The notes under the pieces: generated by a model
What the model saw: only the letters and a program-made list of their open reading frames with translations
Databases searched by the model: none
What the model was told of the DNA's origin: nothing
Shown: positions 1 through 64,000 of the stretch, in pieces
How the letters are laid out: each line of letters starts with the position of its first letter
Numbering within the stretch: the stretch's first letter is position 1
Assembly (NCBI GenBank): GCA_903832665.1
Contig: CAILCG010000019.1
Span: 96,770-160,769 of the forward strand
From: an uncultured Methanomicrobiales archaeon
Lineage (GTDB): Archaea; Halobacteriota; Methanomicrobia; Methanomicrobiales; Methanospirillaceae
Length of the DNA: 64,000 nucleotides
Direction: 5' to 3'
Made by a program: the position numbers and the translations under genes

Positions 1-330
1 GGGCGGCGGGGTTCATCATAATCTGGGGTATGGGGGTCTCAACCCCCATCAACATTTACGAATTTTGTTTTTCGTGAGAAATCTTTGCGAGAAATTGAGG
101 AGTCACTCTTGGGGCCTGACACACTTCGTGCTTCCAATCCCGTTATACGGGCGCCCCCCCATAGAGCGACAACGGCATAAGGTTGCCGAGAAATTCCAGT
201 GAGTGGTCACTCTCTTGGTACACTTAAGAAGGCTGGCAAGTAACGGAAAACCGATAATTTCTCCAGAACAAAAACGTCCCCTCTCTTTCTCCCGGGTAAA
301 TATCCGGCCCCATTTCCAAACGACAAAATT
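1..330. repeat. Interspersed repeat copy 1 (truncated by window edge), with GGCGGCGG and hairpin ATGGGGGT-CTCA-ACCCCCAT at 30-49
   Basis: Clear similarity to 63600-63880 (e.g. TATGGGGGTCTCAACCCCCATCAACAT; CACACTTCGTG; GGCTGGCAAGTAA/GGACTGGCAAGTAA). Confidence 0.8.
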
Positions 331-366
331 TAAACGAGAATGGCATGAAACACTCTTCCGGATTCT

Positions 367-1949
367 ATGGGAAAATGTGCAAGTACCAAAGAGAGCTATG
401 AAGAGATGTGCTCCCGATTCTCTATCGAAGTGCCGGAATTCTATAATTTCGGCTTTGATGTGATCGATGCCTGGGCGAAACGGGATCGCAATAAACTCGC
501 CATGATCTGGGTTGACCGGAATGGCGAAGAGAAGAAATACAGTTATCTTGACCTGGCCAACCTCTCCAACCAGGCCGCAAATATCCTGCTGAAATACGGG
601 ATCAACAAGGGAGACCGGGTCCTCGTCATGCTCCCCCGGATTCCTGAATGGTGGATCTTTGCCATTGCCTTGATCAAGCTGGGGGCCGTATTTGCACCCT
701 GCCCGACGATGCTCACCTCGCGCGACATCAAGTACCGGGTCAACAAGGGAAAGTTCCGGATGATCATCACCGATCTTGAAAATGCAGAGAAAGTTGAAGA
801 GATCTGCAATGAATGCCCCACCCTCACCACCCGCTTCCTGGCCGATGGCGAACTGCGGGGCTGGGCAAGTTTTCCCTACGAGTTGCTCTACCCGGCACCA
901 CCGGGGAGCCCAAGATGGTGCTGCACGAGCACAGTTACCCGCTCGGGCATATTGTCACCGCACAGCTCTGGCAGGACATCAAGCACAACGACCTGCATTT
1001 CACGGTTGCCGATACCGGCTGGGCAAAATGTGCCTGGGGCAAGATCTTCGGCCAGTGGATTGAAGGAGCCTGTATCTTTGTCTATCATTTCGATGGCAAG
1101 TTCCAGGCCACCGAAGTCCTGCCGCTCCTGGAAAAATACCAGATCACGACTTTCTGCTGCCCCCCGACCATCTACCGGATGCTCATTCTCGCGGATCTCG
1201 ACCGCTTCGATCTCTCGAGCCTCCGCCACTGCACCAGTGCCGGAGAACCGCTCAACCCTGAAGTGATCCGGGTCTGGAAGGAAGGCACGGGCCTTACGAT
1301 CTGCGAGGGATACGGGCAGACCGAGACTGCGTGCTGTGTTGCTGCGTTTCCCAATGTCGAGCCCCGCCCCGGCTCCATGGGCAAGCCTTCCCCCGGCTGG
1401 AAGATCGCAGTGCATGACGATGACGGAAAACCGGTAGCACCGCACGAAGAGGGAAGGCTGGGCATCAGTACCGAGCCCTGTCCTCCGGGCCTGTTCCGGG
1501 AATATATCGACAATCCCGAAGAGAACAAAAAATCGTTCGTGAACGGCTGGTATTATACCGGCGATAAAGTCTGCGTTGATGATGACGGCTATTACTGGTT
1601 CGTGGGCCGGGACGATGATGTGATCAAGAGTTCCGGGTACCGCATCGGGCCCTTTGAAGTGGAGAGCGCGTTGATCGAACATCCCGCGGTGCAGGAAGCT
1701 GCCGTTGTAGGATCACCGGATCGTATCCGGGGACTCATTGTCAAGGCATTTGTTGTGCTCAACAAGGGTTTTGATCCTTCCGAATCCCTGGTAAAGGACA
1801 TCAAATCGTATGTGAAACGCACCACCGCACCGTACAAATATCCCCGGGAGATCGAATTTGTCGCGGAGCTTCCCAAAACTATCTCCGGCAAGATCAAGCG
1901 CAATGAACTCCGCGCTGCGGAGCTACAGAAATACTTGAACCAGAAGTAG
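367..1949 (+). pseudogene. AMP-forming acyl-CoA synthetase, disrupted by internal ~85 bp deletion/frameshift
   Basis: ORFs 367-1266 and 813-1949 are two halves of one protein, both colinear with the intact paralogue at 2103-3965; the SGTTGEPK-motif region is partly missing at the junction (~892-898). Confidence 0.85.
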
Positions 1950-2102
1950 CAGCACCACAATAATTCTCCCTCTTTTTACCGTTCGTTATTCTTTTGCGCC
2001 GAAATTTTTCCCGCACCCTGTTGCAGAATTTTGTGAAAAGAATCCTGCTGGTGCAAGTAATCGCTCGAAACCCTCATCATATGCACCACTAAACAGATCT
2101 GT

Positions 2103-3965
2103 ATGGTGCGATATTCTGTCACTATGGACGATTCCCTTGCAGAAAGCATTGACAAATCGTGTGAGAAGCGTAAAATTTCCCGGTCTGACTGGATCAATGA
2201 GGCATGCACCACCCAACTTCCCAAAAGTTCCGGGACTGCGCGAATCGGCGCAACCACCCTGCCCTCAGCCGGCCCGGTCTTCGGGCCCGAGGATCACAAC
2301 ATGCCCGACTATGAGGAGATGTTTGCGAAATTTGCCATTGAAGTGCCCGAGTACTTCAACTTCGGTTTCGATGTGATCGATGCCTGGGCCAACAAGGACC
2401 GGAACAAACTGGCCATGCTCTGGGTGAACCAGGAGGGCAAGGAGAAGACGTTTACGTTCTGGGACCTGATGCGGCTCTCGAACCAGATCGTCAACATCAT
2501 GATCAAGTACGGGGTCACGAAAGGCGACCGCGTGCTGATCATGCTGCCCCGTGTTCCCGAGTGGTGGACGTTCACCCTTGGCCTGATCAAGCGCGGGGCA
2601 GTCTATTGCCCGGCACCCACGATGCTCACGCCCAAGGATCTCAAATACCGGATCAATCTTGCGGACATCAAGATGGTCATCACGATGGAAGAGCAGGCCG
2701 ACAAGATCGAAGAGATCGCCAAGGAATGCCCGTCCCTTACCTGCAAACTCCTGATCGATGGCAAACGCCCGGGCTGGATCAGTTACCTCACCGAACTCGA
2801 CTACCCGGCCCCCGTCTCAGCAAAGATCGTCAACCTCCCCAGCATGAAGAAGACGAAGAGCACCGATCCGCTCGTGATCTTCTTTACTTCCGGCACGACC
2901 GGCGAACCCAAGATGGTGGTGCACGAGCAGAGCTACCCGCTGGGGCATATCGTGACGGCCCGCTTCTGGCACGACCTGCGCATGAACGATCTCCACTTCA
3001 CCCTTTCCGATACTGGATGGGCAAAGAGCGCCTGGGGAAAATTCTATGGCCAGTGGATCGAAGGCTCGGCAATCTTTGTGTACGACATACGGAGCCGCTT
3101 CAATGCAACTGAGATCCTCCCGCTCATAGAGAAATATGGCATCACCACGTTCTGCTGCCCGCCCACGATCTACCGGATGCTCATCCTGGCGGATCTCGAC
3201 AAGTTCGATTTCTCCGAGCTCCGCCATTGCGTGAGCGCCGGAGAACCGCTCAATCCCGAAGTGATCAAGGCCTGGAAGGATGCGACCGGCCTGACCATCT
3301 ATGAAGGGTACGGGCAGACCGAGACGGTGCTCTGCGTTGGTACTTTCCCTGGGATGACCCCGAAGTATGGTTCCATGGGAAGGCCCTCGCCCGGCTGGCA
3401 GATTGACCTCCACGATGACAATGGAAAACCTGTCGCCGATCATGAAGAGGGCAGGATCGCCATCAAGATGGTGCCGCGCCCGGTGGGGATGTTCCGGGAG
3501 TACCTCAACAATCCCGATGAGAATAAGAAATCATTTGTCGGCGACTACTTTTACACCGGCGATAAAGCCTACCGGGACGAAGACGGGTATCTCTGGTTTA
3601 TTGGCCGGGATGACGATGTGATCAAATCATCCGGGTACCGGATCGGCCCCTTTGAAGTCGAGAGTGCTTTGATCGAGCACCCCGCGGTCCAGGAAGCGGC
3701 GGTTGTTGGTTCACCGGATGATATCCGCGGCCTGGTTGTCAAGGCGTTCGTGATCCTGAAGCCCGGGTTCCAGCCCTCCGAAACCCTGGTGCGGGAGATC
3801 CAGAACTATGTCAAGAAGGTCACGGCGCCCTACAAATATCCCCGCATCATTGAGTTCGTGCCGACTCTCCCCAAGACCACATCCGGAAAAATCCGGAGAA
3901 AGGAACTCCGCGAACAGGAAATGCACAAAAGGTCCAATGACTCATCAGCCTCAAAAAAGGCCTGA
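2103..3965 (+). CDS. AMP-forming acyl-CoA synthetase with N-terminal ribbon-helix-helix-like segment (alternative start 2301 without it)
   Basis: FFTSGTTGEPKMVVHEQSYPLGHI, YEGYGQTET, YTGDKAYRDEDGYLWFIGRDDDVIKSSGYRIGP, KTTSGKIRRKELR; N-term VRYSVTMDDSLAESIDKSCEKRKISRSDWINEAC resembles a CopG/RHH fold. Confidence 0.9.
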   Translation: MVRYSVTMDDSLAESIDKSCEKRKISRSDWINEACTTQLPKSSGTARIGATTLPSAGPVFGPEDHNMPDYEEMFAKFAIEVPEYFNFGFDVIDAWANKDRNKLAMLWVNQEGKEKTFTFWDLMRLSNQIVNIMIKYGVTKGDRVLIMLPRVPEWWTFTLGLIKRGAVYCPAPTMLTPKDLKYRINLADIKMVITMEEQADKIEEIAKECPSLTCKLLIDGKRPGWISYLTELDYPAPVSAKIVNLPSMKKTKSTDPLVIFFTSGTTGEPKMVVHEQSYPLGHIVTARFWHDLRMNDLHFTLSDTGWAKSAWGKFYGQWIEGSAIFVYDIRSRFNATEILPLIEKYGITTFCCPPTIYRMLILADLDKFDFSELRHCVSAGEPLNPEVIKAWKDATGLTIYEGYGQTETVLCVGTFPGMTPKYGSMGRPSPGWQIDLHDDNGKPVADHEEGRIAIKMVPRPVGMFREYLNNPDENKKSFVGDYFYTGDKAYRDEDGYLWFIGRDDDVIKSSGYRIGPFEVESALIEHPAVQEAAVVGSPDDIRGLVVKAFVILKPGFQPSETLVREIQNYVKKVTAPYKYPRIIEFVPTLPKTTSGKIRRKELREQEMHKRSNDSSASKKA

Positions 3966-4009
3966 CCGACCCCTATCTTTATTTAATTTCAATCGTAATC
4001 TATACAGGC

Positions 4010-4094
4010 GCGAGGGTAGCCAAGCCAGGTCAACGGCGCCAGGTTCAGGGCCTGGTCTCGCAGGAGTTCTTGGGTTCGAATCCCATCCCTCGCA
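4010..4094 (+). tRNA. tRNA-Leu (CAG)
   Basis: Acceptor GCGAGGG/CCCTCGC, anticodon stem-loop CCAGG-TTCAGGG-CCTGG, long variable arm, GGGTTCGAATCCC T-arm; no encoded CCA; TATA-like TTTATTTA about 30 bp upstream. Confidence 0.95.
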
Positions 4095-4233
4095 TGCGCT
4101 TTTTTTGTGTTCGTGTTTTCTTGAATTTTGTCACTTTTCAGTTCTTTCTTCGTTTCTGATATCGCATTTTTTTAAAGATCACTAAAAGAGCGTAGCACGG
4201 GTGTGGTCGTGCGGGATATTGTTTGCAGGTTCA

Positions 4234-4995
4234 TCAGGATTGAGATGAAGTGAAATCAGATTTCCGGACCCTTATCTCAAGTACGTATTCAATGACGTGC
4301 TTTGAAGAAATATCGAAATTGTATTCCCGGTATCCCCGGTAAAACTTCTGTGACCAGGGGCGGGGATCAGAGGATCGCTGCCAAAGGGATTTGTCGAGTC
4401 CTCCCGGGGGTTCGATGGTCTCGACCAAATCAGGATTTTTAACATCAGTCACTATCATGCATATGGAGGGAAATAATGCAGACTCCGCTCCTTTGTACGA
4501 ACCCAGGTCCTGCCCGCCCATTAATTCGGGATCTGCGGTATACCACAACTCCCAATAACTTGCCGGGATAAACACATTCACCGATTGTTTACCGCCGTTC
4601 GTGCTCCCCCTAATCGTTCTAATAGTTGTTAATTCAGAACTATTTGGAATTCCAAATGTCGGTTTAATTTCCGGAGTCGGAGCGGTGATCGGGGCTTTGG
4701 TAATTGTCTCTCCCGATGGTGGAATATCCTGGTCCCAGTCCAACTCAGTCATTCCAAAAACCCGGAGTACTTTGTTCGAATAATGGGATATCCTGAAAGA
4801 ACATTCCTGAAGCCAGCCGAGATAACCGTTCATGTGCTCCTTCGACCCCAGTACTCCCGTCTGGGTCGGGGGCACCTCGATCGTAAGATTTTGAACCCCG
4901 AAAAGAAGTGAACCTTCATCGGATTCAGATGATGCCGGAAGAATCAGACCCTCACAACAGATCATCAAAATCACGAATAGATGAATCCCCTTCAT
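4234..4995 (-). CDS. hypothetical secreted protein with signal peptide-like N-terminus
   Basis: Long ORF with N-terminal MKGIHLFVILMICCEGLILPASS. Confidence 0.7.
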   Translation of the reverse strand: MKGIHLFVILMICCEGLILPASSESDEGSLLFGVQNLTIEVPPTQTGVLGSKEHMNGYLGWLQECSFRISHYSNKVLRVFGMTELDWDQDIPPSGETITKAPITAPTPEIKPTFGIPNSSELTTIRTIRGSTNGGKQSVNVFIPASYWELWYTADPELMGGQDLGSYKGAESALFPSICMIVTDVKNPDLVETIEPPGGLDKSLWQRSSDPRPWSQKFYRGYREYNFDISSKHVIEYVLEIRVRKSDFTSSQS

Positions 4996-5304
4996 ATAAA
5001 ATTCAAATATTTAATTTTAAGTAAATAAGTGCTGTTTTTTAATCACGGGTAAGTAAAAACATCCTGTTAATCCCGCATGAGTTCCCCCATTGATCGCATC
5101 TCGTATGGATTTCATTAGGGATCCCTCAAAACAACTCGTTGTTTATTGTGAACAGGGAACGTCCACATAGTAAAAAATCCTCAAAGAGAGGACTACTGCT
5201 ATCAGGGAATCCAGCACTTCGCACTTTCGCTGCAGCCACAGGGAATCTCCCAATAGCGATAGCCCCTCAAATTAGAATGACTCCGGCAACGGGTGTCATC
5301 CGAC

Positions 5305-5712
5305 TCAGACTTTTTTCGAAATATCCCCCTTCATGATATACTTGACAATAATGAAGATCACGAGCGCAATGATAACAAAATCAATAATTGCCCCGACAAA
5401 GTCACCGAGCAGAAACTGGATGGGCCCGACCTGAAAGACCGCCTCTCTCCAGTTTCCTCCGGGAACAATCACCGCAATGATGGGCATGATGATATCAGAA
5501 ACGGTCGAGTTGACCAGTTTTGTCGCGGCCGTTCCTATGACAAAGGCAACCGCAAGCCCTATCACCTGGTACTTCTGGAGGAACTCCATGAACTCTTTAT
5601 TGAAACCCTCCGCACCTTTTCCCAGCGCCATGACCCCGCCTTCCAGGGCCTTCTCGGCATCTCCAATCTTTTTGTCAGTCATGTTCCATTCTCCTTTTGA
5701 CCGGTTGGCCAC
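5305..5712 (-). CDS. mscL: large-conductance mechanosensitive channel MscL (likely start near 5682)
   Basis: EFMEFLQKYQVIGLAVAFVIGTAATKLVNSTVSDIIMPIIAVIVPGG and a second TM. Confidence 0.9.
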   Translation of the reverse strand: MANRSKGEWNMTDKKIGDAEKALEGGVMALGKGAEGFNKEFMEFLQKYQVIGLAVAFVIGTAATKLVNSTVSDIIMPIIAVIVPGGNWREAVFQVGPIQFLLGDFVGAIIDFVIIALVIFIIVKYIMKGDISKKV

Positions 5713-6055
5713 GAAATTCTGGTCAGCGTGTGACCTCTTCAGTCTTTGGGTACTTTTGCGGGCTCAGGAGGTGCCGGGACCCCCAGCTGCACTAGGGTAA
5801 AGATCATTGAAACTAAAAAAAACCTGCATGAAGTCAAAGACTTCGCACCAGAGCAATGAACATTTTGCACTCCAGAACTATGAAACGTTTGCATGCCGGA
5901 CTCAATTTCCATACGCCCACAATTTCATCAGAAGTGTTCAAAATTTTCATAACAAAAACAGATCCGGTTACCGGTTGATCCGGACAGGGGCGGATTTTTT
6001 TCCATCACCCTGTCCGGTACAAATACATATCTGACTATAATTCCCATATTTCGGT

Positions 6056-6796
6056 ATGGAAACCTCTTCGCGGCTCTGGGAGATCGATCTCTTCCGGGGT
6101 ATCGCGATCCTGATGATGGTGCTGTTCCATACGGTCTTCGATCTCAGTTTTTTCCGGATTGCGCCCATCAACACCTCTTCCGGTTTCTGGCATTATTTCG
6201 CCTATGCCACCGCTTCGCTCTTCCTCCTGATCGTGGGTGTTTCCCTCATCGTCAGCTATGCGAGAGCGCAGCAGAAAATCTCGGGAATTCCCCAGGCCCT
6301 CAAATTTGTCTACCGGGGCATCTTTATCTTCGCACTCGGGCTGCTTGTCACGCTGGGGACCTGGCTGTACCTGCGGGAAGGTTTTGTGATCTTTGGTATC
6401 CTGCATCTCATCGGGATCTCGATCATCCTCTCCCCGCTCTTCTTCCGGTTCGGGAAATACACTATCCTCTTAGGGCTTGCCTGCATCCCGGCCGGGTGGA
6501 TCATTTCCGGTATGAGGGGACCATCATTCCTGCTGCCTCTTGGCATCATGCCCCCCGGATTCGATTCTGTTGATTATACCCCGCTCTTTCCCTGGCTGGG
6601 CATGGTATTGCTGGGGATGGGCATTGGGCAGTACCTGTACGCCGGAGGCCTCAGGCAGTTTTCCCTTAAGCCCCTGCCGGACGCTCTCGTAAAACCCCTC
6701 TCGTTTCTCGGCCGGCATTCGCTGGTCATCTACCTGGTGCACCAGCCCGTCATCGTGATACTGCTGGCACTTACCACCGGGATGAAGATTGTATGA
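6056..6796 (+). CDS. DUF1624/heparan-alpha-glucosaminide acetyltransferase-like membrane protein
   Basis: SRLWEIDLFRGIAILMMVLFHTVFDLSFF; multiple TM segments; GRHSLVIYLVHQPV C-terminus. Confidence 0.8.
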   Translation: METSSRLWEIDLFRGIAILMMVLFHTVFDLSFFRIAPINTSSGFWHYFAYATASLFLLIVGVSLIVSYARAQQKISGIPQALKFVYRGIFIFALGLLVTLGTWLYLREGFVIFGILHLIGISIILSPLFFRFGKYTILLGLACIPAGWIISGMRGPSFLLPLGIMPPGFDSVDYTPLFPWLGMVLLGMGIGQYLYAGGLRQFSLKPLPDALVKPLSFLGRHSLVIYLVHQPVIVILLALTTGMKIV

Positions 6797-6882
6797 ACCG
6801 TCCCGGTTGTCAACCCCCGCCATTTCACAATGTATTTACCCCAACGACTCCCCAGTTTCCGTAACGTAAAAAAGGTAAGCTC

Positions 6883-7719
6883 ATGTTTCGCATCCCCACA
6901 ACCCCGGCACTGATCATGGTCATGGTGTGCCTGTTCCAGTTGGCGGGATGCACGTCCCTCTACGAGCAGAACAACCAGACGCCGAATTCACCCCCCGAGA
7001 TACAGCAGTTCCCCTCAAGTTACCAGGTGACCATCGCCCAGCCGGATCTCACCTCAGGATCCATAAAAATGGACACCGACGTGTTTAACATTGGAGAGGT
7101 TGTGGAATTTTATGTGGTCAATGAGGGGTCGAAACCATTGACCTGCCTCAACGATCCCCCTACCTACTCGGTAAAATTCCAGTCCGGCAGTGGACGGTGG
7201 GCGACCCGGATGGGAACAGATGTTCCGGTGGAGACCAACAAGACCTCGCTCGGACACGGCCAGACCAGCCAGATGTACCGGTTCGTCACCTCCGGCTGGG
7301 AGCCCAACCGGTACCGCATTGTATCCGATTGCGGTGTATCCCGCGAATTCCTGCTCCGCGCCGCACCAACCCCGGTCCCCACGATCTGCCCCCCGGCCGG
7401 GAATGAACCGGTCAGGGTCCGGATAAACCCGATCGGCACCCCGTACGCCGGAACACCCTTTGTTATCAACGGCACCACAAACCAGGCTGCCGGTGAAGAA
7501 CTCAAATATCTTGTTTTCCCGGGGTCCACATTACCCAAAGCATTCGATCAGGGCGGCGAAAAACCCCTGTCCACGCAGGTTTCTGCAGGAGTGTGCGGGG
7601 AAAATGTCTGGTCTGTTTCGGTCAGCGAAACGATCCCGCAGGACTATTATCTCATGATCTCGGCCGGTTCGCTCAATGCAACGGCAATTCAGAGATTTAC
7701 CGTAGTGCCATCTCCCTGA
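6883..7719 (+). CDS. predicted secreted lipoprotein, unknown function
   Basis: Lipobox-like FQLAGC after a hydrophobic leader; single long ORF. Confidence 0.75.
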   Translation: MFRIPTTPALIMVMVCLFQLAGCTSLYEQNNQTPNSPPEIQQFPSSYQVTIAQPDLTSGSIKMDTDVFNIGEVVEFYVVNEGSKPLTCLNDPPTYSVKFQSGSGRWATRMGTDVPVETNKTSLGHGQTSQMYRFVTSGWEPNRYRIVSDCGVSREFLLRAAPTPVPTICPPAGNEPVRVRINPIGTPYAGTPFVINGTTNQAAGEELKYLVFPGSTLPKAFDQGGEKPLSTQVSAGVCGENVWSVSVSETIPQDYYLMISAGSLNATAIQRFTVVPSP

Positions 7720-7801
7720 TCATTCCCTGTATTTCGGGGCATTCAGCCATGGGAAAACTCCATGAAGATGGCCGTCATAATTTGTGGGAGATTACCCCCA
7801 A

Positions 7802-8494
7802 ATGCTTCTCAACATCATTACCCTCACCCTTGAACCGGTCGACCCGCTCCAGTTCTCTCTCGCAGAGCTACGGTCGCATTTTGCCGGCAAACTGAGTGAG
7901 TATATGGATCAGCACAGGAACGAAACCGCGGGTTTCATTCACCGGTACCCGGTGGTGCAGTGCAAGCTGGTCAACAATACCCTCATGGTCCTGGGCATCA
8001 GCCAGGGCGCCGCATTGCTCGAGCAGCTCTCACGTGACCTGACAGAAATTCCAGCGGGAAAAAATACCTGCACCATACGGTCCCGTGATAGGGCGATCCG
8101 CCAGGAAGTGTTTGGCACCTCCGGCGCAATACATGCCTATGAATTCCTGACGCCGTGGCTTGCCCTGAACCAGCAGAATGCAAAGAAGTTCTACGAGCTC
8201 AAGGGAAAGACCGAACGGGACACATTCATCAGAAAGATCCTTGAAGGCAGCCTTGCCACACTCGCAAAGTCGCTGGACTATAAAACCCCGGTCCCGATCA
8301 CCTGCAGAGCAAAGATAAAGTTCCGGATTGACTGGATCGAACGGGAGAGCGTTATGGTATTTCTCGGAAAGTTCCAGACAAACTTGGCGATCCCTGATTA
8401 TTTCGGGATCGGGCAGTCGGCATCACAGGGATTTGGTACCCTGAAACGTATCCCGGATATTCCGGTCGCTGGGGATGAGGTGAATTCAGGATGA
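7802..8494 (+). CDS. cas6: Cas6/Cas6b-like CRISPR RNA endoribonuclease-family protein (GTG start at 7784 possible)
   Basis: [30 protein letters not shown]-terminal RAMP-like segment and C-terminal glycine-rich loop [27 protein letters not shown]. Confidence 0.75.
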
Positions 8495-8607
8495 ACGAAG
8501 CAGTGCTGGTCATCGATGTCCAGAACGAATATTTTACCGGGAAACTTCCCGTCACGTATCCTCCCGGGAGTTTTGACCCATTCACCTGCCGGACTCTGAC
8601 TGCATGA
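8491..8607 (+). pseudogene. truncated isochorismatase/cysteine-hydrolase N-terminus
   Basis: 39-codon reading frame [38 protein letters not shown]; the first ~28 residues match the family N-terminus, then stop. Confidence 0.65.
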
Positions 8608-9530
8608 TCTGGATCTTCTTTGCCCTTCTGGGGGCCCTTGCCAATGCCGGGTATTTTATCGTTGTCAAGAAGTACATCACGGCCCTGGATCCCCGGCTCC
8701 TGACCGGTATTGGTTTTACCCTTGCGGGATGCATGCTCTTTCTGCTCTCGGCTGCCCGGGGATTTCCGGTGCTGGGGCCGGATTTCGTGGGGGCCGTCTC
8801 GGTCACCCTGGCGCTCAACATTATCGGTCTCCTGCTGATCTTCAAGGCCTTGTCGTCATCGGACCTCTCGCTATCGGTGCCGATGCTCTCGTTCACGCTG
8901 GCCTTCCTGGTCGGCACATCCTATCTCCTCCTGAATGAAGTACCGTCATTTTTTGGTGTCATGGGAATCGGCATCATTGTCAGCGGATCGTATGTACTGA
9001 ACATTGCAGAAGGTCACGAACATTTCCTGGACCCGGTGCGGTCCATGGTCCGGAACCGGGGCTCCTGGTTCATGCTCATCGTGGCGTTCCTCTTTGCCAT
9101 ATCGATCAATTTCGACAAGATCGTTTTACTCAACTCCGACCCGTTCTTTGGTATGGCCCTCACGATCCTCCTGATAGGAATCGCATTTCTTATCGTGTCC
9201 GCATATTCCCGGTGCAGGGACCGGCACGGGTTCCCGGCCAGATCCGCTGATGAATTCGGCCCCCCCGGGCCGGTCGTCAGTCCGTTATCCCGGCGCAGGT
9301 TTGCCGGGCTGTGCCTCCTCATCGGGCTCTTCGTTACACTCGAGGGGGCGGCAATCAATATTGCCTACACGCTCCAGATCGTCCCCTACGTGATTGCCAT
9401 AAAACGGCTGAGTATCATCTTTATGGTCCTCTACGGGACCCTTGTGTTCTCTGAAGAAGATATCCAGAAACGCATCCTGGGCGCTGCACTCATGGTTGCG
9501 GGTGCAGTCATCATCCTGCTCTTTGCATGA
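8604..9530 (+). CDS. EamA/DMT-family membrane transporter
   Basis: About 10 TM segments; start [25 protein letters not shown]. Confidence 0.8.
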
Positions 9531-9548
9531 TGACCGGATCCGGCACCT

Positions 9549-11231
9549 TTACGTGCCGGTAAACAGCGGCACATCCCGGAATTCACCGGCATCGAAGACG
9601 CCCCGTTCTGTGATGCGGAACGAGGGGATGACCGTTAAGGAAAGGAACGAGAGGTACATGAAGGGATCTTCAATACCGCCCATCCTGTCAGTGACTCTGT
9701 GCAGGTCTTCCAACTGCCCTGCAACGACCGGGTATGGCAGCGTGGACATGAGACCTCCGCAATCCAGCGGAAGGCAGGTCTCCGTCTCTCCCACAACCGC
9801 GACCATCCCGCCCTGCATGCGTATGACCGCGGCAATCGCCCGGAGGATCTCGTCGTCACTGGTCCCGACTGCGATCACATTATGCGTATCATGGGCAACG
9901 CTCGATGCAATGGCACCGGCAGAAAACCTGAACCCCCGCACCAGCCCGATGCCGCATGCCCCGGTGCCGTACCGGTTGACGACAACGACTTTGAGCACGT
10001 CATCTTCCGGTTGAGCACGGTCAAAGGGAATGCGGAGGGATTCGGTTACGATCTGGTGGTGCAGGAGACCGATCACCCGGGCCGTGCCCTTGCCATGAAT
10101 CTCCAGTGCATCACGGGATGGGACGGTGCACTGGAACGTGCGGGGCAGTGATGCACCCTTTTCCGGGACGGTGTCTGCAATGGCGGTTCCGGTAACAAAT
10201 ACCTGCCGGACGACAAATGTTGCGGGGTCATCGATCACGCAGAAGTCGGCCCGTCTTCCCGGGGTAAGCGCCCCGCGATCGGTGAGCCCGAACCGTTCCG
10301 CAGCAGAGAGGGTAGCCATGCGGATCGCCAGTTCCGGCCTGACCCCGCAGGAGATTGCTTTGCGTATGCAGCGGTCGATATGCCCGTCCTGCACCAGGAG
10401 ATCGACATGGCAGTCATCGGTGGCAAAACAGCAGCGGGAGACGGTCAGGGGCGTGATGAGGGGGGCCAGTTCCTCAATATTGTGCTCCGTTGAGCCTTCC
10501 CGGATATAGATGAACATCCCTTTTTTGAGTTTTTCTTCTGCCTCATCCCGCCCGGTGCATTCATGATCGCTCTGAAGTCCCGCAAGGATGTAGGCATTCA
10601 GGTCCATTCCCGAGAGTATGGGGGCATGTCCGTCCCGCAGGGAAAAAAGTGCCAGTTTCTCCCCGATGGAGGGATCCCCGCCAAGAACCCCGGGAAAGTT
10701 CATCATCTCGCCAAGACCCAGCACGCCTTCCTGGTCTCTGAAGGATTCCAGGTCTGCTGCGTCAAGGACCGCCCCGCCGACATCCACCGGCGTTGCCGGA
10801 ACGCAGGATGGCAGCATATACCGGATATCCACCGGAAGTCCCACCCGCTGGGAGAGCATGTACTCGATACCTGCTGCGCCGGCAACATTGGCGATCTCGT
10901 GGGGATCGGCGATCACGGTTGCCGTTCCATGCTGTGCCACCAGCCGGGCATATTCCCGGGGGGTGAGCAGCGAACTCTCAATATGGACATGGGCATCGAT
11001 GAGCCCGGCCACCAGGTACCTGCCCGAGAGATCGTATTCTGTTTTCCCCGTGTAATTCCCGATGCCAAGGATGACACCGTCTTTCACCGCGAGCGTGCCC
11101 GTCTCCCAGGTACAGGAGAACGGGTTGAATATCTTTGCGTTTTTGAAGACTGCATCGGCAGGAACAACTCCCCGGGCTGCATTGATCCGATCTCGAGAAA
11201 AAACATCCATTGTCATTACATCCGGTATCAA
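9549..11231 (-). CDS. ade: adenine deaminase
   Basis: GLIDAHVHIESSLLTPREYARLVAQHGTATVIADPHEIANVAG; TDDCHVDLL; C-terminal GGMVAVV. Confidence 0.92.
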   Translation of the reverse strand: MIPDVMTMDVFSRDRINAARGVVPADAVFKNAKIFNPFSCTWETGTLAVKDGVILGIGNYTGKTEYDLSGRYLVAGLIDAHVHIESSLLTPREYARLVAQHGTATVIADPHEIANVAGAAGIEYMLSQRVGLPVDIRYMLPSCVPATPVDVGGAVLDAADLESFRDQEGVLGLGEMMNFPGVLGGDPSIGEKLALFSLRDGHAPILSGMDLNAYILAGLQSDHECTGRDEAEEKLKKGMFIYIREGSTEHNIEELAPLITPLTVSRCCFATDDCHVDLLVQDGHIDRCIRKAISCGVRPELAIRMATLSAAERFGLTDRGALTPGRRADFCVIDDPATFVVRQVFVTGTAIADTVPEKGASLPRTFQCTVPSRDALEIHGKGTARVIGLLHHQIVTESLRIPFDRAQPEDDVLKVVVVNRYGTGACGIGLVRGFRFSAGAIASSVAHDTHNVIAVGTSDDEILRAIAAVIRMQGGMVAVVGETETCLPLDCGGLMSTLPYPVVAGQLEDLHRVTDRMGGIEDPFMYLSFLSLTVIPSFRITERGVFDAGEFRDVPLFTGT

Positions 11232-11234
11232 AGA

Positions 11235-11606
11235 TTATCGCGCGTCAAGGACGATGATCCGGCTGTTCTCATCTTTTATATCCGCATTTGAGACAATGTG
11301 GAGGCGGTCTTTCAAATCCACGATGGTCGTGATCTCTCCACGGAGGTCGATGATACCTTTCATGTAGGAGGCGCTGTTGGGAAGTTTTGTGATGGTTGTG
11401 TACTCCACCACTTCCTTGACATCGAAGAGATCTACTGCATATCGCTCGTTCCCTAGGAGAAATTCAACGACCTGCAGCATACCTTTCTCGTGCTTTCCTG
11501 CCTTTGTCTCCCTGATGGAGTTGTTGTTCTCAAGCGATTCTGTGCCCGGGGCGACAGGAGAAGAGGGGTGATTTCCCTCTTCCGTTGGCTTTGTAGATTT
11601 TGCCAT
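11235..11606 (-). CDS. cheW: CheW-like adaptor
   Basis: VEFLLGNERYAVDLFDVKEVVEYTTITKLPNSASYMKGIIDLRGEITTIVDL. Confidence 0.85.
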   Translation of the reverse strand: MAKSTKPTEEGNHPSSPVAPGTESLENNNSIRETKAGKHEKGMLQVVEFLLGNERYAVDLFDVKEVVEYTTITKLPNSASYMKGIIDLRGEITTIVDLKDRLHIVSNADIKDENSRIIVLDAR

Positions 11607-11621
11607 TTCTGTACCCCCGAA

Positions 11622-14544
11622 TCAGCACTTGAACCGTGAGACTTCCTTTGTCACTTTATCGACAATCGTGTTGGCATTGCCGATAACCTTGGTGATCTGG
11701 TCAATGGCAGCGGCCGATTCTTCGCTGGCAGCAGCGACATCGGTGGACTCCTTGGATGTGCTCTGCATCAGTCCGCCCACTTCATTGATGCTTGCGGTCA
11801 CTTCTTCGACAGATGCGGCCTGCTCCTCTGCTGCGGCAGCCACGTCACTGATGTTCTTGCTTATCTGGTCGATGGAAGTAACGATCTTGGAGAAGCTGCT
11901 CAGGGTCTCCTGCAGGGCTTCGCTGCCCTGTTTCACACCCGTGTTGGATGATGCAACTGCATCAACAGCACTGTTGGTCTGGGTCTGGAGGCTGTTGATC
12001 ATCTCGGCGATCTTCTCTGCTGAAGCCCGTGACTCGGCTGCAAGCGATTTGACTTCCGTTGCAACTACGGCAAACCCGCGTCCTGCATCTCCTGCCCTCG
12101 CGGCTTCGATCGCTGCATTGAGGGCGAGGAGGTTTGTCTGGTTTGCCAGGTCCGTGATCAGGCTGACAATCTCGCTGATCTTGTCCATCTGTCCCTTGAT
12201 CTCCAGGATAATGACATTGACATCATTGGATGACTTGGTAATGCCCTGCATCCCGCTCTCGGTCTTCTGGGCAAGTTCCATGCCTTCTTTGCTGAAGACC
12301 GTCGTGTCCTGCACGAGTTTTGCGGTTACATCAGCACGGGTGGCGACTTCCTGGATGGTGCGGGAGAGGTCTTCCATTGCCTTCTGCACCTGGTCGATAC
12401 CCGACATTGATTTCTCGACATTGACGCTGACAGCGCTGGTATTCTTGGCCATCTGGCTGGCACCTGCCGAGACTTCTTCTACACTCGCATTTGCCTCTTC
12501 GGCACCTGCTGCGAGATCGGTCACCTGGACACTGATGTTGGTGATTGCATCGGACACGGAGATGCCGATATTGTTCAATGCTTCTTTGAAGGCTAACCAG
12601 TCGCCGGGAACCTTGAGATTCGGGTCTACGCGGGTGGTGAAGTCCTGTGAAGCGTATCCTTTCGAAACCCGGAGGGCCTCATTGACCGGCTCGATGACCG
12701 AGTCGAGCGTTGCATTGACTCCTTCGACAACCTTGCGGTAATCCCCGGTGTGTTTGCTGGCATCGGCACGGGTCTTGAGTTTGCCCTCGTCAGCGGCCTT
12801 GGAGAGCATGGTGGCATCCTGGATCAGCCGCTCGATCGCCTCCATCATCTTGATAAATGCAGGCACTAACTGATCTTTTTCAGACCTGCGTCCAATCTTC
12901 TGGTAATCCGGGAGTTCGGTGATATCGCCATTGGCAACGTGATTTACCGTGTCGGTAACATGGCGGATACGGACTTCAACCGTGTTTACGGCTTTTCCGA
13001 CATCCGCGTATATGCCCTGGTAGGTCCCCTCAACATTGGTGGAATAATCATTGACTGACATCCTCTGGAGCACGGCATTTGCTTCTGTAAGGCCTCCAAG
13101 ACCGTCGATACAGTTGTTGAGGTTGTTCTTGATCTCGTTGAAGTCACCGTTGTAGTTGTCCGTGATCTTCTTCGGGATGTCTCCTTTGGAGATGCGGTCG
13201 ACATATTCCGCAGCCACATTCAGCGGGCCGATAACTGCGTCAAGGGTTGCATTGACCCCTTCAACGATCTTCTTGTAATCGCCCATATGCTTGCTTGCGT
13301 CCGCACGGGTGTCGAGTTTTCCGTCGATTGCGGCTTTTACCAGCATGTTCGCATCGATGGTAAGAGCATTGATGTTGTCGATACAGTTGTTGAGGTTGTT
13401 CTTGATCTCGTTGAAGTCACCGTTGTAGTTGTCGGTGATCTTCTTGGGCATGTCCCCTTTGGAGATGCGGTCAACGTATTCCGCAGCCACGTTCAGCGGT
13501 CCGATTACTGCATCGAGGGTTGCATTTACGCCTTCGACAATTTTCTTATAATCTCCCTTATGTTTGGTGGCGTCAGCCCGGGTGTCGAGTTTACCCGCAA
13601 CAGCCGCTTTTGAAAGCATGTTGGCATCGGCGACAAGTGCACGGAGCGAGACTGTGATGGTGTTTATTGCGGGAACTACCTCATCCTCATCATCAGAGGC
13701 CTTCAAATCCATCGTAAGGTCGCCATCCGCGATCTTCTTCATGGTACCAACAATCCATTTCTGTTGTCCGTCGGCGAAACTGTCCATAGTTCTGGCCATT
13801 TCACCGATCTCATCTTTCCGGTTGAGTTTGAGCCGTGCTCCAAGGTGCCCCTTTTTAAGTTCTTTCAGGTTGTTGGCGACCTGTTCAACCGGCCCGGTGA
13901 TGCTCTTGCTCAAGTAGAGTGCAAGGGCAATCGCGATGATTATGCCGATGATGGTTGCAATAATCATCATCAGTGCACTGCTGTTATAGAGGGCCGTATT
14001 ACCATCAGAAATTTTTTTTCGCAGCGTCTGTGTTGTAGTTGGTGAGCGTTGTAACGGCTGCAACTGCTCCCATGCGGGCAGTGATCAGCGGGGATCCTGC
14101 GGTCAGGGCTGCATCAACAGTCTTCATATCATTTTTATCCGCTGCTGCGATGGTTGCATCAAATTGGGCACTGAACGCAGCATAGTTTGTATCAAACTGC
14201 GCCAGGCCTGCTTTTTCTTCAGGTGACAGCGGCGTGCCACGATAGGCATCTAAATTTGTTTTGAGATCTGTCCGCAGATCTGCTATTGTGGTTAGTGCAG
14301 TTGTCCTCGATGTAGGGACATAGATATACCGGTATTATTCTGCCCTCAACTGCTGGAAATCGGCAGCTACATTTCCCAGTTGATCTATGGGAACGGTATT
14401 ATCCTTGTACAATTTTGTATCAGCGGCGTCCATTGTGCCCATATTTGTGTAACCGATCAATGCCACAACGACTAGGATCAGCACGACGACCAGGAATCCC
14501 CCGATCATCTTCTTCCCGATTTTCATATCATCGATGAAACTCAT
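11622..14544 (-). pseudogene. methyl-accepting chemotaxis protein, interrupted (in-frame TAA at 14335-14337 and frameshift at the 8-T run 14012-14019)
   Basis: N-terminal ORF 14335-14544 (MSFIDDMKIGKKMIGGFLVVVLI), continuous sense reading after the TAA to the poly-A run, then main ORF 11622-14063 with HAMP repeats and [38 protein letters not shown]. Confidence 0.85.
13090..13600. repeat. tandem HAMP-like coding repeat, period 273 bp
   Basis: CAGTTGTTGAGGTTGTTCTTGATCTCGTTGAAGTCACCGTTGTAGTTGTC at 13111 and again at 13384; protein repeat [29 protein letters not shown](M/I)[24 protein letters not shown]. Confidence 0.9.
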
Positions 14545-14871
14545 GTTCTGTAACCTCTGATTTCTTCCTCATATACTCTGGATTTCCCTCGTTTTCCCGT
14601 ATTTTTGACGGGATGCAGGGCTTCAATGTACCCTTCCCCGCATCCCCTGCAGGCAGGAGCCCTGTCGTTGCAGTGTTTTTGGGGCTCCCGACTATCCCGG
14701 TATTCCGGACTGAATGTGGGCGAAACAATCTTTTGTTCAATTTAATATATAAATGTTCTGCGTTATGGTGATGATAAGCGATGATTAAAATAGATGAACA
14801 GATATGATAATTATTACTAATCGCCGCAAGGAAAAATTGCGGATTTTAAATGGTGGGAGCATCACGAGAGC

Positions 14872-16539
14872 ATGGTAAAAGACAATGAAATCCTGCGCAT
14901 CAGGGAGGAGCTGGAGCGCAACCCCAAGGGAATGACGATCGAAGACGTCTCCCAGAAACTTTCTATGAACCGCGGCACCGCAGCAAAATATCTCAACCTC
15001 CTGGTGGTTTCCGGGCAGGCAGAGATGCGCACGCTCGGCCCGGCCAAGCTCTTCTCCATCTCCCAGCGGGTGCCCCTCTCGCAGATGCTCAGTGTCTGGA
15101 CGGACCTTATCCTGATTCTCGATGCCGATCTCTTCATCCAGCAGGTGAATGATGCTCTCCTCACCTATTTCCAGCTTGAACGGGTCCAGCTCATGGGTGT
15201 GCAGCTCACCCACTCACCCCTGGCGCCTTACTTTAACGAAGGTCACCTGGATACCCTGAAAGCAGCTCTCGATGGCGATGAGAAGATCTTTGAAGAAGAA
15301 ATGGACATTCACGGTAAGCAGCATACCTTCCGGATAAAAATCCTCCCGCTCGTGTTTGACCAGGGCGGTAAAGGTATTGGCGCCATCTTCATCGACATCA
15401 CCGGTATCAAAGCCTACCAGCACGATCTTGAAGGCAAGGTTAAGGAGCGCACCGAGCTACTCCATGAGACCAATGTCGAACTGGAGCGCAGGATCCGCGA
15501 GTACAAGAAGATCGAAAAAGCCCTGGTAGAATCCGAAGAAAAGTACCGGGCGCTCGTGGACAATATAACTGAGGTGATCTTCACCATCAATGATCACGGT
15601 GTAATAACCTACATGTCACCCGCAATCCGGCCCATCCATGGCTATTCGCCCCAGGAATTGCTTGGCCGGCCCATTGCAGACTACGTGAACAGCGACGATC
15701 TGGTCTCTTTTACCCAGGGACTCGACAAAAGTAAGAGCGGAAACATCAGGCCGTTTGAATTCCGTCTCGTGACAAAAGACGGGGCATTGCGCTGGGTACA
15801 TGCATCGGGAAAACCCGTTGAACACGCGGGAGCCCCGGATGGGTACCAGGGGATGATCACCGATATCCATGAGCATAAACGTGCTGAGGACACGCTTCGC
15901 AGGGCCAACAAACAGATTGTTCTCCTCAACAGCATTACCCGCCACGATATCCTCAACGGCATAACAAAGCTCCTCGCCTTCCTCGAGATCGCAAAGCGCG
16001 AGACCCAAGATGCCAAGCAGTTGGAACGTATCGAAAAAGAAAAAGAGATCACCAATACGATCCAGCGACAGATCACGTTTACCCGGGATTACCAGAACAT
16101 CGGTATCCGCCCCCCGCAGTGGAAGGATATTGATACCAGCATAAGGATTGCGGCAGAAGAAGTGAACCTCGGGAAAATTACCCTCTCGGTAAACGTTGGC
16201 AAGATTGCGGTTTTTGCTGACGATCTGATTGAAAAGGTCTTTTACAACCTGATGGAAAATTTCGTACAGCACGGTGAGAAGGTCACTGCAATTTCGTTCT
16301 CTGCAAAAAAGCGGGGCAAGTCCCTGGTAATCGTCTGCGAAGATGACGGGAAGGGTATCAGGAAAGAAGACAAGGAACTGATTTTCGATCACAGCCACGG
16401 GGGAAGAATCAACTACGGGCTCTTCTTCTCCCGGGAAGTGCTAGCCATTACCGGCCTCACCATCAAAGAGACGGGTACTGAAGGTGCAGGGGCACGTTTC
16501 GAAATTACCGTTCCTGAAGAAATGATACGGGGTGCATAA
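14872..16539 (+). CDS. sensor histidine kinase: N-terminal winged-helix HTH, two PAS-like regions, HisKA-like and HATPase
   Basis: GMTIEDVSQKLSMNRGTAAKYLNLLVVSGQAEMRTLGPAKLF; EEKYRALVDNITEVIFTIND; NSITRHDILNGITKLLAF; CEDDGKGI. Confidence 0.85.
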   Translation: MVKDNEILRIREELERNPKGMTIEDVSQKLSMNRGTAAKYLNLLVVSGQAEMRTLGPAKLFSISQRVPLSQMLSVWTDLILILDADLFIQQVNDALLTYFQLERVQLMGVQLTHSPLAPYFNEGHLDTLKAALDGDEKIFEEEMDIHGKQHTFRIKILPLVFDQGGKGIGAIFIDITGIKAYQHDLEGKVKERTELLHETNVELERRIREYKKIEKALVESEEKYRALVDNITEVIFTINDHGVITYMSPAIRPIHGYSPQELLGRPIADYVNSDDLVSFTQGLDKSKSGNIRPFEFRLVTKDGALRWVHASGKPVEHAGAPDGYQGMITDIHEHKRAEDTLRRANKQIVLLNSITRHDILNGITKLLAFLEIAKRETQDAKQLERIEKEKEITNTIQRQITFTRDYQNIGIRPPQWKDIDTSIRIAAEEVNLGKITLSVNVGKIAVFADDLIEKVFYNLMENFVQHGEKVTAISFSAKKRGKSLVIVCEDDGKGIRKEDKELIFDHSHGGRINYGLFFSREVLAITGLTIKETGTEGAGARFEITVPEEMIRGA

Positions 16540-16601
16540 ACAGTATGGTGAATGAAATGACAGATACGACAAGTCCAACCAGGAATTACCGGAGGTGACG
16601 T

Positions 16602-17117
16602 ATGGGTGAAGTACAATCATCGGAACAGAAGGGCAGCGGAACCGGTATAGATGCGTTGATCGAAGTAGTAGAGTTCAACCTCGGCGGAAAAAGATACGCC
16701 CTGGATATCCAGCTCGTGCGGGAGATTGTGGTAATGATGCCCATCACTCCCATCCCCCGTGCACCGGATTTTATCTCGGGAGTGCTCAATCTCCACGGTG
16801 AGATCACCTACATTATCAACCTCAATAAGTTACTGGCCGTTGATGATCCGGCAATCCGGAAGGATCAGAAAATTATTGTTTTTGTCCCCGGGGCTGCCAA
16901 AGGAAACAATGTCGGTATCATTGTTGACAATGTGAGCAGCGTCTTCCAGGTCCAGAAAGAGGACATCGAAACAATGATCGATAATTCCTCATCCAATCTC
17001 TCAAATTTTGTAAAAGGGATTATCAAACTCCGGAGTGAAGAACAGGATAAATCCAGAAAAGGACTGCTCATCTGGATTGATATGGAAAAAATAATTGAGG
17101 GTATGGTACCCGGATAA
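16602..17117 (+). CDS. cheW: CheW-like adaptor
   Basis: VEFNLGGKRYALDIQLVREIVVMMPITPIPRAPDFISGVLNLHGEITYIINL. Confidence 0.88.
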   Translation: MGEVQSSEQKGSGTGIDALIEVVEFNLGGKRYALDIQLVREIVVMMPITPIPRAPDFISGVLNLHGEITYIINLNKLLAVDDPAIRKDQKIIVFVPGAAKGNNVGIIVDNVSSVFQVQKEDIETMIDNSSSNLSNFVKGIIKLRSEEQDKSRKGLLIWIDMEKIIEGMVPG

Positions 17118-17153
17118 ATCCCCAAAATTTTAAGAGCAGTAATAGCATTATTG

Positions 17154-17996
17154 ATGCGTAAGCATCACGAGGCGGATATGGACGATTTTGACACCCTGAA
17201 ACGGTACATTGAACAAACGCTGAAGATCCAGTGCTCGAGCTATAAGGAGGATTATATCAAGCGCCGCCTCTTATCCCGGATGCGCTCAACCAATTCGGCA
17301 GATTACGGGTCGTATCTCCGGTATCTCAAGACAAATACGCCGGAACTCGAACTGTTGAGAAACGCGCTCACCATCAATGTTACTGAATTTTTCCGGGACA
17401 CGGAAGTGTATGAAGCGATCCGCAAGGAAGTCCTGCCGGATCTGTTCAAACAGCGCAAACGTCTCCGTATCTGGAGCGCCGGCTGTTCTACCGGAGAAGA
17501 ACCCTACTCACTTGCCATGATCCTTCATGAAATGATGGCGCTTCACAAGGATTATTCTGCACAGATCCTTGCAACTGATATCGACCAGGTGGTGCTCGGT
17601 AAAGCTAAGGAGGGAATATTCTCCCCAAAAGCCATGGTCAAGCTCACCGAGACCCAGACCCCCCGGCATTTTGACAAGCTTCCCGATGGCAATTACCAGG
17701 CAAAACCCCATTTAAAAGAACTGATCAAGTTCACGTCCAATGATCTGATGTCCGGTGTGCCCGTCTCGCGGTTCCTGGATCTCATCACCTGCCGCAATGT
17801 TACCATCTATTTCAACGAGAAACAGAAAGATGATCTCGCCCGCACCTTCCACGATGCACTGGTTGCTGACGGGTACTACATCATGGGAAAGACCGAATAT
17901 CTCGGCCGTGGCGTAGACGGCCTGTTTGTCCCGAAAAATACTGCCCAGAAAATTTTTGTCAAAAAAGAGAAATCTGCGCCCCCAAAAAGCGCTTAA
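17154..17996 (+). CDS. cheR: CheR-type MCP glutamate O-methyltransferase
   Basis: VTEFFRDTEVYEAIRKEVLPDL; RIWSAGCSTGEEPYSLAMIL; ATDID; CRNVTIYFNEKQ. Confidence 0.92.
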   Translation: MRKHHEADMDDFDTLKRYIEQTLKIQCSSYKEDYIKRRLLSRMRSTNSADYGSYLRYLKTNTPELELLRNALTINVTEFFRDTEVYEAIRKEVLPDLFKQRKRLRIWSAGCSTGEEPYSLAMILHEMMALHKDYSAQILATDIDQVVLGKAKEGIFSPKAMVKLTETQTPRHFDKLPDGNYQAKPHLKELIKFTSNDLMSGVPVSRFLDLITCRNVTIYFNEKQKDDLARTFHDALVADGYYIMGKTEYLGRGVDGLFVPKNTAQKIFVKKEKSAPPKSA

Positions 17997-18259
17997 TGTT
18001 TTTGCTGGTCATCCACTTCCATCTTATCGCCGCGGACAAAATCCTGGGTCAGTTCGTACTGCATCTTTTTGCGGGATGACTGGAGTTTTATCTGGGTAAA
18101 GACAACGTAAAAGTTGACCCCCACGATAACGATTATGAGCATCAGGCTGACCCACAGCATCATACCCTGTGCAGAGAGAAACGCAGCCCAGAGAAGTACA
18201 ACGAACGAGATCAGGTAAAAAACGATCCACGTTTGAAGGCCCGGAAGCTCCATACTCAT
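17993..18259 (-). CDS. small two-TM membrane protein
   Basis: Hydrophobic helices FYLISFVVLLWAAFLSA and LWVSLMLIIVIVGVNFYVVF. Confidence 0.6.
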   Translation of the reverse strand: MSMELPGLQTWIVFYLISFVVLLWAAFLSAQGMMLWVSLMLIIVIVGVNFYVVFTQIKLQSSRKKMQYELTQDFVRGDKMEVDDQQKH

Positions 18260-18426
18260 CAGTTGTTCAGCGGATGCATAAAAAATATCCGTGGTTTTTT
18301 TGTCACGCAGGTACCGTGCAACAACAGATTTTCCGTTCTGTTAAAAAAAATGTCGGGATCTTTCCTGGATCATTTTTGCTGAAATGTTCGCCATAATTTT
18401 TTAAAGAGCATCGCCTAGTACTTTGT

Positions 18427-19077
18427 GTGGAAAAAGGCGATATTCTTACGTTTGCAGTCGGTTTTCTCATAGTACTCGTAATAGCCTTACTTGCAAATCC
18501 CCAGAATCTGGCCGCAATAAAAGGTATTGGTGAAAAACCCACCCCCGTCCCAACTCCGCTACCTGTTGCGACTCCCTTCCCTGTCGTACAGATCCCCGTT
18601 CAGACATTTGCCAAACCAACCCCCGCCCCGGTAGTCACTGATGCAGTCCCGTATCAGATAGTTTATTCTGACAAACCCTTCACGTACCCGGTCTTTAAAC
18701 TTCCTGATAATATGGAGACCTACGGTGCTTCGGATATTATCGCACGCAACCAGGAGATGGTCCCCTTTGCATTCGTGCAAGGAACACGAGGCGAGCTTAC
18801 CCAGAAATTTTCTGTTCCCTACCCGGTCTGGATCATCAATAACACCGTTACGGCAAATCTTACTCCCCAGTATGGCAGGTTCAGGATGGCCCTTTGCGAT
18901 GCACAAGATGGTTCCATCCTTGAAGGCGAAGAGATTCTTAACCGGAGTTCTTCGTACCGTCTTGTCCAGGTCTCGAATACGGAAATGTACATGATCATCG
19001 GTACCGCGTATATTGATGGTTACTATATCAGCCTGGAGACCCCCCGGAATTATTACGATCTCTACCGGCCCAAATAA
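18427..19077 (+). CDS. hypothetical membrane-anchored exported protein
   Basis: N-terminal TM then Pro/Thr-rich linker PTPVPTPLPVATPFPV. Confidence 0.7.
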   Translation: MEKGDILTFAVGFLIVLVIALLANPQNLAAIKGIGEKPTPVPTPLPVATPFPVVQIPVQTFAKPTPAPVVTDAVPYQIVYSDKPFTYPVFKLPDNMETYGASDIIARNQEMVPFAFVQGTRGELTQKFSVPYPVWIINNTVTANLTPQYGRFRMALCDAQDGSILEGEEILNRSSSYRLVQVSNTEMYMIIGTAYIDGYYISLETPRNYYDLYRPK

Positions 19078-19322
19078 GGTTTTGAACACGTTTTTTTTTG
19101 GAACGGTTTTAAAATTTTTATCCAAAAACTGTTTTCATAAAGTCACACAAAATCCGGATTCTTTTTTTGAGCAGCAAAAATTTTCCACCGCAGATCGATC
19201 TCCGGAAATTTTTTTTTAATCGACCCCTCAGCCCCTGCCTGAAATTTTTCAAGCAGACCTTGATTGCATTTCCCAGACCCTCTCGTCGGGGAACGAATTT
19301 TTTTGTCGCTTGTACATGCATT

Positions 19323-19344
19323 TTGTCGGATAATTATCCGACAA
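19323..19344. promoter_or_regulatory. perfect 22-bp palindrome TTGTCGGATAATTATCCGACAA
   Basis: Read directly; left arm TTGTCGGATAA is the exact reverse complement of right arm TTATCCGACAA, in a ~730 bp non-coding gap. Confidence 0.6.
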
Positions 19345-19811
19345 TCGGCTCATTAACTGACACCCTCAGTACGTGATTGAAATTTTCCGGGCAGAGTCTG
19401 ACTAAAAAAATTTTCGAAAAAAAGCTCCTTCTGATGGGAAAATGTTCACCAATTATGTACCAAAAATGTGATTTCGTATCGCACTCAGGAACTCGCATGA
19501 CGCTTCTGACCAGCCAGTTATGGCCGGGAAATCTTCTGTGGGACCTGTACGATAGGTCAGTCCTGGAAAAAATCGCCCGGTCAACCTATGATCGGTGAAA
19601 TCGTATAAATGGCCAAACTTTTAATACCCGGCCATTACGATTGAGATACAATCTGTATTTGGGTTGTGAAAAAAATTGCAGGACAAATGTCCTGTTCACA
19701 AGCTCCCCCCAATGATGCATCAAAAGCCAAAACGGATTCTGAAATCGGAGATGGAAGTCCATTCTCCTCAGGAAAACAAGAGAATAAATCCCGGATTCCA
19801 AAGGATGCCCT

Positions 19812-20765
19812 ATGCCGTATACCGTTACCCTGATATCCACTGAAGAGAACGAGCGCCTGATGGAGCTCTATCTCCCCAGAGTCCTCTACGAGATCAAATC
19901 GGAAATTTACGGATGCTGTATCAAGCTGTTATCGGACGATCATACGATAAAAGAGACCTGGCAGGAAAATTTTTACCCCATGTTACAAAATGTCCGCTCG
20001 CATGGGCGGCTTTTTGTCTTCAAGGATCCCGCGTATCAGCCGGATTCGGTGCTGTTCGATCCCCATTCCCGGTCTGCATACCTGATCAATTTCAATTATT
20101 ATGGCTGGATAAAATCCATCGCCCTCAGTCTTGCCGGGGATATTCTCGAAGATGAACACAACATCTATTCCGTGCATGGCACCTGCATGGACATTGATGG
20201 AAAAGGTCTCTGCCTTATCGGTACTTCCGGCGCAGGAAAAACTACCCAGACCTATGGACTCTTAAAGGATCCTCACTCCCGCATTGTATCGGATGACTGG
20301 TTCTTCTCAAGAGTATATGGGGCAGATATCCTTGCGTACGGTTCGGAAAAGAACTTTTACATCAGGAAGGATCTTGCAACGATCTGGAAGGAATATGACG
20401 GCCTGGTTCCCGAGGGTGATTTTGATGGGGAAGGAAGGGCAGTAGCGGATCTCCGGTGGGTGATCGGCAAGGGCAGGATCCTTCCCATGACGACATTAAA
20501 GATGATGATTATTCTCAAGCGTGATCCCGCGGATTCCAGCGAAGCCCGGTCACTCCTTCCCGAAGAAGCCCTGGAACTTTTTGAGAAAAATAATTATTTC
20601 AACCCGCATCTCCTGGTCAATAACCCATATAAAAAACATATCCGGAAACGATACATTACCAATCTCCTTGAACGGACTACGGTATATCTCGTGAATACCA
20701 CGAACACCGCCCCGGTTACCCAGAGACTGATACGATCCCTGGCAAATGTTCCCCAGGGTGCCTGA
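19812..20765 (+). CDS. HPr-kinase/PEPCK-like ATP-binding protein
   Basis: Walker A in MDIDGKGLCLIGTSGAGKTTQTYGLLKDPHSRIVSDDWFF, typical of HprK C-terminal-like kinases. Confidence 0.65.
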   Translation: MPYTVTLISTEENERLMELYLPRVLYEIKSEIYGCCIKLLSDDHTIKETWQENFYPMLQNVRSHGRLFVFKDPAYQPDSVLFDPHSRSAYLINFNYYGWIKSIALSLAGDILEDEHNIYSVHGTCMDIDGKGLCLIGTSGAGKTTQTYGLLKDPHSRIVSDDWFFSRVYGADILAYGSEKNFYIRKDLATIWKEYDGLVPEGDFDGEGRAVADLRWVIGKGRILPMTTLKMMIILKRDPADSSEARSLLPEEALELFEKNNYFNPHLLVNNPYKKHIRKRYITNLLERTTVYLVNTTNTAPVTQRLIRSLANVPQGA

Positions 20766-20952
20766 TTCAACAGTTTTTATTTTTTCCGGCATTGCTTTTC
20801 TCACACCCAACTTCCAGTAAGCCGCATAATGAAAGGGCGGCTTAATGTGGGCATTATTATTTAACCTTTCGTTTCACATTGCACACGTACTGGCAGTATG
20901 AGCGCGATCCTGATGTGTGGCAGCGCTGTGCTGGCCAACAACGGGGGAAATC

Positions 20953-23727
20953 ATGAGTACGAAATGGGTGTACGCCTTTGAAGAAGGCGATGGAAAAAAC
21001 AAGAAACTTCTGGGCGGCAAGGGAGCGAACCTGTGCGAGATGACCCAGATCGGCCTGAGGGTGCCGCCCGGTTTTGTGATCACGACCGAAGCGTGTCTCG
21101 CGGTAGTAAACGATTCTAAGAATGCACTCCCACCGGGAATGATGGAACAGGTTCATTCCCATCTGGCAGAAGTAGAACGCAAAAGCCATCGTGTCTTTGG
21201 CGGGCGGGATAATCCTCTCCTGATCTCGGTACGTTCCGGGTCGGCCATGTCCATGCCGGGTATGATGGATACCATCCTCAATCTCGGTCTCAATGCAGAG
21301 ACGCTCCAGGGACTTATTGTCCAGACCGGCAATGAACGGTTCTGTTACGATGCCTACCGGCGCTTCATCCAGCTCTTTGGTAAAGTAGCCCTGGGGGTTC
21401 CGGAAGCGGAGTTCGATGCGGAATTTGAGGCCATCAAGCAGAAAGCCGGCGCAACCCATGATGTGGATCTCTCATCCCATGACCTTGCGGAGATATCAGA
21501 GCGCTTTTTAGGAGTAGTCCGGCGCAGCACCGGCAAACCCTTCCCGGTCGATCCCCGCGAACAGCTGGAGATCGCCATTAGGGCCGTATTCAATTCATGG
21601 AGTGGCAGGCGTGCGGTTGATTATCGCAGGGAATTCAAGATTACGCCAGAAATGGCCAACGGTACCGCAGTAAATGTCATGCAGATGGTCTTTGGCAATA
21701 TGGGCAATGATTCTGCTACCGGCGTTGGATTCACCCGCGATCCGGGCACGGGCGAGAATGTCATGTTCGGCGAGTACCTGGTCAATGCCCAGGGTGAGGA
21801 TGTCGTAGCCGGTATCCGCACCCCCAAGCCGGTTGCAGCAATGGAAGATGAGATGCCCCGCCTGTATCGCGAACTGCTGGAGCTGCGCAACAAGCTTGAA
21901 GCCCATTACAAGGAGATCCAGGATTTTGAATTCACCATTGAAAAGGGTACCCTCTATTGTCTCCAGACAAGGAATGGCAAGATGAATGCCCATGCCCTTG
22001 TCCGGACCTCAGTCGAGATGGTCAAGGAAGGGCTCATCGATAAAAAACAGGCACTCCTGCGTATCCAGCCGGAGATGCTCGAACAGATGCTCTTCCCCCG
22101 GCTGGACCCGAAGGTAACAAAAAAGCCCATTGCCATGGGTCTGCTGGCCTCGCCGGGAGTGGCGATCGGTGTTGCGGTCTTTGATGCAGATCGTGCCGAA
22201 AAACTGGGCCGGACCGGCGAACGCGTGATCCTTGTCCGGGAAGAGACAAAACCTGAAGACATTCATGGGTTCTTTGCATCGCAGGGTATCCTGACGAGCC
22301 GGGGTGGCAAGACTTCCCATGCCGCGGTAGTGGCACGGGGCATGGGCAAACCCTGCGTATAGGGTGCCGAGGGGATCCATATTGATGTCCGCATGCGGCA
22401 TGCGAGAACGGGCGACCAGGAGTTTGGTGAAGGTGCATTGATTACGATAGACGGCACGACCGGGGCCGTCTATCTCGGGGAGGTTGCCATGATTGAGGCG
22501 GAGTTTTCCGAGGAGCTTGCGGTTCTGCTCCAGATGGCGGATGCGATGGCAAGACTCGGGGTCATGGCCAATGCAGATACACCACTTGATGCCCAACGGG
22601 CCCTGAAGTTCGGTGCCATGGGCATCGGCCTCTCCCGCACCGAGCGCATGTTCAATGGCACCGAGCGGCTGCCGATAATGATCGAGATGATAGTTGCCGA
22701 GACTGCGGAAGAGCGCCAGAGTGCGCTCGACAAACTGCTCCCTATCCAGCGCGAAGACTTCAAGGGGATCTTTACGATCATGTCCCCTCTTCCCGTAACT
22801 ATCCGGCTTCTGGATCCACCCATTCACGAGTTCCTCCCCACGGAGCATCTGCTTGTCGAGGACCTCGAACATCTCCATCACCTGCGCGAGATCCTCCGTG
22901 GCATGCAGGTGTTGTCAGATGCGGTGACGTTCATGAACCAGACCCGGGATAACCAGCCTCAGGTACAGAAGTTCACCGACCCAGTGCTGGTTGACGAAGC
23001 GATCCTGAAAAAGGAGGCAATCTTAAGGAAAGCCCGGGCCCTGCACGAGGTCAATCCCATGCTGGGCCATCGCGGTGTCCGTCTGGGTCTCACCTTCCCG
23101 GAAATTTACCGGATGCAGATCCGGGCGATTCTCGAAGCCGCAGCCGAGTGCCAGAAAGCGGGTGTGGAAGTGCATCCCGAGATCATGATTCCCCAGGTTT
23201 GCACGGCCCAGGAACTCAAGCGGGTGAAGGTATGGGTTGATGAGATTCACGCTACGGTCGAAAAGCTCTATCAGGTAAAACTCGATTTCCGGTTTGGCTC
23301 CATGCTTGAAGTGGTCCGGGCCTGTATGCGGGCAGATAATCTGGCCGAAGAGGCTGAGTTCTTCTCGTTTGGGACAAACGACCTGACCCAGGCCACCTTC
23401 TCTTTTTCCCGCGAGGATGCGGAGAATAAATTCCTCCCCATGTACAACCAGAGCGGAATATTGCAGGACAATCCATTCGAAGTACTGGATGTCAAAGGGG
23501 TCGGACGTCTCATGGAATCCGCGGTCAAATGGGGACGGCATATCCGCACGGATATGAAAGTGGGTATCTGCGGTGAGCATGGCGGACATCCTGCATCCAT
23601 CCGGTTCTGCCATTCGATCAACCTGACGTATGTCTCCTGCTCCGGCCCCCGTATCCCGATTGCACGGCTGGCAGCTGCCCAGGCTGCGATACTTGAAGGT
23701 CAACGGGTCGCTGACAAGGCTGCGTGA
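20953..23727 (+). pseudogene. ppdK: pyruvate, phosphate dikinase copy 1, interrupted by in-frame TAG at 22360-22362
   Basis: ORFs 20917-22362 and 22393-23727 are in the same frame; colinear with the copy at 24033-26807 (GKPCV*GAEGIHIDVRM vs GKPCVSGAEGIHVDVRM). Confidence 0.9.
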
Positions 23728-24032
23728 AAGGCCGCCAAAAAATATTTTCCCGTACTCATTTGGGTGAAGAACCCACGAGAAATACAGAACCTTTTTTTTG
23801 TCCCGGGACTAATTTTTCACTGGATATAAAAAAAATGTGCCGGGCGCTTTTTAAGCGTTCTCCGGATATTCAGGCATAATTGCGCTTACCGCGTTCACGG
23901 GCAGAAGAGATCAACGACACCGTCATTGCTTTTTTCACACAGCCCCGTTTTCACGCGAGCTAAAACAAACGTCAACGCACCGGTGCTATCGGAAAAATCC
24001 GGCAGCATGGTGAGGATTCAGGGGAGGTAATC

Positions 24033-26807
24033 ATGAACAGGAAATGGGTATATGCATTCACCGAAGGCGACGGCAAGAACAAGAAATTGCTGGGCGGCAA
24101 GGGCGCAAACCTCTGCGAGATGACACAGATCGGGCTCAAGGTGCCGCCCGGTTTTGTGATCACTACGGAAGCCTGTCTTGTCAGTCTGGAAAGTCCGAAG
24201 AAAGAACTTCCCCCGGGTATGATGGACCAGGTCCATGCCCAGCTCTCCGAGGTGGAACGCAAAAGCAACCATGTGTTTGGCGGGCGTGATAACCCCCTCT
24301 TAATCTCGGTCCGCTCCGGGGCTGCCATGTCCATGCCGGGCATGATGGATACCATCCTCAATCTTGGTCTCAACACCGAGACTCTCCAGGGCTTGATCGC
24401 CCAGACCGGGAATGAGCGTTTCTGTTACGATGCCTACCGGCGTTTCATCCAGCTCTTTGGTAAGGTTGCACTGGGAGTTCCTGAGTCGGAGTTCGATGCG
24501 GAGTTTGAGGCAATCAAACAGAAAGCCGGCGCCAAACACGATGTCGATCTCTCTTCCCATGACCTTGCCGATATTTCCGAGCGGTTCTTGAAAGTCGTTC
24601 ACCGGAATACCGGTAAACCATTCCCGGTCGACCCCTATGAACAACTGGAGATCGCGATCCGTGCGGTATTCAATTCCTGGGGAGGCAAACGTGCGGTGGA
24701 CTATCGCAGGGAATTTAAAATTACTCCCGATATGGCGAATGGTACCGCAGTGACCGTGATGCAGATGGTCTTTGGCAACATGGGCAATGACTCCGCCACC
24801 GGTGTTGGTTTTACCCGTGATCCAGGTACTGGCGAGAACGTCATGTTCGGCGAATACCTGGTAAATGCCCAGGGAGAGGATGTCGTGGCCGGTATCCGCA
24901 CACCAAAGACTCTTTCTGCCATGGCCGAGGAGATGCCGGGACTCTACCGGGAATTGCAGGTGCTGCACAAAATACTGGAAGCACATTACAAGGAAGTCCA
25001 GGACTTTGAATTTACCATAGAAAAAGGAATTCTTTACCTTTTGCAGACCCGGAATGGCAAGATGAACGCATCAGCCCTGGTGCGGACCTCTGTCGAGATG
25101 GTAAAGGAGGGACTCATCGACAAACCCCGTGCCCTTCTGCGCATCCAGCCTGAGATGCTCGACCAGATGCTCTTTCCCCGTCTTGACCCGCGTGTCACGG
25201 AAAAGCCGATAGCGATGGGACTGCCCGCCTCTCCCGGTGTTGCCGTTGGTATTGCGGTTTTCGATGCCGACCGTGCCGAAAAGCTGGGCCGGACCGGCGA
25301 GCGGGTAATCCTTGTCCGGGAAGAGACAAAACCTGAGGATATTCATGGGTTCTTTGCATCGCAGGGTATCCTGACCAGCCGGGGCGGCAAGACTTCCCAT
25401 GCCGCTGTTGTGGCAAGGGGCATGGGCAAGCCCTGTGTCTCCGGGGCAGAGGGTATTCACGTGGATGTCCGCATGCGCCAGGCCCGGGCCGGCGACCAGG
25501 AATTTGGTGAGGGTGCATTGATCACCATTGACGGGACTACCGGTGCCGTCTATCTTGGTGAGGTAGCAATGATCGAGGCAGAGTTCTCACCGGAGCTCAA
25601 CATTCTCCTGTCCTGGGCGGATGAGATGGCCCGGCTTGGCGTCATGGCCAATGCTGACACTCCTGATGATGCGGCGAGAGCGGTAAAGTTTGGAGCGGTC
25701 GGTATCGGCCTGTGCCGCACCGAGCGCATGTTCAATGGAACCGAGCGCCTGCCGATCATGGTGGAGATGATTGTGGCTGAGACAAAAGCCGATCGCCAGT
25801 CCGCGCTGGACAAGCTCCTGCCGATACAGCGCGAGGATTTCAATGGCATCTTCAAGGTCATGACTCCCCGCCCGGTGACCATCCGCCTGTTGGACCCTCC
25901 CATCCACGAATTCCTGCCCACCGAAAATCTGCTCGTTGATGATATCGAGCACCTACGGAACCTGCGAAAAATCCTGCAGGGCATGCAGGTACTGTCAGAT
26001 GCGGTAACTTTCATGAACCATACCCGGGAAACAAAACCCCAGGTGCAGAAATTCACTGATCCGGTCCTGGTGGACGAAGCGATCGTGAAAAAGGAAGCGA
26101 TCTTACGCAAAGTCCGTGCCCTGCACGAAGTCAACCCCATGCTCGGTCACCGGGGTGTCCGCCTCGGTCTTACGTTCCCGGAGATCTACACCATGCAGAT
26201 CCGGGCCATCCTGGAAGCAACAGCAGAATGCCAGAAAGCGGGCATTGAAGTTCACCCGGAGATCATGGTGCCCCAGGTATGTACTGCCGAGGAATTAAAA
26301 CGGGTAAAGGTATGGGTTGACGAGATCAGAAAAGACGTAGAATCTGCATATCAGGTCAAACTGGATTTCAAGTTCGGCTCCATGCTCGAAGTGGTCCGTG
26401 CCTGCATGCGGGCGGATAATCTTGCAGAAGAGGCAGAGTTCTTCTCGTTTGGTACAAATGACCTGACCCAGGCCACGTTCTCCTTCTCCCGTGAGGATGC
26501 AGAGAACAAGTTCCTGCCTATGTATAACCAGAGCGGTATCCTGCAGGACAACCCGTTTGAGGTACTGGATGTCAAGGGTGTGGGACGTCTCATGGAACAG
26601 GCAGTCAAGTGGGGACGGCACACCCGTCCGGATATGAAAGTTGGGATCTGCGGCGAGCATGGGGGTCACCCGGCATCAATTATGTTCTGTCACAAGATTG
26701 GCCTGACATATGTATCCTGCTCAGGTCCCCGTATCCCCATCGCCCGTTTAGCGGCATCCCAGGCAGCGATCCTGCAGGGTGAAAAGATGGTAGACAAGGC
26801 AGCCTGA
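24033..26807 (+). CDS. ppdK: pyruvate, phosphate dikinase copy 2 (intact)
   Basis: GGKGANLCEMTQIGLKVPPGFVITTEAC; LTSRGGKTSHAAVVARGMGKPCVSG; GTNDLTQATFSFSREDAE. Confidence 0.95.
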   Translation: MNRKWVYAFTEGDGKNKKLLGGKGANLCEMTQIGLKVPPGFVITTEACLVSLESPKKELPPGMMDQVHAQLSEVERKSNHVFGGRDNPLLISVRSGAAMSMPGMMDTILNLGLNTETLQGLIAQTGNERFCYDAYRRFIQLFGKVALGVPESEFDAEFEAIKQKAGAKHDVDLSSHDLADISERFLKVVHRNTGKPFPVDPYEQLEIAIRAVFNSWGGKRAVDYRREFKITPDMANGTAVTVMQMVFGNMGNDSATGVGFTRDPGTGENVMFGEYLVNAQGEDVVAGIRTPKTLSAMAEEMPGLYRELQVLHKILEAHYKEVQDFEFTIEKGILYLLQTRNGKMNASALVRTSVEMVKEGLIDKPRALLRIQPEMLDQMLFPRLDPRVTEKPIAMGLPASPGVAVGIAVFDADRAEKLGRTGERVILVREETKPEDIHGFFASQGILTSRGGKTSHAAVVARGMGKPCVSGAEGIHVDVRMRQARAGDQEFGEGALITIDGTTGAVYLGEVAMIEAEFSPELNILLSWADEMARLGVMANADTPDDAARAVKFGAVGIGLCRTERMFNGTERLPIMVEMIVAETKADRQSALDKLLPIQREDFNGIFKVMTPRPVTIRLLDPPIHEFLPTENLLVDDIEHLRNLRKILQGMQVLSDAVTFMNHTRETKPQVQKFTDPVLVDEAIVKKEAILRKVRALHEVNPMLGHRGVRLGLTFPEIYTMQIRAILEATAECQKAGIEVHPEIMVPQVCTAEELKRVKVWVDEIRKDVESAYQVKLDFKFGSMLEVVRACMRADNLAEEAEFFSFGTNDLTQATFSFSREDAENKFLPMYNQSGILQDNPFEVLDVKGVGRLMEQAVKWGRHTRPDMKVGICGEHGGHPASIMFCHKIGLTYVSCSGPRIPIARLAASQAAILQGEKMVDKAA

Positions 26808-26933
26808 CGGTTGCAATAATTTCCCCCCCCTTTTTTCCACTATAGTACCGGGAATGCTCCATTGGTGAATTGTTTCTGTTAGAAAAACACTAAAAAACAA
26901 TTCGATAAAAAAGATAGCTTTCCATCTGGATTC

Positions 26934-29113
26934 TTACAGGAAATCAGTTTTCATGTATTTTGCTGCGGACGTAAGCGCCGGATCATACCCCCGCCTGACA
27001 TACTCTTTCAGCATTCTTTTTGCGGAGAACTGGGGGGCCGTACTGCGGATCTTCTCTTTCATCTTTTTCACCCACATATGGGGAATAGCGTCATCGGAAA
27101 GAGTATAGTACATCGGAATTACCTCCCGTTCAAGGAGGTCATAAAGCTGTTCGGCATCACCGCGATCCTGGTTCTGTCCGGGCGGGCTGTCTCCAAAAGC
27201 CCACCCGTTCTTGCCATTATACCCCTCAATCCACCATCCGTCGAGAACACTCATGTGCAGGACGCCGTTTAAGGAGGCTTTTATCCCGCTGGTCCCGCAG
27301 GCCTCCATGGGAGGGACCGGGTTGTTAAGCCAGACGTCGACCCCATGAACCAGGTATTGTGCCATCTGTTCCCCGTAATCCTCGCAAAGGCAATCCTTCC
27401 CCCGAATTCCTGCTGGTGGGCATACCGGTATATCTTCTGGATGATCCGTTTTCCATCATCATCTGCCGGATGAGCTTTGCCGGCAAAGATGATCTGTACC
27501 GGCATCCACCGGTTGTTGACAATTCTTTTGAGCCGTTCGAGATCCTGGAAGATGAGATCGGCACGTTTGTAGGTAGAAAACCTGCGGGCAAAGCCGATCG
27601 TAAGGGCATAGGGATCCAGGAGAGCTCCACCCGTAATCACATTGATGGGATCCGTTCCTTCCCCGCTCCATTTGCGGCGCTTGAACTCCCGAATACGATT
27701 CACCAGTTTCCGTTTGAGAATTGTATGAATTATCCATAATTCTTCATCGGGAATCTCGCTGATCATCTCCCAGATGAGCGGACTGTCATGGTTGGTCATC
27801 CAGTCCGGGCACGATGGGGAGAAATATTTGTTCATCAGGAGTGACATTTTGGGATCGAGCCATGTAGGCACATGCACCCCGTTGGTGATGTGGTGGATAG
27901 GAATATCCTCCTTTATAAGTTCCGGCCAGAGTGGCTGCCACATCTCCCGGGCAACCTCCCCGTGTTTTTTACTCACCCCGTTCTTGAACGCACACATCTT
28001 CAGGGCAAAGGCGGTCATATTGAACAATTCCCCATGATCCTTCGATGAATGGCCCAGTTCCAGGAATGTCTGGCGGTCGATTCCAAGGAGGGGGTAATAG
28101 TGCGAGAAGTATTTGTCCATCAGGGCATAGGGAAACGCATCGTGACCTGCAGGTACCGGCGTATGGGTGGTAAAGATGCTTGTTTCGCGGACCAGTTTTG
28201 AGGCTTTTTCGAAACTCATCTTATCGGATACCTGTTCGCGGATGCGTTCAAGGAGCGCAAATGCCGGATGCCCCTCGTTCAGGTGAATGATTGAAGGGCG
28301 TATTCCCAGGATATCCAGCACATAACTCCCGCCGATGCCCAGTACAATCTCCTGCCGGAGTCTCAGTTCGTTGTCACCGGTGTAGAGACGGTACGTGATC
28401 ATCCGGTTTACCGGATCATTCTCTTTGATATCTGTATCGAGCAGGTACAGGGGAATGGTTCCCACATCAACTTTCCAAACTGCCACATAGATCGGGGGAT
28501 CGATAAAAGGCACCCGTGCCACCAGCTGGGTATCGTGGTTATACATGACGCGTTTGATGGGGGCTGCATCCCGGTTCAGGAGTTCATTGATGTCAGCCTC
28601 CCACCCATCGGCGCCGATATGCTGGTGGAGGTATCCCTCGGAATACATGAAACCCACGGCCACCAGGGGCAGGCCGAGATCGCTGGACTCTTTCAAGTGA
28701 TCCCCGGCAAGAAAACCCAGTCCCCCTGCGTAAAATGGGAGGGAGTGCTGGAGACCATATTCTGCGGAAAAATAGGCAACGGAAATGTCACGATTCTGGG
28801 GGAAATGTTCGGTAAACCAGCTGTTTTTCCGGTTCATCTCCTGCTGGAACCGGGCCATCACGAGATCGTAATGACGTAAATACAAGGGGTTTTTTGAAGC
28901 GGTGATCAGGGTTTCTTCGGGAAGTTCCCGCAACATTTTTACCGGGTTATGAATGCTCTCCACCCATGCCTGAGGGTTCAGATTTTTAAAAACCATCTTG
29001 ACAGTAGGGTTCCAGCTCCACCAGAGATTATAGGCAAGATCGACAAGCCCTGAAATCCGTTCCGGTACCTGGGGAAAATCCTTATTGGTAATATCAGCCA
29101 CAACGACCCTCAA
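26934..29113 (-). pseudogene. glgP: alpha-glucan/glycogen phosphorylase, frameshifted near 27383-27386
   Basis: ORF 27281-29113 (N-terminal and most of catalytic region) and ORF 26934-27365 (MAQYLVHGVDVWLNNPVPPMEACGTSGIKASLNGVLHMSVLDGWW); a one-base insertion restores a continuous AEDYGEQMAQYLV reading. Confidence 0.88.
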
Positions 29114-29367
29114 TGAATGTGTAGTGGTTTCATCTCTTTAAAAAACTATGGTAATATTTTTTCCGGGCCTTAAGACAAGACCGCAAGTATCCTGTTTTTC
29201 TCATCATAACCGTCTACACATCAAAAAAACCCTGATTAATAATCATCAAAAATATCTGTGCCTTCTTCTCATTTCCGGATATTTTTCTTAACCGCAATTG
29301 TCAATATTTTTTTTTGGGAACCCTTAAAATCTCTCAACCCCCAAAAGAGGGTTTAAGGAATCTTTGT

Positions 29368-30618
29368 ATGGATGAAAGAGCATGGCAAAAAATCTATGAT
29401 TCGATTGGGTCCGTACCTAAAAACCCGGTAATTGTCGGGTTCAATGTGAATCTAGACCGTATCATCACGGTAACTCCGGAATTACTAAATTCCGAGCTTT
29501 TGAATCAACCATCGCTTCTAGAACTCCGTACCCGGCTCCTGCATTCCATGCGTACCTGCACTGCCGAAGAGTGGTTTGTGTCTGATCCCAAGCTGTATCA
29601 GCAGTTTTGCCACGCATTTGTCCAGACGGGGATGCTCGTTATAGGTGGTCAGGCGGGTATATCGGCAGTTTACCTGGCATCGACCGGTATTTCAGATGTC
29701 CTGTGCCTCACCCATTCCCCCGGTTCCGGGACGAGACGTCTTCTCGATCGTGCGGGTGTCCGGGTGCAGGATCTCAGTGAACTTGAGAAAAATCCCTCAT
29801 ACATGATCCACCTGATCTTTGAGTATCCTCCTGGTCTGGTGCCATTGGCAGAGGGTGCAACCCCGAGGAACAATCGATTTATTGTTTCTCCGGTCCATCT
29901 CCCGGAATCGGTACTGATACCGGATGAGAAGGTGGGTCCGGTCCTCGCGGCAACCTACCCTTACGCCAGGGCATTTCTTTCCGGGTACCAGTACCTTCAC
30001 ACGGAATCTGATTTTGCCCGTGCGGGAGATCAAATCCTCCAGATGAAAAAAAATAATGGCCGTATGCGGATTCACGTTGAATGCGTGTCCGTTACTGATC
30101 CCGAAGTTATCAGCGGTTTTATCTGCCATATTCTGCCGGCAGCAGACAGCGTGGGACTCAATGAACATGAACTCCAGTTACTCCTTAAAAATATGAATCG
30201 GGAGAACCCGAACCCCGGCACTTTTGAGGAACTGTCTCCGGTCAGGCAGGTAAATGGGGCACTCGGAATCTGCACTACCTGCGGACTGAAACGCCTTCAC
30301 CTTCACACGTTTGGTTATTACATACAGGTTACCCGGACGGATTGCGCATGTCCTGAAGCATCAATCAATGCCTTGCTCTTTGCATCATTGAATGTTGCTG
30401 AATCAGCACAGGGTACCCGGAGGGAAATATCTTCCCGGGGGATCTCTGCTTACGATGAGGTAAATTCGGCATTGGGTCCACATATTTCCCCGGGGATCTT
30501 CCGGTCAGGTAACTTTACAATTTTCCTGATTCCAACCATTATTGCAGAAAACATCTCGAAATCTTCCGGTCTTGGGGATGTCCTCTCATCCAGTGCTTTT
30601 GTTGCAGATCGTTTCTGA
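29368..30618 (+). CDS. ADP-dependent phosphofructokinase/glucokinase family protein
   Basis: VGFNVNLDRI; VIGGQAGISAVYLAS; C-terminal GLGDVLSSSAFV. Confidence 0.8.
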   Translation: MDERAWQKIYDSIGSVPKNPVIVGFNVNLDRIITVTPELLNSELLNQPSLLELRTRLLHSMRTCTAEEWFVSDPKLYQQFCHAFVQTGMLVIGGQAGISAVYLASTGISDVLCLTHSPGSGTRRLLDRAGVRVQDLSELEKNPSYMIHLIFEYPPGLVPLAEGATPRNNRFIVSPVHLPESVLIPDEKVGPVLAATYPYARAFLSGYQYLHTESDFARAGDQILQMKKNNGRMRIHVECVSVTDPEVISGFICHILPAADSVGLNEHELQLLLKNMNRENPNPGTFEELSPVRQVNGALGICTTCGLKRLHLHTFGYYIQVTRTDCACPEASINALLFASLNVAESAQGTRREISSRGISAYDEVNSALGPHISPGIFRSGNFTIFLIPTIIAENISKSSGLGDVLSSSAFVADRF

Positions 30619-30914
30619 AAATTCTGTAATTATGCGGATTCGACAGGTCCACTGCGAGAATTTTCAACTCCTCTGAGAATTTTTTGCGCCTCACATTTTA
30701 CTCGTTTTTTCATTTTATGGAATTTGTAAGAATGTTTATATATTACTGTTCGATTATGATGTAACACATAGAAAAAGGTCAGTCTCCGTTTCCGCAGCGA
30801 TATGTTTCCTGCATATATGTGGTTTTTTTCATAAAGCCCGAAAAACAGGTCCTTTGGATAATTACAGTAATTACCTGGTGGATTGAGCTTTTTCGAAAGT
30901 AGGATCAGTTTGTC

Positions 30915-32368
30915 ATGCCACCCGTATGTATTGGATTCGAAGTTCACCAGCCATACCGGCTGAACAGGCAGTTTGAACCCTTTCCAAAGATGAAAAAGAA
31001 AGATCTTTTTGATCACTATTTTGACAGCCTGAATAAGGAAATTCTCGTGAGGGTAGCTGAAAAGTGCTACGACCCTGCCACAGAGATCATTCTCGAAAAG
31101 CTTGACAATGGTTTTTTATGCTCGTTTTCCCTGTCGGGAATTCTGATCGAACAACTGGAAAAATGGAGCAGGGATACCCTCTCACTCTTTGAACAGGTGG
31201 CCAGGCATAAGAACAGCGAGATGATCGGGCAGACCTACTACCATAGTATTGCCAGTTGTTTCCATGATAAAACTGAATTTAAAGAACAGGTCCGGCTCCA
31301 TTCTGACCTGATGTACGACCAGTTCAAAGTCAGGCCGACAGTTCTTGAAAACACTGAATTTACCTTCAACAACGATATAGCTGCGTCGGCAAACGAGATG
31401 GATTTCTCCGGTATTTTTACCGAAGGAGTAGATCGCGTCCTGGGGTGGCGCAGCCCAAACCATATCTATTCCTGCCAGGGGATTCCGGTAATTCTCCGTA
31501 ATACCAAATTATCCGATGACATTGCTTTCCGGTTCGGCAACACTTCCTGGGATATGTATCCCCTGACCGCAGACACCTATGCCCAATGGGTTGCCTCATC
31601 GGAAGGAGATGTGGTCAATATCTTCCTGGATTACGAAACATTCGGCGAGCATTTCTGGAAAGAGACCGGGATCTTTGAATTCCTGAAATCCCTCCCGGAT
31701 GAACTGGCGGCGCAGGGTGTTGAATTAATCCTTCCATCGGACAGTGTATCCCGTTTTTCTCCCGTGGGAGAAATAACTGTCACCGAGACAATCTCATGGG
31801 CAGATCTTGAGAAAGATACCTCGGCGTGGATGGGTAACGATCGACAGCGGGCGGCATTTCATGCAGTTCAGCTGGCACGGCCCTATGCGATTGACAAACC
31901 GATCTGGAGATATCTCCAGACAAGTGACCATTTCTACTATATGGCTTCCAAGTACGGAACTTGCGGTGAAGTCCATGCCTACTTCAGTCATCACGAGGCC
32001 GATGATGCCTTCAAGACCTACATGAGGGTACTGGCAGAATACGAGTCACGCAATATTCGCGTTATAAAAAACCGGAAATCGGCAAAAACATTACGGACCC
32101 TGGCACGGAGCAGGCGTTTCATTTTGCCGGACCTTCCGGATTTATCGGACATACGGCCTATAACCTTGACCAGTTTGAAGAATTGCTCTATATTGTGCCC
32201 AAGGATTCGATTCTGTTCCACCAGGAAAGGGGCGATTTTTCCTGCTGGATCGCGAATATTCTTGAAGATCCGCGCCTTGCAGAGAATGTTGCAGCGCTTA
32301 TGGAACGACGTGACCTTATCCAGGTGATAAAAGAGCGGAGGGAGCTGTTGTGGAGTCACTTAAAATAG
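30915..32368 (+). pseudogene. glycoside hydrolase family 57 (alpha-amylase-like), frameshifted near A-run 32066-32071
   Basis: VCIGFEVHQPYRLN, NTEFTFNNDIA, IFLDYETFGEHF; the C-terminus continues in another frame as KPEIGKNITDPGTEQAFHFAGPSGFIGHTAYNLDQFEELLYIVPKDSILFHQERGDFSCWI. Confidence 0.85.
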
Positions 32369-33492
32369 CCTTTTTCTGCTGGGAGTCGATGTATGCGGAA
32401 CGGGTTGGCGGGCTTGCGAATGCCGCAACAAATCTTGCAGAGACACTGGTGAAACAACAGCATGAAGTACATTTTTTTACCCGGGGTACCATGCCCGACC
32501 AGACGGTAAACGGGGTCCATTATCATTATTGTGTTCCCACCGGGAAAAATATTGTAGATTATTGCAATGCCATGAGTACAGCAATGGTAAACCAGTTTAA
32601 AAAATTTGATTCCCCGCATAAATTCGATTATCTTCATTTCCATGACTGGCATGTGGTCCAGGCCCTGCATCACCTCCAGGATCGCAATACGATCCTCACA
32701 TATCATTCCACCGAGTATGGACGAAATGGAAACCAGAACGGGGACTGGTGGGAGTTTAAGGAGATCACCGGAAAAGAGTGGTACGGGGGGTTCATTGCAA
32801 AAAGGGTGACTGCAGTATCGGTAACCCTGAAAAACGAAGTGATGCAGTTATACAATGTTCCATCTGACAAATGTGATGTTATTCCCAATGGGGTCGTCCC
32901 CCGTGAATACCGGACAAATATCGACCCGGGGGAAGTGAAAAAAGCATATGGTATCCATCCCTACGCCCCGCTTGTCCTGTTTATTGGCAGGCTCGTGTAC
33001 CAGAAAGGGCCGGATCTGTTCATTGAAGCGATTCGTACTGTCTGCCGGACCCACTGGGATGCAAAGGTGATAGTGGCCGGCGATGGGGGAATGCGCCAGT
33101 TGCTCCAGGAACAGGCAAGGGATCTCCCGGTCCAGTTTGTTGGTTACATACCCGATTCAGAGTATATCCGCCTGCTGAATGCTGCTGATATTGTGGTCAT
33201 TCCCAGTCGCAACGAGCCGTTCGGCCTGGTCCTTCTCGAAGCATGGAGTGCCGAGAAATGTGTTGTTGCCTGCAATGTCGGGGGATTATCGGAAAATATC
33301 GACGCCTATGTAAATGGGCTGAAAGTAGAGGTGAACCCGGAATCCATTGCCGGGGGTATCAACACCATGATTGAGGAACCCTGGAATGTAGGGGCTCTGG
33401 GGATGTGGGGGAGAAGAAAGGTGGACCGGGTCTTTCTCTGGGGTCCCATTGTAAAAGGACTGACAGATACGTACGCCCGAACCACGTCGTAG
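32350..33492 (+). CDS. glycogen/starch synthase-like glycosyltransferase (GT4/GT5 type)
   Basis: ESMYAERVGGLANAATNLAETLVKQQHEVHFFTRG; VLFIGRLVYQKGPDLFIEAI; VVIPSRNEPFGLVLLEAWS. Confidence 0.88.
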   Translation: MESLKIAFFCWESMYAERVGGLANAATNLAETLVKQQHEVHFFTRGTMPDQTVNGVHYHYCVPTGKNIVDYCNAMSTAMVNQFKKFDSPHKFDYLHFHDWHVVQALHHLQDRNTILTYHSTEYGRNGNQNGDWWEFKEITGKEWYGGFIAKRVTAVSVTLKNEVMQLYNVPSDKCDVIPNGVVPREYRTNIDPGEVKKAYGIHPYAPLVLFIGRLVYQKGPDLFIEAIRTVCRTHWDAKVIVAGDGGMRQLLQEQARDLPVQFVGYIPDSEYIRLLNAADIVVIPSRNEPFGLVLLEAWSAEKCVVACNVGGLSENIDAYVNGLKVEVNPESIAGGINTMIEEPWNVGALGMWGRRKVDRVFLWGPIVKGLTDTYARTTS

Positions 33493-33705
33493 ATAATCTC
33501 TTATATCAAGCCCTTTTTAAACCAAGAGAGGGAAGCGCTCCTATGCAAAGCAGAAAACTGAATTGATGTAACGCTAGATCCCGGCTACTTGCGTTACGAT
33601 TTTTTTTGGTTTTTATAAGAAGTCAGGTTGGGAACGAATGAGAGAGGAAAATATGATAAATATCCGGATGCTTTTTACGTGATACATTACCAAGAGGAAT
33701 TACGC

Positions 33706-34713
33706 ATGTACCATCCGAACTTTAAGGATACCATTGCAGTTTCGCCCTATATCTTTACCATTGGCGTTGCCGGGGACAGTGGTTCGGGAAAGACAACTTT
33801 CACTCAGGGGATACGAAGTATATTTGGCGAGGATCTCGTTTCAACTATCACGCTTGACGATTATCACAGCCTGGACCGAGAAGGACGCAGGGAACAGGGC
33901 CTCACGGCGTTAAATCCCAAGGCAAACCGGATTGAACAACTGGAGCGGGATCTCATCCTGCTGAAAAGGGGGGTGCCGGTAGAAAAACCCTCGTACAATC
34001 ACGCCACTGGCACATTTAATCCACCGGCGATATTTTCCCCAAAAAAGATCCTGATACTTGAAGGGCTCCACACTCTTTTCACCCCCACTCTGCGAAAATA
34101 TCTGGATTTTACGCTCTTTGTTGACCCGGCAAAGCAGGTGAAGTACGACTGGAAGATCCACCGGGATGTTGACCAGCGGGGATATTCACGCGATGCGGTT
34201 TTACAAGAGATCGCAGAGCGTGAACCGGAGTATGAACGCTACATCTCTCCCCAGAAGGAATATGCCGATGCTGTTATTGGTATCGATTATTCCCGGTACG
34301 GTCAAACGCTGGGTATCGAGAGAAATGTGTATAAAGTCATTCTTTCCCAGAGCCGGATGAAGCAGAGTATTGAAAATATCGATCTCTCTCTGGACCTCTA
34401 CTCGATTCTCTCGTTATCGGAGCGTAATTTCTCCCTGGAATTTGTTACCAGCCGGCAGGGTGACCAGAAGATGGGTGGGCTGATCATAGACGGGGAACTG
34501 AGCGAACACGTGGTGAAAAAGCTTGAGCACAGTATCGAAGAGCAGACACGTGTTCATCCCATTTCCATCTTCAAGCACCGGAACTATGTAACCGCCGGGG
34601 ATCTGGTCCAGCTGATTCTCTGCTGGCGCATCATTCATAGACGGATATTCATGGAAACGGCCGGTACTGCCGACCATAATAATTACCGCATACAAAAAGA
34701 CCATAACCTGTGA
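33706..34713 (+). CDS. prk: phosphoribulokinase (archaeal PRK-like / uridine-kinase superfamily)
   Basis: IGVAGDSGSGKTTFTQGI; TLDDYHSLDREGRREQGLTALNPKANRIEQLERDL; ILEGLHTLFTPTLRKYLDFTLFVDPAKQVKYDWKIHRDVDQRGYS. Confidence 0.85.
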   Translation: MYHPNFKDTIAVSPYIFTIGVAGDSGSGKTTFTQGIRSIFGEDLVSTITLDDYHSLDREGRREQGLTALNPKANRIEQLERDLILLKRGVPVEKPSYNHATGTFNPPAIFSPKKILILEGLHTLFTPTLRKYLDFTLFVDPAKQVKYDWKIHRDVDQRGYSRDAVLQEIAEREPEYERYISPQKEYADAVIGIDYSRYGQTLGIERNVYKVILSQSRMKQSIENIDLSLDLYSILSLSERNFSLEFVTSRQGDQKMGGLIIDGELSEHVVKKLEHSIEEQTRVHPISIFKHRNYVTAGDLVQLILCWRIIHRRIFMETAGTADHNNYRIQKDHNL

Positions 34714-34840
34714 ATGTGAAGGAAGAGTAGGAGTGAGCAATGAAAGCAGGGGAATTCATTCATCTTGCAAGAGGTATGCCGGTCGGGCATCATCCCACCA
34801 GAATGGTTCAGGAATCCCTGAATTCAGGAATCGTCAGATT

Positions 34841-35881
34841 ATGAAAACAATCGGAGTCCTGACGGGAGGTGGTGACTGTCCCGGGCTCAATGCGGTGATC
34901 CGGGCCGTAGAGAGAGCGGGGATCAAATATGATTTTGCGACCCTGGGTATCCGCAACGGGTGGCAGGGTCTTATTGACGGCGATGTTGAACCCCTCACCG
35001 ATTTCTCTGTCTCCGGAATCCTGCCCCTGGGAGGAACGATCCTCGGGACCTCCAGGACCGATCCGCTGAAAAATACAACGGATTTCCAGAAGATCAAAGC
35101 CAATCTTAAAAAATACGGGATTCATGCGCTGGTTGTCATCGGGGGAGACGGGACGCTGTCGGCAGCCAGGGATGTGGCAAAGGAAGGAATTTCCATTGTA
35201 GGAATCCCCAAAACGATCGATAATGACATCTCGGGTACCGATATGACATTCGGCTTCGACACTGCGGTTGCCACCGTTACCGAAGCGATCGATCGTCTCC
35301 ATACCACTGCTGAATCCCATCACCGGATCATTGTCGTTGAAGTGATGGGAAGAAATGTCGGTTGGATTGCGGTCATGGCAGGTATCGCAGGAGGAGCCGA
35401 CGAGATCCTTATCCCCGAAGTTCACTTTACCATGGATGCGGTCTGTAAAAAATTGAAGGACCGGTACGATACGGGGAAAAAATTCTCCATTGTCGTGATT
35501 GCAGAAGGGGCTCATGAAAAAGATCTCGGTTTGTCGACCGTTCCGCTCAATGAACGGGATGAATGCGGGCATGAGAAGTTTGTGGGTGTAGGAAATATAT
35601 TGGGAAAGGAACTGGAACGGCGACTTGGCATCGAGACCCGGGTGACCATTCTCGGGCATGTCCAGCGGGGTGGTTCACCTACCGCGTATGACCGCATCCT
35701 TGCAACGCGGTTTGGTGTCGCGGGAGTCCAGCTCGTTCATGCCGGTGATTTCGGGAAGATGGTCGCACTCCAGGGAAACCGGATCACCAGCATTCCCCTG
35801 GAGACAGCAGTCAACCAGCTTAAAACCGTTGATGCTGATTTCTATGAACTGGCCATGACGGTGATCGGAGGACGGAGATGA
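34841..35881 (+). CDS. pfkA: 6-phosphofructokinase, PfkA family
   Basis: MKTIGVLTGGGDCPGLNAVIRAV; GGDGTLSAA; GIPKTIDNDISGTDMTFGFDTA; LGHVQRGGSPTAYDR. Confidence 0.92.
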   Translation: MKTIGVLTGGGDCPGLNAVIRAVERAGIKYDFATLGIRNGWQGLIDGDVEPLTDFSVSGILPLGGTILGTSRTDPLKNTTDFQKIKANLKKYGIHALVVIGGDGTLSAARDVAKEGISIVGIPKTIDNDISGTDMTFGFDTAVATVTEAIDRLHTTAESHHRIIVVEVMGRNVGWIAVMAGIAGGADEILIPEVHFTMDAVCKKLKDRYDTGKKFSIVVIAEGAHEKDLGLSTVPLNERDECGHEKFVGVGNILGKELERRLGIETRVTILGHVQRGGSPTAYDRILATRFGVAGVQLVHAGDFGKMVALQGNRITSIPLETAVNQLKTVDADFYELAMTVIGGRR

Positions 35882-36636
35882 ACAAAAAATTTGATCCTCA
35901 GGTCCCCCCATCTTCCAATCCCGTATTTTCCGTTTGCTGGAAAGGACCCCTGCCGGATCCTGCTGTCAGGACTGCTGAAGATCTCAGGAATGTTCTGGCA
36001 AATCCAGGGTGTGCCTGTACAGGTCCGGTCTATTATATGTACCGGGATGTGGCCCGAACCGATGAGGACCGGATCTGGCTCTCCTCCCAGGGGCTCCGGT
36101 TCGATATCACGGTCATCCCCCCGCGTGAACTCTGCGGAGAGTACAATAAAACAAAGGGGCATTATCACCCCGCTGATTCATCAGGTACCGGTTACCCTGA
36201 GATATATGAAGTCTTAGCAGGTGAGGCACATTATTTGATCCAGGATAAGAATTGCTCCGATGTTGTCATGATAGCTGCTTCTGCCGGGGATGTTGTTGTG
36301 GTACCCCCGGGATATGGCCACGTGACCATCAACCCAACCCGTTTTACCGTTCTCCAGATGGCAAACATTGTGTCTTCACGTTTTTCAAGTAACTATCTTG
36401 GCTATGAGGCAAAGAACGGCGCAGCGTTTTTTGAGTGGGTAAAAGAAGGATTTGTGAAAAACCCTGCCTATAAAAACCATGCTTCCCTCAGGCTCGTGAA
36501 GGCGCGACGACTTGCTGAGGTAAAGGATGCGATTCCTGACCCGCTCTACAATCTTATTGAAGACCGGGCTCCGGTCCTTGAGTTCCTGAATCATCCGGAA
36601 AAGTTCGAATCCTTATTCCGGGAACTCTACCCCTAG
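35878..36636 (+). CDS. pgiA: glucose-6-phosphate isomerase, archaeal cupin type
   Basis: NKTKGHYHPADSSGTGYPEIYEVLAGEAHYLIQ and VVPPGYGHVTINP cupin motifs; ATGA overlap with pfkA. Confidence 0.88.
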   Translation: MNKKFDPQVPPSSNPVFSVCWKGPLPDPAVRTAEDLRNVLANPGCACTGPVYYMYRDVARTDEDRIWLSSQGLRFDITVIPPRELCGEYNKTKGHYHPADSSGTGYPEIYEVLAGEAHYLIQDKNCSDVVMIAASAGDVVVVPPGYGHVTINPTRFTVLQMANIVSSRFSSNYLGYEAKNGAAFFEWVKEGFVKNPAYKNHASLRLVKARRLAEVKDAIPDPLYNLIEDRAPVLEFLNHPEKFESLFRELYP

Positions 36637-36713
36637 ATTTTTTTCAAATTTAAAAACGCGACGCTTTAAGAGAAAACCTTTCTAAAAAAAAACGGGACTG
36701 TGATATTTTTCCC

Positions 36714-38213
36714 TCAGGCTCTCCGGAAAATTCGTGTCTGGGCAGCCAGATTGCGGATCAGGGAAGGATCGATCTGGTCCTTTTCCATCTGCCATCTCCA
36801 GTTACCCTCATCAGTCCCCGGCCGGTTCATGCGGGAGATACCCCCAAGACTGAGAATATCCTGCATGGGAATGATTACCGTATCTGCGACCGACATCATG
36901 GCGAGCTGGATCAATTCCTTGGGCAATTGTTCTGGTTTCAGCTCCCGTCCGATATAGGAAAAAAGCCTCAGTTTTTCTTCCGGTGTGGCATCTGATTCAA
37001 GCCATCCCCGGGTTGTAGCATTGTCATGAGTATCGGTGTACAGGAAACAGTTTCGTTCCAGATTATGCGGGGCATGGGGACTGTTTGCAGGATCCTGGGT
37101 AAATGCAAAAAGAAGTACCCGCATTCCGGGAAGGTGAAACCTATCGATAAGAGCGGTTACATCCGGTGTAATGATGCCGAGATCTTCAGCAATCAGGGGA
37201 AGATCGGCCCTCCGGTTCTTCAGGACGGTCAATAATTTCTCTCCGGGGGCAGGGACCCATCGCCCGTTAATTGCATTTGGATCCCCAGCCGCAACCTCCC
37301 AGTAGGCAACAAATCCCCGGAAATGATCGACTCTGGGAACGTCAAATAAGTCCAGGTTATGCTCAATGCGATCGATCCACCACGAAAACCCCTCTTTTTC
37401 ATGTTCTTCCCAGCAATAAAGAGGATTTTTCCAGAGTTGGCCGGTCTTGCTAAAATAATCCGGAGGTACCCCTGCGATAACAGTGGGACGTAACTGCTTA
37501 TCCAACTGGAACAATCCCGGGTGTGTCCAGACATCAGCGCTGTGATAATTTACATAAATCGGGATATCTCCAATCAGGGCGATACCTTTTTTCCTCGCGT
37601 ACTTTTTCAGCATCTGCCACTGCCGGAAAAACAGATACTGGAGGAATTTTTCTTTCCCTATCATTATCTCGAGAGATTCCCGCATGGCATCCAGTGCTGC
37701 AGGTTCGCGATATTTTATCTCCTCCGGCCAATCGCTCCAGAGATCCCCGTTAAAACGCCGGTGCAATGCGGAAAAAAGTGCAAAATCCTCCAGCCAGCCG
37801 GTGTTGATCCTGCAGAACTCCAGATACTCCGGCAATCCCGTAATTTTTTTTTGGAATCGTTCGAATGCAAGCGTGAATACTGTCTCTTTGAATTCTATAA
37901 CTGCGGAAAAATCTGTCGTGCCGCAGGGAAAAGCCGGAATTTCTGTAATATCGGTTTTTTCGATAAAACCGTCATGTACCATACCATCAGGACTTATGAG
38001 ATTGGTATTGAACGCAAATGCCGAGGTGCTGAGGTACGGGGAATTATCAAATTCCGGACTGGTAGGATTCAGGGGAAGAATCTGCCAGTAACTCTGTTGT
38101 GCATTGGAAAGAAAATCTACAAACCTGTAGGCTGCAGGCCCTAAATCACCGATGCCATAGCCGGAAAAAAGAGAGGTGATGTGTAAAAGTATCCCGCTAC
38201 CTCTTTTTTTCAC
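36714..38213 (-). CDS. malQ: 4-alpha-glucanotransferase (GH77)
   Basis: KRGSGILLHITSLFSGYGIGDLGPAAYRFVDFL; RVDHFRGFVAYWEV; IAEDLGIITPDV; GMRVLLFAF; TDTHDNATTRGW. Confidence 0.93.
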   Translation of the reverse strand: MKKRGSGILLHITSLFSGYGIGDLGPAAYRFVDFLSNAQQSYWQILPLNPTSPEFDNSPYLSTSAFAFNTNLISPDGMVHDGFIEKTDITEIPAFPCGTTDFSAVIEFKETVFTLAFERFQKKITGLPEYLEFCRINTGWLEDFALFSALHRRFNGDLWSDWPEEIKYREPAALDAMRESLEIMIGKEKFLQYLFFRQWQMLKKYARKKGIALIGDIPIYVNYHSADVWTHPGLFQLDKQLRPTVIAGVPPDYFSKTGQLWKNPLYCWEEHEKEGFSWWIDRIEHNLDLFDVPRVDHFRGFVAYWEVAAGDPNAINGRWVPAPGEKLLTVLKNRRADLPLIAEDLGIITPDVTALIDRFHLPGMRVLLFAFTQDPANSPHAPHNLERNCFLYTDTHDNATTRGWLESDATPEEKLRLFSYIGRELKPEQLPKELIQLAMMSVADTVIIPMQDILSLGGISRMNRPGTDEGNWRWQMEKDQIDPSLIRNLAAQTRIFRRA

Positions 38214-38297
38214 ACAAAACCCCCTGCGTCTTTTCCGGTATTTGCGTGCATCCAGACGGGAATTGGTTTATTTCAGGATCTCCATGTCCAATAGAGT

Positions 38298-40802
38298 TCA
38301 AGAAAATTTCACTCCCAGGTATCCACCGAGCTGGTCAAACCGTACCATCCATTGTTTCGCAAGGGCATCTCCCGAGCGCGAGATCGTCTGTTTGGATGCA
38401 AATCTTTTCCGCCCTATGAGGAAGTAGCGATTCTGGGATTCCCACAGATTGTAATTCAGCGAGAGCGGTGACAATAACCGGAAAATTGTTGCGATCTTTT
38501 CCATCAGGACGAAATCATCCGGGTTTTCCAAAAGACGCTGCATAATTTTTGTTATTGCGATACTTGCCGTAAAATTGAGAGTTTCTGTATCCGGTACAAA
38601 CTTTCCCCCGGCCATCTCTTCGACAAGAACTTCCAGTCGTTGCGTGTCTAGATTGTCATCGGAAAGGACTTTCTTGAGATCCAGGTTGATAATATACCAG
38701 ACCGGATCCTCGAGTACTTTTGGCGGGGGGATCTGCATCTCCTTCATCGCGTGGAGGAGCGGATAGAACTGGTTATAGATATGCCGGAACGCGGATTCGA
38801 GGTCTATAAGGGTGGTATTAAGAATGGCGTACAAGACCTTTCGCTGACCGTCCCGGAACAGGTCCCAGAGCGAATAGAAACTCTTGCCATAGTGGTTTTC
38901 GAGGCTGAGGATCATCCGGGGTATATCACTTTTGGAAAATGCCTCCAGTAATTCCCCCCGCATGGCAAAATAAGCCTGTTCCTCGGAAAATTCAGCAGCT
39001 CCTCCCATAAAATTATGGTTTCCTATATGGAGGACCGCAAACATCAGGGTATTTTCTTCCCCTGTGATATCCGAGTACAAAAAGACTTTTCCGATGGCCA
39101 GTTTGAGTTCGCCACCTTCGGTCTTTGTGTAGGCTTCATTATTGAGAGTATAATTTTTAATCTTTATGGTTTCCGGAGAATCTTCAATCAGCGACGACAA
39201 GGCGTAGTGAAATCCTACCCGGGAGAGATCCACGACTGATGTCTGTACGAACGTCCGGTACACCTCTCCCCCATCCTCATATTCCGATACATTACTCGGA
39301 GCTTTTTTCAGTCTGTTGATAAATTCCGGTTCAGGATCAAATCCTGCAACTTCCCGCACAAGCTGTATGGCACGACATGCATACCGCAGGACCTGGACCG
39401 ATTCTATGCCGGAAATGTCGTCAAAGAACCATCCGCAGCTCGTGTACATGAGCATCCCGTTTCTCTGGATCTCGAGCAGTTTGAGCACTTCGATTTTGTC
39501 CTAAGCCAGCAGTGTCCGGGATGCATGTTTTGAGAAGAACGATTCAATGTTGTGGGGCGACCGGTCCATGATTACGTCGATATAATCATCCCGAGCCAGC
39601 CAGGGATCCGTTACAAACGAGCGCATCCGGTCATCATAGAGTGAAATGAGGATCTCCCGCAGCCAGTCCATTGCTTCCCGGAGGGGGGATCGCCATTTCT
39701 GTCGCGAGACGAGCGAGCAACTTTTAACCGAGATCGGTTCGCCCTTCAATCCGGGATGTGAGAATGGATTTGTCGGGTTCATCTGGATGATGGTACCAGG
39801 GGTGCAGCACCCGCAGTCTTCTCTCCAGCGTTCGATACCGTGAGGGCAACTCCAGGATGTATTTTCCAGGATCTCGACCTGGTGCGTGGGAGGATTATTG
39901 TCTAAGTATTCTCCATAGATCGTGATCCTCGCCAGATCTTTCGATTCGATCAGGTAGAGGGCGTACGCAAGTGCCATATCTCCAAACCGGTGGTGATGGC
40001 CGTATGTCTCGCCGTCGGAGGCAATGTTCAATAACCCGGACTGTTTCTGGAACTGGGAAAAATATCGTATCATCCGGTTGGCAAACACTTCACCATTTTC
40101 CAAAAGATTGCTAAAAGCGATCTCCTGCGAGATACCCTCATCATAAAAAAAGATCGCAATCGACATACCGGATGGCAACCGGCAAAGGTACGGCTCGGAA
40201 GTATCAATACTCCCCCGGCTCACATCGGTCCATTCTGCATCATTGACCAGTCTTATCCTTTTGGCTTGTTTTGAAGAAAGGATCGTAAACCTGATCTTCT
40301 GTTCTGCAAGGATGGATAACGCCTCGTTGTCAACTGCCGTTTCGGGCAGCCACATGCCTTCAGGCTCCCGCCCGAACCTGGATATAAAATCCTTGATTCC
40401 CCAGACAACCTGGGTACGTTTGTCCCTGCTGTTTGCAAGGGGCATAATGAGATGGTTGTACACCTGGGCAATGGCAGATCCGTGCCCGGAGAACCGTTTG
40501 ATACTCTCTTTATCCGCTTCAAGAACCGCCTGGTATACTTCCTTGTTGTTCTGCTCCAGCCATGTCAGAAGTGTGGGCCCGAAATTGAAACTGATCTTTG
40601 TATAGTTATTGACGATATCGATGATCTTTTTGTCCTTATCGAAAATGCGGGATGCCGCATTTGGTGCATAGCATTCGGCAGTAATGCGTTCATTCCAGTC
40701 GTGATATGGATAGGCAGAATCCTCAATCTCGACTTCCTCAAGCCAGGGGTTTTCGCGGGGAGGCTGGTAAAAATGACCGTGAATACAGACAAAACGACTC
40801 AT
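38298..40802 (-). pseudogene. GH57 family protein with DUF3536-like C-terminus, interrupted by in-frame TAG at 39501-39503
   Basis: ORFs 39501-40802 and 38298-39488 are in the same frame (HASRTLLA*DKIEVLKLLEIQRNGMLMYTSCGWFFDDISGIE). Confidence 0.88.
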
Positions 40803-41097
40803 GCATTCATTCCTTTTCCTGGCATTGTCCTGGGTTCAAACGCCGGTTCTTCGTCAATCACCCTTTCTCTCTTTACAGGATAAGAATCTTCCTGACCCGT
40901 TCCCTGCAGTAAGCATCTTCAGAAGTATCCAATCTCCCCTGAATCCTGAACTTTTCAGAATGAGATGGATTTGTGCAAAGATTTTTTTAACGGGAACTCG
41001 TACGATAATAATTTTTTCTGAAGTGCCCGGCAAAATCATAAAAAAATCTATAAAAAAAGCAGGAATCCTTGTTTTTGATTACCGGCCAGGGAAAAAC

Positions 41098-41286
41098 CTA
41101 GAGTTTTTCTACCGTGATTCGCACACGGTCACCGGCTTTAAGTATGTGCCCTTTTGGGATGTCAATGTTATACCACAATGCATTCGGGGTATCCTGAGTG
41201 GGATCCTGCGACATGAGGCAATCCTTGTGGTCATTGATATCGGCAACGAATTCTATCTCAGATTCGAACTCCAGAACTTTGGTCAT
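41098..41286 (-). CDS. small conserved-looking protein, unknown function
   Basis: 62 aa ORF ending with beta-rich ILKAGDRVRITVEKL. Confidence 0.55.
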   Translation of the reverse strand: MTKVLEFESEIEFVADINDHKDCLMSQDPTQDTPNALWYNIDIPKGHILKAGDRVRITVEKL

Positions 41287-41310
41287 GATAAAAATGTGAG
41301 ATGAATGGAC

Positions 41311-41577
41311 TTAGCACGCCCGGGGCGTGACCATCCATGTCGTACTGTTCGAATAGCTCCACCGTATGATGTCGAGTTCTTTGCAGTTGTCTGCAAGGAT
41401 CGCCATGTTGGTTCCTACCTCTTTTGGTGACAGACCGAGATCTTTGGCAATATACTTCGATTTGAAGTAGTGTTTGCCCAATGTTATACCCGAATTGAGG
41501 TACTGGACGATCTTGTGCTGGGTCTCATTATACGTATCACGTAACTTTTTGGTAGTTGACATGTCATGCCTCAGCAT
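41311..41577 (-). CDS. small helix-turn-helix-like protein
   Basis: TQHKIVQYLNSGITLGKHYFKSKYIAKDLGLSPKEVGTNMAILADN. Confidence 0.65.
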   Translation of the reverse strand: MLRHDMSTTKKLRDTYNETQHKIVQYLNSGITLGKHYFKSKYIAKDLGLSPKEVGTNMAILADNCKELDIIRWSYSNSTTWMVTPRAC

Positions 41578-41801
41578 TAGAAACTCATATAATCCAAGTG
41601 ATATATAAGGGTATCGGATTTTCGGGCGAAATATTAGGTCTCATTTTTCTCACTGGGAGGTAATTCAGACCCGAAAAAAAGATATCAGGTCCCCGCCAAT
41701 CCGATCTTTTAAAACAATTGTTTTCAGGTAATTTTAACCATTTACGGCGATATTTTTGTGAGGTGGACGAAAAAATCATCCTATATAATCGCAAAAAATT
41801 A

Positions 41802-43646
41802 TTACTGAACCTGCGCATCGGCAATCTTGTCGATCAATGCTTCGATAACTACAGAGCGCATACCTTCAACAAATTTTATACTGCCTACTACCAGGTGCCC
41901 GCCACCGCTGATTCCACCGCCCGGAATCTCCACACGCAGCTCCCTGACCATTTTGGGGATGTTCATAAGGACTCCACGGGAGCGGAGCACGGCAAAATCC
42001 GGTCCGAATCCTATGGTTACAACCGGTTTTCCCGCATTCTGCTGGCAAAGACGGTCGTGCACCTCACCGGATGTCTTGCCCGGTGGGGGGAATGTGAATT
42101 TGTGAGCATGGATCTCTACATCCAGGAGGAAGAGGCGTGCGTCATTTTTCAGGACACGGGGATCCACATGGGCCATGCAGGCGCTCATCTGGTCCGCGAT
42201 CATGGTGTTTGCCCCATCGACGAGGAGTGATAAGAGTTTCTTATGCCGCTCGGTATTTCCGGTCAGGTTTAAGATATCCTTTACAATCTCCCTGCCATCG
42301 TTAAACCGGAGCCAGAACTGCTCGTAGTCGAGCGCAAGCGCAATATCCTTACAGGCCTGTTCAGGGAAATTATCCTTCACAAGGTCCAGGAATAATGCCC
42401 GTTCCGGCGCCTCGGAGCGGTCGCCTACCGCTGCCACTGCCGGGAGGTGCCGGATCAATGGTTCGACTTTGGGATTGATCAGCCGTGCAACTTCCGTGCC
42501 AAGCATACCGGCCGTGATGCCAAAGTCCCCGCCTACGTGGTAGGGATTGACATGTGCAAGGAGGTATTTATCAATGGATGCATCCGGATGGTGGTGGTCG
42601 ATAACCACAAACGGGATCTCGTAGACACTGGCGATCTTGTACGAGGGTTCATCCTCTTCAGTCGATCCATTATCGGTGAGGATCACAAGCGGCATCTTCT
42701 GGCCAAAGCGGACATGGTCCTTTAACGAGAAGTCCAGATCCCGGGTGATATCTTCGATCTCGTAGAACGGTGCTTTTGAAGGAGCCCGTTTGAACAAGAA
42801 GTACTCAGCATCAAAGTCCCCGCCACTCTCGCGAATCAGGGAAACGACTGCCTGTTCGATTGCCACGGCCGAGCAGATGCCGTCTGCGTCGGCATGGTGA
42901 CGCAGGATAATTGGCTGGGAGGTAAAGACCGCTTTCCGGATGATCTTTGCGACTTTTCTCATCTCGGGACGGAGTTTTTCCATGACCTCGCTGGGGACAA
43001 GGAGGGGAATCGTCTCGGGCTCTGAACGGAGATCCAGTGCTTTCTCGATCCGGACCTTCACAACTTCTGCATCTTCATCGGTGAGAATGGAAAGGCCGTC
43101 CACTTCAATCTGGAGCTGGCCGTTCCTCATCATCACTTCTCCGAGAAGTTTGACCATATCCCCGAGCTCTGCTTCGGGATAGGCCCGAACACCGGCTTCG
43201 ATGAATGCTGCACCGTTCTGGGTCCCGGTCTCGTCAACGATGGTGAAGATGGTGGGCCCGCTGGTCTGCTTGATCTGGGCGATCTCCCCTTCGATGGCTA
43301 CGGTCTTTCCCAGTTTTGAAGGCAGGTCAATTATTCTGACCGTGGTTGATTTCCGTTCTACATTCTCAACCTGGTATACCTGGTACTGCACTTCCTCGAG
43401 ATCGATATTTCCGTTTGGCCGTACTTCCCGCACCTTTACCAGTACGGAATCGCGTTCCTTGTGCTCGGATTTGACATTGCTCTTGTGCACAAGTCCCTTG
43501 ATCCGGTCATTTAACTGTACGAACATGCCGAAGGTAGCAAAACCCTGCACCTTCCCGAGGTAGATATTTCCTGCTTCGACATCTGCGAGATCGCAGCCGG
43601 TGCCGAGCCGGTAGACGAGCACATTGTTTGAATCGGTATTTTCCAT
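41802..43646 (-). CDS. S1/OB-fold plus DHH/DHHA1 phosphoesterase (archaeal RecJ-like)
   Basis: N-term S1 (GNIYLGKVQGFATFGMFVQLNDRIKGLVHKSNV), OB segment, RHHADADGICSAVAIEQAV, VIDHHHPDAS, C-term GGISGGGHLVVGSIKF. Confidence 0.9.
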   Translation of the reverse strand: MENTDSNNVLVYRLGTGCDLADVEAGNIYLGKVQGFATFGMFVQLNDRIKGLVHKSNVKSEHKERDSVLVKVREVRPNGNIDLEEVQYQVYQVENVERKSTTVRIIDLPSKLGKTVAIEGEIAQIKQTSGPTIFTIVDETGTQNGAAFIEAGVRAYPEAELGDMVKLLGEVMMRNGQLQIEVDGLSILTDEDAEVVKVRIEKALDLRSEPETIPLLVPSEVMEKLRPEMRKVAKIIRKAVFTSQPIILRHHADADGICSAVAIEQAVVSLIRESGGDFDAEYFLFKRAPSKAPFYEIEDITRDLDFSLKDHVRFGQKMPLVILTDNGSTEEDEPSYKIASVYEIPFVVIDHHHPDASIDKYLLAHVNPYHVGGDFGITAGMLGTEVARLINPKVEPLIRHLPAVAAVGDRSEAPERALFLDLVKDNFPEQACKDIALALDYEQFWLRFNDGREIVKDILNLTGNTERHKKLLSLLVDGANTMIADQMSACMAHVDPRVLKNDARLFLLDVEIHAHKFTFPPPGKTSGEVHDRLCQQNAGKPVVTIGFGPDFAVLRSRGVLMNIPKMVRELRVEIPGGGISGGGHLVVGSIKFVEGMRSVVIEALIDKIADAQVQ

Positions 43647-43798
43647 TGAAACTCACCACACACACAGCGAAACGGGCATTTTTTCGTCAATGCCACGCGA
43701 TTAGATATCTGCTCTGTATATTCATGAATGGGTGTCTGAAGATTAAATTTACTTGTTAGCTGCAAAAAAAGAAAAAGATCAGAAGGAGTACTATCAGG

Positions 43799-44746
43799 TC
43801 AGTCCCGGAATGGCACTTCGATCATATCCAGGTCATTGGGGGACAGCACCGGCCCGGAAAATTTTTGTTTTGCATCACTGATATGTGCCTGGGAATCGAT
43901 ATACCGCGAACTGGTGTGGACCAGCACCAGCGTGCGGGCGGAAAGGACTGTTGCCGCTTCGCCGGCCTGAGCCGCCGTGGCATGGTAGAATTCAGATGCC
44001 CGGGCGGCTTCAGTCTCATCATACGTTGCATCATGGATGAGCAGATCCGCATGCCGGGCAACATCACCTAACGAGGTATGGACCGCCCGGGTATCACCCG
44101 TATAGACAATTTTGCGTCCGGGCCGGGGCGTGCCAAGTACATCTTCCGGCCTTACTTCACGTCTCTGCCCTTCAGGACCTATAATAACAGCCTCCCCGCG
44201 CTGCAGCCGGCCAAACAGGGGGCCTGGAGGTACTCCAAGAGCAATTGCTCCTTCGCGGTCGAACCTGCCCGGACGGGGATCCTCTTCAAGGGAATATCCG
44301 AGAGCCGGCATGCCATGACTCACGGCAAAGGCGGTGATGGTATACCCGTCAAACCGTACCCACGAGCCGTGATTGAGTTCGACAGCATCAATGGTGAATT
44401 TCAGGTTGAACCGGGTCACATGACGCAGGGTAGTAACAAACTCCATTATCCATTCCGGCCCGTAGATGGTAAGTGGTTCAGTGCGTCCGTTGAATGACAT
44501 AGTCTGGACAAGGCCGAATATCCCGAGGAAATGATCGGCGTGCCAGTGAGTGACGAAGATCGCATTGACCAAAAATCCGCACCGTGCCCTCATCATCTGC
44601 TGCTGGGCACCCTCCCCGCAGTCAAAGAGCAGGGTATCTGCTCCGCGACGGATCATGATGCAGGGGGGGTTACGCTGGGGCGTCGGCAGGGCCCCGGCAG
44701 TACCCAGGAAATAGACATGAAGGGTCTCGCCGCTCACGAGAAACAC
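43799..44746 (-). CDS. rnz: ribonuclease Z
   Basis: FLGTAGALPTPQRNPPCIMIRRGADTLLFDCGEGAQQQM; THWHADHFLGIFGL. Confidence 0.92.
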   Translation of the reverse strand: MFLVSGETLHVYFLGTAGALPTPQRNPPCIMIRRGADTLLFDCGEGAQQQMMRARCGFLVNAIFVTHWHADHFLGIFGLVQTMSFNGRTEPLTIYGPEWIMEFVTTLRHVTRFNLKFTIDAVELNHGSWVRFDGYTITAFAVSHGMPALGYSLEEDPRPGRFDREGAIALGVPPGPLFGRLQRGEAVIIGPEGQRREVRPEDVLGTPRPGRKIVYTGDTRAVHTSLGDVARHADLLIHDATYDETEAARASEFYHATAAQAGEAATVLSARTLVLVHTSSRYIDSQAHISDAKQKFSGPVLSPNDLDMIEVPFRD

Positions 44747-45507
44747 TTCCGGAAAACTGTCAGGCTTTTCTTAGCCTCTTCGATAGATCGGCCTTCAACA
44801 ACGATGACCCCGTTATAGTTCCCGGCTATGGATTTTCCGACAACATCCCAGTTGATAAGCCCATCGCCAAGTGCGAGGTGTTCGTCAGATGACCCATGGT
44901 TATCGTGGATATGGATATGACTGGCCTTGTTGACATAGGGTAGGAAACTGTTCACCTTACCCAGCGTATTTGCATGGCCAAAATCAAAAGTCATCCCGAT
45001 CCCTTCGATTCCTTCAGTCATCCCGATGAGTTCTTCGGGAAGCTGGCAGAGAAACTCTTTTACGCCAATCATATTCTCAACGCACGCCAGAACCGAGTGT
45101 TCCACAGCGCATCTTCCGATCTGCCGGAGTGCCTCTTTCTGGAGATTCCAGACTTTCTGGGGGACCAGTTTTCCTACCGGGGAGAGATAGCCGGGATGAA
45201 TGGTGACCCGGTCCGTCAGTGAGGATGCATGGGTGATGCAGGTGCAGATCTGGCGAATCGATTCGCGCCAGATTGGATCATTCAGGGTGGCAAGATTCAG
45301 GTCTCCGAACGGGGCATGGACCGAGATGCCCAGGCGCGTGCTCGTAACCACTTCCTGAATTCTTTTGAAGCATGCCGGATTATCCAGTTTGTAGTTTCCG
45401 TCAGCTACGATCTCCCAGCCCTCGTAACCGGCCTCTTCAATTCCATACACCCACGCGATGTCATCCCAGACCTTGGATGAGGAGGAGAAATACGGTTTGA
45501 TCGTCAC
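44734..45507 (-). CDS. sugar phosphate isomerase/epimerase-like TIM barrel (AP endonuclease family 2)
   Basis: ISVHAPFGDLNLA, VENMIG, MTFDFGHAN, HIHIHDNHGSSDEHLALGDGLINW. Confidence 0.8.
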   Translation of the reverse strand: MTIKPYFSSSSKVWDDIAWVYGIEEAGYEGWEIVADGNYKLDNPACFKRIQEVVTSTRLGISVHAPFGDLNLATLNDPIWRESIRQICTCITHASSLTDRVTIHPGYLSPVGKLVPQKVWNLQKEALRQIGRCAVEHSVLACVENMIGVKEFLCQLPEELIGMTEGIEGIGMTFDFGHANTLGKVNSFLPYVNKASHIHIHDNHGSSDEHLALGDGLINWDVVGKSIAGNYNGVIVVEGRSIEEAKKSLTVFRKCFS

Positions 45508-46052
45508 GATTCTCGCCCCAGTTGGGTAAGGACAGAGATTACTTCGGTAGAAAAATCTTCGAGGCTCCCTTCGTTTTTGATCTTGATATCTGCCTCAGCT
45601 AGTGCCCTTCCCAGCCCCCAGTTTGTTTCGCGCTCATCCCGTGCGCGAAGGGACTCCGGCAGAACAAAATCATCCGAACGGCCGCGGGCACGGATCCGGT
45701 CCAGTCGTTTTTCAAAGGAAGAATCGATGCTGATGAGGGTAAATGTGGAATAGTGCTTCCGGAACAACCTGACCTCCGCATCCCCACGGATGCCATCCAC
45801 AAGAACCAGGGGGGTGGTCTGGTGGTTGATCTCGGGTATGCACAGTGCTGCGATGGCATCCATGCCATTCTCCGCACGGAGCCGGTTTGCCGTTGCCCCG
45901 AAATTGGCATCGGAAGGTTCCAAGCCTGCGTTCTTTACTGCAGCCCGGATAATATCGCCCATGACAATGACCGGGATCCCCGCTTCTGCGGCAATCTTTG
46001 AAAATTCACCTTTGCCGCTTGCGGGCAGACCGACGACTCCTATCACCTTCAT
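45504..46052 (-). CDS. UPF0200-type nucleotide kinase-like protein
   Basis: MKVIGVVGLPASGKGEFSKIAAEAGIPVIVMGDIIR. Confidence 0.82.
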   Translation of the reverse strand: MKVIGVVGLPASGKGEFSKIAAEAGIPVIVMGDIIRAAVKNAGLEPSDANFGATANRLRAENGMDAIAALCIPEINHQTTPLVLVDGIRGDAEVRLFRKHYSTFTLISIDSSFEKRLDRIRARGRSDDFVLPESLRARDERETNWGLGRALAEADIKIKNEGSLEDFSTEVISVLTQLGRES

Positions 46053-46743
46053 AGACTATCTCACCTCCTTCACGGGTCCGGATCTTGACACTTCGTGCAA
46101 GCCGGTCAGCAATCTTTTTCATCTCTTCTTCAGAGAGCGGACGGACATTTCCGGTTACTCCCTGCTGCAGTACCATATCTACCGTACCTGCCTCCTGTGC
46201 GATGATGGGAACTTCATCGTCATACCCCCGGAACAGGGTAATAACGACTTCGAACTCCGGCAGGTGGCCCTGTTCGTGCGCTTCCTTGCAGAGAGCAAGG
46301 GACTTTTGCACATCCTTAACATAATCTCCCCTGAGGAGATTATTATACCGCGCCCAGCGGGCCTTGATATCCAGTGCCACGTGATCGATAAGCCTCTCCC
46401 GGATGAGGGCATCCAGCGTTTCCGGGTACACACCGTTGGTGTGTACTCCGACTGCCAGCCCCATCTTTTTTGTAGCCCGGGCAAGAGAAAGCAGTGCTTC
46501 TTTCTGTGCGGTCGGCTCACCCCCGGAAAAAACCACCCCGCTGATAGCCAGCAGGGAGTCCCGGATCATACCAATAATCTCTTCGGTATCCCGCACGTCG
46601 CTGCCCGCAAGCAGGGTAGCATTCTGGCAATAGGTGCAGTGGACCGGGCAGCCCCGGAAAAAGACCACGCAGGCCGAACGGCCTCGCCAGTCAACGGTCG
46701 ATAGCGGGACAAATCCCCCGAAGTTCAGTTTGATTGAGATCAC
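46006..46743 (-). CDS. nrdG: radical SAM protein, anaerobic NTP reductase activating-like
   Basis: FFRGCPVHCTYCQNATLL; GVVFSGGEPTAQ. Confidence 0.82.
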   Translation of the reverse strand: MISIKLNFGGFVPLSTVDWRGRSACVVFFRGCPVHCTYCQNATLLAGSDVRDTEEIIGMIRDSLLAISGVVFSGGEPTAQKEALLSLARATKKMGLAVGVHTNGVYPETLDALIRERLIDHVALDIKARWARYNNLLRGDYVKDVQKSLALCKEAHEQGHLPEFEVVITLFRGYDDEVPIIAQEAGTVDMVLQQGVTGNVRPLSEEEMKKIADRLARSVKIRTREGGEIVYEGDRSRRSARKRQR

Positions 46744-46867
46744 CGTTCCGGATTATTTCGCAGTGTGAATATTTGACGGTATTTGAGTTTAATGTTGCAG
46801 TCATGGCATCCTTCAGGATGGGAAAACCATGGGACCGCGAATTGATGGCGAAAAAAAGGGATCCGGA

Positions 46868-48145
46868 TCAGAACTGGAAATGCTTGTTCACGATCTTGAT
46901 CGCACAATAGTCGCCGCACATTGTACATCCGTCCGTATCGGCGGGCATACGCTCCGCACGGATCGCTTTTGCCCGGGCAGGGTTCATGGCAACGGCAAAC
47001 TGGCGGTCCCAGTCGAGATCGCGGCGGGCATGTCCCATTTCCAGGTCGAGGTCGCGGGTCTTCTTGAGTTTGATCATGTCGCCAACATGGGCAGCAATGC
47101 GGGAACTCATGACACCTTCGTATACTTCTTCCGGTGTCGGGAGTGCAAGGTGTTCAGCGGGGGTAACATAACAGATGAAATCCGCACCAAGTGAGGATGA
47201 GATGGCAGCACCGATTGCCGCAACCCGGTCATCGTAACCCGGGGCAATATCGGTCACGATAGGGCCGAGCATGTAGAACGGCTTGTTGTTGGTGACCCGT
47301 TTCATCAGCGTGACGTTTGCAGCAATCTCATCGATCGGCACATGTCCCGGGCCTTCGACAATCACGGGGACATTCTGGTTGTGGGCAATGTCCGCAAGCT
47401 CTGCATTGATGAGCAGTTCCTGGACTGCCGCCCGATCGGTTGCATCATGGATTGCTCCGGCGCGCATGCCATTGCCCATCGAAAGGGTGACTTCATGCTC
47501 CTTCATGATCTCGAGCAGGTAATCAAATTCACTGTAGAGCGGATTCTCTTTCTCGTTATGGAGCATCCATGCGGTCATGAATGCGCCACCGCGTGAGACC
47601 AGCCCGCCATGACGGCCCTGGTTTTTCAGGCGCTTGACCGTCTCAAAGTTGATGCCGGTATGGATGGCCATGAAGTTGGTTCCCAGCTTGGCCTGCTCGG
47701 CAGTGATCCGGAAGAGGTCATCCTCTTTCATATTGACAACCGCACCGTCCTTGATGGCCGCTTCGATAAATGCCTGATAGAGGGGGACACACCCAACAGA
47801 GAGGGTCGTGTTGGCGATCACCTGCTTGCGGATCTCAACAAAATCGCCACCGGTGGAGAGCTCCATCAGGGTATCGGCACCGGCACGTTCTGCCTGTTTT
47901 GCCTTCTCAATCTCTTCGGGAATATTTACGATGTCGGTTGAAGTTCCAATGGATGCATTGACTTTCGTGCGGAGTCCTTCGCCAATGCCGCAGATCTTCA
48001 CTTTCCGGTAGGGTGAGACCGGGATGACGATGTGGCCACCGGCAACTCCCCGCCGGACAAAATCTTCGGTGACTCCTTCCTGCTTGGCAACGATCTTCAT
48101 CTCTTCTGTGATGATACCCCGTTTGGCATCCGCGACAATACTCAT
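46868..48145 (-). CDS. thiC: phosphomethylpyrimidine synthase ThiC
   Basis: ADTLMELSTGGDFVEIRKQVI; EGPGHVPIDEIAANV; CVTPAEHLALPTPEEVYEG; C-terminal CTMCGDYCAIKI. Confidence 0.95.
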   Translation of the reverse strand: MSIVADAKRGIITEEMKIVAKQEGVTEDFVRRGVAGGHIVIPVSPYRKVKICGIGEGLRTKVNASIGTSTDIVNIPEEIEKAKQAERAGADTLMELSTGGDFVEIRKQVIANTTLSVGCVPLYQAFIEAAIKDGAVVNMKEDDLFRITAEQAKLGTNFMAIHTGINFETVKRLKNQGRHGGLVSRGGAFMTAWMLHNEKENPLYSEFDYLLEIMKEHEVTLSMGNGMRAGAIHDATDRAAVQELLINAELADIAHNQNVPVIVEGPGHVPIDEIAANVTLMKRVTNNKPFYMLGPIVTDIAPGYDDRVAAIGAAISSSLGADFICYVTPAEHLALPTPEEVYEGVMSSRIAAHVGDMIKLKKTRDLDLEMGHARRDLDWDRQFAVAMNPARAKAIRAERMPADTDGCTMCGDYCAIKIVNKHFQF

Positions 48146-48428
48146 GGAATACAGGTTACAGTAAAGATAAGATAAAGGCTCGTTTTTTCAATTCTGGATT
48201 AAATCTGGCTTGTCTTCTTAACAAGTAAAGTTGATTTGGAATAACACAGATTTTTTTGTTTATTATTTTCCCGTCAGCATTTTTTCAACCTTTAAAAAAG
48301 GCCTGGTCCGGATGCAATGATGAAGTATCCCAAGGATCCTGGAGAACATTTCCTATTCTCTATCTTTGAAAAGGGGATATCAACGTAATAACATTTATAA
48401 ATTGTTGAACGCTAACTTATGGTAAACC

Positions 48429-50849
48429 TTGAACAAGACGAGGTGTTTTATGATGACAGAAGATTTCGCAGAAGTTACGGTAAAAGAAGCAACCCATGAC
48501 GACGCCGGGCGTGGCATCGCACGGGTGAGCATCGAAGTGATGAAGAGGCTCGGGCTTGTCTCGGGGGATGTGATCGAGATCCTGGGGAAGAAGAAGGCGG
48601 CCGCCGTGGTCTGGCCGGGTTTTGCCCAGGACTCCGGTTACGCAATCCTCCGGGTGGATGGAAACATCCGGGGAAATGCCGGCACCGGTATTGACGAACG
48701 GGTGAAGATTAAGAAATCCGAAGCGGTCTATGCCAAGAAAGTGGTGATCCAGCCCACCCAGCCGATAAAGCTTGTCGGGGGTGAGCAGTACCTTGCGCGG
48801 GTATTGCGCGGCCGGTCCGTGATGGAAGGCCAGACCGTCCGCGTGGATGTGATCGGCAACCCGATCACGCTCGTGATCACCAAAGTCACCCCCAAGGGAA
48901 TTGCAATCGTCACTGATGAGACCGAGATCGAACTCAAGGAAGAACCCTACAAACCCGAAGACGGCATGAGGGAAGTCTCCGATATTCATTACGAGGATAT
49001 CGGGGGCCTGGGCCGGGAGTTGCAGCTAGTCCGCGAGATGATCGAGCTTCCTCTGCGGCATCCCGAGATCTTTGAGCGCCTGGGTATCCAGCCCCCGAAA
49101 GGAGTACTGCTCTACGGACCGCCCGGTACCGGAAAGACCCTGATTGCAAAGGCAGTCGCCAATGAAGTGGATGCACATTTCATCACCATCTCCGGCCCGG
49201 AGATTGTAAGTGGAACCTATGGTGCAAGCGAGGGGAAACTCCGTGAAGTCTTTGAAGAGGCGCAGGCCAATTCGCCATCGATCATCTTCATAGATGAAGT
49301 CGATTCCATTGCTCCCAAGCGTGAGGATACCAAGGGTGAACTCGAGCGGCGCGTGGTAGCCCAGCTCCTTGCGCTCATGGACGGGCTGAAGGGACGCGGC
49401 CAGGTCATTGTGATCGCCGCAACCAACCTGCCCGACTCCATTGACCCGGCACTCCGCCGGGGAGGCCGGTTTGATCGGGAGATCGAGATCGGTATTCCGG
49501 ACAAGAAAGGGCGCATGGAGATCTTCCAGGTACACACCCGTGGCGTCCCGCTTCATGAGGATGAGAAGAACAAGATCATCGAGGAATACGCCGGTTCAAC
49601 CCACGGATTTGTGGGTGCAGATATTGCCCTGCTGGTCAAGGAAGCCGCCATGCACGCGCTCAGGAAAGTGATCCCCCTCATCAACATCGATGAAGAGATC
49701 CCCAACGAAGTATTGGATGCGCTCCGGGTGACCCATGACGACTTTGCCGAAGCACGGAAGCACGTGGAGCCCTCGGCCATGCGCGAGGTTCTTGTCGAGG
49801 TCCCCGACATCACCTGGAAGCAGGTCGGGGGACTGGAAGAGACCAAGCAGGAACTCAAGGAGGCCGTAGAGTGGCCCCTGAAATATCCGGAGGTATTCGA
49901 GCGGCTTCAGACCAAGCCCCCCAAAGGAATTCTTCTCTTTGGTCCTCCCGGGACCGGAAAGACCCTGCTTGCAAAAGCGGTGGCAAACGAGAGCGAATGC
50001 AATTTCATCGCGGTCAAAGGCCCGGAATTGCTCTCGAAATGGGTAGGCGAATCGGAAAAAGGAGTAAGAGAGATCTTCAGGAAAGCCCGCCAGGCATCCC
50101 CATCCATCATCTTCTTCGATGAGATCGATGCCCTGGTCCCCAAACGGGGGAGTTACGAAGGTTCTTCCCATGTGACCGAGAGCGTGGTCTCGCAGATCCT
50201 GACAGAACTTGATGGCATGGAAGAGCTCCGGAATGTCACCATCCTTGCAGCCACCAACCGCCCGGACATGCTGGATGATGCCCTGCTTCGCCCGGGCAGG
50301 CTCGAGCGTCATATCTATGTTCCCGCGCCGGATGAGGAGAGCCGGAAGAAGATCTTTGAAGTTTATCTGGGCGGAGAGATCGAGACCGTCCTGGCAAAAG
50401 ACGTTGATATCGATACCCTGGTGAAAAAGACCGACGGGTATGTTGGCGCGGATATCGAATCGCTCGTCCGGGAAGCGAAGATGGCCGCGATGCGGGAGTT
50501 CATTCTCCTGATGAGTACCCGTAGTGAACCGGAACGGAAAGATGCAATCCAGAATGTCATGGTCACCAAAGCGCACTTCGATGCTGCACTGCTCAATGTG
50601 CGGGGATCGCTGGATCGCGAAGCGATCGAGAGTTCGGAACGGCAGTCCTGGCAGATGCTCTATAACGAAGAGCAGCGCACACTCCTGAAGAACGCTTCAG
50701 CAGCACTGGAGCGTGCAGGAACCATTCTTAAAAATGCAGACAATTCCGCAACCGACGCGCTCCGCAAGGCCATCTACCGTGGCAAAAAGGATTTTACCGA
50801 GATCAAAAAACTTACCGGCACTGTTGAAAAGATCAAACCGGCAAAATAA
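48429..50849 (+). CDS. Cdc48/VCP-type AAA+ ATPase
   Basis: Two AAA modules [22 protein letters not shown] and [23 protein letters not shown]-domain; TATA-like TTTATAAAT upstream. Confidence 0.96.
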
Positions 50850-51120
50850 TTTTTTTAAAAACCCGGGAAAATTATCGCTGAACCTGTGCAGGAATTATTC
50901 CCGCAGGATTGGTCGTATTACCCCCATTTCCCCCCGATTGTCTCCATCTTCTGGTAATTCCGGCAGGGATGGTGGTTTTTTTGATCCTCAGAAATACTTT
51001 GCTTACGGATAATAATCCTGATAAACCACGGAATCAAACGACTACACAAAGAGTCCGGCAATCCGGAGGATAATTCAGATGGTTTATCCCACTTTGGTGT
51101 AGGGGAAAGGAAGTAACAAC

Positions 51121-52041
51121 ATGATACTCAAAGATTTCCTTGTCAATGCAGGAACCGAAAAAAACCTGATGGAGCTCATTCTCTTTTTGGGCGAACAGGC
51201 TCAACAGGTGAAGAAAGGATTTTTCTGTTCGATCAGGAAAATCCCGGCCGATGAAACGACCAAAAATATGTACGGCGAAGAGCAGATGGCTCTTGACATG
51301 TACGCGGATAATGTATTCATCTCCGGCTTGCAGGAGTCGCGCCTGGTCCGGTACATCGCCACGGAAGAGCAACACCGGATCATTGAGGTCAAAAATCCAA
51401 AAAACGACTTCGGGGTTGTCATCGACCCTCTTGACGGATCCTCGCTCATTGACGTAAATCTCTGCACGGGTTCCATCATTGGTATCTATCCCGGTCATGT
51501 CCTTGAAAAGGGTGCAACGATGATCGGTGCCGTATACATCCTGTACGGACCTCTCACCACCCTGACCTTTACTGCTGGCAACGGTGTTCATGAATTTGTT
51601 CTGGATGAATCGGGTGATTTTTTCCTGCGGCACCGGGACCTGAAAATTCCCGAAGGGAAGATCTACGCGCCTGGTGCCCTGAGGAGAGATTACTCTCCGG
51701 CTCATGCCCGGTGGATCGAGAATCTCGAACATACCGGGTACAAGCTTCGTTTCAGCGGTTGCTTTGTCGCAGATGTTCACCAGATCCTTCATAAGGGTGG
51801 AGTTTTTACGTATCCCGGTTTCAAGGGACGGGAACGGGGAAAACTGAGATTATTGTATGAAGCCAACCCGATGGGTAAGATCATCTGCGAAGCCGGGGGG
51901 GCGATCAGCAATGGCAGGGGCAATATCATGGATATAAAACCGACGGGAATCGATGACGTCACCCCCATCTATGTTGGCGGGAAAGAAGAGATACGGCTCA
52001 TTGAAACGTTTATGCGTGATGAGTGCGGTAAAAAGGAGTGA
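51121..52041 (+). CDS. fbp: fructose-1,6-bisphosphatase class I
   Basis: [46 protein letters not shown]. Confidence 0.93.
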
Positions 52042-52047
52042 AGTGTT

Positions 52048-53190
52048 ATGCAGCAGAACACATTTGGTCCAATCTCCGGTTCAACCATCCTGGGGGGCAT
52101 CTCCGGAAAAAAAGCGATCATCATGGCGGCAAATATCCGGATTGCCACCGTGGCACAGGGAATTTTCCAGGCTGCAAAAGATACCGATTCCGCGGTATTT
52201 ATGGAACTTGCCCGGTCTGAATGCGACTTGAAAGGCGGTTATACCGGTTTTACCCCTAAAACATTCTCAGAAAAAATGAACGAGGCGGCAAAAGCCACGC
52301 AGTGCGTCATCTGGGCACTCCACGCGGATCATATCTCAATAAAGACCGGTTCGCCCGAAGAGATGGAAGGGACCAGGCAGTTGATCGATGCACAGATAGC
52401 TGCCGGGTATACATCGTTTGCCATTGACGCCTCCCATCTCTTCAATTTCGAAGGAAAAAATGTCCGGGAAGAACTCGAGAAGAACATTATTGCTACAACC
52501 GATCTCGCCCGCCACATCAAGAGCGGGATGAAAGGAAAGGCATTCGGCCTTGAAGTGGAGGTCGGGGAGATCGGCAGGAAAGATGGGGAGGGCCTGATCC
52601 TCACCAAACCCCAGGAAGCGGTAGAATTCATCAAAGCCCTGCAGGAAAATGACGTATTTCCGCAGGTGATTGCGATTGCCAACGGGAGCACCCACGGTCA
52701 CACCTATGATGCGTCCGGAAATGTTGTCGAACAACTCTCGATCGATATCCCCCAGACGCGGGCCGTTGCCCAGGCACTGCGGGACAATCACCTGCATGTC
52801 GGTATTGCCCAGCACGGGATCACCGGCACGCCCCGCGATCTCATCAACCAGCATTTCCCGAAAGGCGATATCATAAAGGGAAATGTCGGGACGTTCTGGC
52901 AGGACGTGGTCTTTGATATCTTTAAAGTGTACGAACCAGCGCTCTACCAGGAGATTCAGGAATGGACCCTCGAGAAATACCGCCCATTAAATCCTGGCAA
53001 GAAGGACAAGCAGGTCTTTGACGGGAACTGCAAGATGGCCATCAAGGAATTTTTCAAACAGATCTATTCGGTCGACGAACGTACAAACGATGCGATCCGG
53101 GCAATGGCATATGCCGAGAGCCTTATCTTTTTCCGGTCATTCAGCTCCTATGGTACCGCTTCTCTCGTGAGAGCGTCTATGAAGAAATAA
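52048..53190 (+). CDS. fba: class II fructose-bisphosphate aldolase
   Basis: VIWALHADHISI; FAIDASHLFNFEG; IANGSTHGHTYDASG; VGIAQHGITG. Confidence 0.88.
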   Translation: MQQNTFGPISGSTILGGISGKKAIIMAANIRIATVAQGIFQAAKDTDSAVFMELARSECDLKGGYTGFTPKTFSEKMNEAAKATQCVIWALHADHISIKTGSPEEMEGTRQLIDAQIAAGYTSFAIDASHLFNFEGKNVREELEKNIIATTDLARHIKSGMKGKAFGLEVEVGEIGRKDGEGLILTKPQEAVEFIKALQENDVFPQVIAIANGSTHGHTYDASGNVVEQLSIDIPQTRAVAQALRDNHLHVGIAQHGITGTPRDLINQHFPKGDIIKGNVGTFWQDVVFDIFKVYEPALYQEIQEWTLEKYRPLNPGKKDKQVFDGNCKMAIKEFFKQIYSVDERTNDAIRAMAYAESLIFFRSFSSYGTASLVRASMKK

Positions 53191-53409
53191 TGAATTGGAA
53201 AAAGTCACCCATTTTTTGGCCGGGATGACGCCCCCACCCCGTTGATTTTTCAGGAAAATTGCTGCCAGTTCCATAATCCCCCGGGAAACTTTTAGATACT
53301 TTTGCGGAGTTGGGTAAAAACCGGTATTTTTTATTCACATTTCATCAGATCCTTTAAAAAAGGGTGTAATGAGCAAGCTTTAAGTATCTTACATCCCAAA
53401 TTAGGGCAG

Positions 53410-53646
53410 ATGGTTAACGGAATTGTTTTGCCGATAAAGAAAGTGTTTGCGCTTGTGGATTCAAAAATATCCGTCGAGATCAAAGACGAAGGCCGGAAAT
53501 TGCAGGGTCGTCTCGTTGCCGTGGATGAGTATCTCAATATCCACATGGACGAGACGATCGAGTTTGTAGATAACCAGCGGGGCAGGAGCCTGGGAACCGT
53601 AGTCATCCGGGGCAACAATATCCTGACCATCGCGCCGGTTATCTGA
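53410..53646 (+). CDS. Sm-like (LSm) protein
   Basis: SVEIKDEGRKLQGRLVAVDEYLNIHMDETIEF...LGTVVIRGNNILTI. Confidence 0.92.
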   Translation: MVNGIVLPIKKVFALVDSKISVEIKDEGRKLQGRLVAVDEYLNIHMDETIEFVDNQRGRSLGTVVIRGNNILTIAPVI

Positions 53647-53647
53647 G

Positions 53648-54010
53648 ATGATCGAAGGTGGAATTGTGGACGATCCTGTTGATGAAGCATTAAAACTGAT
53701 CCAGTCAAAACCTGAAGGCGTTCTTCAGAGCGAGCTCTGGAAAGAGCTGGGTGTTGATAGCCGGAAGTGTTCGCGCATTGTCAAGAAACTTGATGACAGC
53801 GAACTCATCGACCGGATCGAATTCAAAAAAGACGGGATCAAGACATACCTCCTCAAAGCTCGGCAGATGCCGGTCAATCCCAGCGACCTTCTGGCGGGCG
53901 ATGAATTAATCCCCTGTATCGGCTGCGAGCTGGAGTGCGTTGTTGAAGAGTGCCACCCGCTCATGGACTGGATGTACCAGCTGGCAATTGTCGAACACAC
54001 TGAGGAATAA
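53648..54010 (+). CDS. winged-helix transcription regulator (MarR/B-block-like) with Cys-rich C-terminus
   Basis: VLQSELWKELGVDSRKCSRIVKKLDDSELIDRIEFKKDGIKTYLL; CIGCELECVVEEC. Confidence 0.82.
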   Translation: MIEGGIVDDPVDEALKLIQSKPEGVLQSELWKELGVDSRKCSRIVKKLDDSELIDRIEFKKDGIKTYLLKARQMPVNPSDLLAGDELIPCIGCELECVVEECHPLMDWMYQLAIVEHTEE

Positions 54011-54098
54011 TTCTCTTCAGCCAATCTGCTTTTTTACCCGGGTGAGTGTTTGGACCGGCAGAACAGAGCAGGAACAAAACCGTTTTTGTGATTGTATC

Positions 54099-54602
54099 AT
54101 GGACAAATACAGAACTTCACTGATCTTCCAGTGCCTGATCTTTCTGATCCCCCTTAACTTCTATATGTGGGGCGACTGGCTGCTGGTCAACGTGCAATGG
54201 GCGCTTTTCCGGTTCCAGGAGTCGGGGTATGGCGACAGCCTGATTCTGGGCTACAAGGATCCCCTCTATATCTGGCTCGGCCAGAATACCGGGCTCTTCA
54301 ATATCGCCGCTTCCGGCCTGTGGACAATCGGGACGATCATACTTCTCCTCGGTCTCGCCCTGACGATATTTGCCATATATTCCGGAGAAGAGATTACCCT
54401 GCTCCGGCAGGCATCGCTCTTTACCATCGGCGGTGGCATTGCGCTGGGGTTGTCTGCCCTGTGTCGTTTCAATGGCGGGTTTGCCATACCGATCGGGGTC
54501 CCGATCATTCTCATCATCGGGTGGTGGATGTACCGGAATTCCAGTGAAGAAGAGGATGAGGCGGAACCGGTGCATGAGACCGGGGAAGTCTCCGGCTCCT
54601 GA
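54099..54602 (+). CDS. multi-pass membrane protein, unknown function
   Basis: Several TM segments; ORF from MDKYRTSLIF. Confidence 0.7.
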   Translation: MDKYRTSLIFQCLIFLIPLNFYMWGDWLLVNVQWALFRFQESGYGDSLILGYKDPLYIWLGQNTGLFNIAASGLWTIGTIILLLGLALTIFAIYSGEEITLLRQASLFTIGGGIALGLSALCRFNGGFAIPIGVPIILIIGWWMYRNSSEEEDEAEPVHETGEVSGS

Positions 54603-54751
54603 AAAATCCCGTTGACCGTTTTTTACTTTCATCACCTCCCTTGGCATCTTCCGGATTTTTCACCGGTGGCTGAATTCTCAACAAGTATTTATCATTCAGC
54701 CATCCACCTCTTAGTAGTGAATTCAACGCAATCTCCGCCGGGAGACCCCCG

Positions 54752-56431
54752 ATGATATCTGTTTTGTTTGTCGATGACGCGAGCGATCTTTTCGCACAGG
54801 TCCGCTCGTTTTTGGAAAAGACCGGCGAGATTAAGATCGACAATGCCCATTCCTTAAAGCAGGCTGTTGAGAAACTCAAGGGGCGCAATTATGATGTTGT
54901 GGTTGCGTACGAGCAGCAGCCCGATGTAAACGGCATTGAGTTTGTCTCGGATATGAACGGGATCGAGTTTACCAAGTATCTCAAGTCCGTGGGAAATGTC
55001 ACGCCGGTGATTCTGCTCGGCCGGCGGGGTCCCGGTAAGATTGCGGTCATGGAGGTTGCCAACGGGACCGAGATCACGTTTCCCCGGAGCGGGGATATCC
55101 GCCCGCAGGTCTTTGAGATGGTCAACCTGATCAAACAGACCCTGCTGCGGAAGAGATCCGAGCGCGAGATCAAGGCCCAGAATGAGCAACTCTCTGCGAT
55201 CCTTGCCGCAACCCCGCTGGGGATCTTCCAGGCCCGCAATGGCATCATCGAATGGGTGAACCCCCGGTTCCCAGCGATGCTCGGGTACGAGGAATCCCAG
55301 ATGGTGGGAAAAGATCTCCGGATATTCCTCTCAGCTCCCGAAGAGTACGATCTCCTTTTCCGCGAGCTGCAAGTTAAGCGCGATACCCTGGGGGTATCCC
55401 ATACGAGCTGGCGGTTTGTGAAGCGCGACAAGAAGATCATCGCCTGCCAGCTCCAGCTCCTGCCGCTCGATCCCCGCGATACCAGCAAGGGCGGGACCTT
55501 TGTGGTGACCGATATTTCAGAGAAGCAGAAGATTGCCGATGCCCTCAAGGAGAGCGAGGCAAAGTACCGGGAGATCGTGCAGAATACCCAGAGCATCATC
55601 ATACGGATGGATATGCAGGGCACGATCACGTTCTTCAACCACTATGCCCTCACGTTCTTTGATTACACCAGCGACGAAGTGATCGGGAAGAACGTGAACA
55701 CCACGATCGTCCCGGCAAAGACCCGTTCCGGAAACGATCTCTCCATGATGGCCGATGACCTGGGCTTCAATGCGGAAGGGTACGCCGTCAACGTGAACGA
55801 GAATGCCCGGCGCAACGGTGACCGGGTCTGGATCGCCTGGATCAACAAAGCCATCCGGGATGACACGGGACATATCGCGGAGATCCTCTGCATTGGTCAC
55901 GATATCACCGACCGGAAACGTGACGGCGTGGTGAGGATCAGCACCGACACCTGGAAAGATCTGGTCATTGCCGACAGCGATGTGAAAGAAGAGGTCTTTG
56001 ACGCGGTTTTTCACATCTGCACGGAGATCTCGATCGAAGGCAGGGAAGGAAAACCGGTCGGCACTACCTTCCTTATCGGCGATACGAAGAACGTGCTGGA
56101 AAACTCCCGCCAGATCATTCTCAATCCCTTTGAAGGGCACAAGGCCGAAGACCGCGTGGTGATGAATCCCGGGCTCAAGGAAAATATCAAGGCGCTCGCC
56201 CAGCTGGACGGTGCGTTCATCATTACGGGGGATGGTTTTGTCGAATCGGTGGGCCGCTATATTACTGTCGATACCAGCAGCGTCAAGCTCCCGCCGGGAA
56301 TGGGCACACGCCATAATTCGGTGGCCGCAATTACGCAGGTAACAAAGACCGTGGGAATTGTAGTCTCCCAGAGCGGCGGGGTGATTACTATCTTCCGGAA
56401 CGGGCAGATCTTAAAGAAGATCACGCTGTAA
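54752..56431 (+). CDS. degenerate receiver - PAS - PAS - DAC (DisA_N) domain protein
   Basis: ISVLFVDDASDLFAQVRSFL; two EEKYRE/PAS-like repeats; C-term LDGAFIITGDGFVESVGRYITVDTSSVKLPPGMGTRHNSVAAITQVTKTVGIVVSQSGGVITIFRNGQI. Confidence 0.85.
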   Translation: MISVLFVDDASDLFAQVRSFLEKTGEIKIDNAHSLKQAVEKLKGRNYDVVVAYEQQPDVNGIEFVSDMNGIEFTKYLKSVGNVTPVILLGRRGPGKIAVMEVANGTEITFPRSGDIRPQVFEMVNLIKQTLLRKRSEREIKAQNEQLSAILAATPLGIFQARNGIIEWVNPRFPAMLGYEESQMVGKDLRIFLSAPEEYDLLFRELQVKRDTLGVSHTSWRFVKRDKKIIACQLQLLPLDPRDTSKGGTFVVTDISEKQKIADALKESEAKYREIVQNTQSIIIRMDMQGTITFFNHYALTFFDYTSDEVIGKNVNTTIVPAKTRSGNDLSMMADDLGFNAEGYAVNVNENARRNGDRVWIAWINKAIRDDTGHIAEILCIGHDITDRKRDGVVRISTDTWKDLVIADSDVKEEVFDAVFHICTEISIEGREGKPVGTTFLIGDTKNVLENSRQIILNPFEGHKAEDRVVMNPGLKENIKALAQLDGAFIITGDGFVESVGRYITVDTSSVKLPPGMGTRHNSVAAITQVTKTVGIVVSQSGGVITIFRNGQILKKITL

Positions 56432-56565
56432 TTTTTTAAGGGTAATTTTGCACTTTGATGCTTTGGATTGGTGGGGCGGATAATCAACTCTGAATGTGAT
56501 CAGGTCCACCTCATGCTCTATCTTCCGGCATTACAAGGAATTAGCTTTCTTGTTTCCATGGTTAG

Positions 56566-56960
56566 TTGAAATCCGTTTTTTCTCTGAATTCGGTTGTGTT
56601 CTCGAATAATTATGATTGTGACCCCCTCTCTCCCCCAGAGGGGAGGCATCCCAAGGGGAGCACCCCCTTGACCCCCATTTTGACAAGGTTTTCCAATACA
56701 TTTCCAAAAGAGTGCTTCCCGTTTTAGAACCGCCGCGGGGGCGCCCCGTCGGGGGCGGCGGCGGTCATCGTATTTAGGGGTATGGGGGCATCAGCCCCCA
56801 TCTTATAACTGACTGATACCAGCGCTACTGTTACGAAATGAGGATGAGTAATTTGTCCGGCTGTCGTGAAATCCAATTCAATCCCAAGATTCGGTTATGT
56901 ACTCGAGTAAATATGATCGTGACCCCCATGTCTGTCCGGGTTTTCTATAAATTTTCCAAA
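56566..56960. repeat. Interspersed repeat copy 2 with hairpin ATGGGGGC-ATCA-GCCCCCAT (56782-56801), flanked by imperfect direct repeats (~56566-56626 and ~56865-56927)
   Basis: TCATCGTATTTAGGGGTATGGGGG core as in copies 1 and 3; ATTCGGTTGTGTTCTCGAATAATTATGATTGTGACCCC vs ATTCGGTTATGTACTCGAGTAAATATGATCGTGACCCC. Confidence 0.8.
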
Positions 56961-56976
56961 ACGTATTGCAATCTCT

Positions 56977-59082
56977 TCAGCGATCATCCCGGCTGCACCG
57001 GCGCCCGTGGAACTCTTCCCAGCAGATATGCCGGCAGATATTGCCCACCGCCTTGAACGCATCCTCCAGGTCCGGGAAGTTGGGGATACCGGAGTCCCTC
57101 AGGATCCTCAACGGGGTCTTCATGGAATCGCCCCCGATCATGCACCCGACGATCATCTTCTGCGTGCTCTTGGAGAACCGGACCAGCTCGTTTGCCACCC
57201 GGATCGGGTCCGAGATGGCTGATGGGACGGCAATCACGAAGGCGATATCCCAGAGCTCTTGGTTCCGGATCATGACATCGAACGTCCGGGCAAACCGGTC
57301 TGCGCTCGCATCTCCCACCATGTCGATTGGGTTGCGCCGGTTCCAGTCAACGGGCAGGATTGCATCGAGCTCCTTGATTACAATCGGGGGCAATTCTATC
57401 ATCTCGATGCCCATCATCTCTGCGTAATCCGATGACAAAACCGCAAAACCGCCGGCATTGCTGATCACGATCGCACGGATCCCTTTCGGGTACCCTTCCG
57501 ATGAGAGGAGTTCAGCGGTCTGGAACGCTTCCCGCATCGATCGTGCGGGTATAACCCCGGACTGCCAGAACGCCGCCTGGTACACCTCGTAGCTTCCCGC
57601 GAGGGAACCCGTGTGGGATGCGGCCGTCATCTGTCCGATCTTCGAAGAGCCCGCCTTGATAGCAACCACCGGCATCTTCGGCGTCACCTGACGCACAATC
57701 TCCATGAACCGCCTGCCGTTCCGGATCTGCTCGACATACATGATGATCGCTTTTGTTGCGGGATCATCAGCAGCAAAATGAATGTAATCCTCAAACGTGA
57801 GATCCGCCTGGTTCCCCACGCTGATCACTTCGGAAAAACCAATCTCTTCGGGCAGGCTCCAGTCCACCATGGTCGTGATGATCGCCCCGCTCTGGGACAA
57901 GAAGGCAAGATTTCCGGCTTTAGGGGAGACCGGGTCGAAGGTGGTGTTGATGCCCTGGTGCGGGAACATGAGGCCGAGGCAGTTGGGACCCATGACCCGT
58001 ACGCCGTACTGCCGGGCAATGGTGACGACCTGCTCTTCGAGTTCGGCCCCGGCCTCCCCGCTCTCCCGGAATCCCGATGATATAATCACCACGAGCGGGA
58101 TTCCTTTCTTACCCGCCTCCTCCACGATCGACGGAACGACCCGGGCCGGGACAACGACCACCGCTACATCGACAGGTCCGGGAATGGAAGTAAGGGACGG
58201 AAAAGTGGTGCGGCCAAGGATGGATGTGTGTTTCGGGTTTACCGGGTAGAGCGTTCCGGCAAACGAGAGGAGATTGCGGAGGACCGCATACCCAACCTTG
58301 TTGGGTTCTGCCGATGCACCGATAAGGGCGATCGATTTGATGTTGAGCAGTTCCCGGGGAAGGGGACGCGAGGGTTCAATGATCACCGGCACGGCGGCGC
58401 TGTCAGTATAGAACCGGGCATCCACGGCACAAACCCCGTGCTCGTAGAGAGAGACCGGGTTGATATCGAATTCCACGATATCGGTACTCTCCATGAAGAA
58501 GCGGGCAACCATATCGATGAGATTGACCAGCGCCTCCCGGTCCCGGGGAGGGTCGTTGCGAAATCCCCTGATGAGCCGGTACCCGTTCAGCTCGTGGATC
58601 ATCGCGCTGATGTCGGTCTTGGTGATGGGGAGTACCCGGATGGATACATCCCGTATCAGTTCGACCAGGGTCCCTCCCATCCCGATCGTGATCACTTTTC
58701 CAAAGGCCGGATCGATCCTTCCGCCAATGATGATCTCGAGACCCTTTTCGAGCTGCTGCTCGACCATGATCCCGTCGATCGTTGCCGCTGGGTCGAACGC
58801 CCGGACATTACTGAGGATCTTGTCATACGCGCCACGCAGGGTTTCTATGTCCCGGATGCCGGTGATCACCCCCCCGGCGTCACTTTTGTGCACGACCTGG
58901 GGCGAGACAACTTTCAGTACCAGGGGAAAGCCGGTGATATCAGCAGCCGCAACCACTTCCGTGATGGTGGTGGCGAGGGCATACCGGGGAACCGGGACGC
59001 CAATCTTCTGTAACAGTTCATACCCCTGTGCCTCGGAAATACGCTCGCGTGACATGGCTCCACTCCTATCAGATGGATACAT
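56977..59082 (-). CDS. ADP-forming acyl-CoA synthetase, beta (ATP-grasp) then alpha (CoA-binding) fused
   Basis: SEAQGYELLQKIGVPVPRYALA...VVHKSDAGGV then IKSIALIGASAEPNKVGYAVLRNLL, GPNCLGLMF, LAFLSQSGAI, SNAGGFAVLSSD. Confidence 0.9.
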   Translation of the reverse strand: MYPSDRSGAMSRERISEAQGYELLQKIGVPVPRYALATTITEVVAAADITGFPLVLKVVSPQVVHKSDAGGVITGIRDIETLRGAYDKILSNVRAFDPAATIDGIMVEQQLEKGLEIIIGGRIDPAFGKVITIGMGGTLVELIRDVSIRVLPITKTDISAMIHELNGYRLIRGFRNDPPRDREALVNLIDMVARFFMESTDIVEFDINPVSLYEHGVCAVDARFYTDSAAVPVIIEPSRPLPRELLNIKSIALIGASAEPNKVGYAVLRNLLSFAGTLYPVNPKHTSILGRTTFPSLTSIPGPVDVAVVVVPARVVPSIVEEAGKKGIPLVVIISSGFRESGEAGAELEEQVVTIARQYGVRVMGPNCLGLMFPHQGINTTFDPVSPKAGNLAFLSQSGAIITTMVDWSLPEEIGFSEVISVGNQADLTFEDYIHFAADDPATKAIIMYVEQIRNGRRFMEIVRQVTPKMPVVAIKAGSSKIGQMTAASHTGSLAGSYEVYQAAFWQSGVIPARSMREAFQTAELLSSEGYPKGIRAIVISNAGGFAVLSSDYAEMMGIEMIELPPIVIKELDAILPVDWNRRNPIDMVGDASADRFARTFDVMIRNQELWDIAFVIAVPSAISDPIRVANELVRFSKSTQKMIVGCMIGGDSMKTPLRILRDSGIPNFPDLEDAFKAVGNICRHICWEEFHGRRCSRDDR

Positions 59083-59121
59083 GCATGAAGGTATTTCAGT
59101 GTTGTGCCGGACAGGGGCGTT

Positions 59122-60234
59122 TTACCGTACCCCGTACGGCTGGTTTTTCTGCAGGCATGCCGCCATATCTGACAGGATGGGAACGATCTCTCCCTCTCTC
59201 TCAACGCGAACTCGCATGAGTTCGGCAAGACTCCCTTCGGTGATCCGCTGCCGGATTACCGGGAGATACCGGCGTTCATCATCGGTTGCATGCCGCCACG
59301 CGATCTCATACAACTTCAGGAGTTCTGGCCTGAGTCCCCGGGTGCCGTCACGGATTGCAGTTTCGGTGAGTGCCAGCAGTGCCCCTGCCTCGGTCTCGAC
59401 CGGCAGGGACCTGCACCGGAGAAGGGAGCGGACGAAGGCACAGACTGCCATGTCCGAGTGGATGCATTCCTGTTCGTCAAGCGCCTTGATCTCCAGGCAT
59501 TTTCTTGAGAACCGGATGATCACCCCGCTCGAATTCAGCCATTCCTCGCAGAGGATACCGGCATCCCGCTCACGCAGTTGGGCAAAGATCCCTTCCTGGA
59601 TCGCATGGTAATCCTCTACCGTCCCGATCATATCCGGGATGATCCCGTGGCAGATCTCCGGTATCTCCTCCTGGTTCTTCCGGTAGTAGAGGAGACGGTT
59701 GTCCATCGAACCGGTCAATCTTCCCTCCACCATGGGTGAGGAAGCGGTAATCGCGATCAGGTACGGGAGCAGGGAGCAGAGACGGTTATACCTCATCACC
59801 AGGTCTTTCCGGCTCCGGTACGAGAGATTGATCTGGAGGGCCTGGATGTTCAGCCAGCCGTGCTGCCGGATGTTGAAGAGCCGGTCATAGACTTCGTAAT
59901 ATTCTCCTTCGTCATGGTCCCAGACCGCAGTCTGGTCCAGCCGCAGGGTCGGATGCATGCCAAGCCCCAGCAGCCGGTACCGGTCGGGAAAGATCCGGTA
60001 AAATTTCTTTATACCTTCGGTAAGCTGGGCTTCCAGGGCCCCGAGATTGTCGGCATGATTCCGGGGAATGATCTCGAGCACCGTCTTCTGGAGTTCCTTG
60101 CCCAGCTTCACCTCCCCAAAGAGGATCTCGCTCTCGTACCGCCCGCAGATTGACCGGAGGATCTCGTCCGAGACCGGCAGGGGATTGAACCCGTGATCAT
60201 TGATGGAGTACTCGTGCTCGGTGCCAATCGTCAT
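59122..60234 (-). CDS. GCS2-like carboxylate-amine ligase
   Basis: MTIGTEHEYSINDHGFNPLPVSDEIL; GKELQKTVLEIIPRN; LGLGMHPTL; INLSYRS; ITASSPMVEGRLTGSMDNRLLYY. Confidence 0.8.
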   Translation of the reverse strand: MTIGTEHEYSINDHGFNPLPVSDEILRSICGRYESEILFGEVKLGKELQKTVLEIIPRNHADNLGALEAQLTEGIKKFYRIFPDRYRLLGLGMHPTLRLDQTAVWDHDEGEYYEVYDRLFNIRQHGWLNIQALQINLSYRSRKDLVMRYNRLCSLLPYLIAITASSPMVEGRLTGSMDNRLLYYRKNQEEIPEICHGIIPDMIGTVEDYHAIQEGIFAQLRERDAGILCEEWLNSSGVIIRFSRKCLEIKALDEQECIHSDMAVCAFVRSLLRCRSLPVETEAGALLALTETAIRDGTRGLRPELLKLYEIAWRHATDDERRYLPVIRQRITEGSLAELMRVRVEREGEIVPILSDMAACLQKNQPYGVR

Positions 60235-60243
60235 GATGCAAAG

Positions 60244-60726
60244 CTACCGGGCCCGCGGAATCTCTCCTACTTTATCCGTTTCGGGTTCCTCGATCGCACA
60301 GATCACTGCAAGTTCTTCTTCCGTCAGGTTCTTCACCAGGTGCGTGATGCTCTGCACTGCCAGCTCATACTGCTGCCGGTACGCTTCCGGGATCTCTTTT
60401 AGCAGGCCGACAATCGGACAGATCCGCTCGTGCTTGAGGTAGAGTGCGATCCGGTCGCCGTTCATATCAAAGGTGAACGGGCCGGACCGGCAGGTCTCGG
60501 GTTTGAAGGCATGGATAGAGCATTTGCCATTTTTGGAAAGAACGCATTCCCCGTTCGCCCGAACTTTCAGTCTCCGGTACCCGACCGTTTCAAACATATC
60601 CGGAGAGACCCCGGCATCGGTGAGCCATTGGTAACACGCGGCAGAGACCGGCGGATGGGCCTCATCGCAGCAGTGGCCCCCGCATTCCATACAGATCGTT
60701 TCAGCTCTCAATAACCAGTTTTCCAT
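60244..60726 (-). CDS. YkgJ-like cysteine-cluster (putative metal/Fe-S) protein
   Basis: ICMECGGHCCDEAHPPV; CVLSKNGKCSIHAFKPETCRSGPF. Confidence 0.82.
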   Translation of the reverse strand: MENWLLRAETICMECGGHCCDEAHPPVSAACYQWLTDAGVSPDMFETVGYRRLKVRANGECVLSKNGKCSIHAFKPETCRSGPFTFDMNGDRIALYLKHERICPIVGLLKEIPEAYRQQYELAVQSITHLVKNLTEEELAVICAIEEPETDKVGEIPRAR

Positions 60727-60732
60727 AAAAAA

Positions 60733-61605
60733 TCACGCCGCAAAAAGGTTTTCTATAATCATCTCGAAGACCCGGGGATAACAGTCGTCCTCCCCGCTCT
60801 CGATCGACGGGTTGTCATTGACTTCAATCACGTATGCATCCTCGTTGTTGTTCTTGATATCCACGCCATACAGTCCCCGGCCGATCGCATTGCCGGCATC
60901 GATTCCCAGCTGGATCACGTGCGGGGGGACGACCTCCGGCGGAACACTCTCCACCCCGCAGTACACGATATGACCATTGACCGAGGCCTGGATCTTGAAC
61001 GTGACCGAAGGGATCGTGTACTTGCAGGCATAGAGGAGCCCGCCATCCAGCACCCCGATCCTCCAGTCATACTTGCTCTCCACGTACTGCTGGACGACAA
61101 TCCAGTCCGAGAGCTTGATGAAGCGGTGGGCGACCTTAAAGAAATCAGCAATATCATTCACTTTCTCGACCCTCATCGAGAAAGAAGTCGAGGGTTCCTT
61201 CACCACCAGGGGCGTGCCGAGTTCATCGAAGAGCTGCGTCACCCGCTCGACCGTCAGCTCCTCCTTGGGTAAGAAGACCGTCTTCGGGAGCGAGACCTTC
61301 TCCTTGATCAGCCGGGAATACATGTTGATCTTGTCTGAGCAGCACCGGATCGAGTCCGGGTCATCGAGCACCGGGATCCCATGGAACCGTGCCATCTGGG
61401 CCGCAAAGTACGTGATATTCAGCGGATCTGTCCGGGCCCGGATAAAGAGGGCATCCATCTTCCGGATCTTGTGGATATCGACCGGGAAGATAAATTTCGC
61501 TGTATGCCCGAGCGTCTCGGCCACATCCCGGCACCGGATCAGGGCATTGAGCTGCTCCGAGTTTGAGAGGGTCTTCCGGTCTACAAAGATCCCGAGCTGG
61601 CTCAT
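60733..61605 (-). CDS. RimK-like ATP-grasp ligase
   Basis: DDPDSIRCCSDKINMYSRLIKEKVSLPKTVFL; LGTPLVVKEPSTSFS; GLYGVDIKNNNEDAYVIEVNDNPSIESGEDD. Confidence 0.88.
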   Translation of the reverse strand: MSQLGIFVDRKTLSNSEQLNALIRCRDVAETLGHTAKFIFPVDIHKIRKMDALFIRARTDPLNITYFAAQMARFHGIPVLDDPDSIRCCSDKINMYSRLIKEKVSLPKTVFLPKEELTVERVTQLFDELGTPLVVKEPSTSFSMRVEKVNDIADFFKVAHRFIKLSDWIVVQQYVESKYDWRIGVLDGGLLYACKYTIPSVTFKIQASVNGHIVYCGVESVPPEVVPPHVIQLGIDAGNAIGRGLYGVDIKNNNEDAYVIEVNDNPSIESGEDDCYPRVFEMIIENLFAA

Positions 61606-62453
61606 AGGAACTCCTGGTGGCAGAGGTGTGCTTCCAGCAGCGAGCGTTCGGCCTCCGTGAGATGGGAATACCGGGTGGAGGAGATGGACGAGAGGGCATA
61701 GCGTTCACCGTTTCGCACCATCACCAGCTGCATGAGCGGAATGGAGAAGAGTGCATACACCTTCTCTGCCAGCTCTGCGACCGCATCCTTCTGCCCGATG
61801 GTCTTTCCGAAAATTGCGGTACACTGGCAGATATCGGCACCTTCGTCGAGTTTCTGGTAACAGAACGGGTACTTTCCCTTGTTGGTGATATGCTTCACCG
61901 CCTCTTTTGCCGTCTCGCTGTCACTGGCGATGATGAACTCTGAGGTGGTGGCGAAATAGTTGATCCCGTACAGGATCGCCGGGAGGGGGACGTAGCCCTG
62001 GGAGATCTCCCATGCACAGACCGGTATGCCGGCAAGCTCTGCCCGTTCAAGGGAGATGGGCACGACAAATGCATCGATCATTGCACCGGTGGAGGGGAGG
62101 ACCTGCTTTCCTTCCATCTCCATCCGGAGGACCGTATAATAGGAGCCGGTTTTGTAGGAATAATCCTCGCTGATGAGATAGAAACACTCGCCGCGCCGGA
62201 GCATGTACAGCGAATCTTTGTACAGGGTATGGTTCTTCCTGCCGGGGGTTTTTGCCGGAGATTTTATGGATTGACCGGGTGACGACACCGGCGCCGGGTG
62301 CAGTGGTGCTGTCAGGGGGGTGACATCCGGTGCCACGATCGCTGAACCTGCGGTTTGCGTACCGGCTATGGTTTCCGGAAGAGGGGGGTGACCCCCACTA
62401 TCGTTCATAAGCCCATCAGCCTGCCGGAAGAGATGGGATAAAAAACCGGGCAC
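61602..62453 (-). CDS. RLAN-like (RimK-ligase-associated N-terminal) protein, stand-alone
   Basis: ECFYLISEDYSYKTGSYYTVLRMEMEGKQVLPSTGAMIDAF; start/stop overlap with the RimK-like ORF; possible alternative downstream start. Confidence 0.65.
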   Translation of the reverse strand: MPGFLSHLFRQADGLMNDSGGHPPLPETIAGTQTAGSAIVAPDVTPLTAPLHPAPVSSPGQSIKSPAKTPGRKNHTLYKDSLYMLRRGECFYLISEDYSYKTGSYYTVLRMEMEGKQVLPSTGAMIDAFVVPISLERAELAGIPVCAWEISQGYVPLPAILYGINYFATTSEFIIASDSETAKEAVKHITNKGKYPFCYQKLDEGADICQCTAIFGKTIGQKDAVAELAEKVYALFSIPLMQLVMVRNGERYALSSISSTRYSHLTEAERSLLEAHLCHQEFL

Positions 62454-62880
62454 GTTGCCTGCGTGCCCTGCACAGCGGCCCGGGATCCGGCAAGGCCCGG
62501 GGTTGAGATATGCAGGCTTCCCGGACGGGTTTGGTACAATTTTTCGTCTGCACCGCGGGTGCAGGAGTGAACTATACCCTCGATAAGATGCACCGGATGG
62601 TGCGCTTCATCGTCATCTTCAGAGAGACAATCGGTCATGGGGAACACTAATCCCCCGATTCGAATAGTGGATTATCGTTGAATAGCTATTAAGAAACGAC
62701 TCTTTAAAGAATTTTGCCCGCAATGCCCGGAAAGAACCCCCGTTCATACGCAACTGTCTCCCCTTTGTCCGGGAATCTCCCATTACCCGTCCGAAACAAC
62801 GCGCAATAGTTCTTTTTGTCACCCGGTCGTGACGGGCCGGGCATAAGATTGATTAATTTCTATAACCATCAGTAATCAGA

Positions 62881-63435
62881 ATGCATATTCCCACTCCCGA
62901 AGAACTTCGTTCGCGCCGCGAATCCCTTGGCCTCAAACAGACCGAACTCGCCCGCCGGGCCGGCATCAGCCAGTCCATGGTGGCGCGGATCGAAGCAGGT
63001 AATGTGGATCCCCGCATCAGTACGCTCAACAAGATCATCGTGGTGCTCAACAGTGCCGAGCCCAAGAAGATCAAGGCCGTGCAGATCATGCACATGCCCG
63101 TTCTCTCGGTCCAGCCACAGGATGCGATCACCCGGGCGGTCGAGATCTTTGAGAAGAACAATATCTCGCAGCTGCCGGTCATTGAACGGGGAGTCCCGGT
63201 CGGCTGCATATCCGAGACGGTCATTGTAAAGGCGATTGAGCAGCAGCGCCTGCACAAGACCCACCTCTTTGTGGTGCGGGACTTCATGGAGCCCGGGTTT
63301 CCCACTGTTCCTCCCGATATGGATGTGGAGACGGTGATCAATATTCTCCAGCAGAATCACGCGGTGCTGGTGGTGGAGGGCCGGATTGTACGTGGTGTGA
63401 TCACCAAACATGACCTGATCTCGCTCATTAACTGA
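62881..63435 (+). CDS. XRE-type HTH plus CBS-pair regulator
   Basis: LRSRRESLGLKQTELARRAGISQSMVARIEAGNVDPRISTLNKI; VLSVQPQDAITRAVEIFEKNNISQLPVIERGVPVG; RGVITKHDLI. Confidence 0.93.
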   Translation: MHIPTPEELRSRRESLGLKQTELARRAGISQSMVARIEAGNVDPRISTLNKIIVVLNSAEPKKIKAVQIMHMPVLSVQPQDAITRAVEIFEKNNISQLPVIERGVPVGCISETVIVKAIEQQRLHKTHLFVVRDFMEPGFPTVPPDMDVETVINILQQNHAVLVVEGRIVRGVITKHDLISLIN

Positions 63436-63530
63436 TCAGTAATTTTCTTTTTTGCTCTGGAGAAACGCACATGAACGGGAATTCACACCCCAAGCGTGAA
63501 AATCGGTACCCTGTTCAGGTGTAATGATGT

Positions 63531-63880
63531 CCCCCGCCTCAGGGCCTCTCCGAGGCACGGCGGGGCAGGAACATTTTTTAGTCACTAAATCGCCGCACAG
63601 GGAGCCCCATTTTGGGGCGGCGGAGTATATCGTATCTGGGGGTATGGGGGTCTCAACCCCCATCAACATGTATGAACCAAATGATTTTCAGGGGAAATTC
63701 CTGCGGGGAATTGAGAAGTCGCTCTTAGGGCTCGCACACTTCGTGGTTCTTCCCCCAGTCGCTCGGGCATCCCCCTATGGCGATACTCTCTTAAGGGTCG
63801 ACAAAAATTTCTGGGGGGAGAGTGGAGGTCACACTCCTGTATCCCGAAAAGGACTGGCAAGTAAAGGGAAGACGATGATT
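63531..63880. repeat. Interspersed repeat copy 3 with hairpins CCCCGCC...GGCGGGG (63532-63565), GCCCC-ATTTT-GGGGC (63604-63618) and ATGGGGGT-CTCA-ACCCCCAT (63644-63663)
   Basis: Extended similarity to 1-260; shared core with copy 2. Confidence 0.85.
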
Positions 63881-64000
63881 TCACCGGAGCCATTTTTTTA
63901 ATTTCTGCTCTGTAGAAAACCTAGTCCAAAAGAGATGTACTGACGACCGAAAGATCTAAGGTACAGCGTCTCCTTTTGTTGATTGTGAAGTCAAATCGAA

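Follow-up and report, generated by a model that had tools for sequence, protein, structure and literature searches.

A co-conserved archaeal operon with two predicted ligases, a putative degenerate ATP-grasp subunit and a cysteine-rich protein

The window analysed here, i.e. a whole stretch of 64,000 nt of archaeal DNA, contains four tightly packed minus-strand genes at 59122-62408 that encode an RLAN protein, a RimK-type ATP-grasp ligase, a CxxCxxCC protein and a GCS2 protein. We estimate a probability of about one half that the products of this operon are a heteromeric ATP-grasp amide ligase, a gamma-glutamyl ligase and a protein that binds a metal or an Fe-S cluster, which together would yield a gamma-glutamyl peptide-like metabolite. 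On this reading, four genes that had been unexplained would belong to a single system of globally important methanogens. The features of the operon and its surroundings are:

61602-62408, minus strand: RLAN protein (PF14401, 9.6e-12), a stand-alone protein that looks like a degenerate ATP-grasp without catalytic residues
60733-61605, minus strand: RimK-type ATP-grasp ligase with apparently intact catalytic residues (TIGR00768, 9e-18; PF08443, 1.7e-9; alignments A2 and A6)
60244-60726, minus strand: CxxCxxCC (YkgJ-type) protein (PF03692, 9.5e-10; alignment A4), in the following the Cys protein
59122-60234, minus strand: GCS2-type gamma-glutamyl (carboxylate-amine) ligase (PF04107, 7.9e-34; alignment A3)
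56977-59082, minus strand: ADP-forming acyl-CoA synthetase, downstream of the operon (Pfam)
62881-63435, plus strand: HTH-CBS regulator, divergent to the operon (Pfam, synteny)

Layout of the operon and selection on its genes

The end of the RLAN gene (61602) is joined to the start of the ATP-grasp gene (61605) by an ATGA overlap, and gaps of 6 bp and 9 bp precede the genes for the Cys protein and GCS2, respectively. An earlier note on this DNA had described the tight packing and had called the proteins RLAN-like, RimK-like, GCS2-like and a Cys-cluster protein, with YkgJ among the families to be searched. The packing was confirmed, with a gene order that is kept across families, and the assignments hold, as all four proteins exceed their Pfam cut-offs (for RLAN 45 bits compared with 25). 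The RLAN gene probably starts with the ATG at 62408, because most homologues start with “MN..” at this position; a GTG at 62453, an alternative but less likely start, is probably too far upstream. For pairs with computable dS, the dN/dS values are 0.05-0.22 for the ATP-grasp, Cys protein and GCS2 genes and 0.19-0.29 for the RLAN gene, and purifying selection acts on all four genes.

Concerning the flanking genes, the acyl-CoA synthetase is kept beside the operon in Methanoregula only; it does not adjoin it in Methanothrix, Archaeoglobus and Methanocella, and is probably outside the system. Synteny shows the HTH-CBS regulator to be a conserved neighbour in Methanoregula.

Distribution and co-conservation in archaea and bacteria

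Scanning GTDB genomes, we obtained 48 loci, which belong to Methanoregula, Methanolinea and Methanothrix, and the gene order is the same in nearly all of them; the synteny that the earlier note proposed to look at is thus seen in these three genera. The order is also preserved between genera and families, and the arrangement is therefore not due to chance. All 75 loci whose flanks are long enough to tell have RLAN directly beside the ATP-grasp, including those of Methanothrix, Methanocella and Archaeoglobus. A further 66-locus count, limited to loci with sufficient sequence downstream, places GCS2 near the ATP-grasp in 58 and the Cys protein in 54.

Of 296 Halobacteriota genomes, which are not phylogenetically independent, 46 from 21 genera have the ATP-grasp, 40 from 16 genera give a strong match to GCS2, and 38 from 15 genera have the Cys protein. 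The sets are strictly nested, i.e. genomes with the Cys protein lie within those with GCS2, and these within those with the ATP-grasp. The ATP-grasp tree agrees with the families. The ATP-grasp occurs without GCS2 and the Cys protein in one genome of the f3 family, one f32 genome and a group of four genomes that we take to match Methanocella, as its two complete members do. Of the four genes, Methanocella and f32 contain just the core pair of RLAN and ATP-grasp, and two modules with separate products are thus conceivable. In the f3 genus g21 the Cys protein is missing, and a degenerate GCS2 has neither GxExE nor the QHGW region. The nesting hints at a dependence of GCS2 on the core pair and of the Cys protein on GCS2. 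The four-gene unit proposed earlier is seen in most loci, while its core stands alone in Methanocella. There, the pair lies beside a ribosomal run (S19e, PDCD5, L31e/eIF6 and FtsY, assigned by sequence; loci L140-L142), and at a further locus, L143, the core pair is near a fibrillarin gene, which was recognised by sequence and not by family search.

In some Archaeoglobaceae GCS2 is on a separate contig (G167, G187 and G252), and all three genes are still kept. Conversely, all three are missing from G073 and G081 although relatives of the same genus have them, and in G113 (Methanoregula SKADARSKE-2; L070 / L135) RLAN, ATP-grasp and GCS2 carry frameshifts, an apparent case of pseudogene decay or assembly error. 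The nesting, which spans unlinked loci, and the joint loss speak for a functional link between the genes, despite the non-independence of the counts. The possibility, raised with the original proposal, that the genes are not co-conserved is contradicted by the nesting and by the constant RLAN-ATP-grasp adjacency. G207, presumably A. fulgidus, is operon-positive. The system is thus not specific to methanogens, and its presence in a cultured model archaeon means that the product can be sought directly.

Bacterial relatives were compared using plasmid records. In Legionella adelaidensis the genes for a fused RLAN-RimK protein, for GCS2 and for an N-formylglutamate amidohydrolase follow one another with overlaps, and in Azospirillum a GNAT-C39 peptidase gene overlaps the gene for fused RLAN-RimK; the fusion in bacteria that the earlier note had mentioned was thus found in both. 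A P. aeruginosa plasmid has RLAN-RimK without the GCS2, amidohydrolase or GNAT-C39 peptidase partners. A GNAT domain fused to a papain-like peptidase is usual beside bacterial RLAN-RimK proteins, but not universal, and the bacterial loci match the Pfam and Iyer description. The archaeal operons resemble the RLAN-RimK neighbourhoods (PF14401) in that RLAN adjoins a RimK-like ligase and that GCS2 is nearby, as it is beside the Legionella fusion; GCS2 and a candidate metal-sulphur protein, the nearby partners expected of an RLAN-RimK system, are both found in the archaeal operon. They differ from the bacterial loci in having a separate and longer RLAN and a Cys protein, and inspection of archaeal loci revealed no GNAT-peptidase close to the operon. 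This general gene combination has reportedly been predicted already, by Iyer et al. 2009, and the system is therefore not wholly undescribed; searches of the literature turned up no paper that deals with it. What appears to be new is the split form in archaea and the origin of RLAN.

RLAN as a putative dead ATP-grasp and the motifs of its partners

RLAN has been described as an uncharacterised alpha+beta domain. The AlphaFold model of the operon protein (pLDDT 93, pTM 0.88) has its best Foldseek matches in the PDB among RimK, ArgX, LysX and D-Ala ligases, with E-values from 5e-9 and TMq values of 0.62-0.64. A profile of RLAN and one of the partner ATP-grasp, both from a subset of Archaeoglobi and Methanocella, match with a score of 37.8 and a probability of 58%, pairing YYVSxHAExxG of RLAN with YVVSRxAExxG of the ATP-grasp. 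The maximum over 150 column shuffles is 24.7, and reversed and unrelated profiles score 13.5 to 16.6. Profiles pooled from all RLANs, as well as wider profiles, do not match the ATP-grasp, which indicates extreme divergence, so that the homology is seen at the fold level and in this single profile match from the subset. In alignment A1, with a register inferred from the order of elements, RLAN has no counterpart to the Lys in VVKEP, the Asp in GVDIK or the ExN pair. As judged from the model and the alignment, RLAN therefore looks like a degenerate ATP-grasp without ATP- and metal-binding residues. The earlier description as a stand-alone member of the RLAN family stands, whereas a reading as an unrelated domain does not. 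We know of no report of an ATP-grasp origin for RLAN. Accounting for this domain of unexplained origin as a pseudo-ATP-grasp subunit would extend to the bacterial RLAN-RimK proteins.

In the partner ATP-grasp, K136, Q172, R182, D249, E261 and N263 are invariant (alignments A2 and A6), and the Lys, Asp and ExN ligands are invariant across 26 sequences, bacteria included. The nearest solved sequences are RimK, ArgX and LysX, with which the protein shares the ATP-grasp fold and the catalytic residues; it differs from them in scoring below the NCBIfam cut-offs (for LysX 50.4 bits compared with 275.6, and also far under the S6 ligase cut-off), in a presumably obligate dead partner, and, according to our reading of A2, in the apparent replacement of the FRxN..GG-type acceptor motif. 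Methanothrix ATP-grasps (L044-L067) have a C-terminal tail of roughly 50 residues that ends in a semi-conserved YKIDF.

GCS2 has intact GxExE and QHGWxNIQxxQxN motifs, which are kept across archaea and in part in Legionella (A3). The GxExE and QxN motifs are shared with the plant GCL and YbdK ligases; in contrast to these, the operon protein lies below every NCBIfam equivalog cut-off, the best match being the YbdK-family model TIGR02050 with 35.9 bits compared with 176.4. The proposal of an amidoligase system in the earlier note is upheld. In the Cys protein, seven cysteines are invariant (C12, C15, C19, C20, C61, C69 and C79) and C103 is nearly so (A4). Its model matched no PDB fold, so that its metal is a guess. 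The CX4CX3CC cluster of the methyltransferase FliB binds [4Fe-4S] (PMC8598068), and the similar cluster makes Fe-S binding by the Cys protein plausible; the likeness concerns the motif type and need not extend to homology or function.

Proposed reaction scheme and alternatives

In the scheme that we favour, the RimK-type subunit would use ATP to activate a carboxylate and then form the amide. It would pair with RLAN, seen as a catalytically dead version of this fold, which would probably hold or orient the acceptor. GCS2 would act on the same precursor or product and form a gamma-glutamyl amide there, and the Cys protein, carrying a metal or Fe-S cluster, may act last or protect a thiol. The most likely product would be a short gamma-glutamyl peptide-like metabolite and none of the known methanogen cofactors. 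A heteromer is favoured because of the constant adjacency of RLAN and ATP-grasp, their fusion in bacteria, the ATP-grasp fold of RLAN and the profile homology. One system is favoured because of the strict nesting, the joint absence within genera and the joint decay in G113, and the run of RLAN-RimK, GCS2 and amidohydrolase in Legionella argues in the same direction. A bolder version, which we put forward tentatively, is that RLAN arose as a duplicated dead ATP-grasp and is an obligate pseudoenzyme subunit, and that the four genes make a new gamma-glutamyl peptide or thiol common to Methanothrix, Methanoregula and Archaeoglobus.

The main rival, which we regard as rather unlikely, is protein modification, i.e. 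that RLAN and the RimK-type ligase jointly extend a ribosomal or carrier protein by residues at its C-terminus. E. coli RimK acts on S6, and ArgX and LysX act on LysW; these enzymes are also the closest folds to RLAN. The S19e, PDCD5, eIF6 and FtsY-like genes beside the Methanocella pair, the fibrillarin gene near L143 and the possible turnover hydrolase of the Legionella locus would fit such a role, but the ribosomal neighbourhood is not kept outside Methanocella and L143, the C-terminus of the Cys protein is not conserved, which speaks against a role as a LysW-like carrier, and a search next to the operon found no conserved small precursor ORF.

It is improbable that the ligases tailor cofactors by glutamylating methanofuran, F420 or methanopterin, e.g. 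to form tatiopterin in Methanomicrobiales. The enzymes for the polyglutamate side chain of methanofuran are stated to be unidentified (PMC8141765), which would leave room for such a function, as would the observation that Methanoregula and f3 genomes contain no MptN-like ligase other than the operon ATP-grasp; in Methanoregula no further RimK-clade ligase was found either. However, the operon is patchy in genera and families, most of the methanogens that depend on these cofactors lack it, and Legionella likewise has RLAN-RimK and GCS2; patchiness and bacterial occurrence make the explanation less likely. Methanotrichaceae, including Methanothrix, have a separate MptN (about 355 bits) besides the operon ATP-grasp. 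This coexistence, together with scores of 51.2 bits against the MptN model (cut-off 350) and 27.7 bits against the CofF model (cut-off 300), rules out that the ATP-grasp is a known cofactor ligase, the second objection considered in the earlier note. PF08443 matches a second protein of the own genome, whose sequence identifies it as pyruvate carboxylase subunit A.

A glutathione-like low-molecular-weight thiol, a special case of the favoured metabolite in which GCS2 makes gamma-Glu-Cys and the ATP-grasp is GshB-like, has a similarly small chance: of the solved structures, plant GCL comes closest to GCS2, the partner protein is Cys-rich and the hosts are anaerobic, but GCS2 is far under every GCL cut-off and the system is present in Legionella, which is expected to have ordinary glutathione.

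Two neighbouring candidates were rejected as additional members of the favoured gamma-glutamyl system. An ORF upstream of RLAN that is conserved in Methanothrix was discarded as a precursor peptide; it shows no third-position excess (0.088/0.053/0.079) and overlaps a GGTGAT ribosome-binding site. In Archaeoglobaceae and the f3 family (L102-L107 and L129-L134), the operon lies next to the gene for a CitMHS/ArsB-like permease, which in several archaeoglobal loci runs into the start of GCS2. The permease was not accepted as a fifth member: the f3-type permease occurs in 101 of 120 genomes of the order, and the two permeases are about 33% alike. The CitMHS permease of the own genome (L138:6778-7995) is broken by a stop or frameshift. 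Many Methanothrix loci (L045-L059) have a DUF255-like thioredoxin-domain protein, assigned by sequence, upstream of the operon, and in f3 (L130-L132) the operon is near the phosphate-uptake genes pstCAB, phoU and pit, likewise recognised by sequence.
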